Positions 1-64,000 of a stretch of 64,000 bases of DNA are shown here, piece after piece. The position numbers were made by a program, and so were the translations under genes. Every line of letters starts with the position of its first letter. Positions within the stretch are counted from its first letter, which is position 1. The notes below the pieces were generated by a model, which was not told the origin of the DNA, did no database searches, and was given only the letters and a program-made list of their open reading frames with translations. Origin of the DNA: Verrucomicrobiales bacterium (GTDB lineage: Bacteria; Verrucomicrobiota; Verrucomicrobiae; Limisphaerales; UBA1100); NCBI GenBank assembly GCA_002721895.1, contig PBLV01000044.1, positions 1 through 64,000 on the forward strand, written 5' to 3'.

Positions 1-1293
1 ATGCTCTGTCTCGAGCCGATCCCACACCAACGCATCGAGTTCCTCCCGCACGGCGTCGTGCCGGATGCGATCGACGATCTCTCCGGCGAACCCATGCATC
101 AGCATCCGGCGTGCCGTGCCGGCATCGAGCCCGCGGGCGCGCAGGTAAAAAATCGAGTCGTCATCCATCTCGCCGATCGTCGCGCCGTGGGTGCACTTCA
201 CGTCATCGGCATAAATCTCGAGCTGCGGCTTGGTGTTGGCCGTAGCATCGTCGCTGAGCAGCAGGTTTTTGTTGGTCTGCTTGGCGTCCGTTTTTTGGGC
301 GCCGGGCTGCACGAGGATGCGGCCGTGAAAAACGCCGCGTGACTGGTCATCAAGGATGCCGTTGAAATACTCGTGGCTGTCGCAGTGCGGCGCGGCGTGG
401 TCGACAATCATGTGATGATCGGCCAACTGCTGGCCGCGCGTCATGTACAGCCCGTTGAGCACGCACTCGATGCCCGGCCCGGCCAGCCGCATGCGGAGGT
501 TGTTGCGCGACAGCCGCGAGCCAAGCGCGATTGAGTGGAACGCATACCGCGCATCTCGGCCCAGGTCCGAGTGGAGCGAGGCTAGGTGAAACGCTTTGGC
601 CGATTGATCTTGAAACTTGACATGCTCAACATTGGCACCGTCGCCGACACGGGTCTCGGTGACGACGTTGGTCACGGTCGCCGCTTGGCCAAGCGAGAGG
701 TGCGACTCGATGATCGTGCCGTGTGAGTTGGCCCCGGCATCGATCCAGTTGCGGACATGTGACGCCTCGGCCTCCTCGCTTGCCGTGGTGACGAAGAGCA
801 GATGAACCGGCTTGGTCAAGCGTTGGCCGTCGGCGATTTGGATAAGCGAGCCGTCAGTGAAAAAGGCGTCGTTGAGCGCGACGAACGGGTTGTCATCGCC
901 CGCAGATACCGAGCCAAGCTCCCCCTCGCAGCGAGCCAGATTGGAGACCGTCACGCCGCTTGGCTGTTCGGCGATTTGCGACAGGCCGGCGTTGAAATGG
1001 CCATCGATAAAGACCAGCCGGTCGGCGTCGAGCCGGCCGAACGTCAACCCATCAAGGTGCTCCGGCTCAGGCGCTTGGGCAAGCGGGGCGGCGACCGGCC
1101 GGAACGGGAGTTCGGTGAGCGGCCTGAGGTTGGTGAACCGCCAATCCTCGTCACGAATCGATGGATAGCCCGACTCGGCAAACCGGGCCAAGCCGGCCTT
1201 GCGCAGCGGCATCAGGGCCGCGCCATTCTGCTCCATCGCGGCAAACGCCTCCACCGGGGTGGCGGCCGGGTCTGTGGCGGTAGCTTGGCTCAT
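1..1293 (-). CDS. sufD: Fe-S cluster assembly protein SufD (3' end outside window)
   Basis: SufD is the scaffold partner of SufB in the SufBCD complex, which assembles iron-sulfur clusters in the cytoplasm. The minus-strand frame from ATG 1293 is open to the window edge, giving at least 431 residues, so the protein is nearly complete against a usual length of about 430-440. The N-terminal part contains S-I-R-D-E-D-W-R-F-T-N, typical of SufD. The conserved C-terminal half reads V-K-C-T-H-G-A-T-I-G near residue 365, then F-Y-L-R-A-R-G-L. The start overlaps the sufC stop as ATGA, so the two genes are translationally coupled. The stop codon is not in the window, and any sufS or sufU gene would lie beyond the edge. 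Confidence 0.93.
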   Translation of the reverse strand, partial: MSQATATDPAATPVEAFAAMEQNGAALMPLRKAGLARFAESGYPSIRDEDWRFTNLRPLTELPFRPVAAPLAQAPEPEHLDGLTFGRLDADRLVFIDGHFNAGLSQIAEQPSGVTVSNLARCEGELGSVSAGDDNPFVALNDAFFTDGSLIQIADGQRLTKPVHLLFVTTASEEAEASHVRNWIDAGANSHGTIIESHLSLGQAATVTNVVTETRVGDGANVEHVKFQDQSAKAFHLASLHSDLGRDARYAFHSIALGSRLSRNNLRMRLAGPGIECVLNGLYMTRGQQLADHHMIVDHAAPHCDSHEYFNGILDDQSRGVFHGRILVQPGAQKTDAKQTNKNLLLSDDATANTKPQLEIYADDVKCTHGATIGEMDDDSIFYLRARGLDAGTARRMLMHGFAGEIVDRIRHDAVREELDALVWDRLETEH

Positions 1294-2039
1294 GCGGCTT
1301 CCTTGGCCAGCCAGTCGTAGCCTTTCTCCTCCAGTTCAACCGCCAGCGACTTGTCGCCGGACTTGATGATGCGGCCGTCGTGCAGTACGTGCACGAAGTC
1401 CGGCACGATGTAGTCGAGCAGCCGCTGGTAATGCGTGATGACAACCTGCGCGTTGTGGCGGCCCCTGAGCCGGTTGACGCCGGCTGAGACGATGCGCAGC
1501 GCGTCGATGTCAAGGCCGGAGTCGGTCTCGTCGAGCACGGCCAGCCGCGGGTTGAGCATGGCCATTTGCAAAATCTCGTTTCGCTTCTTTTCGCCGCCGG
1601 AGAATCCGGCGTTGACCGGGCGCTTGAGGAAATCCTCGCTTAGGTCAAGCTCCTTCATTTTTTCCTTCACCGCCTTGAGGAAACTCATCGCGTCGAGTTC
1701 CGTCTCGCCGCGGTGGGTGCGAACCGCGTTGACGGCCGAGCGCAAAAAGTAGGCGCTGTTCACGCCCGGAATCTCCACCGGATACTGAAACGCCATGAAG
1801 ACCCCCTCGCGGGCGCGTTCCTCCGGCGCGAGGTCGAGCAGGTCGCTGCCATTGTAGAGTGCCTCGCCACCGGTGACGTTGTAGCCGTCGCGACCGGCAA
1901 GCACCGAGGCGAGCGTGCTTTTGCCGCTGCCGTTCGGGCCCATGATGGCATGCACCTCGCCGGCGTTGATCGATAAATTAACGCCCTTGAGGATCGCTTT
2001 GCCCTCCACGCCCGCTTTCAGATTTTGAATCTCCAACAT
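1290..2039 (-). CDS. sufC: Fe-S cluster assembly ATPase SufC
   Basis: Cytoplasmic ABC-type ATPase that powers the SufBCD scaffold. It has 249 residues, normal for SufC. The Walker A motif G-P-N-G-S-G-K-S-T is at residues 34-42, the ABC signature S-G-G-E-K-K-R near 147-153, then Walker B ending L-D-E-T-D-S-G-L-D and an H-loop in V-I-T-H-Y. The E-T-D-S-G-L-D form is typical of SufC as opposed to transport ATPases. The gene starts 6 nt after the sufB stop, and its own stop overlaps the sufD start (ATGA). No separate promoter is visible, so it is likely read from the fur promoter. Confidence 0.97.
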   Translation of the reverse strand: MLEIQNLKAGVEGKAILKGVNLSINAGEVHAIMGPNGSGKSTLASVLAGRDGYNVTGGEALYNGSDLLDLAPEERAREGVFMAFQYPVEIPGVNSAYFLRSAVNAVRTHRGETELDAMSFLKAVKEKMKELDLSEDFLKRPVNAGFSGGEKKRNEILQMAMLNPRLAVLDETDSGLDIDALRIVSAGVNRLRGRHNAQVVITHYQRLLDYIVPDFVHVLHDGRIIKSGDKSLAVELEEKGYDWLAKEAA

Positions 2040-2045
2040 GCTAAA

Positions 2046-3497
2046 TTATCCCACACTGCCCTCGAGGCTCACGTCCATGAGCGCCTGCGCTTCCATCGCA
2101 AACTCCATCGGCAGCTCGCTAAAGACTTCCTTGCAGAAGCCGTTCACAATCATGTTCACCGCATCCTGCGTTTCAATGCCGCGGGCGTTGCAGTAAAAAA
2201 TCTGGTCCTCACCGATCTTCGAAGTGGTCGCCTCGTGCTCCACCTTGGCTGAGGGATTCTTCACTTCAATATACGGAAAGGTGTGCGCGCCGCAGCGACT
2301 GCCAATCAGCAGTGAATCGCACTGGGTAAAGTTGCGGGCGGCGGTGGCATTCTTGCCCACCTGCACCAGGCCGCGATAACTGTTCTGGCCTTTGCCGGCT
2401 GAGATGCCTTTGCTGATGATCGTGCTGCGGGTGTTTTTGCCGAGGTGAATCATCTTGGTGCCGGTATCGGCCTGCTGCGCGAGGTTGGCGAGGGCCACGG
2501 AGTAGAACTCGCCCACCGAATCGGCGCCGCGCAGAATCACGCTCGGATATTTCCACGTGATTGCCGAGCCGGTCTCCACCTGCGTCCAGCAAATCTTCGA
2601 GCGATCGCCCTTGCAGATCCCGCGCTTGGTCACAAAATTGTAAATGCCGCCGTTACCGTCCTCATCGCCGGGATACCAGTTTTGCACGGTGGAATATTTG
2701 ATCTCCGCATCGCCCAGCGCCACCAGTTCCACCACCGCCGCGTGCAGCTGATTCTCATCACGCATCGGCGCCGTGCAGCCCTCGAGATAACTCACGTGAC
2801 TCCCTTCATCAGCCACGATCAAAGTGCGCTCAAACTGCCCCGTCTCCGCGGCATTAATCCGGAAATAAGTGCTCAGCTCCAGCGGGCAGCGCACTCCTTT
2901 CGGGATGTACACAAACGAACCGTCACTAAATACCGCCGAATTGAGCGTGGCAAAAAAGTTGTCGGTATACGGCACCACCGTGCCGAGATATTTTTTGACG
3001 AGCTCCGGATGATCGCGTACCGCCTCAGAAAACGAACAGAAGATCACGCCGTGCTTGGCCAGTTCCTCCTGATGCGTGGTGCCGACGGACACGCTGTCAA
3101 ACACCGCATCCACCGCCACGCCTGCCAACCGCTCACGTTCGTGCAAAGGCACGCCGAGTTTGTCGTAGGTTTCCAGCAATTTCGGATCCACCTCATCCAA
3201 ACTCTTCGGCCGATCCTTGTCCTTTGCGCCCGGCGCAGAGTAGTAGCTGATGCCCTGATATTCCACCGGCTCATAATTCACATGCGGCCAGTGCGGCTCC
3301 TCCATTTCCTGCCAATGACGGAAAGCTTTCAGCCGCCACTCGAGTAGCCACTCCGGCTCCTCCTTTTTGGCCGAGATATGGTGGATCACATCTTCGTCCA
3401 GCCCCGGCGGCAGCGTGTCCGTTTCCACTTCCGTGTAGAAACCCCACTTGTATTCCTGCTCCACAAACTGATCGATGACTTCCTGTTCGCTGCTCAT
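2046..3497 (-). CDS. sufB: Fe-S cluster assembly protein SufB
   Basis: Core scaffold subunit of the SufBCD complex. The protein has 483 residues from ATG 3497, normal for SufB. I chose this start because it overlaps the stop of the upstream Fur gene as ATGA; the frame is open 11 codons further but without a better start. Family features include [15 protein letters not shown] in the centre, the E-G-C-T-A-P region, and near the C-terminus F-Y-C-N-A-R-G-I followed by I-V-N-G-F-C. It is the second gene of a fur-sufB-sufC-sufD operon. Confidence 0.97.
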
Positions 3498-3967
3498 CGT
3501 GCCCCCTCCTGACTCGCGCACTCGGGGCACACCCCGCGCATGTTCATCTCAGTTTGCGTCACTTGAAATCCCCGCGGCACGCGAAACCCGCTCGTGCGCG
3601 GCTTGGCCGTCCCTTCAAAATCCGTCACCTCACCGCACATCTCGCACAGAAAATGCGCGTGCTCATCCATGTTTGGACAGTACCGCGTGGCCGCGCGATC
3701 CAGATGCACCTGCTTCACCAAATGATGCTTCACCAGCGCGTCGAGGCAGTTGTAAACCGTGGCCATCGAAATCTCCGGTTTCTCCGCCTTGGCCTGTATA
3801 AAAATCTCATCGGCCGTCGGATGCTCCTTGGCATGATCAAGCAACACGCCGTACACCACGCTCCGCTGCGCCGTGGGCCGCAGGCCGGCCCCGGCAATGC
3901 GCTCATCAGTTTCCGTCCGCATTCGCCGGGGTGGCACAAACACAGTTCTGCCCTTTACGTCGCTCAT
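3494..3967 (-). CDS. Fur/PerR-family transcriptional regulator heading the suf operon
   Basis: Metal-dependent DNA-binding repressor of the Fur superfamily, 157 residues from ATG 3967. A winged-helix N-terminal half (L-R-P-T-A-Q-R ... T-V-Y-N-C-L-D-A-L) is followed by the metal and dimer domain with [10 protein letters not shown] and a second C-P-E-C near the C-terminus. Two CxxC pairs indicate a structural zinc site. The family includes Fur (iron), PerR (peroxide), Zur and others, and sequence alone does not decide between them. Its stop overlaps sufB, so it probably controls Fe-S cluster assembly and itself through the palindrome at 4005-4025. A longer frame starts at TTG 3997, but ATG 3967 is more likely. 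No Shine-Dalgarno sequence is visible. Confidence 0.9.
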
Positions 3968-3976
3968 GATTTTGTC

Positions 3977-4004
3977 ACTGTACGGGTAGGCTTTCAAGAG
4001 TCAA
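3977..4004 (-). promoter_or_regulatory. Candidate promoter of fur-sufBCD, close to the start codon
   Basis: On the minus strand TTGACT (4004-3999) and TACAGT (3982-3977) are separated by 16 nt, a plausible -35/-10 pair. Only 9 nt separate the -10-like hexamer from ATG 3967, so the transcript would be almost leaderless, which fits the lack of a Shine-Dalgarno sequence. The 21-bp palindrome directly abuts the -35 element. Confidence 0.45.
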
Positions 4005-4025
4005 GATTTAGAATAATTCTAAATC
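4005..4025. promoter_or_regulatory. Perfect palindrome resembling a Per/Fur box upstream of fur-suf
   Basis: Positions 4005-4025 form a perfect 10-1-10 inverted repeat with the core TTAGAATAATTCTAA. This has the same 7-1-7 architecture as the known PerR/Fur box (TTATAATNATTATAA) and differs from it by one symmetrical base pair. It lies 38 bp upstream of the Fur-family start codon and next to a -35-like element, so it is the obvious autoregulatory operator. Binding itself is inferred. Confidence 0.75.
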
Positions 4026-4122
4026 GCATTCTCATAATATCAGAATATTCACATCCCTGCGTTGTTCAGTGGATCGACCGGATGGCCTTGAGTTTGCGAA
4101 TCCAAAACGCCACGAATTGTGG

Positions 4123-5022
4123 CTACTTCATCTTGTCAAAATTCTGCTGGAGGATCTGCCAGTCTTTCAACCCCTCCACCTTCGTCTGCATCTTGGCATT
4201 CAGTTCGTATTCCTTGTCATTCTTCGAGGGGCGATCGACTTGATAAAAAATTCCGAAATGGCCCGGGAATGGTTCGCTGGCCAGTCTGTAGGCCGCATGC
4301 TCATCGGTAACATCATGGTCCTCCGGCACTTCCTTGAATTCCCCTCCCTTGCGCGGATTGCTGGCATCAAATGCACCGTCATAAAATTCCACACACTCGC
4401 TCAGGCACTCGATGAAACCAAATCCGTTATGGTCCATCGCCGCCTCCATCATCGAGAGGAGGTGCTTGGGATTCGTGTGCGTCGTGCGCGCCACGAAGGT
4501 GGCCCCAGCGGATATGGCCTGCTTAAGAGGATTGATGGGCTGATCCATCGCACCCCACATGTCCGTCTTGCTTTTAAAACCAATGGGCGAGGTGGGCGAG
4601 GTTTGCTTCTTGGTCAGGCCGTACACGCTATTGTCCATCACCACGTAGGTCATGTTCACGTTTTTTCGTGCAGTGTGCGTGAAGTGGTTTCCTCCAATGG
4701 AAAACGCATCTCCGTCACCACCGAACACAAACAAGTGCAAGTCCGGCCGGCTCAGACTCACGCCAGTGGCGAACGGGAGTGCCCGCCCGTGAATGTAATG
4801 CACCCCGTGCGCCTGCACAAAATAGGGAAACCGGCTGCTGCAACCGATGCCCGCCACAGTGGTCACCTTTTCATGGTGCAGCCCGCGGTTCTGGATCAGC
4901 TTGAAGTATAGCGCCAACACGGAGAAATCTCCACAACCGGGACACCACGTGGGATGATCGGCGGCCAGTTCCTTTTTCGTCAGCGGCTTGCGCTCCTCGG
5001 GCTCGGCTACGACTGTACTCAT
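4123..5022 (-). CDS. korB: 2-oxoacid:ferredoxin oxidoreductase, beta subunit (KorB-like)
   Basis: Thiamine-diphosphate-binding subunit of a ferredoxin-dependent 2-oxoacid oxidoreductase (2-oxoglutarate to succinyl-CoA is the likely reaction). It has 299 residues from ATG 5022. The N-terminus carries H-P-T-W-C-P-G-C-G-D, the family hallmark, and the TPP site includes G-D-G-D-A-F-S-I-G-G-N-H. I chose ATG 5022 because AGGAGT at the korA stop (minus strand, about 5040-5035) is well spaced from it; the frame is open 15 codons further upstream. The gene starts 10 nt after korA ends. Substrate assignment (2-oxoglutarate rather than pyruvate) is inference. Confidence 0.93.
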   Translation of the reverse strand: MSTVVAEPEERKPLTKKELAADHPTWCPGCGDFSVLALYFKLIQNRGLHHEKVTTVAGIGCSSRFPYFVQAHGVHYIHGRALPFATGVSLSRPDLHLFVFGGDGDAFSIGGNHFTHTARKNVNMTYVVMDNSVYGLTKKQTSPTSPIGFKSKTDMWGAMDQPINPLKQAISAGATFVARTTHTNPKHLLSMMEAAMDHNGFGFIECLSECVEFYDGAFDASNPRKGGEFKEVPEDHDVTDEHAAYRLASEPFPGHFGIFYQVDRPSKNDKEYELNAKMQTKVEGLKDWQILQQNFDKMK

Positions 5023-5032
5023 TGTCAAAAAG

Positions 5033-6850
5033 TTACTCCTTGTCGGACTCCAGTTTTTCTTCAACACGCTTCAGGATATCCCGCACGCGCCAAGTCAGGC
5101 CATCGGTCTTGTTGATTCCCTCAATTTTTGAGTCGCAAAATTTCGCCCGCAACAACCCGCAAAGCTGGCCATAACCATTCAGTCCCTCGTCGTTGGTCTC
5201 CACCACGTACACATGATGGAATCCATCAAAGATTCCCTCCAAGCCTTCTGGCAGCGGCATGATGTGGCGGATGGTCATGCAACTAATGCTGTCGCCATTT
5301 TTGCGCGCACGCTCCACTGCTTCGCGCATGCTGCCCTGGGTGCTCCCCCAGCCAACCAGCAAAACGTTGCCTTCTTCCGGCCCATAAACCTCCGGTCGCG
5401 ACAACTCAGCGCCAAGTTTCTGGAGCTTTCGTCGACGCTTGGCCTGCATTTTCGTATGCAACACCGGCGAACTGGTCGGATGCCCCATCTCGTCATGCTC
5501 AAGACCCGTGATCACGGGATACTTGCCACTCTCCATGCGAGTGCCGGGCGGCTGATGGGGCGTGATCCCATCCGCAGCATCCAAGTCGTACGGCTTGAAT
5601 TCAGCCTGCGGCTCAAACGAGGGAGAAATATCCTGCACCAGGTTTTCCAAGTCCGGCATGGAAAATGCCTCAATCCGCGTGGAGATCGCCTGATCAGTCA
5701 GGATGATCACGGGTACACTATATTTCCTCGCAATATTTACCGCCTCGATGCCGATATAAAAACAGTCCTCGACATTCGCCGGGGCCAAGACAACACGGGG
5801 TGAATCACCGTGCGCACCATAGCAGGCGATGTTCAGATCACTTTGCTCCACGCTGGTAGGCATGCCCGTAGATGGGCCCGCACGCTGGACATCCACCATC
5901 ACCAGCGGCACCTCCGCCATGACCGCCCAGCCAATAGCCTCGCTCTTGAGGGACAATCCCGGCCCACTCGAGCCCGTAACTGCCACGCGCCCCGAGTAGC
6001 TCGAACCAATCGCCATGGACACCGCCGCGATCTCATCCTCCGCCTGCACAAATACGCCGCCGTATTTTGGCAGCTCGCGACGAAGCAGTTCCATAAGGTC
6101 AGACCACGGCGTGATTGGATATCCAGCTCCAAACCGCACGCCCGCAGCCAATAGACCGTAGCCCAACGCCTCATTGCCGTTGCAAACCACCTGCTCCTTT
6201 TCGCGTGGCTCCGGCTCCGTGAATTCATACAGCTCCGCGATGGTCGCAATGGGATACGCGTAGCCCGCGTGAAAAGCCGTAAGCGCCGTGGTGCTGATGC
6301 TCGCCGCTTTGCCCTTGAACCGCTCGACGATGAGCTGTTCAAGCCGGGCCGCGTCCAAGTCAAACATCCGCGCAATCAGGCCCAATGCAAAAATATTCTT
6401 CCCCTTGTCCCGCGCCGTGCCGCCGATGGCTTCCACCGTCAACTCAGTCACCGCACAACCCACGTGGCGGTACTTCTTCTCCAACTCGGGGTTCGGTTCC
6501 ACATGACTGGAGTCATAAAGGACAATGCCACCTTCCTTTAAGAAATCGACGTGGTTTTCGTAGCTGTGCTGATAAAACGCCAACAGGACATCCGCCTCAT
6601 CGCCAGAGGACAACACCTCGCCCGACCCAATGCGAACTTGGAAAATCGACGGCCCGCCCGAGATGGTGGACGGGATGGTCATGAACGTCATCACGTCCTG
6701 CTCACTACGCCCGGCCAAGCGCGCAAGAAAGCCGCCAATCGACTGAATGCCATCCTGCGAATTGCCAGCGATCCGAATGACCGCCTCGGAAACCTTCGAA
6801 ACTTTTTTACTGCTGTCAGCAGCCTCGGGGGCCGCAGTACTGTCGCTCAT
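5033..6850 (-). CDS. korA: 2-oxoacid:ferredoxin oxidoreductase, fused gamma-alpha subunit (KorA-like)
   Basis: Partner of KorB, 605 residues. The first about 200 residues are the gamma domain (R-I-A-G-N-S-Q-D-G-I-Q-S-I-G-G). The rest is the alpha/pyrimidine-binding part, starting N-G-N-E-A-L-G-Y-G-L-L-A-A-G with the G-Y-P-I-T-P motif and G-S-S-G-P-G-L-S-L-K. Fused gamma-alpha KorA is a common form in aerobic and anaerobic bacteria alike. The gene starts at ATG 6850 and is followed by korB. Low-potential electrons would go to ferredoxin, whose own Fe-S clusters depend on the adjacent suf genes. Confidence 0.94.
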   Translation of the reverse strand: MSDSTAAPEAADSSKKVSKVSEAVIRIAGNSQDGIQSIGGFLARLAGRSEQDVMTFMTIPSTISGGPSIFQVRIGSGEVLSSGDEADVLLAFYQHSYENHVDFLKEGGIVLYDSSHVEPNPELEKKYRHVGCAVTELTVEAIGGTARDKGKNIFALGLIARMFDLDAARLEQLIVERFKGKAASISTTALTAFHAGYAYPIATIAELYEFTEPEPREKEQVVCNGNEALGYGLLAAGVRFGAGYPITPWSDLMELLRRELPKYGGVFVQAEDEIAAVSMAIGSSYSGRVAVTGSSGPGLSLKSEAIGWAVMAEVPLVMVDVQRAGPSTGMPTSVEQSDLNIACYGAHGDSPRVVLAPANVEDCFYIGIEAVNIARKYSVPVIILTDQAISTRIEAFSMPDLENLVQDISPSFEPQAEFKPYDLDAADGITPHQPPGTRMESGKYPVITGLEHDEMGHPTSSPVLHTKMQAKRRRKLQKLGAELSRPEVYGPEEGNVLLVGWGSTQGSMREAVERARKNGDSISCMTIRHIMPLPEGLEGIFDGFHHVYVVETNDEGLNGYGQLCGLLRAKFCDSKIEGINKTDGLTWRVRDILKRVEEKLESDKE

Positions 6851-7094
6851 TGATGTGTCCCGTAAAACACGTTACCACCCGCCAAACGCCTAAAAACCGG
6901 GGCGGGAAGGCTGCCTTCTACCCGAAGGACAACCAAAACTATCACTAATGACTAGTCTGTCAAAAGATTATTCACAAAAATGAGAAATATGACAAAACAC
7001 CCAATTCATTGAGTCTCAACACTCTTCGGCCTCGACATCAGGAGTAATTCACACCTTCCATTTATTGATAAGTTTTCCTAATGAAATTGGCGTG
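6851..7094. promoter_or_regulatory. AT-rich intergenic region with probable kor promoter
   Basis: Unusually AT-rich for this window. On the minus strand a perfect TTGACA (6963-6958) is followed at 16 nt by TAGTTT, a weak -10, and then by a G-A-C-T-A-G-T-C palindrome and a leader of about 90 nt containing a short G-A-A-G-G-C hairpin (6906-6918). Just upstream of the -35 lies TTATTCACA (6968-6976), a DnaA-box-type 9-mer. I see no gene and no clear terminator for the HAD gene that points into it. Confidence 0.5.
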
Positions 7095-7892
7095 TTAATC
7101 CAAGCTTCGCGCAGACTTCAATTCATTCATCGCCCAGTCAATCCCTTCAAGCAATCCGGCGCCGCAGGGTTGTTGGCTCACAAACCCACCGTGGCTCTTG
7201 ACATGCGCCTTTACTTTCTCAACCGCATTATGTTGCGTCACGGTCCACTTTGCATAACGCGGATCGAGCATGGGCAGATCGTTGAGGTGATCGCCGGCAG
7301 CAAGGGTCACACTGGAGTTCACACCGGAAAGCCTTGCCACTTCCCCGAGTGCGCTGCCCTTGTTAAAGGCCGTGTGAGACAGGCGCGCGTAAATATCGTT
7401 GCGCACAAAGTCAAGATCGGGCCAGTCCGAAAGGAAAGCATCCGCCTGTGCATGGATGGCATCGCAATCCTCGTTGTCTTTCGCAATAAGGCAGAAGGGT
7501 GAAAAGGCATCCTCATAAACCTCGGCATCAAACCGGTCACGAATCCATTCAATCAATTCCGGCAACGCCGGCCGCACCCGCCCGAAGACCTGCTCCTGCT
7601 CCGATTCACACAGGTTGTTCCAATCACTGTGCGGCACGAACTCATTTCCTTCGCGGAGATAAATCTCACGTTCAACCGTCACCAAGAAGTCCGGCTGTAC
7701 CTTCAACTCCGCACGGGCCATGCCCTCCATCAGGCTGATATAGTCACGGCCAGTATTTATACACCACTTGGCGCCAATAGCCTGCAGCTCCTTCAGGCGG
7801 CCCTGCAACACCTCGGGAACCGCCGGCCACTCGTAGTCCGAGTGCAGCGTGCCATCAAAATCCGTGGACAAAAGCTGGAGGAAGGCCGTCAT
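7095..7892 (-). CDS. HAD-superfamily (IIB/Cof-like) phosphatase
   Basis: Predicted cytoplasmic phosphohydrolase of 265 residues from ATG 7892. The nucleophile motif D-F-D-G-T-L is at residues 10-15. A late motif near residue 200 (A-A-G-D-H-L-N-D-L-P-M-L) matches motif IV of IIB HAD enzymes such as sucrose-phosphate phosphatase and Cof-type sugar phosphatases. The frame is open 31 codons further upstream, but the family N-terminus and the divergent TPR gene argue for ATG 7892. The substrate is unknown. It is transcribed away from the TPR gene starting at 7945. Confidence 0.85.
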   Translation of the reverse strand: MTAFLQLLSTDFDGTLHSDYEWPAVPEVLQGRLKELQAIGAKWCINTGRDYISLMEGMARAELKVQPDFLVTVEREIYLREGNEFVPHSDWNNLCESEQEQVFGRVRPALPELIEWIRDRFDAEVYEDAFSPFCLIAKDNEDCDAIHAQADAFLSDWPDLDFVRNDIYARLSHTAFNKGSALGEVARLSGVNSSVTLAAGDHLNDLPMLDPRYAKWTVTQHNAVEKVKAHVKSHGGFVSQQPCGAGLLEGIDWAMNELKSARSLD

Positions 7893-7944
7893 TTCACTCC
7901 TTGCGCGCCCGAGTGAATCGAGCGCACAATCGCCTGTCAAACAA

Positions 7945-8391
7945 ATGCCGAGCTGCGATTCACAAAACGCGTACGACGATGCCATTTTCGCCTACACACA
8001 GGGCGACTACACGGGCGCCATCGAGCGCTTGGAGTCAATCCTTGCCGCGGACCCCACCCACTTTGAAGCCCGGCTCTCGCTCGGCATGGCCCATTATCGG
8101 CAAGGCGACTATGCGCGCGCCATTGCCGAAGGTCGCAAGGCAGAGGAACAGGAACCGAAGGAGCAACGGGTTCATACCAACCTGTCGCTGTTTTACATGA
8201 GGCAGGGCGACAAGGAAAAAGCCGAGCATCATGGCCTGCAGGCACGCATCGCTGGCTGGCGCGGCAACATGGAAGCCCCCGAAGCCGCCAAGGACGATGA
8301 CCTGAAAATGTCCGCCCCAACTCCCGAGCCAGTCAAGCTGCCAACCCAGTTCCCGGACATGCCCTGGAAGAAAAAAAAGGATGCCCCATGA
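7945..8391 (+). CDS. TPR-repeat protein of unknown function
   Basis: 148 residues. Roughly residues 8-110 form three tetratricopeptide-like helical pairs (A-I-F-A-Y-T-Q-G-D-Y, then A-R-L-S-L-G-M-A-H-Y-R-Q-G-D-Y, then T-N-L-S-L-F-Y-M-R-Q-G-D). A Pro/Lys-rich tail ends in D-M-P-W-K-K-K-K. TPR units scaffold protein-protein contacts, and no catalytic feature is visible. ATG 7945 is chosen because the upstream extension would run into the divergent HAD promoter. The stop overlaps the next gene as ATGA, so the two are coupled. Confidence 0.8.
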   Translation: MPSCDSQNAYDDAIFAYTQGDYTGAIERLESILAADPTHFEARLSLGMAHYRQGDYARAIAEGRKAEEQEPKEQRVHTNLSLFYMRQGDKEKAEHHGLQARIAGWRGNMEAPEAAKDDDLKMSAPTPEPVKLPTQFPDMPWKKKKDAP

Positions 8392-8666
8392 AAAGTGCCT
8401 ACGAGATCGCGATGGAAAAGCTCCAGAAAGAGTCGCCCGACCCCAAGTTGACCGACGCCCAGCGTGCCGGACTGGCCGAGTTGGACAACCGCTATCAAGC
8501 CAAGATCGCCGAGCGTGAAGTCTTCCTCGAGGGCAAGATCGCCGAGGCGGCGGCAGCGGGCGAGTTCGAAGCCGTTGAGCAAATCAAAAGGGAACTCACC
8601 GGCGAACGCAAAATGTTACTGGAAGAGCTGGAGGAAAAGAAGGAAGCCGTCCGTCAACAGGGATGA
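8388..8666 (+). CDS. Small charged helical protein, unknown function
   Basis: 92 residues, rich in Glu, Lys and Ala with few aromatic residues, predicted to be a helical hairpin or coiled coil. It starts M-K-S-A-Y-E-I-A-M-E and ends with a Glu/Lys-rich helix. The ATGA overlap with the TPR gene implies co-translation and a joint job. I recognise the general type as a small protein recurrent in Verrucomicrobia but cannot assign a function. Confidence 0.75.
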   Translation: MKSAYEIAMEKLQKESPDPKLTDAQRAGLAELDNRYQAKIAEREVFLEGKIAEAAAAGEFEAVEQIKRELTGERKMLLEELEEKKEAVRQQG

Positions 8667-8684
8667 TCCTGTGAGCGGTCCCCT

Positions 8685-9365
8685 TTATTTTTCCAGCGCA
8701 GATTCAATCACCCGCGCCACTTCCCGGCCCAGTACGCGTGAACCTTCCGGCGTGTAATGCACGTTGGCCGGCCGCATGAGTTCCTTCATGCGCTTCTTGC
8801 TCAAGGTGTAAAGGTCGTGAGTGGGAATGCCGTGTTTTTTCATCACCCGAGCAGCCGCCTCGTTGTATTTCACGGAGTCGCCCACATAGCGGGCCTTGGA
8901 CCCAGGCGGAATGGGAGTGGTGTTGCGCCAGATGAGCCGGGCACCGGTTTTTTTCAATCGCTGGGCCAGTTGCTCAAGGTTTTTTTCGTAGTGAGCAAGA
9001 GGCACCTGCACTTTGCCCCCCTGTTCCTTGGGCACCAAGTTTTGGCCATTGGATCCCATGTACTTGAGATCATGCAGTCCCCAATTGAAATGAATCACAT
9101 CCCATTTGCCTTTTCCCAGCCACGCGTCGAGATTTGCCAAGCCACGCGTTGTGGGACCGCCATTGGTTGGGATTCGGTGCAGATTCGCTTTTCCCTTTAA
9201 AAACTCTCGGGTCGGCAGAGTGTAACCGATGGAAATGGAATCACCAATGAGCAGCACGCGCGGCAGCTTGGGGTCATCTTGAACCGGGGCAAACGGTCCT
9301 TTCTTGGACTGGGCAGCAAGAGATAGGGCAAGGGACAATAAGGCGACGATTGAAAGAGCTTTCAC
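8685..9365 (-). CDS. Secreted SGNH/GDSL-family hydrolase
   Basis: 226 residues starting at GTG 9365 with a hydrophobic signal peptide (about residues 1-18, ending S-L-A-A-Q). Block I is G-D-S-I-S near residue 42, block II is N-G-G, block III is W-G-L-H-D-L, and the catalytic block V is close to the end (V-H-Y-T-P-E-G-S). These are the hallmarks of SGNH esterases, which deacylate carbohydrates or lipids. PVC genomes often encode them for polysaccharide breakdown; the actual substrate cannot be read from sequence. It stands alone, convergent with the small helical-protein gene. Confidence 0.85.
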   Translation of the reverse strand: MKALSIVALLSLALSLAAQSKKGPFAPVQDDPKLPRVLLIGDSISIGYTLPTREFLKGKANLHRIPTNGGPTTRGLANLDAWLGKGKWDVIHFNWGLHDLKYMGSNGQNLVPKEQGGKVQVPLAHYEKNLEQLAQRLKKTGARLIWRNTTPIPPGSKARYVGDSVKYNEAAARVMKKHGIPTHDLYTLSKKRMKELMRPANVHYTPEGSRVLGREVARVIESALEK

Positions 9366-9372
9366 GGGGCAA

Positions 9373-9400
9373 AGGATAACCGGTCGCCAGAGGTTATCAA
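9373..9400 (-). promoter_or_regulatory. Candidate promoter with overlapping inverted repeat for the SGNH gene
   Basis: On the minus strand TTGATA (9400-9395), a 16-nt spacer and TATCCT (9378-9373) precede GTG 9365 by 7 nt. A 7-bp inverted repeat, GATAACC at 9375-9381 and GGTTATC at 9392-9398, overlaps both hexamers. This would suit an operator, or could be a hairpin. Confidence 0.35.
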
Positions 9401-9412
9401 TATTGGAAAAAG

Positions 9413-9886
9413 TTAAAGCCTCCGCGCATAGTGGATTTGGCGGCCGACTTCCTTAAAACCGCAGGTGGGATAAAGGGCTTGGCCAGCAGAATTACTAGCC
9501 ATGGTTTCGATAACCGCGATTTCCATGCCCTGCTCGCGCAGGTGTTCAAGCGCATGTGAAATCAGGGCACGACCGATGCCTTGCTTCCGGGCGACAGCCG
9601 CCACGGCAAGATTGGGGATGCGCCCCTTTCGGGTTGTCGCGTCGACGCGAGTAGTAATGTATCCAATTACATGGCCGCTGTCCTCAGCGACAAACACGCC
9701 ATCCGGATGCGCGGCAACATCATCATCAATGTGCCGTGCCTTGCGCCAGCGCCAGTCATGGCCGGCCACGGATCCAAACCGCGCCTCAATGCCGTGATCC
9801 ACGGAGACGCCTTCAAATCCATCGACGGTGATGGCCTTGATAGAGTCAAGATCCGCAGGGCGGAAGAGGCGAATGACGGGGTTCAT
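9413..9886 (-). CDS. GNAT-family N-acetyltransferase
   Basis: 157 residues from ATG 9886, which overlaps the stop of the upstream HEAT-repeat gene (ATGA). The acetyl-CoA-binding motif A is R-K-Q-G-I-G-R-A-L near residue 105, preceded by the strand I-P-N-L-A-V. Near the end G-Q-A-L-Y-P-T-C-G-F-K-E-V-G matches motif B. The substrate is unknown. An upstream in-frame extension exists but is the antisense of nothing useful and lacks family similarity. Confidence 0.85.
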   Translation of the reverse strand: MNPVIRLFRPADLDSIKAITVDGFEGVSVDHGIEARFGSVAGHDWRWRKARHIDDDVAAHPDGVFVAEDSGHVIGYITTRVDATTRKGRIPNLAVAAVARKQGIGRALISHALEHLREQGMEIAVIETMASNSAGQALYPTCGFKEVGRQIHYARRL

Positions 9887-11337
9887 CGCCGACCGTGGCG
9901 TTGGATGATTTGCCGCAGTGCCCGCTGGGCAAGGGTAGCGGTAACAGAATCCGCGCCGCGCTGGAGTCTGAGGAGGGACAGGGCACTGCGTGGCGTACCG
10001 ATTGCTCCCAGTAGCCGACAAGCGGCGTGCCGCAGATTTTCGGTGTTCGACTTTAATAACGGACGCAGCACCGGCTCGGCGGCAGAGCCAAAGAGTTGAA
10101 GGGCGGCGACCGCGGGTAATGTCTCCCGATTCGAGGCCAGATGCCGGGCAATAGGCAAAGCGGCACGGGGATCCTGAAGGCGTGCCAGCGCCTCGATGGC
10201 AGCCCAACGCACGGTCAGGTGGGTATCGTCCAGCCGCTTGATGAGGGCGGAGACCGCATCACGATCGCCCCACAAGGCAAGCGCCCGACAGGCGGCTTGG
10301 CGAGTGTAGGGATCGGTATCGTTCAGGACAGTGACAAGGGCGGTACTGACCTCGGCAAGCCGGTTGGTTGGTTCGGCGCGGGATAGCTTGCCAGCGGCCT
10401 GTAGGCGAGGAAAGGAGAGGCGCCGTTGGAGCTGCACCAGACATTGGTTCAAGTCCGCAGCAGGCAGAGGGCGAATTTGCACAGGACCAGCAGGGGCAGG
10501 CGGACGCAGGGCAGCCTCCCGCCGGTCACCGGTTAGGCGTTCATAGGAGAGGGTCATGGGAACGATGCGTACCTCGGCACCATCGGTGACAGTCAGTTTG
10601 CCGGTGAACTGCATCGTTTCGAAAATCCCGGCGAGGGTGTTGAACATCAGGTCCGCATCACCCGAGACAGTGATGGTCGGTTGATTCTCACCGTTCCCGG
10701 TTGTAGTGAGTTGGTATTGTTTCTTGATCGCGATGAGATGGCCGGTGTGGGCCCCGCGGGTGTAAGTGATCGTCTCCTCCGCGGGCAAATGGGTCTTGGT
10801 GAGCTTGACAAGGCGCGAGCCAGGCTCGGGCTTGGTACGTCGTTCATGAACAACGAGCACATTGTTTCGGGCCTGCCATGTGGCTGCGAGCTCATCCGGC
10901 AATGTCTCCAGCACCAGACGAGAGGGAGCCACGGGATCAAAGATTGGAACTTGGCTGCCAATGTGGCCGCCTCGTGGATTGATGACCACATCCGTGGGCG
11001 CGCGCAAAGGTCGCCCACCGGAGTTACCATCAAAATGACGCCAGCCCAACTTGAAGACGCCGAAGGGCGGAAACAACCGCCCTGTGAGTGAATGCCGCTG
11101 AATCGACAGGAAATTGTGGCTGCGAATTGTGAAGCCATGAATGTTGGCCGCGCGCGCGGTGAACACCATCTGACCCCGCGCACTGGCGACGTACTCCGGC
11201 TCCTGAATTTTCAGTTCAATGGTGTAGACGTGAGGCTCGCCACGTTTCCATCCATACTTCAGGGTGGATGGCTCGGCAGCCCATGCGCCCATGGCCAAGA
11301 ATCCCAGCCCAACAAAAACAGCACGGCCTCCCTTCAT
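9883..11337 (-). CDS. Exported protein with C-terminal HEAT repeats
   Basis: 484 residues. A signal peptide (residues 1-21, G-A-W-A-A end) is followed by about 270 residues of beta-rich sequence without recognised family, then from about residue 290 HEAT/PBS-lyase-like helical repeats (repeated A-L-x-x-L x-D-x-D/R-x-x-V-R-x-x-A-x-x-A-L pattern). Helical-repeat modules on secreted proteins are common in PVC bacteria and mediate protein contacts. The listed start is ATG 11337; TTG 11349 is the upstream alternative. Coupled to the GNAT gene by ATGA overlap. Confidence 0.75.
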   Translation of the reverse strand: MKGGRAVFVGLGFLAMGAWAAEPSTLKYGWKRGEPHVYTIELKIQEPEYVASARGQMVFTARAANIHGFTIRSHNFLSIQRHSLTGRLFPPFGVFKLGWRHFDGNSGGRPLRAPTDVVINPRGGHIGSQVPIFDPVAPSRLVLETLPDELAATWQARNNVLVVHERRTKPEPGSRLVKLTKTHLPAEETITYTRGAHTGHLIAIKKQYQLTTTGNGENQPTITVSGDADLMFNTLAGIFETMQFTGKLTVTDGAEVRIVPMTLSYERLTGDRREAALRPPAPAGPVQIRPLPAADLNQCLVQLQRRLSFPRLQAAGKLSRAEPTNRLAEVSTALVTVLNDTDPYTRQAACRALALWGDRDAVSALIKRLDDTHLTVRWAAIEALARLQDPRAALPIARHLASNRETLPAVAALQLFGSAAEPVLRPLLKSNTENLRHAACRLLGAIGTPRSALSLLRLQRGADSVTATLAQRALRQIIQRHGRR

Positions 11338-11442
11338 GGGGACACTCAAGGCAAGCCGGGCCGTATGGACAAGCAGAAGTTATTCGGAACCGCCCATTCG
11401 GCATGAGTTGCCAGCAGCTGGGCAAACACGCCATAGTCGCCC

Positions 11443-12540
11443 GTGCACTTGGCGCATTTGCGGCTTCGCGATTTCCGGAATTACGACCGGCTGGACGCGG
11501 ATTTTTCCCCCGGCTTCCACCTGCTGTTGGGCCGCAATGCCCAGGGCAAAACCAACCTGCTGGAGGCGGTTTATCTCATGAGCACACTGCGATCCTTTCG
11601 CGGCGTGGGCAGCGCGCAATTGGTTCGGCAGGGCAAGGCGAGCTACTTTGTAGGTGGCCGCGTGGTGGGCGTAGGCACGCACGACATCCGCATGGCATGG
11701 TCGCGCACGGAACGGCGGCTGCGGCTTGACCAGCAGCCCGTCAAGCGGCTGACTGACTATCTGGGCACGCTACGCACGGTGGTTTTCTGTACCGAGGACT
11801 TACAGTTGGTGAAGGGAGCCGGCCGCATCCGTAGGCGCTTCATGGACTTGCTGCTTTCCCAGGCTCAACCCAGCTACCTGCCGTTACTTCAACGGTACAT
11901 GCGCGCCGTGCGATCCCGCAACACGCTCCTCAAGCAATCGCGGCCCGACACGGGTTCACTGGACGGTTTCAGCGCCGAGATGGTGAAACTGGGCAATGAC
12001 CTGATGCATCACCGGCGCACCTTGGTTCCTCGATTGGCGGACATGGCGGGGCGCGCCTTTGACCGCATCGCGCCGGATGCCGAGGAATTGCGAATTGAAT
12101 ATCAACCGAGGGTCAAGGCGGACTTTGCCGAAGAATTGGACAAGGCGCACACCCGTGAACTGGCCCAACGCACCACCTTGATCGGCCCGCATCGGGATGA
12201 CCTGAAATTGCAGCTAAACGAAAGATCGGCCGCTGACTACGCCAGCGAAGGTCAGAAACGAACAGTCGCCATCGCATTGAAAATGGCACAGGCCGAATAC
12301 CTCACCGAGACGCATGGCGCGCCGCCTGTCCTGTTGATCGACGACGTAATGGGCGAGCTGGACGCCTCCCGCCGCGCCGGCTTCCTGCCCCTGCTGCAGC
12401 GGAGCGGCGACGGCCGCGGCCAAGTCTTCATGACCTGCACCGAGGAAAACTGGCCGCGCGAACTGGGCGAGAAATTGAACAGTTGGCAAGTCGAGGCGGG
12501 GCAGCTCAACCCATCGGGCAGCCACGATCCACCGAGTTAA
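11443..12540 (+). CDS. recF: DNA replication and repair protein RecF
   Basis: SMC-like ATPase that loads RecA at single-strand gaps. It has 365 residues starting at GTG 11443. The N-terminus reads L-R-L-R-D-F-R-N-Y, and Walker A is G-R-N-A-Q-G-K-T-N near residues 30-38. The C-terminal signature is Y-A-S-E-G-Q-K-R and Walker B is L-L-I-D-D-V-M-G-E-L-D. It is not next to dnaA, dnaN or gyrB, so it does not mark an origin here. Convergent with the ExbD-like lipoprotein gene. Confidence 0.95.
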   Translation: MHLAHLRLRDFRNYDRLDADFSPGFHLLLGRNAQGKTNLLEAVYLMSTLRSFRGVGSAQLVRQGKASYFVGGRVVGVGTHDIRMAWSRTERRLRLDQQPVKRLTDYLGTLRTVVFCTEDLQLVKGAGRIRRRFMDLLLSQAQPSYLPLLQRYMRAVRSRNTLLKQSRPDTGSLDGFSAEMVKLGNDLMHHRRTLVPRLADMAGRAFDRIAPDAEELRIEYQPRVKADFAEELDKAHTRELAQRTTLIGPHRDDLKLQLNERSAADYASEGQKRTVAIALKMAQAEYLTETHGAPPVLLIDDVMGELDASRRAGFLPLLQRSGDGRGQVFMTCTEENWPRELGEKLNSWQVEAGQLNPSGSHDPPS

Positions 12541-12561
12541 GCGATCCAGCCGGGGCGGGCA

Positions 12562-13182
12562 TCATGGTCGCAGCATGAAGGCAATGTTGGCCTGAGGAAA
12601 ACCCGCGGCCTTGGCTGCGCCCAGCACCGTGGCAACAGACTTGAATTGGACCTCCCCATCCGCCCGGACCAACACTTTCAGACGGGGGTCATCCCGGGCA
12701 GCTTCCTCGAGCAACTGCTGGATCTGCCCAAGATCCATTGGCTGGCCCTTGGCCACGTAGCTGCCGTCTTTCCGGATGTTAATCACAAGGGGCCGTTGAT
12801 TGCCCTTCAGGGGAACCGCGGGCGAGGCCGGGGGCAAGGTCACGGTGACATCCCGTTCACGCTCGCGCAACGCCATTACATGGCCCTCAAGCTGATGGAG
12901 CGTCATGCCCAAGAACAGTTTTTCAGGAGCCATCACCTTCCGGGCAATGTTGGATTCCGGGTGCTGCTTGACCAGCTGCCGAATCCCCTCCAAGGCCCTT
13001 GCGTAACGATCCGCGGCCGCACCTAGCTTGCCCGACCCAGCTCCCAGCCTGATCTCCTTCATGGCCGCCTCAAACAGCTGATTGGCGGCTTGTGCTGAAG
13101 CCTGCTCTCGCTCCTGCCTCCCATCATCAATACTGGCACATCCTGCCAACATTGCCGCCAAAACAAGCCCCATGCCTTTCAT
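12562..13182 (-). CDS. Lipoprotein with C-terminal ExbD/TolR-like domain
   Basis: About 206 residues. A lipoprotein signal ends in the lipobox L-A-G-C near residue 15. A helical middle region is followed from about residue 125 by a domain that looks like the periplasmic part of ExbD/TolR: L-V-I-N-I-R-K-D-G-S-Y, then a helix, K-V-L-V-R-A-D-G-E-V, and a final helix and strand (A-A-K-A-A-G-F-P-Q-A-N-I-A-F). ExbD normally has an N-terminal membrane helix that contacts ExbB; here that helix is replaced by a lipid anchor. No exbB/tolQ gene is nearby. GTG 13185 directly before ATG is an alternative start. Confidence 0.7.
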   Translation of the reverse strand: MKGMGLVLAAMLAGCASIDDGRQEREQASAQAANQLFEAAMKEIRLGAGSGKLGAAADRYARALEGIRQLVKQHPESNIARKVMAPEKLFLGMTLHQLEGHVMALRERERDVTVTLPPASPAVPLKGNQRPLVINIRKDGSYVAKGQPMDLGQIQQLLEEAARDDPRLKVLVRADGEVQFKSVATVLGAAKAAGFPQANIAFMLRP

Positions 13183-13189
13183 CACGGAC

Positions 13190-13218
13190 AGTGTATCTCA
13201 GCCATGTAAAACGTTGAA
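13190..13218 (-). promoter_or_regulatory. Candidate promoter of the ExbD-like lipoprotein gene
   Basis: On the minus strand TTCAAC (13218-13213), a 17-nt spacer and TACACT (13195-13190) lie only 7 nt before ATG 13182, with no Shine-Dalgarno sequence between. The 130-bp stretch 13186-13315 also has to hold the promoter of the divergent trpS; a weak TTGAAT is present for it. Confidence 0.35.
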
Positions 13219-13315
13219 CTTAAAAATCTATATTAGCCTGCCTTGGCGCAGATGATTTTTTCGGGAAGCACAGGCGCTTGAATCGGGCTGCCTTCACCTG
13301 ATACCGTCGCCAGCC

Positions 13316-14281
13316 ATGCGAATCTTGTCGGGCATCCAGCCATCGGGCACGCTGCATGTCGGGAACTACTTCGGCATGATGCGCCCAGCCATTGAGCTGC
13401 AGGAACAAGGGGAGGCGTACTATTTCATCGCCGATTACCACTCGATGACCACCATCACCGACGCAGCCGAGCGCCGCGCCAATACGCTGGGGGTGGCACT
13501 GGATTTTCTCGCTTGCGGACTGGACCCGGCCAAATCGGTGTTCTTTGTCCAAAGCGAGGTCCCGGAGGTAACTGAACTGACATGGCTGCTGGGCACGGTG
13601 ACGCCCATGGGCCTGCTGGAACGCTGTCACAGTTACAAGGACAAGATGGCCAAGGGCATTGCCCCCAACTTTGGTCTATTCGCCTATCCCGTGCTGATGG
13701 CAGCGGACATCCTGGCCTACGACAGCAACATCGTACCCGTGGGCCGGGATCAGAAGCAACACGTGGAGGTCACGCGCGACATTGCCATCAAATTCAACCA
13801 GGAATATGGCGAGGTCTTTGTGCTGCCCGAGCCACAGATTCGTGACGCGGTGGCCGTAGTGCCCGGTACAGACGGCCAAAAAATGAGCAAGAGCTACAAC
13901 AACACCATCGAGATTTTTGGAGCGGAAAAACCGCTCCGCAAAAAAATCATGCGACTGGTGATGGACAGCCGGCCGCCCGAGGAACCCAAGCCCGACGCGG
14001 ACAAGAACATCGCCGTTCAACTTTTAAAGTTGGTGGCACCCACTGACGCAGCAGTGGACTGGGAGGATCGACTGCGCGCGGGAGGCTTGGGCTACGGAGA
14101 CTTGAAGAAGGCACTGTTCGAGCATTACTGGGAGCATTTTGCCGAGGCACGCGCACGCCGGGCAGATCTGGAGAACAACTTGGACCACGTGCATCAAGTG
14201 TTAAAAGACGGCGCGGAAAAATCGCGCGAATTGGCGCAAACGGTATTAGACCGGGCCAAACAGGCCAGCGGACTGGGATGA
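13316..14281 (+). CDS. trpS: Tryptophanyl-tRNA synthetase
   Basis: Class I aminoacyl-tRNA synthetase charging tRNA-Trp. It has 321 residues, normal for the compact bacterial form. The HIGH-type motif appears as P-S-G-T-L-H-V-G-N (residues 8-16), and K-M-S-K-S is near residue 190. The central G-R-D-Q-K-Q-H motif of TrpRS is present. No T-box leader is visible upstream. The frame continues open after the stop into the kinase-MurQ fusion 48 nt later. Confidence 0.97.
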   Translation: MRILSGIQPSGTLHVGNYFGMMRPAIELQEQGEAYYFIADYHSMTTITDAAERRANTLGVALDFLACGLDPAKSVFFVQSEVPEVTELTWLLGTVTPMGLLERCHSYKDKMAKGIAPNFGLFAYPVLMAADILAYDSNIVPVGRDQKQHVEVTRDIAIKFNQEYGEVFVLPEPQIRDAVAVVPGTDGQKMSKSYNNTIEIFGAEKPLRKKIMRLVMDSRPPEEPKPDADKNIAVQLLKLVAPTDAAVDWEDRLRAGGLGYGDLKKALFEHYWEHFAEARARRADLENNLDHVHQVLKDGAEKSRELAQTVLDRAKQASGLG

Positions 14282-14329
14282 TGGGCAAAGGCAGATTGGG
14301 CGAAAGTCCGGTCTTTGGGAGTGGGTGTT

Positions 14330-16099
14330 GTGGATGATTTTCAACGACCGTTTTTTCTGGGCATTGAGGGTGGAGGCACCCGGACAACCGCGTTGCTGGC
14401 GGACGCGCGGGGAAAGGAAGTCCAACGAAAGATTTTCGGGCCGGGAAATGTGCGCCTGTTGAATGACCGAGCATTGACGGGTTTGCTGCGGGAGATTGCC
14501 GGGCGGTTTCCTACACCGAACGCCATTGGGCTGGGAATGGCGGGAGCGCGAACGAAAAAAGATCAACACCGCATTCGCGCGGCGGCAGCCAAGGCATGGA
14601 AACAGATTCCCTGCGGGGTTTCCCACGACTTGGATTTGGCCTTGATTGCCGACACACGCATAAAGCAGCCCGTCATGGCACGGATATTGGTGCTATCTGG
14701 AACGGGCTCTTGTTGTTTTGGAAGAGGGCCAAAAGGGCAAACCGCCAAGATGGGGGGCTGGGGCCATATACTGGGAGACAAGGGGAGCGGCTTTGAAATC
14801 GGCCTGAGAGCGCTGAAGGCGGTTGTGTTTTATCTGGATCGGGACGGAACATGGTCGCGGCTGGGCGAACGATTGCTTGCCGCAACTGGCTGCAATGAGC
14901 CAAACGAGTGGGTTGACTGGGTGGCGGATCAGGACAAGGCAACCATGGCCGCGTTGGCGGTGGAAGTGTTTGCTGCCGCCCGCTGTAGGGATCGAATTGC
15001 GCGCGACATCCTGAAGGGAGCTGCTGCGTCTCTAGCGAAGGATGCGTTGCATTGTGCGCGCAAGCTAGCCACAACCAGCGAACCGGTTGAATTCCTGTTG
15101 GCGGGTGGAGTCCTGAAAAACCAACCGGGATTTGCACGCAAAGTGAAGGAGGAAATCCGCGCGCTTTGGCCCAGTGCAATCGTGAAAATCCAGAAACGCG
15201 AAGGCGCTTGGGGAGCAGTCGAAATGGCCAAGGCACTGGAATCAGCACAGATCGACTCGCTCCCAGCAATCACAAACGCGACGCCCGATTCTCCGACTGA
15301 AGCGTGCAACCCGCGCTCCACAAATCTGGAAAAGCTGCCGTTGACCCAAGCGGTTGAGTTGATGCTCGGGGAAGAGTCCAAGGCAGGCAAGACTGTCCGC
15401 GCGGAAGCGAAAAAAATTGCCCGGCTTGCGGACTGGGCAGCGCAAGCCTTGGGCAAAGGTGGACGTTTGTTTTACGTGGGGGCGGGAACCAGTGGCCGGC
15501 TGGGAGTTCTGGACGCAAGCGAGTGCCCGCCCACGTTTCGGTCCGAGCCTTGGCAGGTACAGGGAATCATCGCGGGCGGAACACAGGCACTAACACGGGC
15601 GGTCGAGGGAGCAGAAGACGACGCCGAAGCAGGCGGACGAGCGGTGGGATTTCGCGGAGTGGGAAAGCGGGACTTGGTGGTAGGCATCGCGGCAAGCGGC
15701 CGCACCCCATTTGTCTGGGGCGCGATGAAGGAAGCCGCGAGGCGAGGCGCGCGAACGGCGCTGGTGTGTTTCAACCCAACAGTGAAGCGTCGCGCGGGGG
15801 TACCCAAGATGATCATGGCACCAGCGGTGGGGCCGGAAGTCTTGACGGGTTCAACGCGATTGAAGGCGGGAACGGCAACCAAGCTGATCCTGAACTGCAT
15901 CACCACTCTGGCTATGGTACGCCTTGGCAAAGTGGCTGGCAACTTGATGATCGACTTGGATCCGCGAAACGAAAAGCTTCGCGCACGTGCCATTGGCATT
16001 GTCTCGAAACTGTCCGGAGTCGAGGCGGCTGTTGCGCAATCGGCCTTGGAGCAGGAGGGGTGGGTGATTCGGCGGGCCCTGCGGCGGCTCAGCGATTAA
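14330..16099 (+). CDS. murQ: Sugar kinase-MurQ fusion (N-acetylmuramic acid 6-phosphate etherase)
   Basis: Two enzymes in one chain of about 589 residues. Residues 1-310 are a BadF/BadG-type kinase domain of the N-acetylglucosamine/N-acetylmuramate kinase group (phosphate loop G-I-E-G-G-G-T-R-T-T, later L-S-G-T-G-S). Residues about 330-589 are MurQ, with V-G-A-G-T-S-G-R-L-G-V-L-D-A-S-E-C, which cleaves MurNAc-6-phosphate to GlcNAc-6-phosphate and lactate. The fusion would phosphorylate MurNAc and pass it straight to the etherase, in peptidoglycan recycling. GTG 14330 is chosen for the GGGAG sequence about 8 nt upstream; TTG 14315 and GTG 14321 are alternatives. The MurQ part is a little short at its C-terminus. 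Its end overlaps the convergent kinase gene by 11 nt. Confidence 0.9.
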   Translation: MDDFQRPFFLGIEGGGTRTTALLADARGKEVQRKIFGPGNVRLLNDRALTGLLREIAGRFPTPNAIGLGMAGARTKKDQHRIRAAAAKAWKQIPCGVSHDLDLALIADTRIKQPVMARILVLSGTGSCCFGRGPKGQTAKMGGWGHILGDKGSGFEIGLRALKAVVFYLDRDGTWSRLGERLLAATGCNEPNEWVDWVADQDKATMAALAVEVFAAARCRDRIARDILKGAAASLAKDALHCARKLATTSEPVEFLLAGGVLKNQPGFARKVKEEIRALWPSAIVKIQKREGAWGAVEMAKALESAQIDSLPAITNATPDSPTEACNPRSTNLEKLPLTQAVELMLGEESKAGKTVRAEAKKIARLADWAAQALGKGGRLFYVGAGTSGRLGVLDASECPPTFRSEPWQVQGIIAGGTQALTRAVEGAEDDAEAGGRAVGFRGVGKRDLVVGIAASGRTPFVWGAMKEAARRGARTALVCFNPTVKRRAGVPKMIMAPAVGPEVLTGSTRLKAGTATKLILNCITTLAMVRLGKVAGNLMIDLDPRNEKLRARAIGIVSKLSGVEAAVAQSALEQEGWVIRRALRRLSD

Positions 16100-17048
16100 A
16101 CCGCTTGACCAGCAACCGGCTCCGGGAGGCTTCCAGCGCCATGCTGAAATCATCGTAGCTCTGGAATCGCCGGTTGGGGTCTTTCTCCATAGCGTTGCAG
16201 ATAGCGTTGCTGGTGTCTTTGCTGATCTCGGGCTGAACCTTGTGCGGCGGCTTGAGGCGCGACTTAACGTGGGCCCAAACGGTTTCCTCCACGGTGGGCA
16301 TGTCGTAGGGCACCTGGCCGGTGGCAGCGTGATACATGGTAGCCGCAAGGCTATACATGTCCGAGCGCCAATCCTGCCAATGCTCCGAGACACGCTCGGG
16401 AGCAATGTAAAACGGCGTGCCCATGAGGCCCTCCCGGTCGCGCCGATCGCCCACCTTCTTGGCGATACCAAAGTCCGTCAGCTTGGGCTCGCCATCGGCG
16501 TTGTAAAGAATGTTGCTGGGTTTGATATCCAAATGCATCAGTTCCTTATTGCGGAGCACCTCAAGGGCACCACTCATTTTGATACCCACGTCCAACACAT
16601 AAAGTTCATCCACGCGGCCATGCTGCTCAATGCGATCATCCAGATCGCCGCGGTCGGCCACCTCCATGACGAGATATTTGCGGCCCTCGGCTTCGTCATA
16701 GTTGAAGATGTTGATGATGTTGGTGTGGTTGAGCGAGGCTTGGAAACGTGCCTCGCGGTAAAAGTTGGCCATGGCCTGCTCGTCGCGCTGGATGTCCGCC
16801 GCCATGAGCTTCACGGCCACCTCCCGCTCGAGGATGGTGTCCATGGCACGGTAAACCATGGCCATGCCGCCGGACCCAATGACCGACCTCAGCTCAAACT
16901 GCCTGAGGCGCACGGGAGTGATGACCGGATGGCGACAATTCTGGCAGGGCACCGCCTGAAACTTGGGCAGGCTGGCGGGCACAAAGTTGGGCGTGCGACA
17001 GCGATCGCACGGAACCATCTGCATGGCTTGTCTGGCCGTATCGGTCAT
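16089..17048 (-). CDS. Serine/threonine protein kinase with N-terminal zinc ribbon
   Basis: 319 residues. Residues 13-40 hold two CxxC pairs (C-D-R-C and C-Q-N-C) forming a zinc ribbon, followed by the kinase domain. The glycine loop is I-G-S-G-G-M-A-M-V, the catalytic Lys is in V-A-V-K-L, the catalytic loop is H-L-D-I-K-P-S-N, and the metal-binding motif is D-F-G, followed by A-P-E. The catalytic loop has H-L-D where most Hanks kinases have H-R-D, so it is a non-RD kinase. No transmembrane helix follows the kinase domain, so it is cytoplasmic. No phosphatase or FHA gene is adjacent. Confidence 0.92.
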   Translation of the reverse strand: MTDTARQAMQMVPCDRCRTPNFVPASLPKFQAVPCQNCRHPVITPVRLRQFELRSVIGSGGMAMVYRAMDTILEREVAVKLMAADIQRDEQAMANFYREARFQASLNHTNIINIFNYDEAEGRKYLVMEVADRGDLDDRIEQHGRVDELYVLDVGIKMSGALEVLRNKELMHLDIKPSNILYNADGEPKLTDFGIAKKVGDRRDREGLMGTPFYIAPERVSEHWQDWRSDMYSLAATMYHAATGQVPYDMPTVEETVWAHVKSRLKPPHKVQPEISKDTSNAICNAMEKDPNRRFQSYDDFSMALEASRSRLLVKRFNR

Positions 17049-17218
17049 CCGTTGGGGGAACCTCTGGGCCCGTTCTGACAGAAACCCGGTGGCCGCGCAA
17101 TCCCGAAAAGCCTCCGCGTGCCTAGTCCCGCTTTAAATGAATTACATTGACCCGGCGCGCGATCATTTGTACAAATATCCCTACCTACGAAACCCGGCCT
17201 CCCCAACCTACAAGACCC

Positions 17219-19612
17219 ATGCGCCTGACCTCATCCCTCCTGCTGACTCTGCTTGCTGCCGGGTTTCTGGCCGCCGTCTGGGCGCCCGCCAGCCACGCCG
17301 CCGAAACAGACCCGCCTTTCAGCGGAACATTGACTGTCAATGAACCGGATGGCCGCACCCGCACGGCGACCTACACCAAGGGCCTCCTTATCTCCGCAAC
17401 CGAACTACTGGAGAATGGCACGATCCAGATCGAGCGCACATTCAAGAACGGCCGAGAGATAAAACGTGTTGGTACCCGCAACGGCAATCCGTGGTTTGAG
17501 ATTGAATTTGCCCAACCGCCCGCCACCCCAGAGACAGCTGTCGCACCGCCAGTCATCCCGGCGCAACCCCGACCACCCGAGACCGTTGTTGATCCACCCG
17601 AGCCGCCCACGCCCACCAAGCCCACTTTGCCTCCTCCCCTAACCACCGACACTGCGCCCACGGCGCCGGCCGCCACGACTCCCGACAATACAACACAGCC
17701 GGAAACCGCCCAGCCCGGGCCGGAAACACCCCCCGCCCCGGCCACCAGCCTACCCGAAGACAACGCAACAACTTCCGCTCCCGGCACATCCCCCCAGACC
17801 GCCGAGGCAAATAATACCGCTCCGCAGGACAACACTGAGCCCAAGACACCCCTCGCCCCAGCAACTCCTGAGACCGCAACTGACCCCGAAAACAACAAAA
17901 CCTCTGAGCCCGTCGAACCAGCGCCAGCCTCCCCGGAAGAACCGAAAGCCCAAGCAAAAACTGACGACGGCGAACACGCCGATGACCATCACCGCCACGG
18001 CGTCCAAGGCAAAAAGCTGAGCGCGTTGTGGATCATCCCCTTCGCCGGCATGCTGCTTTCCATCGCCATCTTCCCCCTTGTGGCCCCTCATTTTTGGCAT
18101 GGCAATTACGGCAAAGTGGCCGCTGGCTGGATCGTCGTGTTTTGCATTCCGTTCCTGGCCACCTATAAGGGCGATGCTTTATACGAAATTTTGCACATCG
18201 TCCTACTCGACTACGTACCGTTCATCATCCTGCTCACCGCGCTCTTCACCGCAGCCGGCGGAATTTGTCTCAAGGGCTCCCTGCGCGGTTCCCCGGCGGT
18301 CAATACACTCATCCTTTTCATCGGCACTGTTCTGGCAAGCTGGATGGGCACCACCGGCGCAGCCATGCTCCTCATTCGCCCCATCCTTCGCGCCAACGCC
18401 TGGCGCAAGCATCAGGTTCATGTGGTGGTCTTCTTCATTTTCCTCGTCGCCAACATCGGCGGCTCCCTCACCCCCTTGGGCGATCCACCGCTATTTCTTG
18501 GGTTTTTAAAAGGCGTCGATTTCTTCTGGACCATGAAACTCCTGCCCGTCATGGCCCCTCTCGCCGTTGTGCTGCTGGTTGTCTTTTTTATCTTTGACTC
18601 CATCAAGTTCAAGGACGAGGGGCCACCGCCCGATGATGGCGAGAAACAACCCCTCAAGCTCGAGGGCACATTTAATTTTGTCATGATCGCCTGCATCATT
18701 GGCGCGATCCTTTTCTCCAAGTCCCTCGCCGACGGCACGTTCAAGGATCCTGAAGTGGGCAAAAAATTGGCGCCTCAAATCGAGCAGGCCGAGGCGAAGA
18801 TGAAAATGGCCAAGGATGATTTGAAATCCTACACGGAAGCAAACCCCGAGGGTCCTTTCGACGAATCCAACACGGAATACTTCGACCTCCGCAAAGGGCA
18901 CCTGCACGCCGTGGCAGACGTCAATGCCCTCCGCGCCAAAAAAACCCACGACGAGACCAAAGGCCTGCACATTTACGGGGTGATCGTCCCCTACTCCAAC
19001 CTTGTCCGTGACGGACTCATGCTCGTCATCGCGCTGATTAGCCTGTGGTACACCCCCATGTACCGCACCGAGAAGGATGATCACGGCCACGAAGTGCCCG
19101 CGCCCGGCGAGGAGGAAACCAACATCCGCGCCGCCAACGGTTTCACCTGGGAACCCATTCTCGAGGTGGCCAAACTGTTCATCGCTATCTTCATCTGCAT
19201 GATTCCCGCTCTGAAAATCCTGCAGGCCGGGGTGGACGGTGAACTGAAGAGTGTGGTGCTGGCCGTGCAATCCGAGACCAATGATCCCATCAACATGATG
19301 TACTTCTGGCTCACCGGCGTGCTGTCCAGTTTTCTGGACAACGCGCCAACCTACGTCGTGTTCTTCAACACTGCCGGCGGTGATCCCACCACCCTGATGG
19401 GGCCCATGGCCCAGACCCTTCTAGCCATCAGTTGCGGCGCCGTGTTCATGGGCGCCAACACCTACATCGGCAACGCCCCCAACTTCATGGTCAAGGCCAT
19501 CGCCGAGGAAAACGGCGTCAAGATGCCCAGTTTCTTCGGCTACATGGCATGGAGCGTGGCTATTCTGATACCGCCGTTTATTCTGGTAACACTGGTCTAC
19601 TTCCGAAGCTGA
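17219..19612 (+). CDS. Large Na+/H+ antiporter/CitMHS-type transporter with exported N-terminal extension
   Basis: 797 residues from ATG 17219. A signal peptide (residues 1-26, A-S-H-A end) is followed by a MORN/YwqK-like beta segment (about 30-95), then a Pro/Thr/Glu-rich linker of about 150 residues and a His-rich patch. From about residue 255 the membrane domain begins, with many helices and conserved stretches such as S-L-T-P-L-G-D-P-P-L-F. A charged cytoplasmic or periplasmic coiled loop lies at about 520-585. The membrane part resembles the sodium:proton antiporter/citrate transporter superfamily (NhaD/CitMHS). The transported ion is not certain. ORF extension upstream (from 17147) lacks a reason to be used. 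Confidence 0.8.
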   Translation: MRLTSSLLLTLLAAGFLAAVWAPASHAAETDPPFSGTLTVNEPDGRTRTATYTKGLLISATELLENGTIQIERTFKNGREIKRVGTRNGNPWFEIEFAQPPATPETAVAPPVIPAQPRPPETVVDPPEPPTPTKPTLPPPLTTDTAPTAPAATTPDNTTQPETAQPGPETPPAPATSLPEDNATTSAPGTSPQTAEANNTAPQDNTEPKTPLAPATPETATDPENNKTSEPVEPAPASPEEPKAQAKTDDGEHADDHHRHGVQGKKLSALWIIPFAGMLLSIAIFPLVAPHFWHGNYGKVAAGWIVVFCIPFLATYKGDALYEILHIVLLDYVPFIILLTALFTAAGGICLKGSLRGSPAVNTLILFIGTVLASWMGTTGAAMLLIRPILRANAWRKHQVHVVVFFIFLVANIGGSLTPLGDPPLFLGFLKGVDFFWTMKLLPVMAPLAVVLLVVFFIFDSIKFKDEGPPPDDGEKQPLKLEGTFNFVMIACIIGAILFSKSLADGTFKDPEVGKKLAPQIEQAEAKMKMAKDDLKSYTEANPEGPFDESNTEYFDLRKGHLHAVADVNALRAKKTHDETKGLHIYGVIVPYSNLVRDGLMLVIALISLWYTPMYRTEKDDHGHEVPAPGEEETNIRAANGFTWEPILEVAKLFIAIFICMIPALKILQAGVDGELKSVVLAVQSETNDPINMMYFWLTGVLSSFLDNAPTYVVFFNTAGGDPTTLMGPMAQTLLAISCGAVFMGANTYIGNAPNFMVKAIAEENGVKMPSFFGYMAWSVAILIPPFILVTLVYFRS

Positions 19613-19667
19613 TTAGAAAGGACCGGCTCGACCCCCAGCCTCGTTTGTGGCAGAAAGCCGCCCGCGC

Positions 19668-20969
19668 ATGCGGTTGCTTTACAACATCCTGTTCCCCCTC
19701 TTCTTCCTGTTTAGCGCGCCCTTTTATTTTTGGAAACTCCACCGCAGAGGCAATTGGCGGCAAGGCTTTGGCCAGCGGTTTGGCCGACACGATGACACGT
19801 TGAAACAAGCCCTTACCGGCCAGCGCGTCCTTTGGCTGCATGCCGTCAGTGTCGGGGAAGCCCTGCTTTGTGCGCGGCTGGTTGAAGTATTGCGGAACGA
19901 ATTCAAGGACTGGGCGCTGGTCGTCTCCACCACCACAACCACCGGGATGGGGGAACTGGAAAAACAACTGCCGCCGGAAATTCACCGGATCTATTTCCCA
20001 ATCGATCTAGCTCCCTGCGTCGCCGCCACCTTCAACACCATTCAGCCCGATGCCATCATTCTGGTTGAAGCGGAGATTTGGCCGAATTTCCTTTGGCGCG
20101 CCCGCCGCAACAACATCCCGGTGATCCTCGCCAACGCCCGTCTGTCCGACCGCTCGCAGCAGGGCTACCGCCGGTTTGGTTTCCTTTTTCGAGAACTCTT
20201 CGCCGCCCTTGCTGCGGTTGGGGCACAGAATGAAAATGATGCCCGTAGGCTCAGTGAAATTGGTTGCCACAGCGATGTGATCGAAATCACCGGCAGCATG
20301 AAATTTGACGGCGCAGCCGCTTCCAAAGAAAGCACCGTTGACGTGCCCAAGTTGCTCCGCAAACTCTGCACCAAAGACAACCCGCCTGTGTTGGTTGGCG
20401 GCAGCACTCACGAGGGCGAGGAACGTCTGCTCGCTGAAATGTTTCCGCGATTAAAGAAGATCTGCCCCGGCCTGTTGCTGGTGCTTGTGCCACGGCACTT
20501 TGAACGCGCGCGCGCCGTGGGCGAACAACTCCAAATGCTGGGCCAAGCCTACTGTCTCCGCAGTGAACTGAACAAGCCCACCGAAGCGGATTGCCTGGTG
20601 GTCGACAGCACGGGCGAACTGATGTCCTTCTATGAGACAGCAACCGTGGTCTTTGTGGGCAAAAGCATTACCGCGCGTGGCGGGCAAAACCCGATCGAAC
20701 CGGCCGCTCTGGGACGACCTATGGTGTTCGGCCCTCATATGCAGAACTTCCGGGCCGTGGCCCACGACTTCCTCGATGCCTCGGCCGCAGTTCAGATACA
20801 GAATGCCTCTGAATTGGAACCCGCCATTGCCGACCTCCTGAAGAATTCCGAAAAAAGAACCGCTCTGGGCGAAAACGCCCAAGCGGTCGTAGCCGCCAAT
20901 CAAGGGGCCACCGGCCGCACTGCCGACATGGCAGCGCGTGTGCTGAAATCTCTCGACGAACCAGCCTAG
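19668..20969 (+). CDS. waaA: 3-deoxy-D-manno-octulosonic acid (Kdo) transferase
   Basis: Transfers Kdo from CMP-Kdo to lipid A at the inner membrane, so the organism makes LPS. It has 433 residues from ATG 19668. An N-terminal membrane anchor (residues 4-24) is followed by the Glycos_transf_N domain, with H-A-V-S-V-G-E, and the second Rossmann half with the H-E-G-E-E motif and, toward the end, K-S-I-T-A-R-G-G-Q-N-P-I-E-P. This last motif is characteristic of WaaA. It lies 55 nt after the transporter gene. Its stop codon shares the CTAG palindrome with the stop of the convergent small gene. Confidence 0.95.
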   Translation: MRLLYNILFPLFFLFSAPFYFWKLHRRGNWRQGFGQRFGRHDDTLKQALTGQRVLWLHAVSVGEALLCARLVEVLRNEFKDWALVVSTTTTTGMGELEKQLPPEIHRIYFPIDLAPCVAATFNTIQPDAIILVEAEIWPNFLWRARRNNIPVILANARLSDRSQQGYRRFGFLFRELFAALAAVGAQNENDARRLSEIGCHSDVIEITGSMKFDGAAASKESTVDVPKLLRKLCTKDNPPVLVGGSTHEGEERLLAEMFPRLKKICPGLLLVLVPRHFERARAVGEQLQMLGQAYCLRSELNKPTEADCLVVDSTGELMSFYETATVVFVGKSITARGGQNPIEPAALGRPMVFGPHMQNFRAVAHDFLDASAAVQIQNASELEPAIADLLKNSEKRTALGENAQAVVAANQGATGRTADMAARVLKSLDEPA

Positions 20970-21283
20970 ACAGTCGCAACCGCCTTGGCACGCGCGCGCA
21001 TCATCTTCTTGATGCCATCGCGCTGGCCATCCTGCAGCATTCGCCACATTTGGATGACCTCCTCGTGCGTCACGTTCTTGCGGATCATCCGCTTCGCGTC
21101 TTCACCGTTGTAAAACTCGACGAATCCGTTTTCGTAAACGTCCAGTTTCCACCCCTCATCATCATGCAGTTGGATGTTGAGGTATTCCGTGCCTGGAGTC
21201 TCAAGCTCCTCCAGAATCGACAGAACTTCACCCGTGCTCGGGTCCGTATAAACCACGCCTTGCTTGGCGAGATAAGTTGTCAT
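20966..21283 (-). CDS. Small conserved-looking protein, unknown function
   Basis: 105 residues from ATG 21283, which is preceded by a purine-rich GGGGGGTGG. A longer frame (from 21376) is open but its start is poorer. The sequence is acidic in its first half and basic at the end (A-R-A-K-A-V). The centre reads Y-L-N-I-Q-L-H-D-D-E-G-W-K-L-D-V-Y. No catalytic motif is visible and I do not recognise it. The upstream 135 bp include a small stem (GCAGG ... CCTGC, about 21330-21346) in the leader and a TTGACC on the minus strand that could be a -35. Confidence 0.6.
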   Translation of the reverse strand: MTTYLAKQGVVYTDPSTGEVLSILEELETPGTEYLNIQLHDDEGWKLDVYENGFVEFYNGEDAKRMIRKNVTHEEVIQMWRMLQDGQRDGIKKMMRARAKAVATV

Positions 21284-21419
21284 TTCCACCCCCCTTGTTG
21301 TTGTTCCCTTGTACCTTTTCGCAGGCGAAAACCTGCCTCCTTGACCGACTAAAGAAAATAATTGTCCGTGGGTCAAGCTTAAAGACTTTTCATCCTCCTC
21401 AAAATTGAAAACGGATGTA

Positions 21420-22304
21420 TTATAAAAGATTCGGTTGCCGCGCGGACTCTAGTTCGGTCAAAAACCCGCGGAACCCCCAGCGCGTGTACAGGGCGTGAAG
21501 GCGGGCATAATCGCCGTCACTGGGAACCAGACTGGCAGGTGCCGTGGGAACAGGAAGATCTTCACGCAGCCGAACAAGATCTTGATTGCGTCGCAGGTCA
21601 TCCGCCAGTTCGCGCAACGGCTCCCGGAAGCGCTCTGGCGTCACCTCGTCAATCCCCTCCAGCAATGTATCCAGCGTTTCAAATTCTGCAAGCCACTTGG
21701 CCGCCGTCTTGGGGCCGACGCCAGGCACACCGGGAATATCATCCACCGCATCACCCACGAGGCTGAGCCAGTCAACAATCTGCTCGGGCCGCACTCCGGT
21801 CTTGTCGATGACCTGGCCGTCCCTCCAGACGGCACCTGTCTTGTCGTTAGGGTTCAGCAGGCCAATTCGATCATTGATGAGCTGAAAAAAATCCTTGTCT
21901 GCACTGGCAATGACCACTGCCTGACCGGAAGCCTCGGCACGCCGGGCGAGGGTGGCGATAATGTCATCCGCCTCCACCCCTTCCTCACAAATGGAAGCAA
22001 TCCCAGATGCCTCAAGCCATTCCACCATGCCATCCAGTTGAACCTCCATGGCATCGGGCATTGGGTCACGCTCGGACTTGTAGCCCGGCAATAACTCCGT
22101 ACGTTCCTCGTCCAGCCCGCCATCCCAAACCACAGCAATTTGAGTGGGCTCCACCCGCTCACGATCACGATGGAACGCCTTCAGAAACCCAAAGATCGCA
22201 TTAGTGGGCGCACCATCCGGCCCCGTCAGGTTGCGAATGGCGTAGAAAGCGCGATAGGCGGCGGCGTGGCCGTCGATCAGCAGCAGGGTCTCACGGTCGG
22301 GCAT
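21420..22304 (-). CDS. Stand-alone 5'-3' exonuclease/flap endonuclease (PolA N-domain type)
   Basis: 294 residues matching the 5' nuclease domain of DNA polymerase I without a polymerase part. It has L-L-I-D-G-H-A-A-A-Y-R-A-F-Y-A at the N-terminus, the acidic metal-site clusters E-A-D-D-I-I-A-T-L and S-A-D-K-D-F-F-Q-L, and a helix-hairpin-helix G-V-P-G-V-G-P-K-T-A. Such proteins remove RNA primers or process flaps. It starts 4 nt after the secretin stop, so it is the last gene of the pilus-type operon by spacing. A functional link is doubtful; read-through co-transcription is more likely. Confidence 0.9.
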   Translation of the reverse strand: MPDRETLLLIDGHAAAYRAFYAIRNLTGPDGAPTNAIFGFLKAFHRDRERVEPTQIAVVWDGGLDEERTELLPGYKSERDPMPDAMEVQLDGMVEWLEASGIASICEEGVEADDIIATLARRAEASGQAVVIASADKDFFQLINDRIGLLNPNDKTGAVWRDGQVIDKTGVRPEQIVDWLSLVGDAVDDIPGVPGVGPKTAAKWLAEFETLDTLLEGIDEVTPERFREPLRELADDLRRNQDLVRLREDLPVPTAPASLVPSDGDYARLHALYTRWGFRGFLTELESARQPNLL

Positions 22305-22308
22305 GGCC

Positions 22309-25300
22309 TCAAGGCTGCAGGCCGAGGTGATTGGGAACCTCGCCTTCGGGCTGGCGCATGAAAGGCAGTGTTTCCTCGGTATTCACGGGGTTGCCCGCAG
22401 GATCCACGATGGTGCTGGTCACGTAAATGTTCATGTTCTTCTTCTTTCGCTGCGTGCTCTCGCCGCGGAACAAGCCGCCGATGAAAGGCATGTCGCCGAG
22501 GAACGGCAGGCTGTCCTTGTGGGAAATAACCGTCTCGGAAATCATACCGCCAATGGAAATGGTGTAGCCATCCCAAACCACGCAGTCAACATTCACGGTG
22601 CGAGTGCGAAAGCGCGGCAACGCAATGGGCTGGGTGACCACGTTGCCGCCGGCAAAGGCGGTGGCCTCAAAGGAGGTATCCTCATAGCCGAGGAACTCTG
22701 TGAACGTCGGCTGCACCTGCATTTCAATGGTGAACATGTCAGAGCCCACATAGGGAACGGCGGCAAATTGCGGACCGAAGTTGCCGGAGGAAATGTTGGG
22801 CATCATCGCCCCCGCACCGCCGCCGCCAAACTGGCCGGGCGTAAAGGCGGGGGTGACGCCAGTCACAATGTAGCGTTGGTCCTGCACATTCAATTGGGCC
22901 GGCCGACCACTGACTGTGATGATCTCGGGTGAGGAAAGCACATCAACGCCCTCCTTGTCGCTCATAGCATTGAGCACCATGCGGAACTGTGGGTCGGTCA
23001 GGATGCCCGTAAGCGTGAGCATGGGGTTGCCATGCTGTTTGAAATTGGATGTGAGATGATTGTCCGTGGACTTGGGCGGGATCGAGTTGGGTGAAGGCAC
23101 GAACTGATTACCCTGCAGGATGCCGGGGAATGGGAAAAATCCACTCGGATTGTTGGCCGTGGGCTGGCCGATGTAGGTGGGTGCCGTACCGGGCGCGACG
23201 ATCAACTTCTCGCCACCAATGCCGAGGTTGCCCAGATACCACTCAAATCCGAGGGCATCGTTGTCGTCATACTCAATCTCGGCAAACTTTGCCTGCATTT
23301 TCACGAGCGGCGCGGTGGCGTTGAACACATCCAGAATCTGCTCCACCATTTCCAAGTCGCTCAAGGGGCCACGCACGAGCATGATGCCGCGCCGGTCATT
23401 GAAGAATACGCGGACGTTCAGGCCATAGGTTTGTCGAAACAAATTCTCGATGGCCTGCGAGGCGGCTGTATTCGCCAGCAAAGCGTTGCCTCCGCCACCG
23501 GGGCCACCGCCAGGCGCACCGCCGCCGGGCCCGGGTCCACCGGGGCCAGGCGCACCACCGCCAGGGCCGGGGCCGGGCGCAATGCCAAATTGCAGGTCAT
23601 TCCCTGTCTGCTTGTAATAGGAACCATCGCCGCTCGCCGCCGGCCGGCCAGTGTTGCCATTGAGTGAGACCTGCTGGGGCAGATTATGGGCCCGGACAGG
23701 GGTGAGCTTGACCCCCTCGTTTTTCAACTCGTCCAGCCGGGTCTTGTGATCCGGCAAGCCAAAGCCACTCATGACTGCGCTGGCGTTGATCTGAAATTTT
23801 CGGGTGAACATCTTCTCCTCTTCCGGCCCGCGATAGGCAAACGTAACCCCAAAACTTGATACCTGATGATGAATGGGAACATTGAAGGATTCACTGATGG
23901 CCGCAATCAGTTCGCCGACATTCAGACCACGCAGGGGAGTGGTCAGGCCCCGGATTTGGACGTTACGAGGGTCAAAGGTTTCTCCGTCAGCCAGTGATGG
24001 CGCTGGCTGGACGGGCTTGGGTTGGGGAGCCACGGGCGCGACAGGCACCGCCGGCTTGGCACCGGATGGTTGCCCAGCCGAGGCACTTCCCTCTGACGGG
24101 ACATCCGGCAACAGTGGCAAGCCAAAGGCGTCCACGCGAGGGCGGGGACCTCCGGCAAGTGGCAGCCCGACGGGACGCTGGGCTTGCCGGGCTTTCTCCG
24201 GAATGGTCGTGTTGATACGGAAATTGATACCCCTTTTCTCCGGGTCAGCATCGCGCACGGCTTGATCCAAAAGAGTGACCACTTCATCCAAGGTTAGGCC
24301 ATTGAGGGCCCGTATTTCCGGCACTTGGATGGACTGCAGCTTTTGGTGAATGCGCGCCGCGCCAAGGTTTTGCTGCACGCTGGACTGGAACTTGGGCATC
24401 AGGCCGCCCATGGGCCCGCCACCGCCTCCAATGGGCGAGGACTGGATATTCAGGCCCTTGGGTCCGCGGTAGAACGGGTTGGGCACGGGCAGGTTGTGCC
24501 GGCGGTCGTCATCAATCCAGATCTCGTTGACCTTGTGGACGCGCTCGCGAAACTGCTGCTGGCGGCGTTTGTCGGTGATCTTGATGCGAACGTTGTGGAT
24601 TTGCTTGAGGTAATGCTCGGCGCGTCCTTCCAACGGGTCGAGGTAGATGACGCGCTCGAAATATTTGTAGGCGTTGTCGTAATCCTTGGCGTCGAAGAGA
24701 ATCATCCCGTCGCGCAGCAATCGTTCAATCTCCGCCTGGTTGCCCCTGATTTCCGCCAACCGCGTGAGGGCATCGCGCGAGGGGCTGCGCCGCTTGAAGT
24801 CCGCCTTCATCCTCTCCACCTGCCGCCCCAAATCGGCGGCCTGCGCGAGATAAAGCCGCGTTGATTCCGCCTCGGGCATCCACGCGCCCAACTCAGCCAA
24901 GGCGATCAAGGCCTCGTCGAATCGGCCATTGTCGCGCTGGTCTTGCAAGACCGAGCGGGCCTTCTGCAGCTGAATACGCGTGAGACCCTCCGCCAAGGGC
25001 TTGATTTCCGCGGCGGGCATGAAGGGCATTACTTCATCATCCTGCATTTTCTTGAATGCGAAGATGTACATGTCCACGGCATCCTTGATGCGCCCCTCTT
25101 TTTCAGCGGTCTGCGCGGTCATGATCCACGTGTTGAGAAGGTTGCGGTTTTCCTCAATTACTTCCGCTAAAAAGGGTGGGCCAATGGGCTCGGGTTGGGG
25201 AGGCTTGTTGGCGGCGGCACGGGCGGCCTCCAACCGGCGACGCTCTTCCTGAATGATCCGGGGAATGTCCAGATTGGGCGCGGGCACCGGCGGCGGTGCG

Positions 25301-25455
25301 GCCGCAGCCTGTAGTCGAAGCCCCCCGGAAATTGCCACGCAAAAAATAATCAACCGTGAAGCTAAGACACGGCACAAGTGTGTTATCTGTCCTGAATACA
25401 CAATACCCTCCTTGTATTGCAAAAGCAGCTTCACTGTAGCGTTACGCAAGGGCAT
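22309..25455 (-). CDS. Outer-membrane secretin, PilQ/GspD family (Amuc_1098-like)
   Basis: 1048 residues. A signal-like hydrophobic segment (about residues 30-50) is followed by a Pro-rich and helical region with TPR-like pairs (about 60-330), then secretin N-type domains (G-L-T-L-D-E-V-V-T-L-L-D-Q-A, and later G-L-N-V-G-E-L-I-A-A-I-S). A Gly/Pro-rich linker spans about residues 625-655, and the secretin core follows (V-D-V-L-S-S-P-E-I-I-T near 880). The C-terminus carries G-M-I-S-E-T-V and the L-P-F-L-G-D-M-P-F-I-G-G-L-F motif. It would form the outer-membrane pore of a type IV pilus or type II secretion-like machine. The start is uncertain: no Shine-Dalgarno is visible, and GTG starts further in are possible. 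Confidence 0.9.
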   Translation of the reverse strand: MPLRNATVKLLLQYKEGIVYSGQITHLCRVLASRLIIFCVAISGGLRLQAAAAPPPVPAPNLDIPRIIQEERRRLEAARAAANKPPQPEPIGPPFLAEVIEENRNLLNTWIMTAQTAEKEGRIKDAVDMYIFAFKKMQDDEVMPFMPAAEIKPLAEGLTRIQLQKARSVLQDQRDNGRFDEALIALAELGAWMPEAESTRLYLAQAADLGRQVERMKADFKRRSPSRDALTRLAEIRGNQAEIERLLRDGMILFDAKDYDNAYKYFERVIYLDPLEGRAEHYLKQIHNVRIKITDKRRQQQFRERVHKVNEIWIDDDRRHNLPVPNPFYRGPKGLNIQSSPIGGGGGPMGGLMPKFQSSVQQNLGAARIHQKLQSIQVPEIRALNGLTLDEVVTLLDQAVRDADPEKRGINFRINTTIPEKARQAQRPVGLPLAGGPRPRVDAFGLPLLPDVPSEGSASAGQPSGAKPAVPVAPVAPQPKPVQPAPSLADGETFDPRNVQIRGLTTPLRGLNVGELIAAISESFNVPIHHQVSSFGVTFAYRGPEEEKMFTRKFQINASAVMSGFGLPDHKTRLDELKNEGVKLTPVRAHNLPQQVSLNGNTGRPAASGDGSYYKQTGNDLQFGIAPGPGPGGGAPGPGGPGPGGGAPGGGPGGGGNALLANTAASQAIENLFRQTYGLNVRVFFNDRRGIMLVRGPLSDLEMVEQILDVFNATAPLVKMQAKFAEIEYDDNDALGFEWYLGNLGIGGEKLIVAPGTAPTYIGQPTANNPSGFFPFPGILQGNQFVPSPNSIPPKSTDNHLTSNFKQHGNPMLTLTGILTDPQFRMVLNAMSDKEGVDVLSSPEIITVSGRPAQLNVQDQRYIVTGVTPAFTPGQFGGGGAGAMMPNISSGNFGPQFAAVPYVGSDMFTIEMQVQPTFTEFLGYEDTSFEATAFAGGNVVTQPIALPRFRTRTVNVDCVVWDGYTISIGGMISETVISHKDSLPFLGDMPFIGGLFRGESTQRKKKNMNIYVTSTIVDPAGNPVNTEETLPFMRQPEGEVPNHLGLQP

Positions 25456-25477
25456 GGCAAGCTTACGGGTTTAAAAG

Positions 25478-25486
25478 TTATTCACA
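25478..25486 (+). promoter_or_regulatory. DnaA-box-type 9-mer TTATTCACA
   Basis: A perfect match to the E. coli consensus TTATNCACA, in the 37-nt gap between the Amuc_1099-position gene and the secretin gene, next to a TTTAAA. Chance occurrence is possible; it is listed because two more copies lie in other intergenic gaps of this window. Confidence 0.3.
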
Positions 25487-25492
25487 GCATCA

Positions 25493-26791
25493 CTAGCCAC
25501 CCCCCATGCCGGGAATGGGCAGACGGTACTTCCGCTCGCGCGTGGGATCGGTTTGAGGGGTCAGCAGGGGGTCTTTGCCCAAATGCACATGAGTGGTTGT
25601 AACGGCTTCAACAACGTAAACCTGCCCGTCAATGAACAGCTTCCGACCCGGTCTGCAGGCAGGGATAAGAAACCGGTGGTTGGTGCCACGGCCGTACTCC
25701 AAGTCAATAAAATCTCCCCGCGGAATCGTATAGCCCAGTTGCGGGGCGAAGTTGACACAGGCCCCTTCCTTCTGGCCCGGCCGTAGGACATAAGCGGGTA
25801 ACGGAGGTATTTTGCCATCCCCAAAATGAATGACCCGGTTTGAGGGATACAGATACAGGCGCAGCTTGAAGGCATGATTGCGGGACCCCCGCTGGCCGGT
25901 GACTTCGTAAAAATGCGCCACCATGCGCTCAGGGTGGCAAAGAGGATCCGTCATGGTTGCGTAGTATGGCGGATCCGAAGCGCCGATCTGGGCGGCCCAG
26001 TTTTCCCGTTGGGCCAGGGAAGCCTCGTTGATGTGTTTCAAAATCGTGTTCTCAAATTTGTCCGGCACCAGATCGTAGGTTCGTTGTAAATAATTCGTGT
26101 GCAGCACGTTGGTCACACCGGCACGCATAATGTTGGTCACGTTCAACCAGTCCGGGTGCATTGGAACACTGCTTGCCCTAAGGGTTGGCTGTCCTCTCTG
26201 GCCAGGTCCCACCACAATCATGTTCGTCGTGGGCAGGAAGGGATGCAGTTGTGGCGCCTGATAGAGCAAGGCGTTGGTGGTCTGGTAGCGAAAATATTCG
26301 TCCGTAACGGTCAGATAATGACCAATAATGCTGCCGGATGGGTTGAGCCGCACCTCGGCCCAGATGCGCATGTTAAGCGAGTAGGGACGGCCCGCCACCG
26401 ACAGGGCCTCAATTCCACGTTTGCGATCCCCGTCATCCGCGCGAAATATGCCGAGGCTGGAATTGGTCAGCCATTCCTCAGGCGAAAACAGGAAATGGTT
26501 GCTGATGCCCTTGAGCAGTTTCAGGCGGGGCGTCTTGTTGGTATTGGTGGCCGCGTTGATGGATGCGTGCAATTCCCTGACCTCCTCCTCCTGCACCATG
26601 GGCCCGCCGGGCTGGATGACTTTTTTCTCAGTCGGAACCTGCTTGAGTATATCCTCCACATCGGTATTTCGAGCCAACATTTTGGTTACGGCGAAATACC
26701 CCAAGGCACCCAAGGCTCCCAGCAGGATGATCTTCTCCAGATGATCCAGAACGACCTTGGCCTTGTCCAAGTATGGCTTCAGTTGCTCCAT
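25493..26791 (-). CDS. Pilus-locus membrane-anchored protein (Amuc_1099 position)
   Basis: 432 residues. A single membrane helix at residues 21-39 (I-I-L-L-G-A-L-G-A-L-G-Y) follows a short cytoplasmic helix; the rest is expected in the periplasm. No known family is recognised. It sits between the PilO-like protein and the secretin, the place held by the pilotin/PilP-like component in type IV pilus operons and by Amuc_1099 in Akkermansia. The C-terminal third is beta-rich (F-I-D-L-E-Y-G-R-G-T-N-H-R-F-L-I-P, then L-F-I-D-G-Q-V-Y-V-V-E-A-V), suitable for docking to a secretin. The stop is 37 nt before the secretin start. Confidence 0.7.
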   Translation of the reverse strand: MEQLKPYLDKAKVVLDHLEKIILLGALGALGYFAVTKMLARNTDVEDILKQVPTEKKVIQPGGPMVQEEEVRELHASINAATNTNKTPRLKLLKGISNHFLFSPEEWLTNSSLGIFRADDGDRKRGIEALSVAGRPYSLNMRIWAEVRLNPSGSIIGHYLTVTDEYFRYQTTNALLYQAPQLHPFLPTTNMIVVGPGQRGQPTLRASSVPMHPDWLNVTNIMRAGVTNVLHTNYLQRTYDLVPDKFENTILKHINEASLAQRENWAAQIGASDPPYYATMTDPLCHPERMVAHFYEVTGQRGSRNHAFKLRLYLYPSNRVIHFGDGKIPPLPAYVLRPGQKEGACVNFAPQLGYTIPRGDFIDLEYGRGTNHRFLIPACRPGRKLFIDGQVYVVEAVTTTHVHLGKDPLLTPQTDPTRERKYRLPIPGMGGG

Positions 26792-26799
26792 GACTGGGC

Positions 26800-28002
26800 C
26801 TAGAAACTTCCCGGCGGAGATCCCCCGGGCGGCTCACCAGCAAAGCCTCCCTCGCCATCTTCTGGCATGCCTTCCCGCCCCTTGCCGTATTTTATGTAGT
26901 TTCGAATGATGTCGAAGTGCAGTTCCACCTTCAGTTTTTTGATATGAATCACCGGCGAGGCATCCCGACTGCCCAACCCCGTGGCCGCCAAGGGAACCCC
27001 CAACATCGCCACGGCGGAGGTGTCCACCGCGGGAACCGCGCCGGGCGGGGAAAAACCCGGTCCGCCGCCTGAGCCGGGCGGCGCCCCAAACCCCGTCCCC
27101 GGTGGGCCGACCCCGATCATGCCCGCATCATCCATGATCGTCTCGATGCGCAAGCTGCGCGCGACATAAATGCCATAGCCTGGTGCAGGTTGGGTGGAAA
27201 TCCTCCAGAGCACCTCGGCCAAGCCCTCGGGATAACAGGTAAAAATCACGCGGTAAGGAATACCGGTCAAGGTTTCATCCGAGTTGGTGTAATCCTCCAA
27301 GTCATCCAGATAGGGACCCGTACCCTCGCTGATCCCCGCGCTCGCCATATTGTTGTAGGGAGACGGACTCGTCATGGGCCTGCCACTCCCACCCATGCCG
27401 CCACCCGCGTCCTCCAGCCCCACCCTGCGCGTGCGCTGCATGCTTCGGAGTTCAAGAATGCTGCTGGTCAACAGCAACTCGGAGATGTTCTTGATGTCGT
27501 GCAAGGCCAGCGCCAAACCGTAAATCTGATCCTGCGGCGGCGTATTGGTACGCACCTGTTCAAATGTAAAATCAAACCTCTGGTTGGTATTGCCCGCACC
27601 TGTCGCGGTATTGGGCAGCTTTACCCTGTTCGTGTACGCCATGACATTCAGCCGGTCGATTTGCAGATGCAACTTGCGCATGAAATCCGTGGGCTTGTCC
27701 ACGCTCACGTTCAGGTTCAATACCCCCTTGGCGGAATCGAAAAATTCATCAATCTTCGCCACGTTGGCATCCGCCAGATCGATGTTCTCCTGAACCGGCT
27801 TGTATGTCGGGCTGAAGTCAGCTCCCTTGAAGGAGGATTGTGCGCCGGCATAGCTGGATTCCGCCTCGTCATGCGCCTGTTTTTTTTCGCCGCTCCATTT
27901 CAGGGAAAACAACAACGCCCCCACACCCACCAGTAGAAACACCAGCAGCATCCAGTGGCGCTTCAGGCCGTAGACAATGGCTTGTACGATGGGGTTGTTC
28001 AT
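26800..28002 (-). CDS. PilO-like inner-membrane protein (Amuc_1100 position)
   Basis: 400 residues. One membrane helix (about 18-36) is followed by a coiled-coil stretch (about 40-90) and a periplasmic alpha/beta region, with a Gly/Pro-rich insert around 300-330, then a final strand-rich part ending in a Gly/Pro tail. This topology is that of PilO and of the Akkermansia protein Amuc_1100, and gene order supports the match: PilM upstream, PilP-position protein and secretin downstream. Gap to the PilM stop is 3 nt. Sequence identity with Amuc_1100 looks low, so the assignment rests on topology and synteny. Confidence 0.75.
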   Translation of the reverse strand: MNNPIVQAIVYGLKRHWMLLVFLLVGVGALLFSLKWSGEKKQAHDEAESSYAGAQSSFKGADFSPTYKPVQENIDLADANVAKIDEFFDSAKGVLNLNVSVDKPTDFMRKLHLQIDRLNVMAYTNRVKLPNTATGAGNTNQRFDFTFEQVRTNTPPQDQIYGLALALHDIKNISELLLTSSILELRSMQRTRRVGLEDAGGGMGGSGRPMTSPSPYNNMASAGISEGTGPYLDDLEDYTNSDETLTGIPYRVIFTCYPEGLAEVLWRISTQPAPGYGIYVARSLRIETIMDDAGMIGVGPPGTGFGAPPGSGGGPGFSPPGAVPAVDTSAVAMLGVPLAATGLGSRDASPVIHIKKLKVELHFDIIRNYIKYGKGREGMPEDGEGGFAGEPPGGSPPGSF

Positions 28003-28005
28003 GGC

Positions 28006-31000
28006 TTAAAATTCCTTTCCGGGTTCGGCCGGCTCCGCACCCGGTTGCTCTTCCCCGGCACCGGGCTCCTCTTCCCCATTGTTCAACGCTTCCGCCCCGT
28101 CCAAGTCCGCCTTTAGCACAATGGGCTCTAGCAGCGGCACGTGGACCTCAAATTCAAAAAACATGTCCGTCGTCGCCATGTCCACCGGCAGCGGGCTCAC
28201 AAGCGTACTGCTCCCTGATTCCGGATCCCCCCCAAAGTAGGGGTGCGCGTTGATGCTCCTGATCACCATTTCCACAAAGTCACTGTTGGCAATGGTATAG
28301 TATTTTTTAAAATTCATCGCCTTAATCTTCAGCCGCAGGCCGGAGATTTCCTCGGGATTCCCCTCATCCATCGGCGCCGCGGCGGCTTCCCCAGGCGCAG
28401 GCGCGGGTGCGCCACCCGGTTCCGCCTCCATCGGCTCTTCCTGAGCAACCCCCGGACCAAAGCTGGTCACCCAAAGGGTCGTGGGGATGGCTAGGCTGAT
28501 GGAACAATCCTTGACCCGTTCACTGAACGCCAGAAGCAGTTTTTGATATTCCGGCCAGTCCTTTTCTGGAATGGTGGGATCACGCCAAACCTCCAGATAC
28601 TTGAGGTTCTTTAAAACAGCCAGTTGTTCCAGTTCCGGCTGGCGCACGGAGTCCCGCCGCACCCCGGGCCCCACCAAGCCCACGTACATTACTTCGTCCG
28701 TGTCCGGGTCCAACGCGTAGGAGCCGCCCAGTTGCACCACTTTGTCCAGAGCCGCGGCAACCGGCCCGACCAGTTGCGGATTGACCTCCTGCCCGTCGCC
28801 ACGTGGCGCGTCCAGGGTGTATTCCCCAGGGACAGCGCGGAGATTGAACCCCACGTTCAAGGGTAGGCCCGAGAAAATGACTCGCGTCGTTTCATTCAGT
28901 TCCCGGCCTGTGTGCAGGCGAACCCAGTTGGAATCGCGCGGCTCAACAAAGTACAGGGTGTCCGAATCCAAGGACTCCAATCCCCGTGGCCAGTGGTTGG
29001 GCGACCCTTTGAAGCGGATGGCAGCCTTGTCTTCCAAGCCATGGTTGGCCCAGAAGATCAGATGGTTGGAAAGGTTTACGCGCGGCTTCGGCGGTTCCGG
29101 GGGCTTGGGCTTTGCTTCGCCGTCTGGATTCTCTTCCAAGTCGGGGGGCTCATCGGCGGCGGTGTCATCGGTAACAGGCTCAGGCGCTTCCACGGGGTTT
29201 TCCGGTTCCAATCCGAACTTGCCCGGCACACCTGCATCCGCGAAACGAACACGGCTCGCCGGCGCCAATTCCGGGTCCGAGTACAATTCCAGCCAACTTG
29301 GCTGGCCCGGCACATTTTTCACGTAGAACAAATCGTCTCCTTCAAATTCCCGGGGCACCGTGGGCGAGTTGCCCTCAAACCGCACCGCGTTGCCGCGCAC
29401 CAGCGGATGGCCCCGCCAATAGATGAGGTGTGTGTTCGGGTCAATGCCCACCAACTGCTCAAATTCAGTGAACACCACCGGGTTCTCCCCGTTGTTCGCA
29501 TCCTCCTCCTTTTCGTGAAGCGTAAAGCCGGGTTCATCGACACCCGCCGTGCCCACAAAGTAAATCTTGTTGACGTCATCCACCCCTGCCGGCAGACGGC
29601 CCCGGAACTGCACCGGTTCACCACCTTCAAACATGTTGCCAGTCAGCGACAAGGTGCTGTTGCCATCCACCCGAACCGCACGCCAGGGCAACACCGGAAT
29701 GTTCTCCCCGCCCACCTCACCCGGATACTCGTCCATGGGCAGAATCTGCTTCTTGTCCGCGGGGTCAAAGTAGGCGGTAATTTTAACATGAGGCTCGATC
29801 CGTGAGATGGATTCCCGCAGGGCCGTCAGCAGGTGGACCCATTCGTATCGGCTTTGCAAAAACACCTGCATCGCCTCCGCACGGCTTTTCTTGGAACTGA
29901 AGTCCGAAATTCGACTCTCGATCTCGCTCACCTTCGCCTTGATCGGCCCCAAACCGTCCGGCATGTTTTCCTTGATCTTCTCTGCCGCCTCCTCCTTCAC
30001 CTTGGCCATGCTCATGTCATACGCGCCAAAGACCGCGAAGAGCAGTGCCGCGCAAAAAACCACCGCGATCAGGTAGGGTGCACGCCGGTCGATTTCCCGG
30101 CTCACCTTCTCGCGCGTGGGCAACAAGTTGAACTCCGTCATGCCCACCGTCACGTTGCGCAGACCCAAACCCGCCGCCTCGCCCAGGGTATGCGCCACCA
30201 CGGCCAACTCCTCGCGATTCACCTCCGGCGCAATCTCAATGTTTCGGAAGGGGTTGAAGTACTCCACCTCGATGTTCAGCTTCTGCTGAAAAAAGTTGGC
30301 CGTGTAGGGCATCAGCGAGCCACCGCCAGCCAAATATAGCTTGGTGGGCATGGTGCCGCCTTGTTGGCTGCGGTAGAACTGAATGGTTTGCGACACCTGC
30401 TGGTGCAGCCGCGTCATCACATTGCGCGCCACCTTGGCCACGATGGCCTGATAGGGATCCTGCGGATCCTCATACGCACCACCCAAGTGTACAAAGCCGT
30501 GGTCGCGTTTGTACTGGTCCGCCGAGGGAAAGTCCAACTGCGCCTCGGCCGAGAACTCCTGCGTGATGTTGTTGGAGCCGATGTTGATGCTGCGCGCATA
30601 AAACATGCTCCCCTCGATGAACACCGCGTTGGTCGTGGCCGCGCCAATGTCCAGCAACAGGGCGCACTCTTCCGGCTCGCCGTAGTTGTGCACAAAGGCG
30701 TTGCGCAGCGTGGCCGCCGAGCCGTCGATCAACTGCAGCTTCATGCCAAAGCTCCGGCTTAAATCAGCATAGGCCTCCACCACTTCCGTCTTCAGCGCCA
30801 CCAGTAGCACTTCCAGCTCACCAGAGTCCGCACTGCCCAGCACCTGGTAATCCCACTGCACCTCGTCCAGCGGGAAGGGCACGTTTTGCTGCGCCTCATA
30901 CTGGATAATTTGGCTGACCTTGGACCCCTCCACCGGCGGCGTGCGCAGCGGCTTGGTGAACACCACGCTGCTCGGCATGCAGAAATTTGCCTCCTTGCCC

Positions 31001-31245
31001 TTGGCGCGGATTTCGTTCTCGTCCAGCGCCTTTTGTAGCGTCAGCTTGATACCCGCAAACGGATCCGGCGGATCCGGCTCCTTGGGTTCCTCTCCCTCGG
31101 CCACTTCCTCCACCTCGGGCTCCGGCGGTTGCTGCATCGGTTCCAGCACGTACCGGTGCAGCTTCAGCATACCATTCGCCTGCGCCTCGAACTCCGCCAT
31201 TTTCAGGTGGCCCGAGCCGAAATCGATGGCTAGAAAAGTTTTCAT
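28006..31245 (-). CDS. pilM: PilM-PilN fusion protein with long repeat-bearing extension (Amuc_1101-like)
   Basis: 1079 residues, far longer than PilM (about 350). Residues 1-365 are an actin-fold PilM/FtsA-like domain: A-I-D-F-G-S-G-H near the N-terminus, L-L-L-D-I-G-A-A-T-T-N for phosphate binding, and Y-L-A-G-G-G-S-L-M. A membrane helix at about 386-408 and a coiled coil (410-455) are arranged as in PilN. A periplasmic extension of more than 600 residues follows, with three similar beta modules (about 518-590, 594-672 and 718-798) and a Pro/Glu-rich linker at about 675-715. It would be the inner-membrane assembly platform of a pilus or secretion-like machine. It opens the operon and has a structured leader with no Shine-Dalgarno. 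Confidence 0.9.
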   Translation of the reverse strand: MKTFLAIDFGSGHLKMAEFEAQANGMLKLHRYVLEPMQQPPEPEVEEVAEGEEPKEPDPPDPFAGIKLTLQKALDENEIRAKGKEANFCMPSSVVFTKPLRTPPVEGSKVSQIIQYEAQQNVPFPLDEVQWDYQVLGSADSGELEVLLVALKTEVVEAYADLSRSFGMKLQLIDGSAATLRNAFVHNYGEPEECALLLDIGAATTNAVFIEGSMFYARSINIGSNNITQEFSAEAQLDFPSADQYKRDHGFVHLGGAYEDPQDPYQAIVAKVARNVMTRLHQQVSQTIQFYRSQQGGTMPTKLYLAGGGSLMPYTANFFQQKLNIEVEYFNPFRNIEIAPEVNREELAVVAHTLGEAAGLGLRNVTVGMTEFNLLPTREKVSREIDRRAPYLIAVVFCAALLFAVFGAYDMSMAKVKEEAAEKIKENMPDGLGPIKAKVSEIESRISDFSSKKSRAEAMQVFLQSRYEWVHLLTALRESISRIEPHVKITAYFDPADKKQILPMDEYPGEVGGENIPVLPWRAVRVDGNSTLSLTGNMFEGGEPVQFRGRLPAGVDDVNKIYFVGTAGVDEPGFTLHEKEEDANNGENPVVFTEFEQLVGIDPNTHLIYWRGHPLVRGNAVRFEGNSPTVPREFEGDDLFYVKNVPGQPSWLELYSDPELAPASRVRFADAGVPGKFGLEPENPVEAPEPVTDDTAADEPPDLEENPDGEAKPKPPEPPKPRVNLSNHLIFWANHGLEDKAAIRFKGSPNHWPRGLESLDSDTLYFVEPRDSNWVRLHTGRELNETTRVIFSGLPLNVGFNLRAVPGEYTLDAPRGDGQEVNPQLVGPVAAALDKVVQLGGSYALDPDTDEVMYVGLVGPGVRRDSVRQPELEQLAVLKNLKYLEVWRDPTIPEKDWPEYQKLLLAFSERVKDCSISLAIPTTLWVTSFGPGVAQEEPMEAEPGGAPAPAPGEAAAAPMDEGNPEEISGLRLKIKAMNFKKYYTIANSDFVEMVIRSINAHPYFGGDPESGSSTLVSPLPVDMATTDMFFEFEVHVPLLEPIVLKADLDGAEALNNGEEEPGAGEEQPGAEPAEPGKEF

Positions 31246-31304
31246 GCTGGCAGAAAATGCCAGCCCACCGGCGAATCAAACCCCTGATTCGCACCCGGCC
31301 GGTG
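31246..31304 (-). promoter_or_regulatory. Structured leader of the pilus-type operon (two stem-loops abutting the start codon)
   Basis: Stem 1: 31246-31252 pairs perfectly with 31258-31264 (7 bp, 5-nt loop) and its end touches the pilM start codon. Stem 2: 31271-31278 pairs with 31285-31292 (8 bp, 6-nt loop), enclosed by an outer stem of 31266-31270 with 31300-31304. No Shine-Dalgarno sequence is visible in between. Such a fold could occlude or present the start codon. Function is inferred. Confidence 0.55.
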
Positions 31305-31505
31305 ACATTCCCTCATCGTCAATCTAACTGCTGTAACGCGTTTCAGCAACCATACGGGGCGATTTTTCCGGGAAAAACTGCATTTTTGCCCGAACCCATC
31401 CACCCTCACCAAGACCCCAGGTCCCAGCTTTGGCAGACCGTCATTGAACGCCCTCCAAGGCGCAATCTCAATCCTGAATTCACCTAAGCAATCCCCGTGC
31501 CGAAC
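31305..31505. promoter_or_regulatory. Intergenic region upstream of the pilus-type operon
   Basis: Lies between the murJ stop and the pilM leader, both on the minus strand. It contains a 7-1-7 palindrome of T-run and A-run halves (31363-31377, TTTTTCCGGGAAAAA), and a minus-strand TTGCTG followed 17 nt later by TAGATT as a weak promoter candidate. No clear terminator for murJ is seen. Confidence 0.35.
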
Positions 31506-33083
31506 TCACTCCGCCGCCCGTCTCCCGGACATCAGGTCCCAAATCTGCCGCGCCGTGGGCACCCCGCAAAACACCCCCGCCGCCAATGCCATTCCGATCA
31601 TCCCCGCCAAAGGCACAAACACCAGCCCCAACCGCTCCCAAAACCCGTCCCCCGCGCCCCACCATTCGCCGGACATCACCCGCAACCCCGCCCCCACAGC
31701 AATCGCAAGGCACAGGCTGCCCAACACCGCCGCCCAGCCGCCGCCATCCAGCCGGTCAGGCCCTAGACCGCGACGGCCCAGCGCTCGAGCTAACAACCGC
31801 CAGTTCAGGAACGCACTCAATGAGTTCGCCACCCCAAACGCCCCCTGCACCTCTTCCTCTCCAAACCAACCGCTGGCCACCAACCCCATCGCCAACCCCA
31901 AGTTCACAAAAAGACAAAAAACGCTTATTTTCATTGGAGTCCGCACATCCCCGCGCGCATTGAATGCCCGCACCAGCAGCCCCACCTGCGAATACGACAG
32001 GAGCGCCGGTGCCAGGCAAACCAGCGCGAAGGAGACGTGAAGTGTCGACTTGTCCGTGAATTCGCCGCGTTCGAACAACAGCCGCACCATCGGTTCCGCC
32101 AGCAACACCAACACCCACATCATCAAGCCATTGATGAACAACAGGTGCCGGATTCCCTCCCCCAAGGTGGCCCGGAATTCCCCATCCTTTTCCTCCGCCG
32201 ACAACCCTGCCAGGGTCGGCAGCAAAAACACCGCCATCGAGACCCCGAACAAACCCTGCGGCAATTCCATCAGCCGCACCGCGTAGGTATAGGATGCCAC
32301 CACGTGGTCTCCCGCCCAGAAGCCAAGGCACTGCGTCGCCAAGACGTTAATCTGGAACGCGGCCGCGCCAATGGCCGCCGGTGCCAGTTTGCGCCCCACT
32401 TCGCGCACCGTCTCGTTCTTCCACGGCGACGTCCATCGCCAGCAAAATCCCTCCTCCTTCATGAGTGGCCATTGGTAAAGCAACTGCACAACACCGGCCA
32501 CCAGCACTGCCACCGCCACCGCAAACACCTTGTCCTCCACGCCCCCTTCGATCATGGGGGCAAACAACAACACGGCGGCAATCAGGAACACATTCAGGAT
32601 CGCCGGCCCCAGTGCCGGCACAAAAAAATGCCCTCGCGCATTCAGGATACCCATGGCCACCGCCGCCATGCAGACAAGGCCCATGTACGGGAACATCCAC
32701 CGCAGCAGTTCCAGCATCAGCCGCGCCCGGTCGCCCAACTCCCCCCACGCCAACACCGCCGACACTCCCGCCAACACCACGCCCAACAGCACAGCCGAGA
32801 CCACCAGAAGCCCGCTCATCACCGCGTTGGCGCTCCGCCACATCTCCACTTCACCTTCCTTTTTTTCCTTTGCCTTGAAGATGGGGATGAATACCTGCGT
32901 CAGCGCCCCTTCACCCAACAGGCGTCGAAACAGGTTGGGTATCATGAATGCCAGCATGAAGGCCCCCGCCACCCATCCGTCCCCCATGAAACGCGCGTAA
33001 CAAATCTCCCGCACCATCCCCAACAACCGGCTCACCAAGGTCGCAACCCCCATCGCCCCCGCCGATTTCAGCATTCGCGACAT
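31506..33083 (-). CDS. murJ: Lipid II flippase MurJ
   Basis: Flips the peptidoglycan precursor lipid II across the inner membrane. It has 525 residues and about 14 membrane helices. The N-terminus has the typical G-V-A-T-L-V-S-R-L-L-G-M-V-R-E and, further, P-N-L-F-R-R-L-L-G-E-G-A-L-T-Q-V-F-I-P, a hallmark of MurJ/MviN. The gene starts 1 nt after the folA stop, making thyA-folA-murJ a likely transcription unit. Confidence 0.96.
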   Translation of the reverse strand: MSRMLKSAGAMGVATLVSRLLGMVREICYARFMGDGWVAGAFMLAFMIPNLFRRLLGEGALTQVFIPIFKAKEKKEGEVEMWRSANAVMSGLLVVSAVLLGVVLAGVSAVLAWGELGDRARLMLELLRWMFPYMGLVCMAAVAMGILNARGHFFVPALGPAILNVFLIAAVLLFAPMIEGGVEDKVFAVAVAVLVAGVVQLLYQWPLMKEEGFCWRWTSPWKNETVREVGRKLAPAAIGAAAFQINVLATQCLGFWAGDHVVASYTYAVRLMELPQGLFGVSMAVFLLPTLAGLSAEEKDGEFRATLGEGIRHLLFINGLMMWVLVLLAEPMVRLLFERGEFTDKSTLHVSFALVCLAPALLSYSQVGLLVRAFNARGDVRTPMKISVFCLFVNLGLAMGLVASGWFGEEEVQGAFGVANSLSAFLNWRLLARALGRRGLGPDRLDGGGWAAVLGSLCLAIAVGAGLRVMSGEWWGAGDGFWERLGLVFVPLAGMIGMALAAGVFCGVPTARQIWDLMSGRRAAE

Positions 33084-33084
33084 C

Positions 33085-33588
33085 CTACAAATCTCGATTC
33101 ACAAAATGCAAAATTTTGAACTCAGGCGTCTCCCGGATCACCGCGCGTTCAACGAACTGGTCCTCAAACGCCGGAAACAGGACATTCCCCTCCACTTCAC
33201 GCTGAACCACCGTTAAAAACAAATCCGAGCAACGTGGCAGCGCTAATTCATAAACCAGCCCCCCGCCGGCCACAAAGATCTGCCGGCCATCCTCCATCGG
33301 CACCAATTCCCCCAACTCAGTGATCGTCCGCACCCCTTCATGCACAAACCCCGATCGGCTCAGAACCACAATCTCGCGGTCTGGCAACGGCCGGCCAATG
33401 GACTCGAATGTCTTCCGCCCCATCACGACCACCTGTCCCGTGGTCATTTTTTTGAACCAACGAAAATCCTCCGGCAAATGCCACGGGATTTCGCTTCCTT
33501 GCCCAATCACCCGGTTTAGTGACATCGCCGCGATGGCTTGGAATGGAAACTGGGGATTAAAATCCGCGAACCGGGGAATGGCCTCCAT
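33085..33588 (-). CDS. folA: Dihydrofolate reductase
   Basis: Reduces dihydrofolate to tetrahydrofolate, regenerating cofactor used up by thymidylate synthase next door. It has about 167 residues from ATG 33588 (GTG 33591 directly before is an alternative). Family marks are I-A-A-M-S-L-N-R-V-I-G, I-P-W-H-L-P-E-D with the catalytic acid, F-K-K-M-T-T-G and V-V-M-G-R-K-T-F-E-S-I-G-R-P-L-P. The N-terminus is about 15 residues longer than average. Lies 6 nt after the thyA stop. Confidence 0.96.
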   Translation of the reverse strand: MEAIPRFADFNPQFPFQAIAAMSLNRVIGQGSEIPWHLPEDFRWFKKMTTGQVVVMGRKTFESIGRPLPDREIVVLSRSGFVHEGVRTITELGELVPMEDGRQIFVAGGGLVYELALPRCSDLFLTVVQREVEGNVLFPAFEDQFVERAVIRETPEFKILHFVNRDL

Positions 33589-33594
33589 CACCCT

Positions 33595-34389
33595 CTACAC
33601 CGCCACCGGCGCCTTGATATGCGGATGCGGATCATAGTCCCGCAACTCAAAGTCCTCAAACGTGAAGCCGTGAATATCCGTGATTTCCGGATTCAGATGC
33701 ATCGTCGGCAAACGCCGCGGCTCCCGCTCCAGTTGTTCCCGCGCCTGTTCCAAATGGTTGCTATACAAGTGCAAATCCCCGAACGTGTGGATGTATTCGC
33801 CCGGCCGCAACCCGCACACCTGCGCCACCATCAGGGTTAAAAGCGAATAGCTCGCAATGTTGAACGGAACCCCCAGAAACAAGTCTGCGCTACGCTGGTA
33901 CAACTGGCAGGACAACTCCCCGTCGCGCACATAAAACTGGAACATCGCATGGCAGGGCGCCAGCGCCATCTGATCAACCTCCCCCGCGTTCCACGCGCTC
34001 ACGATATGCCGCCGACTGTTCGGGTTGGTCTTGATCTGCTCCACCACCGCGTCAATTTGGTTCAGTGAACCACCATCTGGCGTCCGCCAATCACACCACT
34101 GCGCCCCGTACACCCGCCCCAAGTCCCCCTTTTCATCCGCCCATTCATCCCAAATGCGCACCCCATGCTCATTGAGATACCCCACATTCGTGTCTCCCTT
34201 CAAAAACCAAAGCAACTCATGGATGATTGACCGCAAGTGCAGTTTCTTCGTGGTGAGCACTGGGAACGATTCTCGCAGGTCAAACCGCGCCTGCACACCA
34301 AACACCGAAAACGTGCCTGTGCCCGTGCGGTCCTCTTTCGGCCGCCCGTCCTCCATCACGTGCCGCAACAAGTCAAGATACTGAATCAT
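33595..34389 (-). CDS. thyA: Thymidylate synthase (ThyA type)
   Basis: Methylates dUMP to dTMP using methylene-tetrahydrofolate. It has 264 residues, standard for ThyA. The catalytic cysteine lies in [11 protein letters not shown], the dUMP/folate sites in R-R-H-I-V-S-A-W-N and [14 protein letters not shown], and the N-terminal arginine in E-D-R-T-G-T-G-T. Followed directly by folA, the usual pairing, and by murJ. Confidence 0.98.
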
Positions 34390-34472
34390 GAACCACTGGA
34401 GAGTGGCCGACCTGCCAACCCCTCGTCAAACGAACATAATCCCAAGCCATCCCCCGCGATATCACAAGATAT

Positions 34473-35480
34473 TCACGCCTCCGCCCGCGCCAGTCGGTCC
34501 GCAATCGCTGCCCATTCCTCTGTTTCCGGCGGCTTTTCCACCACAATTAACTCCGCCCCCTCCGCGTCACAGCAATGCAACTCCCCGTACAACGCCCGCG
34601 CATACGCCTCCGCATCGCGCGGAATCACGCTCACCCGTCCAAACCGTGTCCCCGGCGGAATCACCGTGTGTGCAATCACATACACCCGGTCTGCCGGTGT
34701 TCGCGAGGCCGCAATCTGGCCCTCCAAGTCTTCCTCATCCGCCCATTCCAATACCCGCAGCCGTGCCGTGGGTGAATAATGCCGCGGCAACCGCCCTGGG
34801 CTTTTTAAAACATCCTCCTCCCCCGCCCACCGCACCGTTGTCCCCGGCAAGGCCGCCGCCAACGAGTCCCGCGAAATCATCCCCGGCCGCAACACCCTCA
34901 CCTCGTCCGTCCCCACCTCCACCACCGTCGATTCAATCCCCACCTGCGATTGCCCCCCATCCACGATCAACGGCACCACCCCACCCAGTTGCGTCCGTAC
35001 ATGTTCCGCGTTCGTGGGTGACAAGTGGTTGCTCAAGTTCGCGCTCGGTGCCGCCAAGGGAAAACGGCACGCCCGAATCACCGCCTGCATGAACGGATGC
35101 CCTGGCCAACGCACTCCCACCGTCCCTCCACCCGCCGTCACCACGTCCGGGATGCAATCCGCCCGCGCCAACACCAACGTCAAGGGGCCCGGCCAAAACG
35201 CCCGCGCCAACAGTCCCGCTGCCTCCGGCCAATCCGTCACACACTCACGCGCCATCCCCACCCCATCCACGTGCACAATCACCGGGTTTCCTGCAGGCCG
35301 TCCCTTGGCCTCGAAAATGGCCTTCACCACCGTCTTCTCCAGTGCATTACCCGCCAAACCATACACCGTCTCCGTCGGCAACGCCGCCAAGCCACCGGCT
35401 CGCAACACCGCTGCCGCCCGTTCCACCGCCTCCTCAAACAGCGCGGGTTCATGGACCGGCAAAATCTCCGCCTCACTCAC
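34473..35480 (-). CDS. Threonylcarbamoyl-AMP synthase, Sua5 type
   Basis: Makes threonylcarbamoyl-adenylate for the t6A37 modification of tRNAs reading ANN codons. About 335 residues from GTG 35480. The YrdC domain (about 1-190) contains L-P-T-E-T-V-Y-G-L-A-G-N-A, K-G-R-P-A-G-N-P, and F-W-P-G-P-L-T-L-V-L. A Sua5-type C-terminal domain follows the linker motif G-R-L-P-R-H-Y-S-P. The start is not certain: GTG 35507 and GTG 35516 are also in frame, and the trpD start (35564, divergent) limits the extension. Lies 83 nt upstream of thyA on the same strand. Confidence 0.92.
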   Translation of the reverse strand: MSEAEILPVHEPALFEEAVERAAAVLRAGGLAALPTETVYGLAGNALEKTVVKAIFEAKGRPAGNPVIVHVDGVGMARECVTDWPEAAGLLARAFWPGPLTLVLARADCIPDVVTAGGGTVGVRWPGHPFMQAVIRACRFPLAAPSANLSNHLSPTNAEHVRTQLGGVVPLIVDGGQSQVGIESTVVEVGTDEVRVLRPGMISRDSLAAALPGTTVRWAGEEDVLKSPGRLPRHYSPTARLRVLEWADEEDLEGQIAASRTPADRVYVIAHTVIPPGTRFGRVSVIPRDAEAYARALYGELHCCDAEGAELIVVEKPPETEEWAAIADRLARAEA

Positions 35481-35563
35481 GCGCGCAATCTGCCCGCACT
35501 CGCGCACCCATGGCACGCAAAAAGTGGATTGGACCCACCGCTTCCCTGCCCTAAGCTCCCTCC

Positions 35564-36595
35564 ATGCTCGATGAATTGACCGCCCAGTTAAACACCGGCA
35601 CCGACCTTGACCCCGCACAGTGCGAGGTCGCCGTGGAGCAACTCACCACCGAGGATATTCCCGCGGAGTCCAAGGCCGAATTCCTCACCGCCCTGGCCAC
35701 CAAGGGCGAGACCGCCAGCGAACTCGCCGCCTTCGCTACCAATTTGCGCGGGAGAGCCACGCCTGTGCCCTTCGATGGAGCCACCACTCAGGAACTGCTC
35801 GATGTCTGCGGCACTGGCGGCGACGGTCTGAACACCTTCAACATCTCCACCACCGTTGCCCTCCTCTGTGCCGCCGCAGGTGTCCCCGTAGCCAAGCACG
35901 GCAACCGCGCCATCACCAGCAGGAGTGGCAGTGCCGATGTCCTCGACGCACTCGGCATCCCCACAACCCTTTCGCCCGCCGAAGCCGCCACTGCCATTCA
36001 GGAAAAGAATTTCGCCTTTCTCTTCGCTCCGCTCTATCACCCTGCCTTTAAACACATCGCCCCCGCCCGCAAACTCTGCGCCGAGCGCGGCCAACGAACC
36101 CTGTTCAATTTCCTCGGCCCCCTGCTCAACCCCGCCCGCCCCACCGCACAACTCATTGGAGTCCCTCGCGCGGAACTCTGCGTCCCCATGGCCTCTGTCC
36201 TGAAGAATCTCGGAATTCGCCGTGGCATGGTTGTCAGCGGTGCCGCCGGTGAACGCCGCATGGACGAACTCTCGCCGCTGGGCGAAACCGCCATCGCCGA
36301 GTTTTATCAGGACCGTGCCATGGCTGAATCCGTGTGGTCCCCCGCAAACCTGACTCTCTCCCCCATGACCCTGAACGATCTTGCCGGCGGCGATGCCGAG
36401 GCCAACGCCACCCTCACCCGCGCGGTTTTAAACGGAGAAGACACCGGCCCGCGACGCGAGGCCGTGCTCTTGAACGCAGGAGCAGCCCTGTTCGTCGCCG
36501 GCGCCGCCAGTTCCATCACCGAAGGTTGGGAATTGGCCGCTGAAGTCATCGACGACGGCCGCGCCCGCGCCAAGCTGGAGGAATTGTCCGCATGA
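35564..36595 (+). CDS. trpD: Anthranilate phosphoribosyltransferase
   Basis: Second enzyme of tryptophan synthesis: joins anthranilate and PRPP. It has 343 residues, the standard length. The PRPP loop D-V-C-G-T-G-G-D-G is near residues 80-88, followed by N-I-S-T and K-H-G-N-R, and later F-N-F-L-G-P-L-L-N-P. No other trp genes are nearby, and no leader-peptide attenuator is visible in the short gap before it. The stop overlaps the next gene as ATGA. Confidence 0.97.
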   Translation: MLDELTAQLNTGTDLDPAQCEVAVEQLTTEDIPAESKAEFLTALATKGETASELAAFATNLRGRATPVPFDGATTQELLDVCGTGGDGLNTFNISTTVALLCAAAGVPVAKHGNRAITSRSGSADVLDALGIPTTLSPAEAATAIQEKNFAFLFAPLYHPAFKHIAPARKLCAERGQRTLFNFLGPLLNPARPTAQLIGVPRAELCVPMASVLKNLGIRRGMVVSGAAGERRMDELSPLGETAIAEFYQDRAMAESVWSPANLTLSPMTLNDLAGGDAEANATLTRAVLNGEDTGPRREAVLLNAGAALFVAGAASSITEGWELAAEVIDDGRARAKLEELSA

Positions 36596-37056
36596 ACCCG
36601 GCACCGCCCGTGCTGAAACCCTCGCCTTGGCGGCGCTGGGCGTGGGCGCTGGTGGTGATTCCCGTTGGCCTCGCCGTCTGGTTGCTCGGCGCGAATGACC
36701 CGGTGGAAACAAAAATTTATCCCCCTTGCGGCTTTCACAAGGCCACCGGCCTGCTCTGTCCCGGCTGTGGCGGACTGCGCTCCACTCACCACCTCGCCAA
36801 CGGGCGGCTGGGGCAGGCGTTCCAAAACCATCCAGGCTTCGTTCTGGCGCTGCCCTTCCTGCTGCCTCTGGTCTCCGTGTGGATATGGCACCGCGTCCGA
36901 AACGATGAGGAAACGCTCCGGACACGAATGATCTATGATCGGGCGTTAAAAATGGCGCTCATCCTCTTTTTCGTGCCGGCCCTGCTGCGAAACTTGCCCG
37001 GGCCATTCCAAAACTTCGCGCCACCACCGGTGGCAAAAGTCGCCCCATCCAAGTAA
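36592..37056 (+). CDS. DUF2752-family membrane protein
   Basis: 154 residues. Three membrane segments (about 16-34, 82-100 and 119-136). The motif C-G-F-H-K-A-T-G-L-L-C-P-G-C-G-G-L-R with T-H-H-L follows the first helix, the signature of DUF2752. Function of that family is unknown; the Cys-rich loop could bind metal or haem. Starts within the trpD stop (ATGA), so it is co-translated with trpD. Its stop overlaps the next start by one nucleotide (TAATG). Confidence 0.85.
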   Translation: MNPAPPVLKPSPWRRWAWALVVIPVGLAVWLLGANDPVETKIYPPCGFHKATGLLCPGCGGLRSTHHLANGRLGQAFQNHPGFVLALPFLLPLVSVWIWHRVRNDEETLRTRMIYDRALKMALILFFVPALLRNLPGPFQNFAPPPVAKVAPSK

Positions 37057-37592
37057 TGCCGCGATACACCATCATTGGCAGCGACGACCGCGAATACGGC
37101 CCCATCAGCCTCGATCAGGTGCGTGCCTGGATTCGCGAGGGGCGCGCGGATGAAAATACCCGCGTGCGCCCCGAGGGTTCACAGCAATGGACGGTCCTGG
37201 GCGAGCTTTCTGAATTCGCCGAACTGCTTGGCATTGCCCCTCCGAAAACCCCAGGCTTGCCGTCCCTTCCCGTCCCCAAGCGGAAACCGGCCGAGCTCAA
37301 GCCTCCCCCCGGACAACAAGTGGAGGCACCCACAACCAGCAACCCATGGGCGGGCGTGAGTCTGGCCTTTGCAATCGGGGCCATGACTTGTGGCTGTGGG
37401 CATCCCCTGTGCTGGGGAGTGTTCGCCGGACTGGGCATTGCCACCTCGCTCATGGCCTTGAACCAAATCAAACTCAATCCCGGCCAGCGTGGCGCGGGCA
37501 TGGCCAAGATATCGCTGGCCATGTCGGTGGCCAGCCTGCTGCTGTTCATCCTTGCCATCGGCGCAGTGGCGAGCCTCCTGCCCCAGAAGTAA
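37056..37592 (+). CDS. GYF_2-domain protein with DUF4190-like membrane region
   Basis: 178 residues. Residues 1-55 form a GYF_2 domain (Y-G-P-I-S-L-D-Q-V-R-A-W-I-R-E-G-R), a peptide-binding fold. A Pro-rich linker (about 70-95) leads to two membrane helices (about 102-125 and 145-172) with a C-x-C-G-H-P-L-C-W-G motif, as in DUF4190-type proteins. Such proteins are frequent and little studied in the PVC group. Starts one base inside the preceding stop. Confidence 0.85.
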   Translation: MPRYTIIGSDDREYGPISLDQVRAWIREGRADENTRVRPEGSQQWTVLGELSEFAELLGIAPPKTPGLPSLPVPKRKPAELKPPPGQQVEAPTTSNPWAGVSLAFAIGAMTCGCGHPLCWGVFAGLGIATSLMALNQIKLNPGQRGAGMAKISLAMSVASLLLFILAIGAVASLLPQK

Positions 37593-37603
37593 TCCATGAC
37601 CGC

Positions 37604-38008
37604 ATGAATGATGCACTGACCAAGGCCAAGGCGACGCGCTGCCTGCTGATGAACCTGTTCCTCCTCCCCGGCGCGGGTTCACTGAAAGGTGGCCGCCGCA
37701 TGGCCGGCACGTGGCAATTGTTGTTGCTGGTCATTGGCACCCTGATGATCGTCCCCATGCTGCTCGAGGCTATCAACCAGTTCTTGAGCCTGTATAAAGG
37801 CATCGCCGACATGGCTGAGACTGGAACCGGCGATGTGCCACAATCTCTGGAGGGACTACAGGAAACCCTCCTCTCCGTCTGGAGCAAACACGCCGGCCTG
37901 ACACTGGGAGGAATTGCACTGACCATGGCATCTTGGATCTGGGGGTTCTTTACTGGGTTTTCTCTGATGACCGAAGCAGCAGAGCGGGAGGTAAAAAGTC
38001 AAAATTGA
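37604..38008 (+). CDS. Small membrane protein, unknown function
   Basis: 134 residues from ATG 37604, the last gene of the trpD cluster, 11 nt after the GYF gene. Two clear membrane helices (about 35-58 and 104-124) with an intervening helix containing N-Q-F-L-S-L-Y-K. The N-terminus reads K-A-T-R-C-L-L-M-N-L-F-L-L-P-G-A-G-S-L-K, a weak re-entrant or tail-type helix. I do not recognise the family. Confidence 0.7.
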   Translation: MNDALTKAKATRCLLMNLFLLPGAGSLKGGRRMAGTWQLLLLVIGTLMIVPMLLEAINQFLSLYKGIADMAETGTGDVPQSLEGLQETLLSVWSKHAGLTLGGIALTMASWIWGFFTGFSLMTEAAEREVKSQN

Positions 38009-38061
38009 TGCGCAGTCACGAACCTTTTGAATTTTAACCTGTGGCTTTGCCTTTTTACCTT

Positions 38062-38604
38062 CTACTTTTGACTCCCCCTCCCTGTCTCCCGAAACTGGTG
38101 TGTCACCTGCGATACCACTTCCCTCTGCGGCCGAATGTCCGTACTGATGATAATGTCCGCCTGCCGGTAATACGGCTCGCGCGCGTCCAGCAGTTCACGA
38201 ATGCGCGCTTGGGGATCAGGATCATTTAAGAGGGGGCGATGCGTCTGGCCGCGGCACCTTTGCCAGATGGTTTCCGGATTGGCCCAAAGGCAGACCACCA
38301 GCGAGTGAGCCCTCAAGGCTTCCACGTTGGCGGGATCCGCCACCAAGCCGCCACCGGTGGCAATGACCAGCTTCTCCCGCTGGGCCAGACCGGCCACCAC
38401 GTCGCGTTCCATCCGGCGAAATTCCTCCTCCCCAGACTGGCTGAAAATCTCCGGAATGGACACCCCTGCCTGATCTTCAATCAGTGCATCGGTGTCCACG
38501 AACTCAAAGTGCAAATCCCGCGCCACCTGCCGGCCGACCGTCGACTTGCCCGTGCCCATGAACCCCACGAGAGCCAGATTCCGTATGTCGCGCGCCGCGT
38601 CCAT
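38062..38604 (-). CDS. aroK: Shikimate kinase
   Basis: Phosphorylates shikimate in the pathway to chorismate. About 180 residues from ATG 38604 (ATG 38622 is an alternative). Walker A is G-F-M-G-T-G-K-S-T. The shikimate-binding Asp is in D-T-D, with the Arg in E-E-F-R-R-M-E, and G-G-G-L-V is present, followed by R-P-L-L. Divergent from ptsI. The chorismate it feeds is used by trpD upstream and by the menaquinone pathway. Confidence 0.95.
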   Translation of the reverse strand: MDAARDIRNLALVGFMGTGKSTVGRQVARDLHFEFVDTDALIEDQAGVSIPEIFSQSGEEEFRRMERDVVAGLAQREKLVIATGGGLVADPANVEALRAHSLVVCLWANPETIWQRCRGQTHRPLLNDPDPQARIRELLDAREPYYRQADIIISTDIRPQREVVSQVTHQFRETGRGSQK

Positions 38605-38693
38605 CGCAATTGCATAGCCCAACGAGCAGGGGAAGGCACGCGGTTTGTTGAATTTGCTTGTTTGCGGGACACCGCCCCAACCATCATCAGCCC

Positions 38694-40484
38694 GTGGCGA
38701 GCACCATCGAGGCAGGGGAAACTATCTTCCGCGGCATTGGCGTGTCGCCGGGCGTGACGCAGGGGAAAGTCTTGGTGCTTGAGAAGGGTCAAGAGGAACG
38801 CCCTCGGCGCCGGCCCATTCCCGCCAAACAGGTGGAGTCGGAGCTGAATCGCCTGGAGGCCGCCCTTACCAAGACGCGCGGCGAGCTGCGTACCATTCGC
38901 GACTCTGTCCGCGCGCGCCTTGGCGCCAGTGACGCCCAGATTTTTGACGCCCACCTGCTGGTGCTCGACGATCCCGTGCTCATAGATCAGGTGACGCAGA
39001 TGATCCGCGATGAATCCATCAATGCGGAGTATGCCTTTTACACCTTCATTGGCGAATACACTCAGGCCCTCTCCGAGGTTCAGGATGATTACCTGCGCGA
39101 ACGCGTAGCGGACATTCGGGACGTAGCCGATCGTGTGCTGGGCCACCTGACCGGCCGCGATCACGCCATCGACCTCGAACACCTCGAAGATCCCTGCATC
39201 ATCATCAGCCACGAGTTGACCCCCGGCCACACCGCGCAACTGGACCGCGCCAAGGTGCTCGGCTTTGCGACCGACGTGGGCGGCAAAACCTCACACACCG
39301 CCATCATGGCCGGCAGCCTGCGCATCCCCGCCGTGGTCGGCCTGCGCAATGCCTCGCGCGAAATCACCACCGGCGCCCACGCCCTGCTTGACGGCTTGAA
39401 TGGCCTCATCATCGTCAACCCCACCGATCAGACCCTCTTCGAGTACGGCCAACTCACCCGTAAGCGCGAGGACCTCCAGACACGCTTGGCCGAGATCAAG
39501 GACAGCCCCGCCATTACCCTCGACGGCCAGCACATCACCCTCTCCGCCAACGTCGAACAAATCAGCGACACCGCTGCCGTGCTCGACTGCGGTGCCGAGG
39601 GCGTGGGACTGTTTCGCACCGAGTACCTTTTCCTCGATCGCGACACGGCCCCTACCGAGGAGGAGCAATACCTCTCCTACCAGAAAGTTGCCACGGCCGT
39701 GGCCCCGCAGACCGTCATCTTCCGCACACTCGACATCGGCGCCGACAAGCTTGCCGGCGCTTGGACCGGCACCAGCGAAACCAACCCCTTCCTGGGCTGG
39801 CGCGCCATTCGTTTTTGCCTTCAGGAAACCGCCATCTTCAAGGCCCAGCTACGCGCCATCCTCCGCGCCAGCACGGAAGGCAACGTCAAGGTCATGTATC
39901 CCATGATCTCCAGTGTCGATGAACTCACCGAGGCCAACAAGCTCCTCGAGGAATGCCAGGCCGAGTTGACCGCTGAAGGTCTTTCTTTCGACAAGAACAT
40001 CGAGGCCGGCGTCATGATCGAAATTCCTTCCGCTGTCATGATCGCCGACGCTCTGGCCCAGCGCGCCAAGTTCTTCAGCCTCGGCACCAACGACCTCATC
40101 CAGTACACCCTCGCCGTCGACCGCCTCAACGAGCGCGTCGCCCACATGTACGACCCCACCCACCCCGCCATGCTCAAGCTCATCCGCCTCTCCGTCGAGG
40201 CCGGCAAAAAGCACGGCATCTGGACCGGCATCTGCGGCGAGATGGCCGGCGATCCCGCCCTCGTCCCATTGCTCATTGGCTTGGGCGTCGACGAACTCAG
40301 CGTGGCCCCGCCCATGCTGCCGCAAATTAAACACCTCATCCGCCACCTCAAAACCACCGAGGCCCAGGAACTTGCCCGGTCCGCACTCGAAGCCGAGGCC
40401 AGCGTGGACATCCTCGTCCGCTCGCGCGCCTTGGTGCAGCGCGTGGCCCCCGGCCTGCTCGAGAGCCAAATGGCCAGCCTTTAA
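38694..40484 (+). CDS. ptsI: Phosphoenolpyruvate-protein phosphotransferase (PTS enzyme I)
   Basis: Passes phosphate from PEP to HPr. About 596 residues from GTG 38694, standard length; the frame opens at TTG 38658. The N-terminus has F-R-G-I-G-V-S-P-G-V. The phosphorylated histidine is in G-G-K-T-S-H-T-A-I-M-A. The PEP-binding part carries G-A-E-G-V-G-L-F-R-T-E, and the C-terminal loop I-C-G-E-M-A-G-D. No HPr or EII gene is nearby, so its use in transport or regulation is open. Confidence 0.96.
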   Translation: MASTIEAGETIFRGIGVSPGVTQGKVLVLEKGQEERPRRRPIPAKQVESELNRLEAALTKTRGELRTIRDSVRARLGASDAQIFDAHLLVLDDPVLIDQVTQMIRDESINAEYAFYTFIGEYTQALSEVQDDYLRERVADIRDVADRVLGHLTGRDHAIDLEHLEDPCIIISHELTPGHTAQLDRAKVLGFATDVGGKTSHTAIMAGSLRIPAVVGLRNASREITTGAHALLDGLNGLIIVNPTDQTLFEYGQLTRKREDLQTRLAEIKDSPAITLDGQHITLSANVEQISDTAAVLDCGAEGVGLFRTEYLFLDRDTAPTEEEQYLSYQKVATAVAPQTVIFRTLDIGADKLAGAWTGTSETNPFLGWRAIRFCLQETAIFKAQLRAILRASTEGNVKVMYPMISSVDELTEANKLLEECQAELTAEGLSFDKNIEAGVMIEIPSAVMIADALAQRAKFFSLGTNDLIQYTLAVDRLNERVAHMYDPTHPAMLKLIRLSVEAGKKHGIWTGICGEMAGDPALVPLLIGLGVDELSVAPPMLPQIKHLIRHLKTTEAQELARSALEAEASVDILVRSRALVQRVAPGLLESQMASL

Positions 40485-40486
40485 AA

Positions 40487-41233
40487 ATGCAGCTCATCAT
40501 CCTCGCCGCCGGCTACGCCACCCGGCTCCTGCCTCTCACCCGTGACACCCCCAAGCCGCTTCTCCCCGTGGACGGCCGCCCCATGCTCGAGCACGTCCTC
40601 GAGGCCGCCGCGCCCATCCCCGGCATCCAGCGCGCCATCGTCGTCACCAACCACCGTTTCGCCCCCCAATTCGAAGCATGGGCAAAAAACACGCTATCCC
40701 CTTTCCCCTGCGCCATCCTGAACGACGGCACCACCAGCAATGAAGACCGCCTCGGTGCCATCGGTGATCTTCACAAGGCCCTGGTAGATTTTGCCATCGA
40801 CGAAGACATCACCGTTTTAGCCGGCGACAACCTGTTCACCCAACCCCTCACCGGCTTTGGCGAATTTTGCGCCACCCACGCCACTCCCTGTCTGGGCGTC
40901 TATGACGTGGGATCGCTCGAGGAAGCCGCCAAGTACGGCGTCGTGGACACCAATGCCGAGGCCCGCATCACCAGCTTCGAAGAAAAACCCGCCGCCCCCA
41001 GAAGCACCCTCATTGGCATCGCCCTTTACCATTATCCCCGCGCCGTCCTGCCCGAGATCACCCGTTACCTGGCCGAAGACAACAACCCCGACCAACCCGG
41101 CCGCCTTATCCAATGGCTGTACCCACAGCGCCCCGTCCACGCCTGGCCCGTCCCCGGCCAATGGCTCGACATCGGCTCCCACGAAACCCTCGCCGAAGCC
41201 CGGGAGATATTCGGGAACAAAGCCCAAGCCTGA
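40487..41233 (+). CDS. Sugar-1-phosphate nucleotidyltransferase
   Basis: 248 residues. The NTP-binding signature is L-A-A-G-Y-A-T-R-L-L-P-L-T followed by P-K-P-L-L-P-V, and L-A-G-D-N-L is the metal-binding motif. This family includes glucose-1-phosphate thymidylyltransferase and mannose-1-phosphate guanylyltransferase; which nucleotide and sugar are used is not certain. It begins 2 nt after the ptsI stop. Confidence 0.9.
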   Translation: MQLIILAAGYATRLLPLTRDTPKPLLPVDGRPMLEHVLEAAAPIPGIQRAIVVTNHRFAPQFEAWAKNTLSPFPCAILNDGTTSNEDRLGAIGDLHKALVDFAIDEDITVLAGDNLFTQPLTGFGEFCATHATPCLGVYDVGSLEEAAKYGVVDTNAEARITSFEEKPAAPRSTLIGIALYHYPRAVLPEITRYLAEDNNPDQPGRLIQWLYPQRPVHAWPVPGQWLDIGSHETLAEAREIFGNKAQA

Positions 41234-41279
41234 TTTCTGGATACCGGCTTGATCGGCACCGCCTTGGGAATATCTTAAA

Positions 41280-43265
41280 GTGGCCCGGGGGATGAGGGGT
41301 TGCTTTAGTGCGCGTGTGGATTTTTGGGTCCATCGCGAGGGGGTAAATTACGGTCCATTCACTGCCGACCAGTTGCAGGCCGGGCTGGCGTCCGGAAATT
41401 TGTTGCCCACGGATTTCTGCAAGCGGGCCGACCACGCCGATTGGTCCACCGTGGCTGCCTGTCTGCCCTCCCCGAAGCCCCAGCCTGAGCCGGAAGCCGC
41501 ACCCGCCGGACCTTCTCTTTTGCCCGCCTACATTGGCGCGGCGGTTATTCTTGGTGGCCTTGTGGCCGGCTGGTGGCTTGTGCGGGATGAAACCCACATG
41601 CCGGTGCCCGCGCCGCCCAAGGCGGCCACCCAAACCGACAACACGACCAACGCCCCGCCCAAGCCGGCCACCAACCGTGTCCAAACCGCCAAGGCCGAGC
41701 GGCTCCCTCGATCCGTGCCCGGTCATTCGCGGCACATTCCTACCAACGCCCTCGCCGTGTTGACCCTTCATGCCGAGGATCTCCTGCGCAAGGCTGGACA
41801 CGAACAACCACTGGATATCCCCCTGCTGGCCGGACACAAGGAGGCCATTTCGGAAATGAGCCCTTTCCTGTCCGGGTTGTTGCGCGATCCCGAGTCCACG
41901 GGCATTGATTTCAAACAACCGCTGCACCTGTTCCTCCAGCATCATCCACCCGAGGGTGTGGAGGCCCCGGGCTTTTCACCTCTTCTTGGCGTGGTGGCCG
42001 CCGTGGCTGACGCCAACACGGTGGAGGGTGCCATGGCCGAGGTCATCGAACTGCGCCTCGGCGGCTTCGGGCGGCAGATGATGGATTCGCTTAAGGTCGA
42101 GAACGGTTGGCGCATTTTAAACACCAACCGGCTGCCCTTGGCCTTTGCCTTCAATGATGAGGCCCTCGTGCTTGTGCTGCGGGAAAATCCGCGGCCCGGC
42201 GAATCACTGGCGAAGCCGCTGCTGGCCGCCCTGGAATCTGACGGGGGACTGCCCGGCGCACACTTGGATTTCAAGCGGCACCTGACCGAATGGACGGATG
42301 CCGCCTTGTGGTGGGATGCCCTCCGCACCCGCGCCGTGCTGACCCAGACCGATGCCAGTCTGCACGCACTGATATCGGGCCTCACCTCCGCGCCCACGCT
42401 TTCCGCCGGTGTATTCTTTGATGAAGGCGAGGCGGTCTTCTCCTTTCACCAGCAGGAACCCGGCCCGGCCATCCTGAAATCCAACGGCCTGCCCGAGTCG
42501 TTGACCGGCCTGGTCTCGGCCAATGCCGTCTTGGCCGGCGGACTCTCACTGGACATGACTGCCATTCGAGAACGACTTGCCGGCTTGCCCGCGCAAATCG
42601 GGGCACAATTCGACCTGACGCCGGAACGAATTGACGAGATTCTGCACGCCGCCACCGGTCTAACTTGGAAACAACTGCTCGACCTGCCCGCGGGCGATGC
42701 GCTGGCCGTGGTGCCCGAGTTGCGCCAAGACACCGAAGGAGACTTGCGGCCCGCGTTGATTGTGGCCGTCAACCTCGCCAGTTCCAACTTGGGCGGCCGC
42801 CTGCTGGAACAACTCGAATCCACCGGTGTCACTCAGGCGTTGTCCGCGCAAAACCTCGTACTCATTTTAAAGGACGACCAGTTGTTCCTCACCACGTTCG
42901 AGCAGCAAGTGACCGCGCAACTGGGCAAGGTGACCAATCCCGTGGCGGGCGTGCGGAAGGAAATGCTTCAGGCCGGCGGCTTGGCCGGCTGGCTGGACGT
43001 GGCGAGCGTCCGAAATGCCGTGCAATCCCTCGGGGCTTCACCGGCCCTGCTGGAAGCCATGGATGCCTTCAAGGAAGCACGCTTCACCGGCACCAACAGC
43101 GATGGCGGGCTCCGCCTGGAACTCGCCTTCAAGCTGGCGGATCCCGAGGCAGGCAGTTTGGCTGCCTCGCTGGATCTCGCCGCGGAACTGGCCGCCTTGG
43201 CCTCGCCCGCGCCCTCCGCCGCCGTGCCTGCACCCGCGCCACCCACCATCGACACGCCGGAATAA
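41280..43265 (+). CDS. GYF_2-domain membrane-anchored protein, large periplasmic domain (DUF4836-like)
   Basis: 661 residues. An N-terminal GYF_2 domain (Y-G-P-F-T-A-D-Q-L-Q-A-G-L) at about 20-60 and a Pro-rich linker precede one membrane helix (about 80-100). The rest, about 550 residues, lies outside. It opens with I-P-T-N-A-L-A-V-L-T-L-H-A and contains repeated hydrophobic-strand and helix blocks. This pattern recalls DUF4836 proteins; I am unsure of that. The start (GTG 41280, ATG 41292 or GTG 41316) is not decided by a ribosome-binding site. The next gene encodes a related protein. Confidence 0.65.
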   Translation: MARGMRGCFSARVDFWVHREGVNYGPFTADQLQAGLASGNLLPTDFCKRADHADWSTVAACLPSPKPQPEPEAAPAGPSLLPAYIGAAVILGGLVAGWWLVRDETHMPVPAPPKAATQTDNTTNAPPKPATNRVQTAKAERLPRSVPGHSRHIPTNALAVLTLHAEDLLRKAGHEQPLDIPLLAGHKEAISEMSPFLSGLLRDPESTGIDFKQPLHLFLQHHPPEGVEAPGFSPLLGVVAAVADANTVEGAMAEVIELRLGGFGRQMMDSLKVENGWRILNTNRLPLAFAFNDEALVLVLRENPRPGESLAKPLLAALESDGGLPGAHLDFKRHLTEWTDAALWWDALRTRAVLTQTDASLHALISGLTSAPTLSAGVFFDEGEAVFSFHQQEPGPAILKSNGLPESLTGLVSANAVLAGGLSLDMTAIRERLAGLPAQIGAQFDLTPERIDEILHAATGLTWKQLLDLPAGDALAVVPELRQDTEGDLRPALIVAVNLASSNLGGRLLEQLESTGVTQALSAQNLVLILKDDQLFLTTFEQQVTAQLGKVTNPVAGVRKEMLQAGGLAGWLDVASVRNAVQSLGASPALLEAMDAFKEARFTGTNSDGGLRLELAFKLADPEAGSLAASLDLAAELAALASPAPSAAVPAPAPPTIDTPE

Positions 43266-43304
43266 GCTTCTCCATCCAGCGCTGGTTCTGGCAGACTGCG
43301 GCTC

Positions 43305-44933
43305 GTGCAATCCAAGGGAACAAGCCGATGGATGCGGCAGCGTGGTGGTGTTGGCATGGCCGCGGGCATCATCCTGTCGGTGCTGGTGCTGGCCGGCATC
43401 ATTGCCTGGCTCTTGCTGCGCCCGGAACACCGGCCCCATCGCGAGGCGGGCTCCATTCTTCCGGCCGATGCCGTCATGGTGTTTTCCATTCAGCCCGGCA
43501 AACTGATCAATAAGGCCGGTCTGCCGGATTTGCTCCGGGACAATATCGACCTCCTGGGCGGCGCGGGCATGATGATTGACCCCAACCAGATCGCCTCGTT
43601 CGCGGACATCACCCGGCTGGGCATCCGCGACGACAAGCCGGTACTCCTGTTCATGCAACCGGGTGACATGGGGTTTGTCATGGGCCTAGTCTTTCCGCTC
43701 ATCAACCGCGATGCGTTTGAGAAAGGTATCCAGGAAAACCTGCCGGGCGAATTGGGCGACCAGATCATCAAGCAGATGACCGAGGAACAAGGCCTGCGCG
43801 GCATCTTTCGTGGACGCGAGCCCATCGCGTTTGGGTATGACGACAACTCGCTGCTGATTCTCGTGGAAGAAAACAGCCGAGGCGATGACCTGGGCCCGCG
43901 GGTGCACAAGCTATTCGCGCAGGAAAACGGACTGGCCGAGGCGCGACCGGCCTTTCGAAAATTCATGGAGAAAGGCGACGACTTGGGCCTGTGGATGGAC
44001 CTCGATGCCGCGGGCGAGCTGATCCCCTCGGAATTCGCAGCCCTGTTCAGCAGCACCCCCTATTTTCCCAAGGGCGAGCAAACCATCAGTTGGCGCTTTG
44101 AGCCGGGTGAACTGCTGATGGAACAAGTCGTGATCGGCGGCGACGCTCTTCCCCTGCGGCCCGTGGATCCCTCCCTTCTTGATGTCATACCCGCCAACGC
44201 CGTGTTGACCGCCGTCGGCGGCATTGACCTCGCCGAGGTGGACAAGCAGGTCTCCAGTCTTTTAAAGGACAGCAGCCGGCTTGCTGATATACTACCCGAG
44301 GACATTCCCTTGGAGAAGGTTCAGGAATTCATCGAAAACCTCACCGGCGGCGATGAGCTGGATCTGAACGAACAACTCACCGGCGACCTCGCCCTAGCGC
44401 TGACTGACTTTGAACTCAAGGAAGCCCTTTTCATCAAGGTGCCCCTCCCCCGACTTTACTTGGCCGGTGCCTTCAAGACCCGCGAGGGCGCGGACATGGA
44501 GGCGTTGACGCGGCAGTTCAAGATTGGGGAAACCGTTGGACTGGAGGCCTTTGCCGGGGATGATCGCATCTACCTTGCCTCCCCCAAGTTCCGTGAGTCG
44601 CTGGAAGAATCTGGGGCCGTGCCCGAGCCCGTCACGGGATCGGCCCGCAACCAGCTCACCACCCCCAGCGCGGCCATGGCATTGAACTTTCCCCGCCTCG
44701 CCCGCGTGCTGGAAAAATTTCCCGAAGCCGCCCCGGCCATCCCTCTGCTGGATCGAATGGGCACCTTCACCGCCACCGTCCACACCCAGTCCGACGCCTC
44801 TCGTTTCACCTTTCGCCTGACGATGCAGGACCGGAAAACCAATGTCCTCCGCCAAGTCATCGAGTTGATAATGAACCCAGCCTCCCCGGATCCGATCGAA
44901 GAGGATGCGGACGGGAATTCCCTGCCCGATTAA
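43305..44933 (+). CDS. Membrane-anchored protein, relative of the preceding gene product
   Basis: 542 residues from GTG 43305. One membrane helix (about 18-38) is followed by I-L-P-A-D-A-V-M-V-F-S-I-Q, matching the start of the outer domain of the neighbour, then long alternating strand/helix blocks. It lacks the GYF_2 domain. The extreme C-terminus is E-E-D-A-D-G-N-S-L-P-D, resembling a calcium-binding D-x-D-x-N turn. Tandem arrangement suggests duplication. Function unknown. Confidence 0.65.
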   Translation: MQSKGTSRWMRQRGGVGMAAGIILSVLVLAGIIAWLLLRPEHRPHREAGSILPADAVMVFSIQPGKLINKAGLPDLLRDNIDLLGGAGMMIDPNQIASFADITRLGIRDDKPVLLFMQPGDMGFVMGLVFPLINRDAFEKGIQENLPGELGDQIIKQMTEEQGLRGIFRGREPIAFGYDDNSLLILVEENSRGDDLGPRVHKLFAQENGLAEARPAFRKFMEKGDDLGLWMDLDAAGELIPSEFAALFSSTPYFPKGEQTISWRFEPGELLMEQVVIGGDALPLRPVDPSLLDVIPANAVLTAVGGIDLAEVDKQVSSLLKDSSRLADILPEDIPLEKVQEFIENLTGGDELDLNEQLTGDLALALTDFELKEALFIKVPLPRLYLAGAFKTREGADMEALTRQFKIGETVGLEAFAGDDRIYLASPKFRESLEESGAVPEPVTGSARNQLTTPSAAMALNFPRLARVLEKFPEAAPAIPLLDRMGTFTATVHTQSDASRFTFRLTMQDRKTNVLRQVIELIMNPASPDPIEEDADGNSLPD

Positions 44934-44995
44934 ACCCATTTCGGGGCATGCCATCGGGACTCGACACGATGAAAACATCGTGGAAGAATAACCTC

Positions 44996-45817
44996 ATGAA
45001 AATCACCCCCAAAAAACACAGACAACGCAACTGGGCCTTTACCTTGGTGGAAGCCCTTCCCCCCGTCGGGCTGGCTGGTCTGATCGGCGTCATGGGTGCA
45101 ACGGTTCTGCCTGCGCTGTCCAAGGCCAAAATGAGGGCCAACCGCGTGAAGTGCACAAACAACATGAAGCAGATCGCGGTGGCTTTTTTGGGTTTTGCCT
45201 CTGATCACAATGAAAGATATCCGTGGCTGTTACCGGAGGGCCGAGTACAAGAAGCTGGCTTTGGCAACGGCGTCGCCTACGAAACCACCACGCTATTCTC
45301 ACATCCGGCGATCAAGAGGGAATTGCAAACTCCAAAGATATTGCATTCCCCGCTGGACGGCGTCATCGCGCCCGGAAATGAGATTCTTCAAGAAAACTGG
45401 GCGCAAGTATCGGTTGCCAATCCCATGAGGAACGATGCCCACAGCTACGGCGTCTCCGTGGGCAACCCCACGGCAAAGGGCGCGGATGCCTTAAGGCCGT
45501 CAACCATCCTGGCCATGACTCGCAACATCTCCGGCCCCATCAACGGACAAGACAGCCTGAGCGACCAAAAGGACAACGAACCCGGCAATATCAATGCATT
45601 GAAGTTTGCCACTTGGAAGGGAGCCGACAAACATCCGGTTGACCCTCGAGCCATAGCGCAACTAGACACAGGTTATGGGCAGCTTGTCACAAGCGACGGC
45701 GCGGCCATGCAATCCAACGACGCCGGTCTGGTGCAAAACATCAAGGCCCATGCCACCGCGATCGGCGGACACTACAAGGGAACCCCCTCGGGCATCATCG
45801 ACACCCCGAACGACTGA
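44996..45817 (+). CDS. Type IV prepilin-like protein with an atypical N-terminal helix
   Basis: 273 residues from ATG 44996 (GGAAGA 8 nt upstream). The prepilin-type N-terminus is A-F-T-L-V-E at about residues 13-18, with basic residues before it, and A-L-S-K-A-K after the helix. In usual PVC pilins the helix reads L-L-V-V-I-A-I-I after E; here it is A-L-P-P-V-G-L-A, with two prolines. The mature part starts N-R-V-K-C-T-N-N-M-K-Q-I-A, common in PVC DUF1559-like pseudopilins. ATG 44948 and ATG 44969 are alternative starts. Not linked to the pilM operon. Confidence 0.7.
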   Translation: MKITPKKHRQRNWAFTLVEALPPVGLAGLIGVMGATVLPALSKAKMRANRVKCTNNMKQIAVAFLGFASDHNERYPWLLPEGRVQEAGFGNGVAYETTTLFSHPAIKRELQTPKILHSPLDGVIAPGNEILQENWAQVSVANPMRNDAHSYGVSVGNPTAKGADALRPSTILAMTRNISGPINGQDSLSDQKDNEPGNINALKFATWKGADKHPVDPRAIAQLDTGYGQLVTSDGAAMQSNDAGLVQNIKAHATAIGGHYKGTPSGIIDTPND

Positions 45818-45820
45818 GGG

Positions 45821-47560
45821 CTATTCGCCGCGAATCCAGTCGACAATCTTCTCCATCTGCCGGCGGGAAAGTTGGCCGTCCGCGCCAAAGGCAGGCATGC
45901 GGTCGTTATCCTTGCCATAGAAGCGGGCTTGGCCGGGATCATGCACAATGCCCAGCATCCACTCACGCGAACCATAGCCGGTGAGATCCGGCGCCTTGGG
46001 CTTGCCAGACCTTCCGAGGGTATGGCAGTCGGTGCATGCCAGATCGCCCTTGATCAACTCGCGCCCTTCCTCAATCAACGCACCATCCTTGGCATCAACC
46101 TCCGTCTGGCCGGGCAACGCGGCCTCGGCGGATAGAGCGGCGGCAATCTTCCGAACGTCCTCCTTGCCCAGTTCATCGAGGTCAGAGAATTCATCCTCCA
46201 GAAATCCCATCATTTTGCCGCCCGCATGCTCGGTGTTTCCGAAGAATTTCGGGCTGTCAAAACTGTCGGGATTCAGCAGCTCAGCGATATACTCGCGGCT
46301 GGCAAAGCCCTTGAGGTCCGGCGCGGACTGTTCATTGGCCAGCTTGCCACCCAAGCCGTCATGCCCGCCATAGGCATGGCAACTGGCGCAGTGCTGGGCA
46401 AAGAGCTTGGGTCCGGTTTCATCCTGCGAACGCAACAACGCCAGTGCCCCCGAGGGCGGGATGCCCTGTTCCTTGGCCAGCTTCTTGACCAACGCAGCAT
46501 CGGCTTCGGCCTTGGCCATGTCGGAGCGGTACTTGGGATCATTCCGATCCTGATCCACCGCCAGCCAGGTGAGTGCGCCCGCGCCAACCAAGACGGTCAC
46601 AAGCAGGCCGATGTTAAAGCGGTGACCCAGTTCCCATTTGCCAATGACGGGCATAAGCACCACGAGGGCCATCACCATGCCGGGAATGAGGAAGGCGCCG
46701 ACGAATTGCGGAACATACTTCAGCAACTGGAAGAGAGACAGGAAATACCAGTCCGGCCGGGCCTGGTAGGCGCTGGCGGGATCGGCGGGGGCATCAAGGT
46801 GCGCGCCGTGATTTCGGATGACGAAGAAAAGCACGACGGCCAACACGGCAAGACAGGCAACGCCATCCTTTAACACCTGTTCCGGCCAGAAAAATTCATC
46901 CTTGCCACGGGCGGGTTCCTTGGCCTTCACGCCGTGCCGGCGGAAGAGGTAAATGTGGCCGGCGGTGAGGGCAATGACCGCGGCCGGCAGCACACCCGCG
47001 TGCAGCGCAAAGAATCGCGTAAGCGTGTGATGGCCGTAGTCGTTCCCACCAATGACCACCTGCCGGAGCCATTCGCCGATGAGCGGAGTGCTAGCCATGA
47101 TATCCGTCGCCACGCTGGTGGCCCAGTAGCCTTTCTGGTCCCACGGCAGGAGATAACCGGTGAGCGACAGGGCCAGCACCAATTGCAGCAGGATGATGCC
47201 AAACCAGAAATTGACCTCGCGGGGAGCCTTGTAGGCGCCATCGATGACCACCTGCATGAGGTGCAGCACCAACAGCACGGTCATGATCTGCGCCGTCCAA
47301 TGGTGCAGGCCGCGCAGGAACCAGCCGCCGGCCATCTCATGCTGGATGTACCAGACGCTTTCCCAAGCGGTCTGGGTGCTGGGGCTGTAGGCCATCCACA
47401 GGGCGATGCCGGTGATAAACTGGATGCCCAGTGCAAACATGAGCGTGCTGCCCCAGACATAGCGCCAGCGCGAACCACCGGGAATGTTCTCATAGAGCCC
47501 CTCCCTGATAAGATCGCGGATGCCCGTGCGATGATCCAGCCAGTCTATCAATGCTTTCAT
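45821..47560 (-). CDS. Cytochrome b fused to two c-type haem domains (bc complex)
   Basis: 579 residues. About 1-330 are a cytochrome b with paired haem ligands in G-L-H-H-W-T-A-Q ... L-L-V-L-H-L and A-L-H-A-G ... A-G-H-I-Y. The Qo motif is P-D-W-Y, the form associated with low-potential quinones such as menaquinone. About 370-579 hold two c-type haem sites, C-A-S-C-H near residue 390 and C-T-D-C-H near 507. So the quinol-oxidising subunit and its electron acceptors are one chain. The gene follows the Rieske gene by 19 nt. Confidence 0.93.
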   Translation of the reverse strand: MKALIDWLDHRTGIRDLIREGLYENIPGGSRWRYVWGSTLMFALGIQFITGIALWMAYSPSTQTAWESVWYIQHEMAGGWFLRGLHHWTAQIMTVLLVLHLMQVVIDGAYKAPREVNFWFGIILLQLVLALSLTGYLLPWDQKGYWATSVATDIMASTPLIGEWLRQVVIGGNDYGHHTLTRFFALHAGVLPAAVIALTAGHIYLFRRHGVKAKEPARGKDEFFWPEQVLKDGVACLAVLAVVLFFVIRNHGAHLDAPADPASAYQARPDWYFLSLFQLLKYVPQFVGAFLIPGMVMALVVLMPVIGKWELGHRFNIGLLVTVLVGAGALTWLAVDQDRNDPKYRSDMAKAEADAALVKKLAKEQGIPPSGALALLRSQDETGPKLFAQHCASCHAYGGHDGLGGKLANEQSAPDLKGFASREYIAELLNPDSFDSPKFFGNTEHAGGKMMGFLEDEFSDLDELGKEDVRKIAAALSAEAALPGQTEVDAKDGALIEEGRELIKGDLACTDCHTLGRSGKPKAPDLTGYGSREWMLGIVHDPGQARFYGKDNDRMPAFGADGQLSRRQMEKIVDWIRGE

Positions 47561-47579
47561 GCGCGTGTCTTGGCCCCGG

Positions 47580-48194
47580 TCAGGCGGGAATTTTCTTGGA
47601 TGTATTGGTCTTGAAACGCACGTACTTCACCCACACCTCGCCGGACTGGGCCAGCTTGTCGGCGTCCACCTCCAGCTCGTCCATCGGGCGCGGCGGTGTG
47701 GTGTTCAACGCCTCGCCGGACAGTTTAAAATTGCTGTTGTGACAGGGGCAGTAAAAGTCGTTTTCCTTCTCGCGAAAATCCACAAAGCAGCCAAGATGCG
47801 GACAAATCGTACTGAACGCGGTGACGTGGTCCGCCGCCTTCATCGCGGGGCCGTCCTCGTCCGACGCCCAGTTGGCGCCGCCCTCAAGTTTCTCCCGCAG
47901 CAACCAGACTGCGCCCACCACACCCTCAGATCGGCTCCACTTGTCGCGCTTTTCCGCCACCACCGGCACCATAACGGGCTTGCCCGGCTCCAAATCCTTC
48001 AAGTTGGCCAGCCGCGTGAAGCCCCCACCATCGCCGCGCTCGCGCCCGATGGGATCCAAGGCCACCCGCACAGCCGCCAAGGCCGGCACCAAGCCCACCG
48101 CACCTCCAATGGCGCAAGAAGCACCCTTTATAAACTGTCGGCGATCCGGCTCCTCGCCGGTCTCAGGTGTGTGTTCCAATGGTTCATCCGCCAT
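47580..48194 (-). CDS. Rieske iron-sulfur protein
   Basis: Takes electrons from quinol in the bc complex and passes them to the haem domains encoded next. About 204 residues from ATG 48194; a longer frame (to 48320) is not supported. A twin-arginine signal (D-R-R-Q-F-I-K-G) is followed by a membrane helix. The 2Fe-2S ligands are in C-P-H-L-G-C and C-P-C-H-N-S, with the disulfide cysteines present. Divergent from DUF1501. Confidence 0.95.
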   Translation of the reverse strand: MADEPLEHTPETGEEPDRRQFIKGASCAIGGAVGLVPALAAVRVALDPIGRERGDGGGFTRLANLKDLEPGKPVMVPVVAEKRDKWSRSEGVVGAVWLLREKLEGGANWASDEDGPAMKAADHVTAFSTICPHLGCFVDFREKENDFYCPCHNSNFKLSGEALNTTPPRPMDELEVDADKLAQSGEVWVKYVRFKTNTSKKIPA

Positions 48195-48349
48195 GGGTTG
48201 CCTTTCGTGATCTCCCCCTGCCTTGGGACTGGTCCTCCCCGCCAGAAATTCACGCGCACCCTGCCCCAAGTCACACCCCAGCGGCAATGCAAAATACACA
48301 TCCGCACTTGTTCGACCCACTCAAATTCACCTCGCCATATAGCTGCCCA

Positions 48350-48369
48350 GACGGTATAATCATACCGTC
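48350..48369 (+). promoter_or_regulatory. Stem-loop with TATAAT directly before the DUF1501 start codon
   Basis: An 8-bp perfect stem (48350-48357 with 48362-48369, loop AATC) contains a perfect TATAAT at 48355-48360 and ends at the base before ATG 48370. No -35 of quality is seen. Transcription from this -10 would start about at the start codon, giving a leaderless mRNA. Confidence 0.45.
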
Positions 48370-49749
48370 ATGATTGATCTGTTTGGCAGGAGTGACCACG
48401 GTCGCAGCCATTGCGATGGCTATTCGCGGCGGGATTTTCTGAAGTTCGGCGGCATGGCCGCGGGCGGGCTTTCGCTGGGGCAATTGCTCGAGGTGGAGGC
48501 CGCGCAAAAGACCGGCCGCTCGCACAAGGCGGTGATTAATATTTACCTGCCCGGCGGTCCGTCGCATTTGGATTTCTTCGACCTCAAGCCCGAAGCACCC
48601 AAGGAAATCCGCGGCGAGTTTCGGCCCATCAAGACCAACGTGCCCGGCATCGAGATCTGCGAGCAGTTCCCGCGCCTCGCCAAGTTGGCCGACCAGTACT
48701 CGATCATCCGGTCCATTGCCGATTCCGACGGCGCGCACGATTGTTTCCAGTGCATGACCGGCCGGCGCCAAGGCGAGAAGCGCAACGCGCCGCATGGCGG
48801 CTGGCCCAGCTGGGGCGCGTGGGTGAGCAAGCTGCAAGGGAACCAGCGCGCGGGTGTGCCGGCGAATCTTTCGCTGATGTACCCCACGGGCAACCGCACC
48901 TGGGGCGAGGCCGGCACCGGCGGTTTCATTGGCCCGGCGCACACGCCGATGCCGCTCGTGCAAAAGAATCCCCTCGCCAAGCCGCAGGGCCTTGAACTCG
49001 AGGGCATTTCGCTCGATCGCCTGAATGACCGCAACAGACTGCGCAGCGCCATTGACCAGTTCCGGCGCGACGCCGACAACACCGGCCAAGTCGGCAGCCT
49101 CGATACCTACAACGCGCAAGCCCTCGGCATCCTCACCAATGCCGGTCTGATGGATGCGCTGGATGTTTCCAAGGAAGACCCGCGCATTGCCGAGCGTTAC
49201 GGCGTAAACATTCCGAAGTATCAACGCGACGGCGCGCCGAAGATGATTCGCAACTTCCTCATCGCCCGCCGCCTCGTCGAGGCCGGTGCGCGCGTGGTGA
49301 CGCTGAACTACAGCCGCTGGGATTGGCATGGCGGCGACGGTCTCAACTTCCCGCGGTCCCGTCAGGAAATGCCGCTGCTTGATCAGGGCCTCTCCGCATT
49401 GCTCATCGACCTCAAGGAACGTGGCTTGGACAAGGACGTGGCCGTCGTGATGTGGGGCGAGTTCGGTCGCACACCGAAGATCAACAAGAACAACAGCCGC
49501 GACCACTGGCCGCGCGCGAACTTTGCCTTCCTCGCCGGCGGCGGCATGAACCACGGCCAGATCATCGGCTCCACCGACAAGAACGGCAACGAGCCCGTCG
49601 ATCGTCCGGTGAAATTCCAGGAAGTGTTCGCCACGTTGTACAACTGCCTCGGCATCAACACGGCCACCGCGACCGTCACCGACCCGCAAGGCCGCCCGCA
49701 CTACCTAGTCGACAGCGGCATCAAGCCGATTCACGAGTTGGTCGGTTAA
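48370..49749 (+). CDS. DUF1501 twin-arginine-exported protein
   Basis: 459 residues. A twin-arginine signal S-R-R-D-F-L-K is at residues 19-25, with a hydrophobic stretch after it. The body matches DUF1501 proteins of the sulfatase-like superfamily: L-P-G-G-P-S-H-L-D, the G-E-F-G-R-T-P metal-site region and D-H-W-P. These are highly abundant in planctomycetes and verrucomicrobia and usually paired with DUF1549/DUF1553 proteins; that partner is missing here. Substrate is unknown. A strong terminator follows. Confidence 0.93.
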   Translation: MIDLFGRSDHGRSHCDGYSRRDFLKFGGMAAGGLSLGQLLEVEAAQKTGRSHKAVINIYLPGGPSHLDFFDLKPEAPKEIRGEFRPIKTNVPGIEICEQFPRLAKLADQYSIIRSIADSDGAHDCFQCMTGRRQGEKRNAPHGGWPSWGAWVSKLQGNQRAGVPANLSLMYPTGNRTWGEAGTGGFIGPAHTPMPLVQKNPLAKPQGLELEGISLDRLNDRNRLRSAIDQFRRDADNTGQVGSLDTYNAQALGILTNAGLMDALDVSKEDPRIAERYGVNIPKYQRDGAPKMIRNFLIARRLVEAGARVVTLNYSRWDWHGGDGLNFPRSRQEMPLLDQGLSALLIDLKERGLDKDVAVVMWGEFGRTPKINKNNSRDHWPRANFAFLAGGGMNHGQIIGSTDKNGNEPVDRPVKFQEVFATLYNCLGINTATATVTDPQGRPHYLVDSGIKPIHELVG

Positions 49750-49767
49750 GGGAAATCGATTTAAACA

Positions 49768-49793
49768 AGTGCGGGTTGTCCCGCGCTTTTTTT
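49768..49793 (+). terminator. Rho-independent terminator after DUF1501
   Basis: A GC-rich 8-bp stem (49768-49775 with 49780-49787, one G-T pair, loop TTGT) is followed by a run of seven T. It lies 19 nt after the DUF1501 stop and just before the convergent menG gene. Confidence 0.87.
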
Positions 49794-49797
49794 GTGG

Positions 49798-50499
49798 CTA
49801 CTTGATTCCCACGGCGATGGTCATGCAGCCCAGCATAAGGTTGTGCGTCTCCACCTCGCGGCAACCAAGCTGGTTCAGTGCAGCAGCCGTTCCTTTCTGG
49901 GCGGGATAGTCCTGAAGGGATTGATGGATGTAGGCATAAGCCAGAGCGTCATTGCAAAACAGACGGCCGAAGACGGGCACGATCCATTTCAGGTAACCTT
50001 GATAGCAGAACCGCACGAGGGCATTGGGCGGCTTGCCAAAATCGAGAATGCACAGGCGGCCACCGGGGCGGGTGACCCGATACATTTCGCGAAGTCCACC
50101 CTCGAAGTCGGCCAGATTGCGCAGACCATAGGCGATGGTGACGGCGTGGAATTGGTCGGCGGGCAGGCCAGTTTCCAAAGCATCGCGCTGGAGGTACTCG
50201 ACTTGGACGGCAGTTTTTGTGCGGGCGACTTTTAACATCTCGACACTGAAGTCGAGGGCGGTAACTTTTGCGCCTTGATGAAGCAAGGCACGGGCGATGT
50301 CACCGGTGCCGCAGCAAAGGTCAAGGGCGTGGTGGCCGGGCTGGATTTGGGCGAGTTCAACCAAGCGTCTTTTCCAACGGTGATGCAGCCAGAAACTCTG
50401 CAAATTGTTGATACGATCGTAGCGGGAGGCGATGGTGTCGAAGAGGGCCTGCACCCGTTCCGCACGGGTTTCATCATCGGCAAAATAGCCCTCAGTCAT
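49798..50499 (-). CDS. menG: Demethylmenaquinone methyltransferase (UbiE/MenG)
   Basis: Last step of menaquinone synthesis: SAM-dependent C-methylation. About 233 residues from ATG 50499. The N-terminus has V-Q-A-L-F-D-T-I-A-S-R-Y-D-R-I-N, typical of UbiE. The SAM-binding motif is A-L-D-L-C-C-G-T-G-D-I-A, with A-Y-G-L-R-N-L further on and V-T-R-P-G-G-R-L after it. It can also act in ubiquinone synthesis, but the PDWY motif in the nearby cytochrome b favours menaquinone. The frame is open 42 codons upstream without a convincing start. Confidence 0.93.
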   Translation of the reverse strand: MTEGYFADDETRAERVQALFDTIASRYDRINNLQSFWLHHRWKRRLVELAQIQPGHHALDLCCGTGDIARALLHQGAKVTALDFSVEMLKVARTKTAVQVEYLQRDALETGLPADQFHAVTIAYGLRNLADFEGGLREMYRVTRPGGRLCILDFGKPPNALVRFCYQGYLKWIVPVFGRLFCNDALAYAYIHQSLQDYPAQKGTAAALNQLGCREVETHNLMLGCMTIAVGIK

Positions 50500-50631
50500 C
50501 GGGGCAACCGTAGCACGTGAATGGGACGATGGGCGCGTCAAAATGATTTTTTCAATAAAGGATAAATGAGGGGCGTCTGCAAAAAGGGTTTGCCAATTGT
50601 CGAGCAGCCCCCTAAACCCCGCCAATCGCGC

Positions 50632-53223
50632 ATGGGAAAAACACTGGTCATCGCAGAAAAGCCGTCTGTGCAGACAGATTTAGCGCGCGTGCTGGGGAAG
50701 GAGCTGGGGAAGTTCCAGAAGAAGGGGAAGGACCGGAACAGTTATTTCGAAAATGATACAACGCTGATCTCCTCAGCAGTGGGCCACTTGGTGGAATTGA
50801 AAATGCCCGAGGGGCCGAACGGGCGCAAGCTGCCCTGGGGTATCAAGTATTTGCCGGTGATCCCGAACCGGTTTGAACTGCAGCCCATCGAGAAAAGCGA
50901 GTCGCGCCTAAACCTGCTGCTCAAGCTGATCAAGAGGCGCGAGGTGGAAATAATCGTGAACGCCTGCGACGCCGGGCGCGAGGGTGAATTGATCTTCCGT
51001 TACATCATGGCGCTGGCCGGGGTGGATAAACCTCTGCGCCGGATGTGGATGCAGTCGATGACCGATGCCTCGATCGTAAGGGCCTTCAAGCAACTGCGCG
51101 AGGACGCCTCCATGCAGCCCTTGGCGGACGCGGCCTTGTGCCGGTCGGAAAGCGATTGGCTGGTGGGACTGAACGGGTCGCGGGCATTGACGGCGTTCAA
51201 TTCGCGGCATGGCGGCTTTAACATGACCACCGCCGGCCGGGTCCAGACGCCGACACTGGTGATCCTGGCCGAACGCGAACGCGCGATCCGAAACTTCAAG
51301 GAGCGTGACTACTGGGAGGTCCACGCGGAATTTGAGGTGGCCACCGGCACGTATGCGGGAAGGTGGTTCCGCGAGGATTTTCAGAAACCGGACGACGACC
51401 ATGCCCGTGCTGAGAGGCTCTGGACCGAGGCGGAGGCGGAGGCAATCGTGGCGCGTTGCACGGGACAGATGGGTGTGGTGGAGGAAAACAAGAAGCCAAG
51501 CAAACAAATCCCGCCGCAACTCTTCGACCTCACCACGCTGCAGCGCGAGGCGGGCAGCCGGTTTGGTTTCAGCGCGCGCAACACGCTAGGCATCGCGCAG
51601 GCGCTTTACGAGAGGCACAAGCTGCTGACATATCCGCGGACGGATTCAAAATGTTTGCCGGAGGATTATATCGGCACCGTGCGCGAGCATTTGCAGGCAT
51701 TCGCCAGGGCCAACCCCAGCGCCACGCTGGCGCGCGAAGCCATCAACGGTGCAGCCAAGGTGCTGGCCCAAGATTGGCTGAAACCGAACAAGCGTATTTT
51801 CAACAACGCCAAGATCAGTGACCACTTTGCCATCATCCCAACCGGCAAGCTGCCCGGCGCAGGCCTGAAGGAGCAGGAACAGAAAATCTTCGACCTCGTC
51901 CTGCGGCGGCTGGTGGCCATCTTTTTCCCGCCGGCAGAATTCGAGAACACGCGACGCATCACGCGCGTGGGTGAGGATTCTTTTTTGACCACCGGCAAAA
52001 TCCTCATGGTGCCCGGCTATCTGGAGGTCTACGGCCGCCAGCCCGGCGTAGCCGCGGCCAAGGATGAGCTTGTCCCCGCCGAGACGGGCGAAGCGGCAAC
52101 AGTGGCAAACCTGGAAACCCGGGCCGAACAAACCAAGCCGCCCGCCCGTTACACGGAAGCGACGCTGCTCTCGGCCATGGAAACGGCCGGCAAACGGGTG
52201 GACGACGAAGAGTTGCGCGAGGCCATGAGCGAGCGCGGACTGGGAACACCCGCCACACGCGCGGCCATCATCGAAGGTCTCATTTCGCACAAGTACGTTT
52301 TTCGGAATGAACAGAAGAAAAGCGAATTGGTGGTCTCGAACAAGGGCTTGGCGCTGATTGATTTGCTGGAAGATATCGGTATCGAGGCACTGACTTCGCC
52401 GGAACTGACTGGCGAATGGGAGTACAAGCTCAAGCAAATGGAAGGAGGCGAACTCACCCGCGAGGCGTTCATGGGCGAGATCAAGTTGCTAACCGAAAGC
52501 ATTGTGCACGCCACCAAAGACAAGATGACCGAGCTGGCCAACCGCACCTACCCGGATCTCGAGGCGGTCTGCCCCAGCTGTGACAGCACCGTGCTTCGGC
52601 AGACCGACGGCAACTACGAGTGCCGCGGCGATGACTGCAAGTTTAAGCTCAACAAGTACATCGCCAGCCACAAGCTTGTCCCGGAAGAGGCCAAGGCGCT
52701 GCTGGAGCAGGGGCGCATCGGGCCATTCGAGGATTTTAAAAACCGTTTTGGCCAGCCGTTCGTGGCGGAGTTGAAAATGACCGAGGGCGGGCGGGGTGGA
52801 TGGAAGCCGGAGTTTATTTTCGAGGGCGATGAGGAACGTGAGTCGGAAGCCAACAACCTTACGAACGACCAATTGCTCTGCAACACCGAGCTGCCGGACG
52901 GCTCACCAGTGAAAGTATACCAGACCGACCGCGCCTACCTTTGCCCCGACATGGCACCCGACAAGCAAAAGGGCGGCACCCGCATTGCCAAGGAGATTTT
53001 AAAGAAGGAGATTCCCGCAGAGGAAGCCATCCGCCTGTTCACGGAAGGCAAAACCGGGGTCATCCACGGATTCATTTCCAAACGCGGACGGCCGTTCAGC
53101 GCGTTCCTTATTCTGGACAAGGCCACCGGCAAGCTGGCTTGGGAATTCCCGCCGCGCCCCGCCAAGAAAAAGGCCGCCAAAAAGAAATCCGCCAAGGCCA
53201 AGAAAACTGGCGACGGGGATTGA
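50632..53223 (+). CDS. topB: DNA topoisomerase III
   Basis: Type IA topoisomerase that decatenates DNA and works with RecQ-type helicases. About 863 residues from ATG 50632 (family N-terminus [12 protein letters not shown]); the frame opens at 50566. The catalytic tyrosine is in L-T-Y-P-R-T-D-S. The Toprim acidic site appears as [11 protein letters not shown] zinc-finger-like C-P-S-C ... C-R-G-D-D-C lies near residue 645, and two Topo C-terminal repeat domains plus a Lys/Ala-rich tail (positive, DNA-binding) end the protein. Confidence 0.95.
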
Positions 53224-53272
53224 TCCCGGGGTTCAACTTGTTCCCCAGCCGTGTTTCTGTTAGCCTAGATTT

Positions 53273-54220
53273 ATGCCGGGGAGGGCAGATATTCGGGACG
53301 AATCGGTTGCGGCTTTTCTTGCGTACCTCGATGCTGAAGCCGGCGCCTCCCCCTACACCCAGCGTAACTACCGTCAGGCATTGGAGGAATTCGCACGCTG
53401 GCACACGGATGAGCATCAGTCCGTTCACGACTGGCTAAAACTCGAGCGAACGGATTTCCGCGCCTACCTGCGCTTCCTCGGCCGCGGCAATCTCAGCCGG
53501 TCCGCTATCCAGCTGCGTTTTTCTGCGCTGCGTTCCTTTTACAAGTTTCTGGTTCGCCTCGGCAAACTCGCTGATTCCCCCATCAAGAACATCACCCTGC
53601 CCCGGAAAGAGAAACGGCTTCCCCAGTTTTTGACCATCGAACAGACCACCGCCCTGATCGAGGCCCCCCTACGCGAACTTGAGGAACTACGCAAAGCTGA
53701 CGCCCAGTCCAATCCAACTCTGTTCCTGCGCGACGCTGCCATCCTGGAAGCCATCTATTCCTGCGGCCTGCGCGTCAGCGAACTCTGCGCCTTGAAGGCG
53801 CAGGACATCGACCTGGATCGACGCATCGTCCGCGTCCTTGGCAAGGGCAAAAAGGAACGCCAACTCCCCATTGGCATCCCCGCCATACGCGCCATTGAAC
53901 GCTACTGGAAATCGCTTGCCCATCCCCCCACCGGCGAACTGCCGGCCTTCCTGATCCACCCCAACAAGCCCAAGCCCATCTATCCCAGAATCGTCCAGCT
54001 TCGCCTGAAGCATTACCTTGCCGCCACCGGGCTGGACCCCTCGCTTACCCCCCACAAGCTGCGCCACAGCTATGCAACCCACCTGCTTAATGCCGGCGCC
54101 GACCTGCGCAGTGTTCAGGAGCTTTTGGGCCACGAAAATCTCACCACCACCCAGGTCTACACCCATCTCACCACCGACCGCTTAAAGCAGGCCTACGACA
54201 GCGCTCACCCGCGCGCGTAG
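53273..54220 (+). CDS. Tyrosine recombinase XerC/XerD
   Basis: Resolves chromosome dimers at dif. It has 315 residues. The N-terminal SAM-like domain (about 10-100) precedes the catalytic domain, where the residues are Arg in C-G-L-R-V-S-E-L (near 165), Lys in G-K-G-K-K-E-R, His261/Arg264 in H-K-L-R-H-S-Y-A-T-H, His287 in L-L-G-H-E and nucleophile Tyr296 in T-T-T-Q-V-Y-T-H. It resembles chromosomal XerC/D and no phage or integron genes lie around it. Whether it is XerC or XerD is not clear. Confidence 0.94.
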   Translation: MPGRADIRDESVAAFLAYLDAEAGASPYTQRNYRQALEEFARWHTDEHQSVHDWLKLERTDFRAYLRFLGRGNLSRSAIQLRFSALRSFYKFLVRLGKLADSPIKNITLPRKEKRLPQFLTIEQTTALIEAPLRELEELRKADAQSNPTLFLRDAAILEAIYSCGLRVSELCALKAQDIDLDRRIVRVLGKGKKERQLPIGIPAIRAIERYWKSLAHPPTGELPAFLIHPNKPKPIYPRIVQLRLKHYLAATGLDPSLTPHKLRHSYATHLLNAGADLRSVQELLGHENLTTTQVYTHLTTDRLKQAYDSAHPRA

Positions 54221-54253
54221 TCTTTTTTGGCTTTCGCCCGCCACTCAATCGCC

Positions 54254-54259
54254 TATACT
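54254..54259 (+). promoter_or_regulatory. -10-like TATACT close to the PVC dehydrogenase start
   Basis: TATACT lies 10 nt before ATG 54270, with no Shine-Dalgarno sequence between. The -35 is weak at the right distance. Another candidate for a leaderless start. Confidence 0.35.
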
Positions 54260-54269
54260 TGTACCGACC

Positions 54270-57158
54270 ATGAAGGCGCTCCTCACCCTCCTCCCCGTGC
54301 TTGCCCTAGGCGCCGCCGAACCCAAACCTGATCCCAAGGAACTCCCCCGAATCCCTCACACTCCCGCCAAAGATGCCCTCAAATCCTTCATCGTGAAGGA
54401 AGGCTTCGACCTGCAACTCACCGCCGCCGAACCACTCGTGGCCGATCCCGTGGCCATGTGCTTCGACGAGTTCGGGCGCCTGTTCGTGGTGGAAATGATT
54501 GGCTACTCCGAACGCCAACACGAAAAGCTCGGCCGCATCCGCCGCCTCGTGGACACCAACGGCGACGGCCGTTTCGACCAGTCCACCATCTATGCCAAGG
54601 GCTTGGCATGGCCCACCGCCCTTTTCTGCTGGCGCGGCGGGCTTATCGTCGGCGTCACGCCCGACCTGCTCTATTTTAAAGACACCAACAACGACGGCGT
54701 TGCCGACACACAAAAGAAACTTTTCACTGGGTTCGGCCGCGAAAGGCTGAACGTCCAAGGCATCTTCAACAGCCTCCGCTGGGGTCTGGACAACCGCATC
54801 CACGGCGCCACCGCCCACAACGGTGGCGAAATCTCATCCCTCAACAACAAAGGCAAACCCCTCAGCCTCCGCGGCCGTGACTTTTCATTCAACCCACACA
54901 CCCTCGATCTCCGCGCCGAAAGCAGCACCGCCCAGCACGGCATGAGCTTTGATGACCATGGACGCAAGTTTGTCTGCAGCAACAGCAGCCACATCCAAGC
55001 CATCCTCTACCCCTCGCGCTATCTGGGCCTCAACCCTCATTTCGCGCTGCCCAGCCAGCGCGTGGGCATCGCGGCCGATGGCCCGGCCGCCCCCGTCCAC
55101 CGCATCAGCCCCGATGAACCCTGGCGCATCGTCCGCACCCGCTGGCGCATCGCCGGCAAGGTGCGCGGCCCCGTGGAAGGCGGCGGCCGGGTCTCCGGCT
55201 ACTTTACCGCGGCCACCGGCATCACTATTTACCGCGGCGATGCCCTCGGCAACGCCTTCCGCGGCAACGCCTTCATCGCCGATGCCGGCAGCAACCTCAT
55301 CCACCGCAAGCTTCTTCATTACGACAACGTGCAACCCGTTGCCAAGCGGCCGCCCGACGAGTTGAAACAAGAGTTCATCGCCAGTCGGGACAATTGGTTC
55401 CGCCCCGTCCAGTTTGCCAACGCCCCAGACGGCTGCCTCTACATCGCCGACATGTACCGCGAAACCATTGAGCATCCCTGGTCCATCCCGCAGTCGATCA
55501 AAAAGCATCTCGACCTCAACAGCGGCAACGACCGGGGCCGCATTTGGCGCATCGCTCCAAAGGGTTTCAATCCGCCTCGTCGTAAACTGCCCGGCAACAT
55601 GAACCTCGCCGAACTGGCCGCCACTCTGGAGCACTCCAACGGCTGGCATCGCGACACCGCCGCCCGACTCATCTATGAAAGGCAGGATAAATCCATCACC
55701 CCGGCGTTGACAAAATTGGCCGCCCAGTCCAAGTCGTCCGCCGGGCGCATCCATGCACTTTGGGCACTCCACGGCCTGGGTGCCCTCCAGCCCAGTCATC
55801 TGCTGCCCTCCCTGCAAAACGGACAGCCCCTCGTGCGCGTCCAGGCCATGAGACTCGCCGAGCAGTTCACAAAGCATCCTAGTATCATCAACGCCATTCT
55901 GGAACAGGTGGACCACGAGTCATCCGCCGTCCGGTTCCAGTGCGCCCTCACCGCCTCCATGCTGCCGACCAGTGAAAAGAAGAATCTGGCCACCGCCATT
56001 CTACTGACCAAATCCGGAGACGATCGCTGGCTCCAAGACGCTGCTCTTCATGCCTTGGACACAGGCCTGGACGACCTGTTCATCGCCATGCATGCCCAGC
56101 CGAAATTTCCCGGCAATTTAAAACTGGAACTACTCCGTCTCATCGGCCGCCGCAATCGACCGGCCGAAATAGCCAGGATCACACTCCTGCTTGCACGGCG
56201 CGCCCCGGATGCGGAAACTCTCGCCTGGATCAACGCGCTCGGAAAAGCCGCGCCCCACTTGCCCGCCTTGGAAAAGGAGGCCCTGCGCTGGCTAACCCTG
56301 CCCGCAAACGAGAAGCCCGACGACGCCTTGATTCCCGCCATCCCGCTGGCAACCCGCCGGGGCTTTCGTGAAGCCGCGCCCGCCCTCGTCACCGTGGCGA
56401 ACACCCGCAAATCCGATGCCGTCAGGATCGCGGCCATCCAAGCTTTGGCGGAATTTTCAGACGACCAAATCGCCCAACACCTCTTGAACCTTTGGTCCCG
56501 GTCATCTTCACGTCTCCGCGCTGAAATCTTGGGGGCCATGACCGGCCGGCCCAGCCGGGTTGATGCGCTCTTGGACGAAGTCGAAAAAGGTGGATTCAAA
56601 AAAGCCGACCTGCCCGCTTCTACACTCGCCGTGCTCCGCAATCAAAAGGATCAACGTTTAAAGGCACGCGCCATCAAACTTTTGGGAGCACCGCCACCAT
56701 CCAAAACCCTACAGGAAGTGCTACGCGGCTTCCTGCCCGCGCTCAAGCTCAAGGGCAACGCGGAACGAGGTGGAACAATTTTCACTCAACGATGTGCAAC
56801 GTGCCACCGGGCAGACCGGGCCGGATATGCCTTGGGGCCGGACTTGGAAACCCTCAAAACCACGGGCCCTGAAAAGATTCTGGCCAACCTGATCGATCCC
56901 AACCGCGAAGTATTGGCCAGTTATGTAGCCTACAACATCACAACTCAGGATGGTGAAGAAATTGTCGGATTGCTCGGCGATGAAACCACCACGCATGTCC
57001 GGGTGAAACTGCCGCTGGGCAAGGAACGTCTGCTGCCCCGCAACGAAGTGCGCGCCATGCGAAGCCAAGGCCGGTCCATCATGCCCGAGGGGCTGGAGGC
57101 CGGCCTCACCCACCAGCACATGGCGGATCTGCTGGCATTCATCACGTCACTGAAGTAA
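54270..57158 (+). CDS. PVC-type membrane-bound dehydrogenase with HEAT repeats and C-terminal haem c
   Basis: 962 residues. A short signal peptide (about 1-15) precedes a beta-propeller dehydrogenase domain (about 40-440, with D-T-N-G-D-G-R-F-D and D-T-N-N-D-G calcium-type loops). From about 445 to 800 there are HEAT-like helical repeats. The C-terminus is a c-type cytochrome of the PVC haem-binding type with C-A-T-C-H near residue 844, then the D-P-N-R-E-V motif. It is expected in the periplasm, where it would oxidise a sugar or alcohol and pass electrons to haem. Substrate unknown. Confidence 0.93.
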   Translation: MKALLTLLPVLALGAAEPKPDPKELPRIPHTPAKDALKSFIVKEGFDLQLTAAEPLVADPVAMCFDEFGRLFVVEMIGYSERQHEKLGRIRRLVDTNGDGRFDQSTIYAKGLAWPTALFCWRGGLIVGVTPDLLYFKDTNNDGVADTQKKLFTGFGRERLNVQGIFNSLRWGLDNRIHGATAHNGGEISSLNNKGKPLSLRGRDFSFNPHTLDLRAESSTAQHGMSFDDHGRKFVCSNSSHIQAILYPSRYLGLNPHFALPSQRVGIAADGPAAPVHRISPDEPWRIVRTRWRIAGKVRGPVEGGGRVSGYFTAATGITIYRGDALGNAFRGNAFIADAGSNLIHRKLLHYDNVQPVAKRPPDELKQEFIASRDNWFRPVQFANAPDGCLYIADMYRETIEHPWSIPQSIKKHLDLNSGNDRGRIWRIAPKGFNPPRRKLPGNMNLAELAATLEHSNGWHRDTAARLIYERQDKSITPALTKLAAQSKSSAGRIHALWALHGLGALQPSHLLPSLQNGQPLVRVQAMRLAEQFTKHPSIINAILEQVDHESSAVRFQCALTASMLPTSEKKNLATAILLTKSGDDRWLQDAALHALDTGLDDLFIAMHAQPKFPGNLKLELLRLIGRRNRPAEIARITLLLARRAPDAETLAWINALGKAAPHLPALEKEALRWLTLPANEKPDDALIPAIPLATRRGFREAAPALVTVANTRKSDAVRIAAIQALAEFSDDQIAQHLLNLWSRSSSRLRAEILGAMTGRPSRVDALLDEVEKGGFKKADLPASTLAVLRNQKDQRLKARAIKLLGAPPPSKTLQEVLRGFLPALKLKGNAERGGTIFTQRCATCHRADRAGYALGPDLETLKTTGPEKILANLIDPNREVLASYVAYNITTQDGEEIVGLLGDETTTHVRVKLPLGKERLLPRNEVRAMRSQGRSIMPEGLEAGLTHQHMADLLAFITSLK

Positions 57159-57164
57159 GCCCGG

Positions 57165-58421
57165 TTATTTTCCCGGCCGAATCACGTCGCCCATTTGCAG
57201 GCGCGCCCGTGCCGCGCCGGATGGAAAGCGCAACACCGCCCTGCCATTGGTGATGCGAAGCACCTCCATCTTGGCCACCACTAGGCCATCACGCCAAACC
57301 CACGCCACCTGCCCCTTGCGCGCGTCCCTCCAGTCTGTCTCGGCAAAGCCGTACTGGGCATGTACACGGGTGATCTTGTGAGTGGAACCAGTGGCATTTG
57401 TCTGCGGCGCGGGAATGGTGGGCAGTGTGGTACGGCTCGAATTATTTCGCTCGGCGGCAGCATCTTCCAGCCGGGCGAGGCGGCTAGTTAACTCGGCCAT
57501 TTGTACGAGAAGATTTTCCTTTTCCGCCTCGGCCGTTTTCAACTCCGCCCGCAGTGCGGCAAGATCTCGCGCCTGTTGGGCCACCTTGGGGTCGGGCATA
57601 GACTTGGGCTCGGGTCGATTGGCCATGCGAGCGATTTCTTTTTTAAGAGATTCGTTGGCACTACGCAGAATCTGAATTTGCCGTGTCATGCGGGCAGCCA
57701 GAACACGTTCACCAGCCAATTCTTTTTGGGCGTCCTTCAACTCACGGGCCTGCTCGGCAGCTTTTCGCTCGCTTCCTTTTCGTACACCCACTTGGTGCTC
57801 CAGCTGCCGGACCCGCGACTGGGCGGCGGCCAAAGCACGCCGCATCGCAGCCTCGCGTGCGGCCTTTTCCTCATCGCAATCCTTCTCTTTCTTTCGATGC
57901 TCAAGAATCACCGCCTGGGCCTGCTGCAGTTCACCCTGTTGAAGGGCCAACTGGCGCTGCAGAGTAGCGACATCTTCCTGATGCTGTTTCACCCATTGCG
58001 CCTTGGCCTGGTCGAAGTGAAATGCCTGAGCCTGCATTTGCCGTTGGGCATTTTTCACGGCGGCGTTGGCTCGCGCGGTCACATCAGGCGACACACCCTG
58101 TTGTTTACAGCGGATTTCAATTTTCTCATCTCGAGTGACAATCTTGGCTTGCACAAACTCGACATTTTTTCGCCGGGCCTGTTCGCGAATGATTTTGCGA
58201 TCGAGCTGCGCAATGCGCTTGTTGGCCTTATCCATCTCCGCGCGGTGCGCCTCGGCACGCTGCGCCCAAGGGCCAAGTAACACCCAGATGATCAAGCCAC
58301 ACAGGAAAATGATGAACAACAGGCAGGCACGCAGAACGCGCTTGCGAAGGAGTGGATGGCCGCGGGGAATGCGCTGGATTCTCACGGGGCCGACAGGGGA
58401 TGCCTCGTCGGGGGGTTTCAT
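57165..58421 (-). CDS. Membrane-anchored coiled-coil protein
   Basis: 418 residues. One membrane helix (about 30-52) follows a basic cytoplasmic N-terminus; a coiled coil rich in Gln, Glu, Lys, Arg and Ala runs from about residue 55 to 310. The last 75 residues form a beta-rich domain (Y-G-F-A-E-T-D-W-R-D, then V-L-R-F-P-S-G-A), perhaps a cell-wall or protein-binding end. No catalytic motif. It converges with the PVC dehydrogenase gene with 6 nt between stops. Confidence 0.8.
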   Translation of the reverse strand: MKPPDEASPVGPVRIQRIPRGHPLLRKRVLRACLLFIIFLCGLIIWVLLGPWAQRAEAHRAEMDKANKRIAQLDRKIIREQARRKNVEFVQAKIVTRDEKIEIRCKQQGVSPDVTARANAAVKNAQRQMQAQAFHFDQAKAQWVKQHQEDVATLQRQLALQQGELQQAQAVILEHRKKEKDCDEEKAAREAAMRRALAAAQSRVRQLEHQVGVRKGSERKAAEQARELKDAQKELAGERVLAARMTRQIQILRSANESLKKEIARMANRPEPKSMPDPKVAQQARDLAALRAELKTAEAEKENLLVQMAELTSRLARLEDAAAERNNSSRTTLPTIPAPQTNATGSTHKITRVHAQYGFAETDWRDARKGQVAWVWRDGLVVAKMEVLRITNGRAVLRFPSGAARARLQMGDVIRPGK

Positions 58422-58479
58422 GAGGTCTGTGGTTGGTGCCCACCATAAGATACCTCATTTTGCCGGATTCGCAACCGGC

Positions 58480-58980
58480 TCAGGGATCAAGCCGACGCAG
58501 GAAACTAGCGCGGTAGTCGTAATAAATATAGTCACGCACAACAACCTGGTTCACCCAGCGCCCCTCGGTCTCCACGGTGACCCCGTTGACGGTGACACGT
58601 TCGCCGGGGACAAACTCGCGGGTGTTTTCCAGCCGCTGCGATTCGCGGTCAAACTTTTGTGAAGTAACCACCACCATCGCCCCAACCGCCTTGGCATGGC
58701 GCGGCAAATGCGAGGCGGGTGGTTGGTTGGCAGTATTAAATTCCGATGTGCCCAGCAGCTCATGCCCTGATTCGCGGAGCGCCCGAACCGTGTCCGAATG
58801 GTTCTCCATGAGAACGGGCCGAAGAGAAGGCTCGGGTACATCCTCCCGTGGCGCATCGGGAAGCGTAACGAGTGGAATGTAATGCGTCTCGTATTTGTTC
58901 TCCGAAAGCCTGTCGAGCACCGAGCAGCCGGAACATACCAGCAACAACAAGAACACAAACATAGAGACAGGCCATTTCAT
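58480..58980 (-). CDS. Lipoprotein of unknown function
   Basis: 166 residues. The lipoprotein signal ends in C-S-G-C near residue 19, which predicts a lipid-anchored outer-membrane or periplasmic protein. The mature protein has alternating strand-rich parts (H-Y-I-P-L-V-T-L, M-V-V-V-T-S-Q-K-F-D) and ends R-R-L-D-P. I do not recognise a family. A minus-strand TTGACA (59033-59028) with a TAGGTT 16 nt downstream is a reasonable promoter for it. Confidence 0.75.
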   Translation of the reverse strand: MKWPVSMFVFLLLLVCSGCSVLDRLSENKYETHYIPLVTLPDAPREDVPEPSLRPVLMENHSDTVRALRESGHELLGTSEFNTANQPPASHLPRHAKAVGAMVVVTSQKFDRESQRLENTREFVPGERVTVNGVTVETEGRWVNQVVVRDYIYYDYRASFLRRLDP

Positions 58981-59349
58981 ACGTACGCGTATCTATTCAC
59001 GTCCGAACCTAACCTCTTCGCGTCCTTTGTCAACCGGTTAATCGACACGAGAACCACCGCGGAGGCAACCCGCGGTGGTATCCGCTCACATCGCGCAGCG
59101 GCGGTCTCACTCTCTCGGTCAGGCCTAACAGAAAGCATTCCTTGCGGAACCTGTGTCTTCCAGCGTTTGCTAGGCAGGGTTACTGGTCTGCCTGACGGTA
59201 CTTTTAACCCTTTTTCCCCAGAGTCCAGCGGGCTGAAACTTGCCAGGCGTTGGGCTGGCCGGGTAGCAAATCCTGCTGCTGTACCCATCAAGGTGTACGT
59301 AGCATCGGGTGTGCCATAGTTCTCCCGGGATTTAAGTTGTGAATAACTT
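58981..59349 (-). ncRNA. Longest gene-free stretch: possible structured RNA of unknown class
   Basis: 369 bp without a convincing gene. The only long frame (58977-59384, minus) has no recognisable family and overlaps both neighbours. Four stem-loops are visible: 59053-59062 with 59070-59079 (10 bp, perfect), 59138-59141 with 59146-59149 (GCAA loop on the minus strand), 59172-59177 with 59188-59193 (6 bp), and 59242-59246 with 59255-59259 (5 bp). The minus strand is the better candidate because of the GCAA loop and the perfect hairpin near its end, though no U-run follows it. Known tmRNA, RNase P, SRP and 6S RNAs do not fit by their key motifs. The downstream end also carries the promoter of the lipoprotein gene. 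TTATTCACA (minus, 59346-59338) lies at the upstream end. Confidence 0.35.
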
Positions 59350-59835
59350 TCAAGCCTTGGCCGCCAACCGCCGCAAGGGGTCACCGCTCATGCGGAAAAG
59401 CCGCCATTCCGACATTTGTTCGGCACCCAAATCCTCGTAAAAATTGATGGCGGGCTCGTTCCAATCCAAGGCCACCCATTCGAATCGGGCGCAGCCGCGG
59501 TCCACGGCAATTTTTGCCAAGTGCGCCAGCAGGATTTTGCCGATCCCGTGACGGCGAAATTCCGGCTTCACATACAGGTCTTCCAAGTACAGGCCCCGGC
59601 GCCCCATAAAGGTTGAAAAGTTATGGAAATAAACGGCGTAAGCAACGGGATCACCGTCCATCTCCGCGATGACCGCCTCGGCGACGGATTCCGCGCCAAA
59701 GAGGGAATCATGCAGGCTGGCCTCCGTGGCGACGACCTCATGCAGCAGTTTCTCGTATTCGGCTATGCCGCGGATGAACTCCAGCAACAACGGCACGTCG
59801 GCCTCCGTGGCCTGACGGATAATCGGCTTGTCCAT
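59350..59835 (-). CDS. GNAT-family N-acetyltransferase (diamine acetyltransferase-like)
   Basis: 161 residues. The sequence begins I-I-R-Q-A-T-E-A-D-V-P-L-L and has Y-L-E-D-L-Y-V-K-P-E-F-R-R-H-G-I-G-K at the acetyl-CoA site, and W-N-E-P-A-I-N-F-Y in motif B. This resembles spermidine/spermine and diamine acetyltransferases. It follows glmM by 16 nt, so it may belong to the glmM operon. Confidence 0.9.
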   Translation of the reverse strand: MDKPIIRQATEADVPLLLEFIRGIAEYEKLLHEVVATEASLHDSLFGAESVAEAVIAEMDGDPVAYAVYFHNFSTFMGRRGLYLEDLYVKPEFRRHGIGKILLAHLAKIAVDRGCARFEWVALDWNEPAINFYEDLGAEQMSEWRLFRMSGDPLRRLAAKA

Positions 59836-59851
59836 GAATTTTCAGTGACGG

Positions 59852-61240
59852 TCAGGCCCCGATCTGGCGAGTGAGTTCACCGGCGATCTTCCCGGTCCAT
59901 TCCTCCAGCAGCGCCTCATCCGGGCCCTCCAGCAACAGGCGAACCTTGGGTTCGGTTCCCGAATAACGCAGCAGAAGGCGACTGCTTTTGGATTTCAGGT
60001 TCGCCTCCGCCTCGGCAACAAGTTCATTGACACTTTCAAGCTCGTCAAAGGGCTTCTTTTCCTTCACCTGAATGTTGGTGATGACTTGGGGATGGCGCAC
60101 CCAGCATTGGGCAAGCTCGGAGAGCGGCTGGCCGGTTTCCTGCATGATGCGAAGCACCTGCAACGCAGCCACCAAGCCATCGCCCGCAGTGCCATGTTCG
60201 CTGAAAAGAATATGGCCGCTGGATTCCCCCCCAAGGCTGTAGCCGCCCTTGAGCATGGCATCGATGACATGCTTGTCACCCACAGGCGTGCGCAGGAGTT
60301 CCCCCCCCGCGTTCACCAGAGCCGCCTCCAAGCCGCTGTTCGTCATCACCGTACCCACGAGGGTCTTCTCCTGCAGGGCATCCTTGTTTAAAAGGTCCAA
60401 AGCACAGATGGCAAGGATGCCGTCGCCGTCAACCAACTGGCCTTTCTCGTCGCAGAGCAGCACCCGATCGGCATCCCCGTCATGGGTGATACCCAAATTT
60501 GCGGCGTGTTTTTCCACCTTGTGGCAAAGGTATTGCGGATGCATGGACCCACAGCCCGCGTTGATGTTCTTGCCGTCGGGCTGGTCGCCGTAGGCGATGA
60601 CTTCCGCTCCAAGTTCCCGAAGCGTGGTGGGGGTGGATTTGTAGGCCGCACCATGGGCGCAATCGACGACAATCCGAAATCCCTCAAGGGTCTGGCCACG
60701 TGGAAAAGAGCGCTTGGCAAACTCAACATAACGGCCCAGAGCGTCATCAATCCGCACGGCTTTACCAATCTCGGCAGCGGTGGGCCGCACGTTGTCAATC
60801 TCGCCGCTAAACACAAGCTGCTCGATCTGCCGTTCGATGGCATCATCGAGCTTGTAACCATCGTGGCGAAAGAACTTGATGCCGTTGTCGTCGTAGGGAT
60901 TGTGGGAAGCGGTGATGGCCAAACCGGCGTCGGCGCGCAGAGCTAGGGTGATGCGGGCGATGCCGGGGGTGGGCAGCGGGCCAATGAACAGGACATCCAC
61001 GCCCATGGAGAGAATGCCGCTGGCGAGGGCATTCTCAAGCATGTAGCCGGAGAGCCGCGTGTCCTTGCCGATGACGATGCGGTGTTTCTCGCGGCTGCGC
61101 GACTCGGGATTCAGGTTCTTGAAGACATGGGCGGCGGCGCGGCCAAGTTTAAGAGCGGTCTCGGCGGTAACCGGTTCCTGATTGGCGCGGCCGCGGACGC
61201 CATCCGTGCCAAAGATGCGGCTGGGATCAGAAGCACTCAT
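59852..61240 (-). CDS. glmM: Phosphoglucosamine mutase
   Basis: Converts glucosamine-6-phosphate to glucosamine-1-phosphate on the way to UDP-GlcNAc for peptidoglycan and LPS. It has 462 residues. The N-terminus has I-F-G-T-D-G-V-R-G-R-A-N, and the active-site serine is in T-A-S-H-N-P near residue 105. The sugar-binding loop G-E-S-S-G-H and the C-terminal R-Y-S-G-T-E-P phosphate site are present. The start overlaps the stop of the mini-cdaR gene (ATGA). Confidence 0.96.
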   Translation of the reverse strand: MSASDPSRIFGTDGVRGRANQEPVTAETALKLGRAAAHVFKNLNPESRSREKHRIVIGKDTRLSGYMLENALASGILSMGVDVLFIGPLPTPGIARITLALRADAGLAITASHNPYDDNGIKFFRHDGYKLDDAIERQIEQLVFSGEIDNVRPTAAEIGKAVRIDDALGRYVEFAKRSFPRGQTLEGFRIVVDCAHGAAYKSTPTTLRELGAEVIAYGDQPDGKNINAGCGSMHPQYLCHKVEKHAANLGITHDGDADRVLLCDEKGQLVDGDGILAICALDLLNKDALQEKTLVGTVMTNSGLEAALVNAGGELLRTPVGDKHVIDAMLKGGYSLGGESSGHILFSEHGTAGDGLVAALQVLRIMQETGQPLSELAQCWVRHPQVITNIQVKEKKPFDELESVNELVAEAEANLKSKSSRLLLRYSGTEPKVRLLLEGPDEALLEEWTGKIAGELTRQIGA

Positions 61241-61443
61241 TTCTTGGGCAGAGGAAACTGGATGGGAGCGTTGGTCAATGTATTGGCGGTATTGGGGGGT
61301 TTTTCCTTGGCCGCCGGGACCCGGGGGCTGGCATCATAAGAATAGCGCAGGTTGGCGCTGAGCTTGATCACCCACCACAACACGACGGCCAGCCCGAGCG
61401 AAACGAGCTTAAGTCCCATATCTTGTGTCAGCCGTTGTTTCAT
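61237..61443 (-). CDS. Miniature CdaR-like (YbbR) protein reduced to its membrane helix
   Basis: 68 residues. Near the N-terminus it has a hydrophobic helix, L-K-L-V-S-L-G-L-A-V-V-L-W-W-V-I, at about residues 11-28, matching the start of CdaR/YbbR, where the helix is followed by several YbbR domains of about 80 residues each. Here only about 40 hydrophilic residues follow (rich in Pro, Lys, Asn), ending P-L-P-K-K. Position between cdaA and glmM is the same as cdaR in Firmicutes. Both ends overlap neighbours as ATGA, which argues for a real gene. Confidence 0.75.
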   Translation of the reverse strand: MKQRLTQDMGLKLVSLGLAVVLWWVIKLSANLRYSYDASPRVPAAKEKPPNTANTLTNAPIQFPLPKK

Positions 61444-62360
61444 CCTGATTCGCTGGCACCGGTCTTACTGGATCGCTCGGGCAATTGTCGCAGCGATTCG
61501 CGTAGCCGGGCGCGCCATTGGGTAAAAGTGCCCTCGGGTTTTTTCTCGGGTTCAACGAGTGTGGCCTCAAGAAATTCGTTGAGCTTGTCTAGGTCCACAT
61601 CGCGGTGCAGTGCGCCGTCCTGACAATAGGAGATGGCACCGGTTTCCTCGGAAACAATAATGGCCAGCGCATCAGTATCTTCGGTGATGCCGATGGCGGC
61701 CCGATGGCGGGTGCCGAGGGTTTTCCGGATGTCCTGCCGGCTGGTGAGCGGAAATATGCAGGCGGCATGAGAAATGCGCTCACCACTGATAATCACGCCA
61801 CCGTCATGCAGCGGGCTGTTGGGGAAAAAGAGGGATTCAATCACCTCGGCGGAAGCCTTGCAGTCCATCTCCACGGCGGAGTGAAGGTCGTGATGCACAT
61901 CCACGGCGCGTTCAACGACGATCAGTGCTCCCGTGCGGCTGCGGGCCAAACGACGGGAGGCGTCGATCAACATGACGATGTTCTCCTGCTGGCGTTCCTC
62001 GCCGGTATTAAAGATTGGCAGATTGCCCAGCCCGGCCAGCAGACGGCGCAACTCGGGCTGGAATAGGATCAGGATGGCCAGCACCAAGAATGCGAACACG
62101 GCCTGAAGCAGCCAACTGAGTACCTGCAGATGCAGAATCTCCGTCACCAAGGTCAACGCCATAAGCAACAGAAAACCGGCCACCACCGGCCAGCCGCGGG
62201 TGCGCTTGAGGTATTGGAAGGCGTAGTAAATGACCACCGCTAGGACGCCAATTTCCGCCACGGCGCGCACCATCCACAGCCAATTGAGCAACCACCAGTC
62301 CCGTATGTCCAGCAACCAGCCGGGCAAATCTGTGACCAGCAACATGGGTTCCGGGATCAT
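61440..62360 (-). CDS. cdaA: Diadenylate cyclase CdaA (c-di-AMP synthase)
   Basis: Makes cyclic di-AMP from two ATP. It has 306 residues. Three membrane helices span about residues 28-100. The DAC domain follows, with S-P-L-H-D-G-G-V-I-I at about 184-193 and G-T-R-H-R-A-A-I-G at about 215-223. The usual D-G-A motif appears here as D-G-G. The C-terminal extension after the domain is Arg/Glu-rich. ATGA overlap with folP upstream and with the mini-cdaR gene downstream. Confidence 0.95.
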   Translation of the reverse strand: MIPEPMLLVTDLPGWLLDIRDWWLLNWLWMVRAVAEIGVLAVVIYYAFQYLKRTRGWPVVAGFLLLMALTLVTEILHLQVLSWLLQAVFAFLVLAILILFQPELRRLLAGLGNLPIFNTGEERQQENIVMLIDASRRLARSRTGALIVVERAVDVHHDLHSAVEMDCKASAEVIESLFFPNSPLHDGGVIISGERISHAACIFPLTSRQDIRKTLGTRHRAAIGITEDTDALAIIVSEETGAISYCQDGALHRDVDLDKLNEFLEATLVEPEKKPEGTFTQWRARLRESLRQLPERSSKTGASESG

Positions 62361-63190
62361 TGTGATTTTAAAATTGCCTCCGTTGTTCGCAGGGCCCGCA
62401 CGGTCTCCAAGACATCGTGCACGCGAATAATGCGTGCCCCGGCGGCCACGGCATGGCAGGCGCTGGCGAGGCTGCCGGACAGGCGATCCTCCACCGCCGC
62501 CCCAGTCAGCGCCCCCAAGAACGACTTGCGCGAAGCACCCACCACCAAGGGCCGCCCCAGCGTTGTAAAGCGGGTGAGGTTTGCGAGCAATGCCAAATTG
62601 TGCGCCACCGTCTTGCCAAAACCAATCCCCGGATCCAGGGCCACCTGCTCGGCCGCCACGCCGGCCGCCGCCAAGCGTTCTAGGCGGTCAATAAAGAACG
62701 CCTCCACCTCGGCCACCACGTCGGTGTACTCGGGCTGGTCCTGCATAGTTTCCGGTGTGCCGTGCATGTGCATGGCGATGTACCCTGCGCCTGTATCAGC
62801 CGCCACGCGCCAGAGGGTATCCTCCCGGCGGTTGGCGGCAATATCGTTGATAACCGCCGCACCGGCTGCCACAGCCGCCTTGGCCACGGCGGGCTTCTGC
62901 GTGTCAATAGATACCGGAACGCCCGACTCCGCCGCCAACTGCCTGACCACCGGGATGACTCGCCGCAATTCCTCGTCCTCGGACACCGGTTCCGCGCCGG
63001 GCCGGGTTGATTCCCCGCCGACATCCAGCAACCCCGCGCCGTCAGCTGCCAGACGCAGACCGTGCGCCACCGCCGCCGACGCATCCACAAACCTGCCGCC
63101 ATCGGAAAAAGAGTCCGGGGTGACATTGATGATTCCCATCACCAGTGTCTCCAGAAACTCCAGCCGATGTTCGCCCGCCCGCCAAAGCAT
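62357..63190 (-). CDS. folP: Dihydropteroate synthase
   Basis: Joins p-aminobenzoate with the pterin pyrophosphate in folate synthesis. It has 277 residues. The typical start G-I-I-N-V-T-P-D-S-F-S-D-G-G and G-G-E-S-T-R-P-G are present, with D-P-G-I-G-F-G-K-T and the S-R-K-S-F-L substrate site. Its stop overlaps cdaA (ATGA), so folate synthesis and c-di-AMP synthesis are in one unit. Only 33 bp separate its start from the end of the terminator of the upstream gene, leaving little room for a promoter. Confidence 0.96.
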   Translation of the reverse strand: MLWRAGEHRLEFLETLVMGIINVTPDSFSDGGRFVDASAAVAHGLRLAADGAGLLDVGGESTRPGAEPVSEDEELRRVIPVVRQLAAESGVPVSIDTQKPAVAKAAVAAGAAVINDIAANRREDTLWRVAADTGAGYIAMHMHGTPETMQDQPEYTDVVAEVEAFFIDRLERLAAAGVAAEQVALDPGIGFGKTVAHNLALLANLTRFTTLGRPLVVGASRKSFLGALTGAAVEDRLSGSLASACHAVAAGARIIRVHDVLETVRALRTTEAILKSQ

Positions 63191-63223
63191 GCCCGACTAT
63201 GCCACGCCACCCCCAGCCACCCC

Positions 63224-63255
63224 AAAAAAAAAACGGCCCCCGCGAACGGGGACCG
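63224..63255 (-). terminator. Rho-independent terminator after the Met-Pro-Gln repeat gene
   Basis: On the minus strand a strong stem (63234-63242 with 63247-63255, one G-T pair, TTCG loop) is followed by ten T in a row. It lies 16 nt after the repeat gene stop and just upstream of folP. Confidence 0.87.
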
Positions 63256-63271
63256 GCTGCTGGCTATGGTC

Positions 63272-63718
63272 TTATCGAAGATTGATGCGCCGGAACGGCT
63301 GCTGCAACGGGTTGGCGTTGTAGGTTGGCATTTGTACCGGCCGATACCGATAGAGATTGTAGCCGTTCTGCTGCTGGACCTGCGGCATGCGTTGGTTGAA
63401 GCCAAAGTTCTGCTGCATGGGCATGCGCTGTTGGAAACCGAAGTTCTGCTGGCTCTGCATGGGCATGCGCTGTTGGAAACCAAAGTTTTGTTGGCGCTGC
63501 ATGGGCATGCGCTGGTTGAAGCCGAATTTCTGCTGCATGGGCATCATGTGGTTGAACCCAACTTTTTGGCCTCGCTGAAAAGCGTTGAATTCACGGCCCT
63601 TGTTTTTCGCAAACTCACCTTGGCGTTTGTTGGTCATGCAGCCTTCGCCTCCGGCCCGCGCCGTATCAGCCACGCCCAACATCAGGGCCGCGGCGGTGAA
63701 TGTGAGGATCTGTTTCAT
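63272..63718 (-). CDS. Secreted Met-Pro-Gln repeat protein
   Basis: 148 residues from ATG 63718, preceded by AGGAG with 4-5 nt spacing, the best Shine-Dalgarno sequence in the window. A signal peptide (about 1-22, T-A-R-A end) is followed by a basic stretch, then five repeats at residues 51-116, for example Q-N-F-G-F-Q-Q-R-M-P-M-Q, then an Asn/Pro/Arg/Tyr-rich tail. No family is recognised. The composition (Gln, Met, Phe, Arg, Pro) suggests an extended, self-associating surface or matrix protein. A longer frame starts at 63817 but lacks a signal. Confidence 0.8.
   Translation of the reverse strand: MKQILTFTAAALMLGVADTARAGGEGCMTNKRQGEFAKNKGREFNAFQRGQKVGFNHMMPMQQKFGFNQRMPMQRQQNFGFQQRMPMQSQQNFGFQQRMPMQQNFGFNQRMPQVQQQNGYNLYRYRPVQMPTYNANPLQQPFRRINLR
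63368..63568 (-). repeat. Tandem repeats inside the Met-Pro-Gln protein
   Basis: Five 36-42-bp units encoding Q-x-G-F-x-x-R-M-P-M-Q-type repeats (12-14 residues each). Unit lengths vary by one or two codons, so copy number may vary between strains. Confidence 0.85.
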
Positions 63719-63870
63719 GTTTCTCCTAGGTTGAAGATTTGGGTTGTTGTTTTCCCTTACATCGAATTTAAGGGGCTCCTTCTTACAACAAAATATCATA
63801 CTCATGCACGTCCGCAAGCCGCCCGCGCATTTTTGTCGCCATGCCTCCCACCGCGGCTACAATCCCGCGC

Positions 63871-64000
63871 ATGCCCACGCTCCCCATGCCTCTCATCACA
63901 CGCGTCATCGGCGGCCTGCTCGTGGCTGTCGGGCTGCTCGGATTTTTCTACTCACGCGCCATCACCGCGCTGATCCCTTTCTTCATCGGTGCCCCCCTGC
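63871..64000 (+). CDS. Start of a membrane protein (runs off window)
   Basis: ATG 63871 opens a frame to the window end with a hydrophobic stretch (R-V-I-G-G-L-L-V-A-V-G-L-L-G-F-F). ATG 63841 and ATG 63886 are alternatives. Too short to name. Confidence 0.45.
   Translation, partial: MPTLPMPLITRVIGGLLVAVGLLGFFYSRAITALIPFFIGAPL

Follow-up and report, generated by a model that had tools for sequence, protein, structure and literature searches.

Recurrent reduction of CdaR to a single membrane helix in Verrucomicrobiota and Omnitrophota

The window analyzed here, a stretch of 64,000 nucleotides from a Verrucomicrobiales bacterium, encodes a 68-residue protein whose N-terminal membrane helix carries the CdaR motif, as judged by a profile trained solely on YbbR-bearing CdaRs. 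The protein has no PF07949 YbbR domain, and 39 residues lie beyond its helix block. We consider it probable that this protein is a CdaR stripped to its helix, that it provides a fourth helix for the diadenylate cyclase CdaA, and that the YbbR domains represent a removable module. The original prediction had proposed a folP-cdaA-mini-cdaR-glmM gene order with overlapping joints, which agrees with ORF coordinates and family matches, and a CdaR shrunk to a 68-residue membrane peptide, which is borne out by the match of the helix to the CdaR profile and by the absence of a YbbR domain.

The 68-residue gene immediately follows cdaA and precedes glmM, with 4-base overlaps at every joint (folP/cdaA, cdaA/68-residue ORF, and 68-residue ORF/glmM) (Table 1). 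The CdaA of the window has both a CdaA_N membrane domain and a DAC domain, with LHDGG and RHRAA stretches, and its GlmM passes the phosphoglucosamine mutase equivalog score. As in the cdaA-cdaR-glmM arrangement of Firmicutes, where CdaR is a YbbR protein, the gene between cdaA and glmM encodes an N-terminal membrane helix. However, CdaRs of lactic acid bacteria are described in a section of PMC10243994 as having three or four outer YbbR domains, whereas the window's protein has none. The tail of the latter probably lies outside the cytoplasmic membrane.

Table 1. Features of the cdaA operon in the window
Feature	Position	Strand	Evidence
folP, dihydropteroate synthase	62357..63190	-	NCBIfam TIGR01496, 327 bits, over cut-off
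cdaA, membrane diadenylate cyclase	61440..62360	-	Pfam PF02457 and PF19293, NCBIfam TIGR00159, all over cut-off
Helix-only CdaR, 68 residues: CdaR signal-anchor helix and short tail, without YbbR domain	61237..61443	-	
Helix-only CdaR residues 8-29, conserved 22-residue block (DMGLKLVSLGLAVVLWWVIKLS) with K, S, A, W face	61357..61422	-	
Helix-only CdaR residues 30-36 (ANLRYSY), juxtamembrane stretch	61336..61356	-	Alignment and dN/dS
Helix-only CdaR residues 37-68, variable proline-rich tail	61240..61335	-	dN/dS 0.26 vs helix 0.014
glmM, phosphoglucosamine mutase	59852..61240	-	TIGR01455, 562 bits vs cut-off 447.55

No match to the 68-residue protein was obtained in Pfam or NCBIfam at an E value of ≤10. 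Its 90%-identity cluster comprises 6 member sequences on 11 contigs, and six further homologues of 57 to 68 residues share 50 to 61% identity with it. Homology to the CdaR helix was nevertheless detected with the helix profile: all 67 helix-only proteins of our census, including that of the window, scored at least 17.3 bits, the blocks having been located earlier with a matrix covering both classes, vs at most 8.4 bits in 779 random windows from the same loci.

We then considered the 20 first-listed relatives of the genome closest to the window, 17 of which have cdaA. The mini gene was complete in 15 of these 17, cut by a contig end in one, and unreadable in one; it is hence present in every readable relative (16 of the 17 with CdaA, one of the 16 being cut). 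In close relatives, the helix is under strong purifying selection, with a dN/dS of 0.014, compared to 0.26 for the tail (21 non-independent pairs), indicating that the helix gene is no relic. Similarly, the Akkermansia-type helix showed 0 nonsynonymous vs 222 synonymous differences (55 pairs). Helix-only and YbbR-bearing CdaRs have a conserved face in common (K, S/A, A, W); helix conservation is periodic at 100 degrees, and the conservation profiles of the two classes correlate at 0.93. The same small gene, for which the original prediction had suggested a search in Verrucomicrobia, was found in the relatives and, as a recurrent gene, in Verrucomicrobiota, and the poor conservation that would have spoken against the prediction was not seen, the small protein being strongly conserved.

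Beyond the window's operon, reduced CdaRs recur in Verrucomicrobiota and Omnitrophota. Helix-only CdaRs were present at 67 of 209 cdaA loci, a count that gives no estimate of frequency because the sample was not random, leaning toward near relatives and A3-negative genomes (A3 being a YbbR profile, see below), and because some genomes were included twice (e.g., as L001 and L106). Nine of 218 loci had dropped out for want of a CdaA match. Apparently, the helix-only loci include that of Akkermansia muciniphila. The peptides span 27 to 83 residues, and their gene lies directly after cdaA, often overlapping it. Two classes of CdaR tail were found past the helix, either 2 to 48 or at least 99 residues long, with the exception of one broken-frame genome; in several Omnitrophota helix-only forms, just 2 to 7 residues follow the helix block. 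No CdaR helix could be read at 2 of the 209 loci, namely, in a Clostridia metagenome-assembled genome (L080) and at a contig end (L114). In the former, the stretch that was scanned contained CdaA but no helix of this kind, and the helix is therefore not universal to CdaA.

On the CdaA tree, from which one short sequence (L079) was omitted, at least five changes between the helix-only and the YbbR-bearing state were counted. The window belongs to an 18-row helix-only clade (support, 96) nested within single-YbbR relatives (support, 95). The nearest of these Verrucomicrobiota (e.g., L006 and L119) share with the window the folP-cdaA-cdaR-glmM operon and the helix face but, unlike the window, have about 100 to 130 residues past the helix, corresponding to one YbbR domain, with PF07949 over its cut-off in L006. 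CdaA-positive, A3-negative genomes numbered at least 91 of 288, and 27 of the 37 that we fetched were helix-only. Counting all genomes of this kind as helix-only was rejected, as two or three YbbR domains, missed by A3, are present in each of the other 10.

In one lineage, the helix is covalently joined to the cyclase. CdaA was fused to the helix in 20 proteins among the 120 listed, including that of Verrucomicrobium spinosum. Streptococcal CdaA-CdaR fusions likewise join cyclase and CdaR but are called large in the text of PMC10243994 available to us, whereas the V. spinosum type ends shortly past the helix. An AlphaFold2 model of the fusion (pTM, 0.58) placed the helix at residues 284 to 314, with mean pLDDT values of 78, 90, and 79 in successive blocks over residues 281 to 310 and of 49 for residues 311 to 320. 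Structure comparison of this model returned the known cyclase domain, and the membrane part and the helix were barely covered. Covariation between CdaA and the helix was analyzed on 226 pairs (effective number, 127). Of the top 20 interprotein pairs, 11 fell in the CdaA membrane part, a count not separated from that with shuffled pairings (3 to 11). Five single pairs exceeded the best of 20 shuffles, but as three of them lay outside the membrane region, we do not take them as evidence of contact. A further apparent CdaA-CdaR fusion (L026) was set aside as a probable assembly indel, its glmM frame being broken too.

A full YbbR protein might act in trans from elsewhere in the genome of the window's organism, the genomes that we searched being those of relatives. 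Because PF07949 alone was weak on single-YbbR proteins (over the cut-off in two of four control genomes), we built our own YbbR profiles, A3 and the multi-YbbR profile A4. None of the 20 first-listed relatives gave a match to A3, while 35 of the remaining 38 genomes did so next to cdaA (E ≤ 1.3e-8), some of these 35 having supplied rows to the profile. A4 had no match in 52 of 53 helix-only genomes and matched five of five controls. These results from relatives make a YbbR protein in trans very improbable. The true YbbR-type CdaR that the original prediction had allowed for elsewhere was not found in the relatives' genomes, apart from matches below the cut-off (PF07949 in three of nine genomes with the mini gene, E = 0.15 to 0.5; A3 once, E = 0.8) and a second cyclase in one helix-only genome (G152), the C-terminal part of which weakly matches a YbbR profile.

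The 4-base overlaps on both sides of the 68-residue gene and its variable tail would also suit a relic of a dying cdaR, kept just to couple translation of cdaA to that of glmM. However, the dN/dS of the helix and the recurrence of the same reduced state across the CdaA tree argue against a relic, as does retention of the helix where, judged by eye, the next gene is not glmM but bioD-like (Akkermansia-type locus), pdxJ-like (L075 and L076), or FtsY-like (L043); we hold it to be extremely doubtful. It is also unlikely that the helix, rather than binding CdaA, serves to recruit GlmM or some outer partner, or self-oligomerizes. A juxtamembrane A-x-L-x-Y-S/T stretch is indeed conserved in the window's clade, where glmM still adjoins the mini gene, but the natural fusion is to CdaA and not to GlmM, the shortest Omnitrophota forms have almost nothing past the helix, and Firmicutes GlmM is stated in an excerpt of PMC6368335 to bind the cytosolic cyclase domain directly. 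Finally, the small size of the protein and its position directly after cdaA are compatible with an assembly factor that helps CdaA to insert into the membrane or to fold while the two are cotranslated, without becoming a lasting subunit; since the permanent fusion in V. spinosum and its relatives fits a lasting subunit better, such a factor seems quite unlikely.

According to the explanation that we favor, a CdaR stripped to a fourth helix for CdaA, the YbbR domains would have been lost from an ancestral CdaR, with the signal-anchor helix alone being retained. This helix would most likely be inserted N-in/C-out and, with the face formed by K5, S/A8, A12, and W16 of the block, pack onto the membrane domain of CdaA, which has three helices. 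The cyclase would need the fourth helix for its stability, oligomer state, or activity, and the YbbR domains of other CdaRs would be a removable outer module. The conserved face, the natural fusions, and Firmicutes data published in PMC10243994, as far as its accessible part goes, suggest that the helix may contact CdaA in the window's organism, as the original prediction had proposed. It might also be the regulator of the cyclase that the prediction envisaged and alter c-di-AMP output, with either sign. KdpF and CydX are single-helix subunits, short proteins made from the operon of their membrane enzyme, and the window's protein resembles them by analogy alone, as a one-helix protein in a membrane enzyme's operon.

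That the helix alone is kept and strongly preserved in related bacteria suggests that it is the part of CdaR that the enzyme needs. More broadly, we lean slightly toward the view that the indispensable part of CdaR is a single membrane helix acting as a CdaA subunit, with YbbR domains that are optional and repeatedly lost, and that CdaA often has a bare or fused helix in Verrucomicrobiota and Omnitrophota, apparently also in A. muciniphila. If so, the YbbR domains, long held to be the business end of CdaR, would be optional. Where every outer domain is absent and selection on the helix is nonetheless strong, the part of CdaR that matters is singled out by nature, and the short peptides and natural fusions make its role directly testable.

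The meeting of CdaR and CdaA through their membrane domains is already published (PMC10243994, in part), and a ybbR deletion in S. aureus has a suppressor that lies in helix 3 of DacA (extract of PMC5207132). For a helix-only CdaR, no report was found in our search of the open-access literature. CdaR has been described both as an activator and as a repressor (passage of PMC8573169), with opposite results in different bacteria (portions of PMC8573169 and PMC9259658). Should the Akkermansia assignment hold, it would bear on a source of c-di-AMP for which an effect on host immunity has been reported (Lam 2021, cited in a portion of PMC10243994), namely, its stimulation. Sequence searches of the PDB returned nothing with the mini protein and just chains of 90 to 119 residues with a multi-YbbR CdaR. 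PDB entry 9g69, whose title names a complex between GlmM and the DAC domain of CdaA, has a chain sequence that includes the membrane part.

The order folP-cdaA-small CdaR-glmM with overlapping joints put forward in the original prediction was borne out, as each joint is a 4-base overlap. Its proposal that CdaR is cut down to a 68-residue membrane peptide held as well: the protein (N-terminal start MKQRLTQDMGLKLVSLGLAVVLWWVIKLSANLRYSY, followed by a variable tail) carries the CdaR helix motif, and no family in Pfam or NCBIfam was matched at E≤10. Its 90%-identity cluster comprises 6 members spread over 11 contigs of unspecified source, and six further homologues of 57 to 68 residues appear in the database listing. 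An assembly error behind this ORF is therefore unlikely. Immediately upstream of folP, an ORF at 63272-63817 on the minus strand encodes M-, Q-, F- and N-rich repeats (FGFNQRMPMQ...).

Features of the operon in the window
Feature	Position	Strand	Remark
folP	63190-62357	minus	over NCBIfam equivalog cut-off
cdaA	62360-61440	minus	over NCBIfam equivalog cut-off
helix-only cdaR (68-aa ORF)	61443-61237	minus	between cdaA and glmM
juxtamembrane motif A-x-L-x-Y-S/T	61336-61356		directly after the helix; in the window's clade; N next in most rows
glmM	61240-59852	minus	over NCBIfam equivalog cut-off

We compared the conserved 22-residue helix block, first located with a matrix built from both classes, between helix-only and YbbR-bearing proteins. 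With a position matrix from YbbR-bearing helices alone, 67 of 67 helix-only proteins scored at least 17.3 (median 37.1), against a maximum of 8.4 for 779 random windows of the same loci. In the two classes, position 5 of the block is K in 99% and 97%, position 12 is A in 96% and 100%, and position 16 is W in 92% and 97%, while position 8 is always small, usually S or A. Conservation followed the helical periodicity of 100 degrees (permutation p = 0.0001 and 0.0035) and was correlated between classes (0.93), indicating that the same helix face is preserved with or without YbbR. Since the YbbR domain defines CdaR/YbbR proteins and the window protein lacks one, it is not a YbbR protein but a CdaR-derived, helix-only variant.

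The helix-only cdaR might instead be regarded as a relic, but its substitution pattern argues strongly against this, pointing to purifying selection on the helix. For close relatives in the window's clade, compared in 21 non-independent pairs that do not include the window, dN/dS was 0.014 for the helix, 0.024 for the next seven residues and 0.26 for the tail; the poor conservation that the original prediction had named as counting against it was thus not found. Among 55 pairs from 11 Akkermansia-type sequences, with the stretch overlapping cdaA removed, the helix showed 0 nonsynonymous versus 222 synonymous differences and the tail 176 versus 364. The window and its closest relative, L001, are more diverged (helix pN 0.24, pS 0.58; tail pN 0.62, pS 0.67).

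A CdaA-alignment scan of named genome contigs yielded 80 loci, with a YbbR-bearing CdaR at 70, a helix-only one at 9 and neither at 1 (Clostridia). Most of the nearest Verrucomicrobiota carry the operon folP-cdaA-cdaR-glmM, in which CdaR has some 130 to 200 residues and one YbbR domain; with PF07949, one such CdaR (L006) was over the cut-off and another (L004) slightly below. Window-like proteins of 64 to 83 residues occur in L001, whose CdaA is 67% identical to that of the window, and in L002-L003. CdaA was found in 54 of 58 relatives of the L001 genome. Among the first-listed 20 (listing order not known to follow kinship), 17 had CdaA, of which 15 had a complete mini protein of 64 to 83 residues; in one the mini protein was truncated where its contig ends, and in another the contig stopped at cdaA. 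A3, our profile of single YbbR domains, gave zero YbbR matches in these 20. In 35 of the remaining 38, some of which had contributed A3 rows, an A3 match adjoined cdaA (E≤1.3e-8). The two outer CdaA-positive, YbbR-negative genomes, G044 and G046, also encode mini proteins (L117, L142); an A3 match at 0.04 in G046, with internal stops, was discounted.

Across the phylum, 240 of 288 genomes had CdaA and 149 an A3 match (E≤0.01), leaving at least 91 with CdaA alone. The proposed search of Verrucomicrobia for the same small gene was successful, as 27 of 37 such genomes examined were helix-only; the other 10 had two or three YbbR domains missed by A3. Among 39 relatives of one Omnitrophota genome, 35 had CdaA and 17 matched A4, our profile of multi-YbbR CdaR, and mini proteins of 27 to 60 residues (by chosen start) stood at 13 of 30 Omnitrophota loci examined. 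A census of 209 CdaA loci (218 examined, window included), in which duplicates occur and near relatives and A3-negative genomes are over-represented, gave 139 YbbR-bearing, 67 helix-only, 1 cut and 2 without a readable CdaR helix. Beyond the helix block, helix-only proteins have 2 to 48 residues versus at least 99 in the YbbR-bearing class, except for L026/L093 (one genome, broken frame) with 81. At L026:6019-7200 the CdaA frame continues into a single-YbbR CdaR, probably through an assembly indel, because the adjoining glmM is also frame-broken. At L153, L169 and L172, the helix-only gene overlaps the cdaA 3' end by 113 to 116 bases in a different frame.

The CdaA tree, made by a quick method and with long branches, has 181 rows: 60 helix-only (one cut), 101 with one YbbR, 3 with two and 17 with three. 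The window's clade (18 rows, all helix-only; SH-aLRT 96, starred) is sister to a single-YbbR clade (95, starred), and the simple interpretation is that YbbR was lost in the lineage of the window. The tree needs at least 14 state changes, of which starred branches force 5 or more, with direction not given.

Could a YbbR protein encoded elsewhere be the true CdaR, as the original prediction had considered? Among nine mini-protein genomes, PF07949 matched in three and always below the cut-off (E 0.149 at best), A3 produced a single 10.4-bit match (E 0.8) and A4 none. All six A3 control genomes with YbbR-type CdaR, five outside A3, matched (E≤6e-12), as did both A4 controls. Applied to a larger set of 60 genomes, A4 matched all 5 controls (E≤1e-19) and left 52 of the 53 helix-only genomes, which include one with its locus truncated at a contig end, without a match; the other two, G035 and G362, are outside the helix-only class. 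The lone, weak exception, G152 (E 6e-4), matched inside a second diadenylate cyclase of 498 residues with an extra C-terminal part (L227:1384-2880, minus strand); its operonic CdaR is helix-only. Because many searched genomes are MAGs of unknown completeness, a single YbbR absence is weak evidence; the overall pattern across helix-only genomes is not.

In G291, a 325-residue CdaA continues into a CdaR-type helix, and a database protein from Verrucomicrobium spinosum is 99% identical. At least 311 residues were found in 21 of 120 listed database matches, 20 with the C-terminal helix motif after a variable linker. AlphaFold2 on the fusion (49 aligned rows; mean pLDDT 82.7, pTM 0.58) predicted a helix at 284-314, with block-mean pLDDT of 78, 90 and 79 across 281-310 and 49 for 311-320. 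Covariation between CdaA and the helix stayed within the range of shuffled pairings for the number of top pairs in the CdaA membrane part. According to parts of the review PMC10243994, CdaR and CdaA meet via their membrane domains, with the first CdaA helix as a possible site according to AlphaFold, and CdaA-CdaR fusions are known in streptococci. Excerpts of other papers report a two-hybrid interaction of YbbR at the CdaA membrane region (PMC6368335), a suppressor of Staphylococcus aureus ybbR loss in the third DacA helix (PMC5207132) and a still unclear mechanism of CdaR regulation (PMC8573169). Helix-only CdaR was not described among the matches listed (titles and abstract starts) in mainly open literature. 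Most likely, helix-only CdaR acts as a putative fourth membrane helix of CdaA, with putative contact and effect.

Eleven Akkermansia-type genomes, one of which we take to be the A. muciniphila type strain, share a near-invariant 50-residue helix-only protein whose gene overlaps cdaA by 23 bases. In this presumed A. muciniphila genome, a bioD-like gene (by eye) comes next. c-di-AMP released by A. muciniphila is reported to act on host immunity (part of PMC10243994, citing another study). Three loci labeled A. muciniphila (L010, L047, L052) have their CdaA in a single-YbbR clade, not with the helix-only Akkermansia type; these labels look wrong. By eye, the helix-only cdaR is followed not by glmM but by pdxJ- and acpS-like genes at L075 and L076, a miaA-like gene at L211 and an FtsY-like gene at L043.
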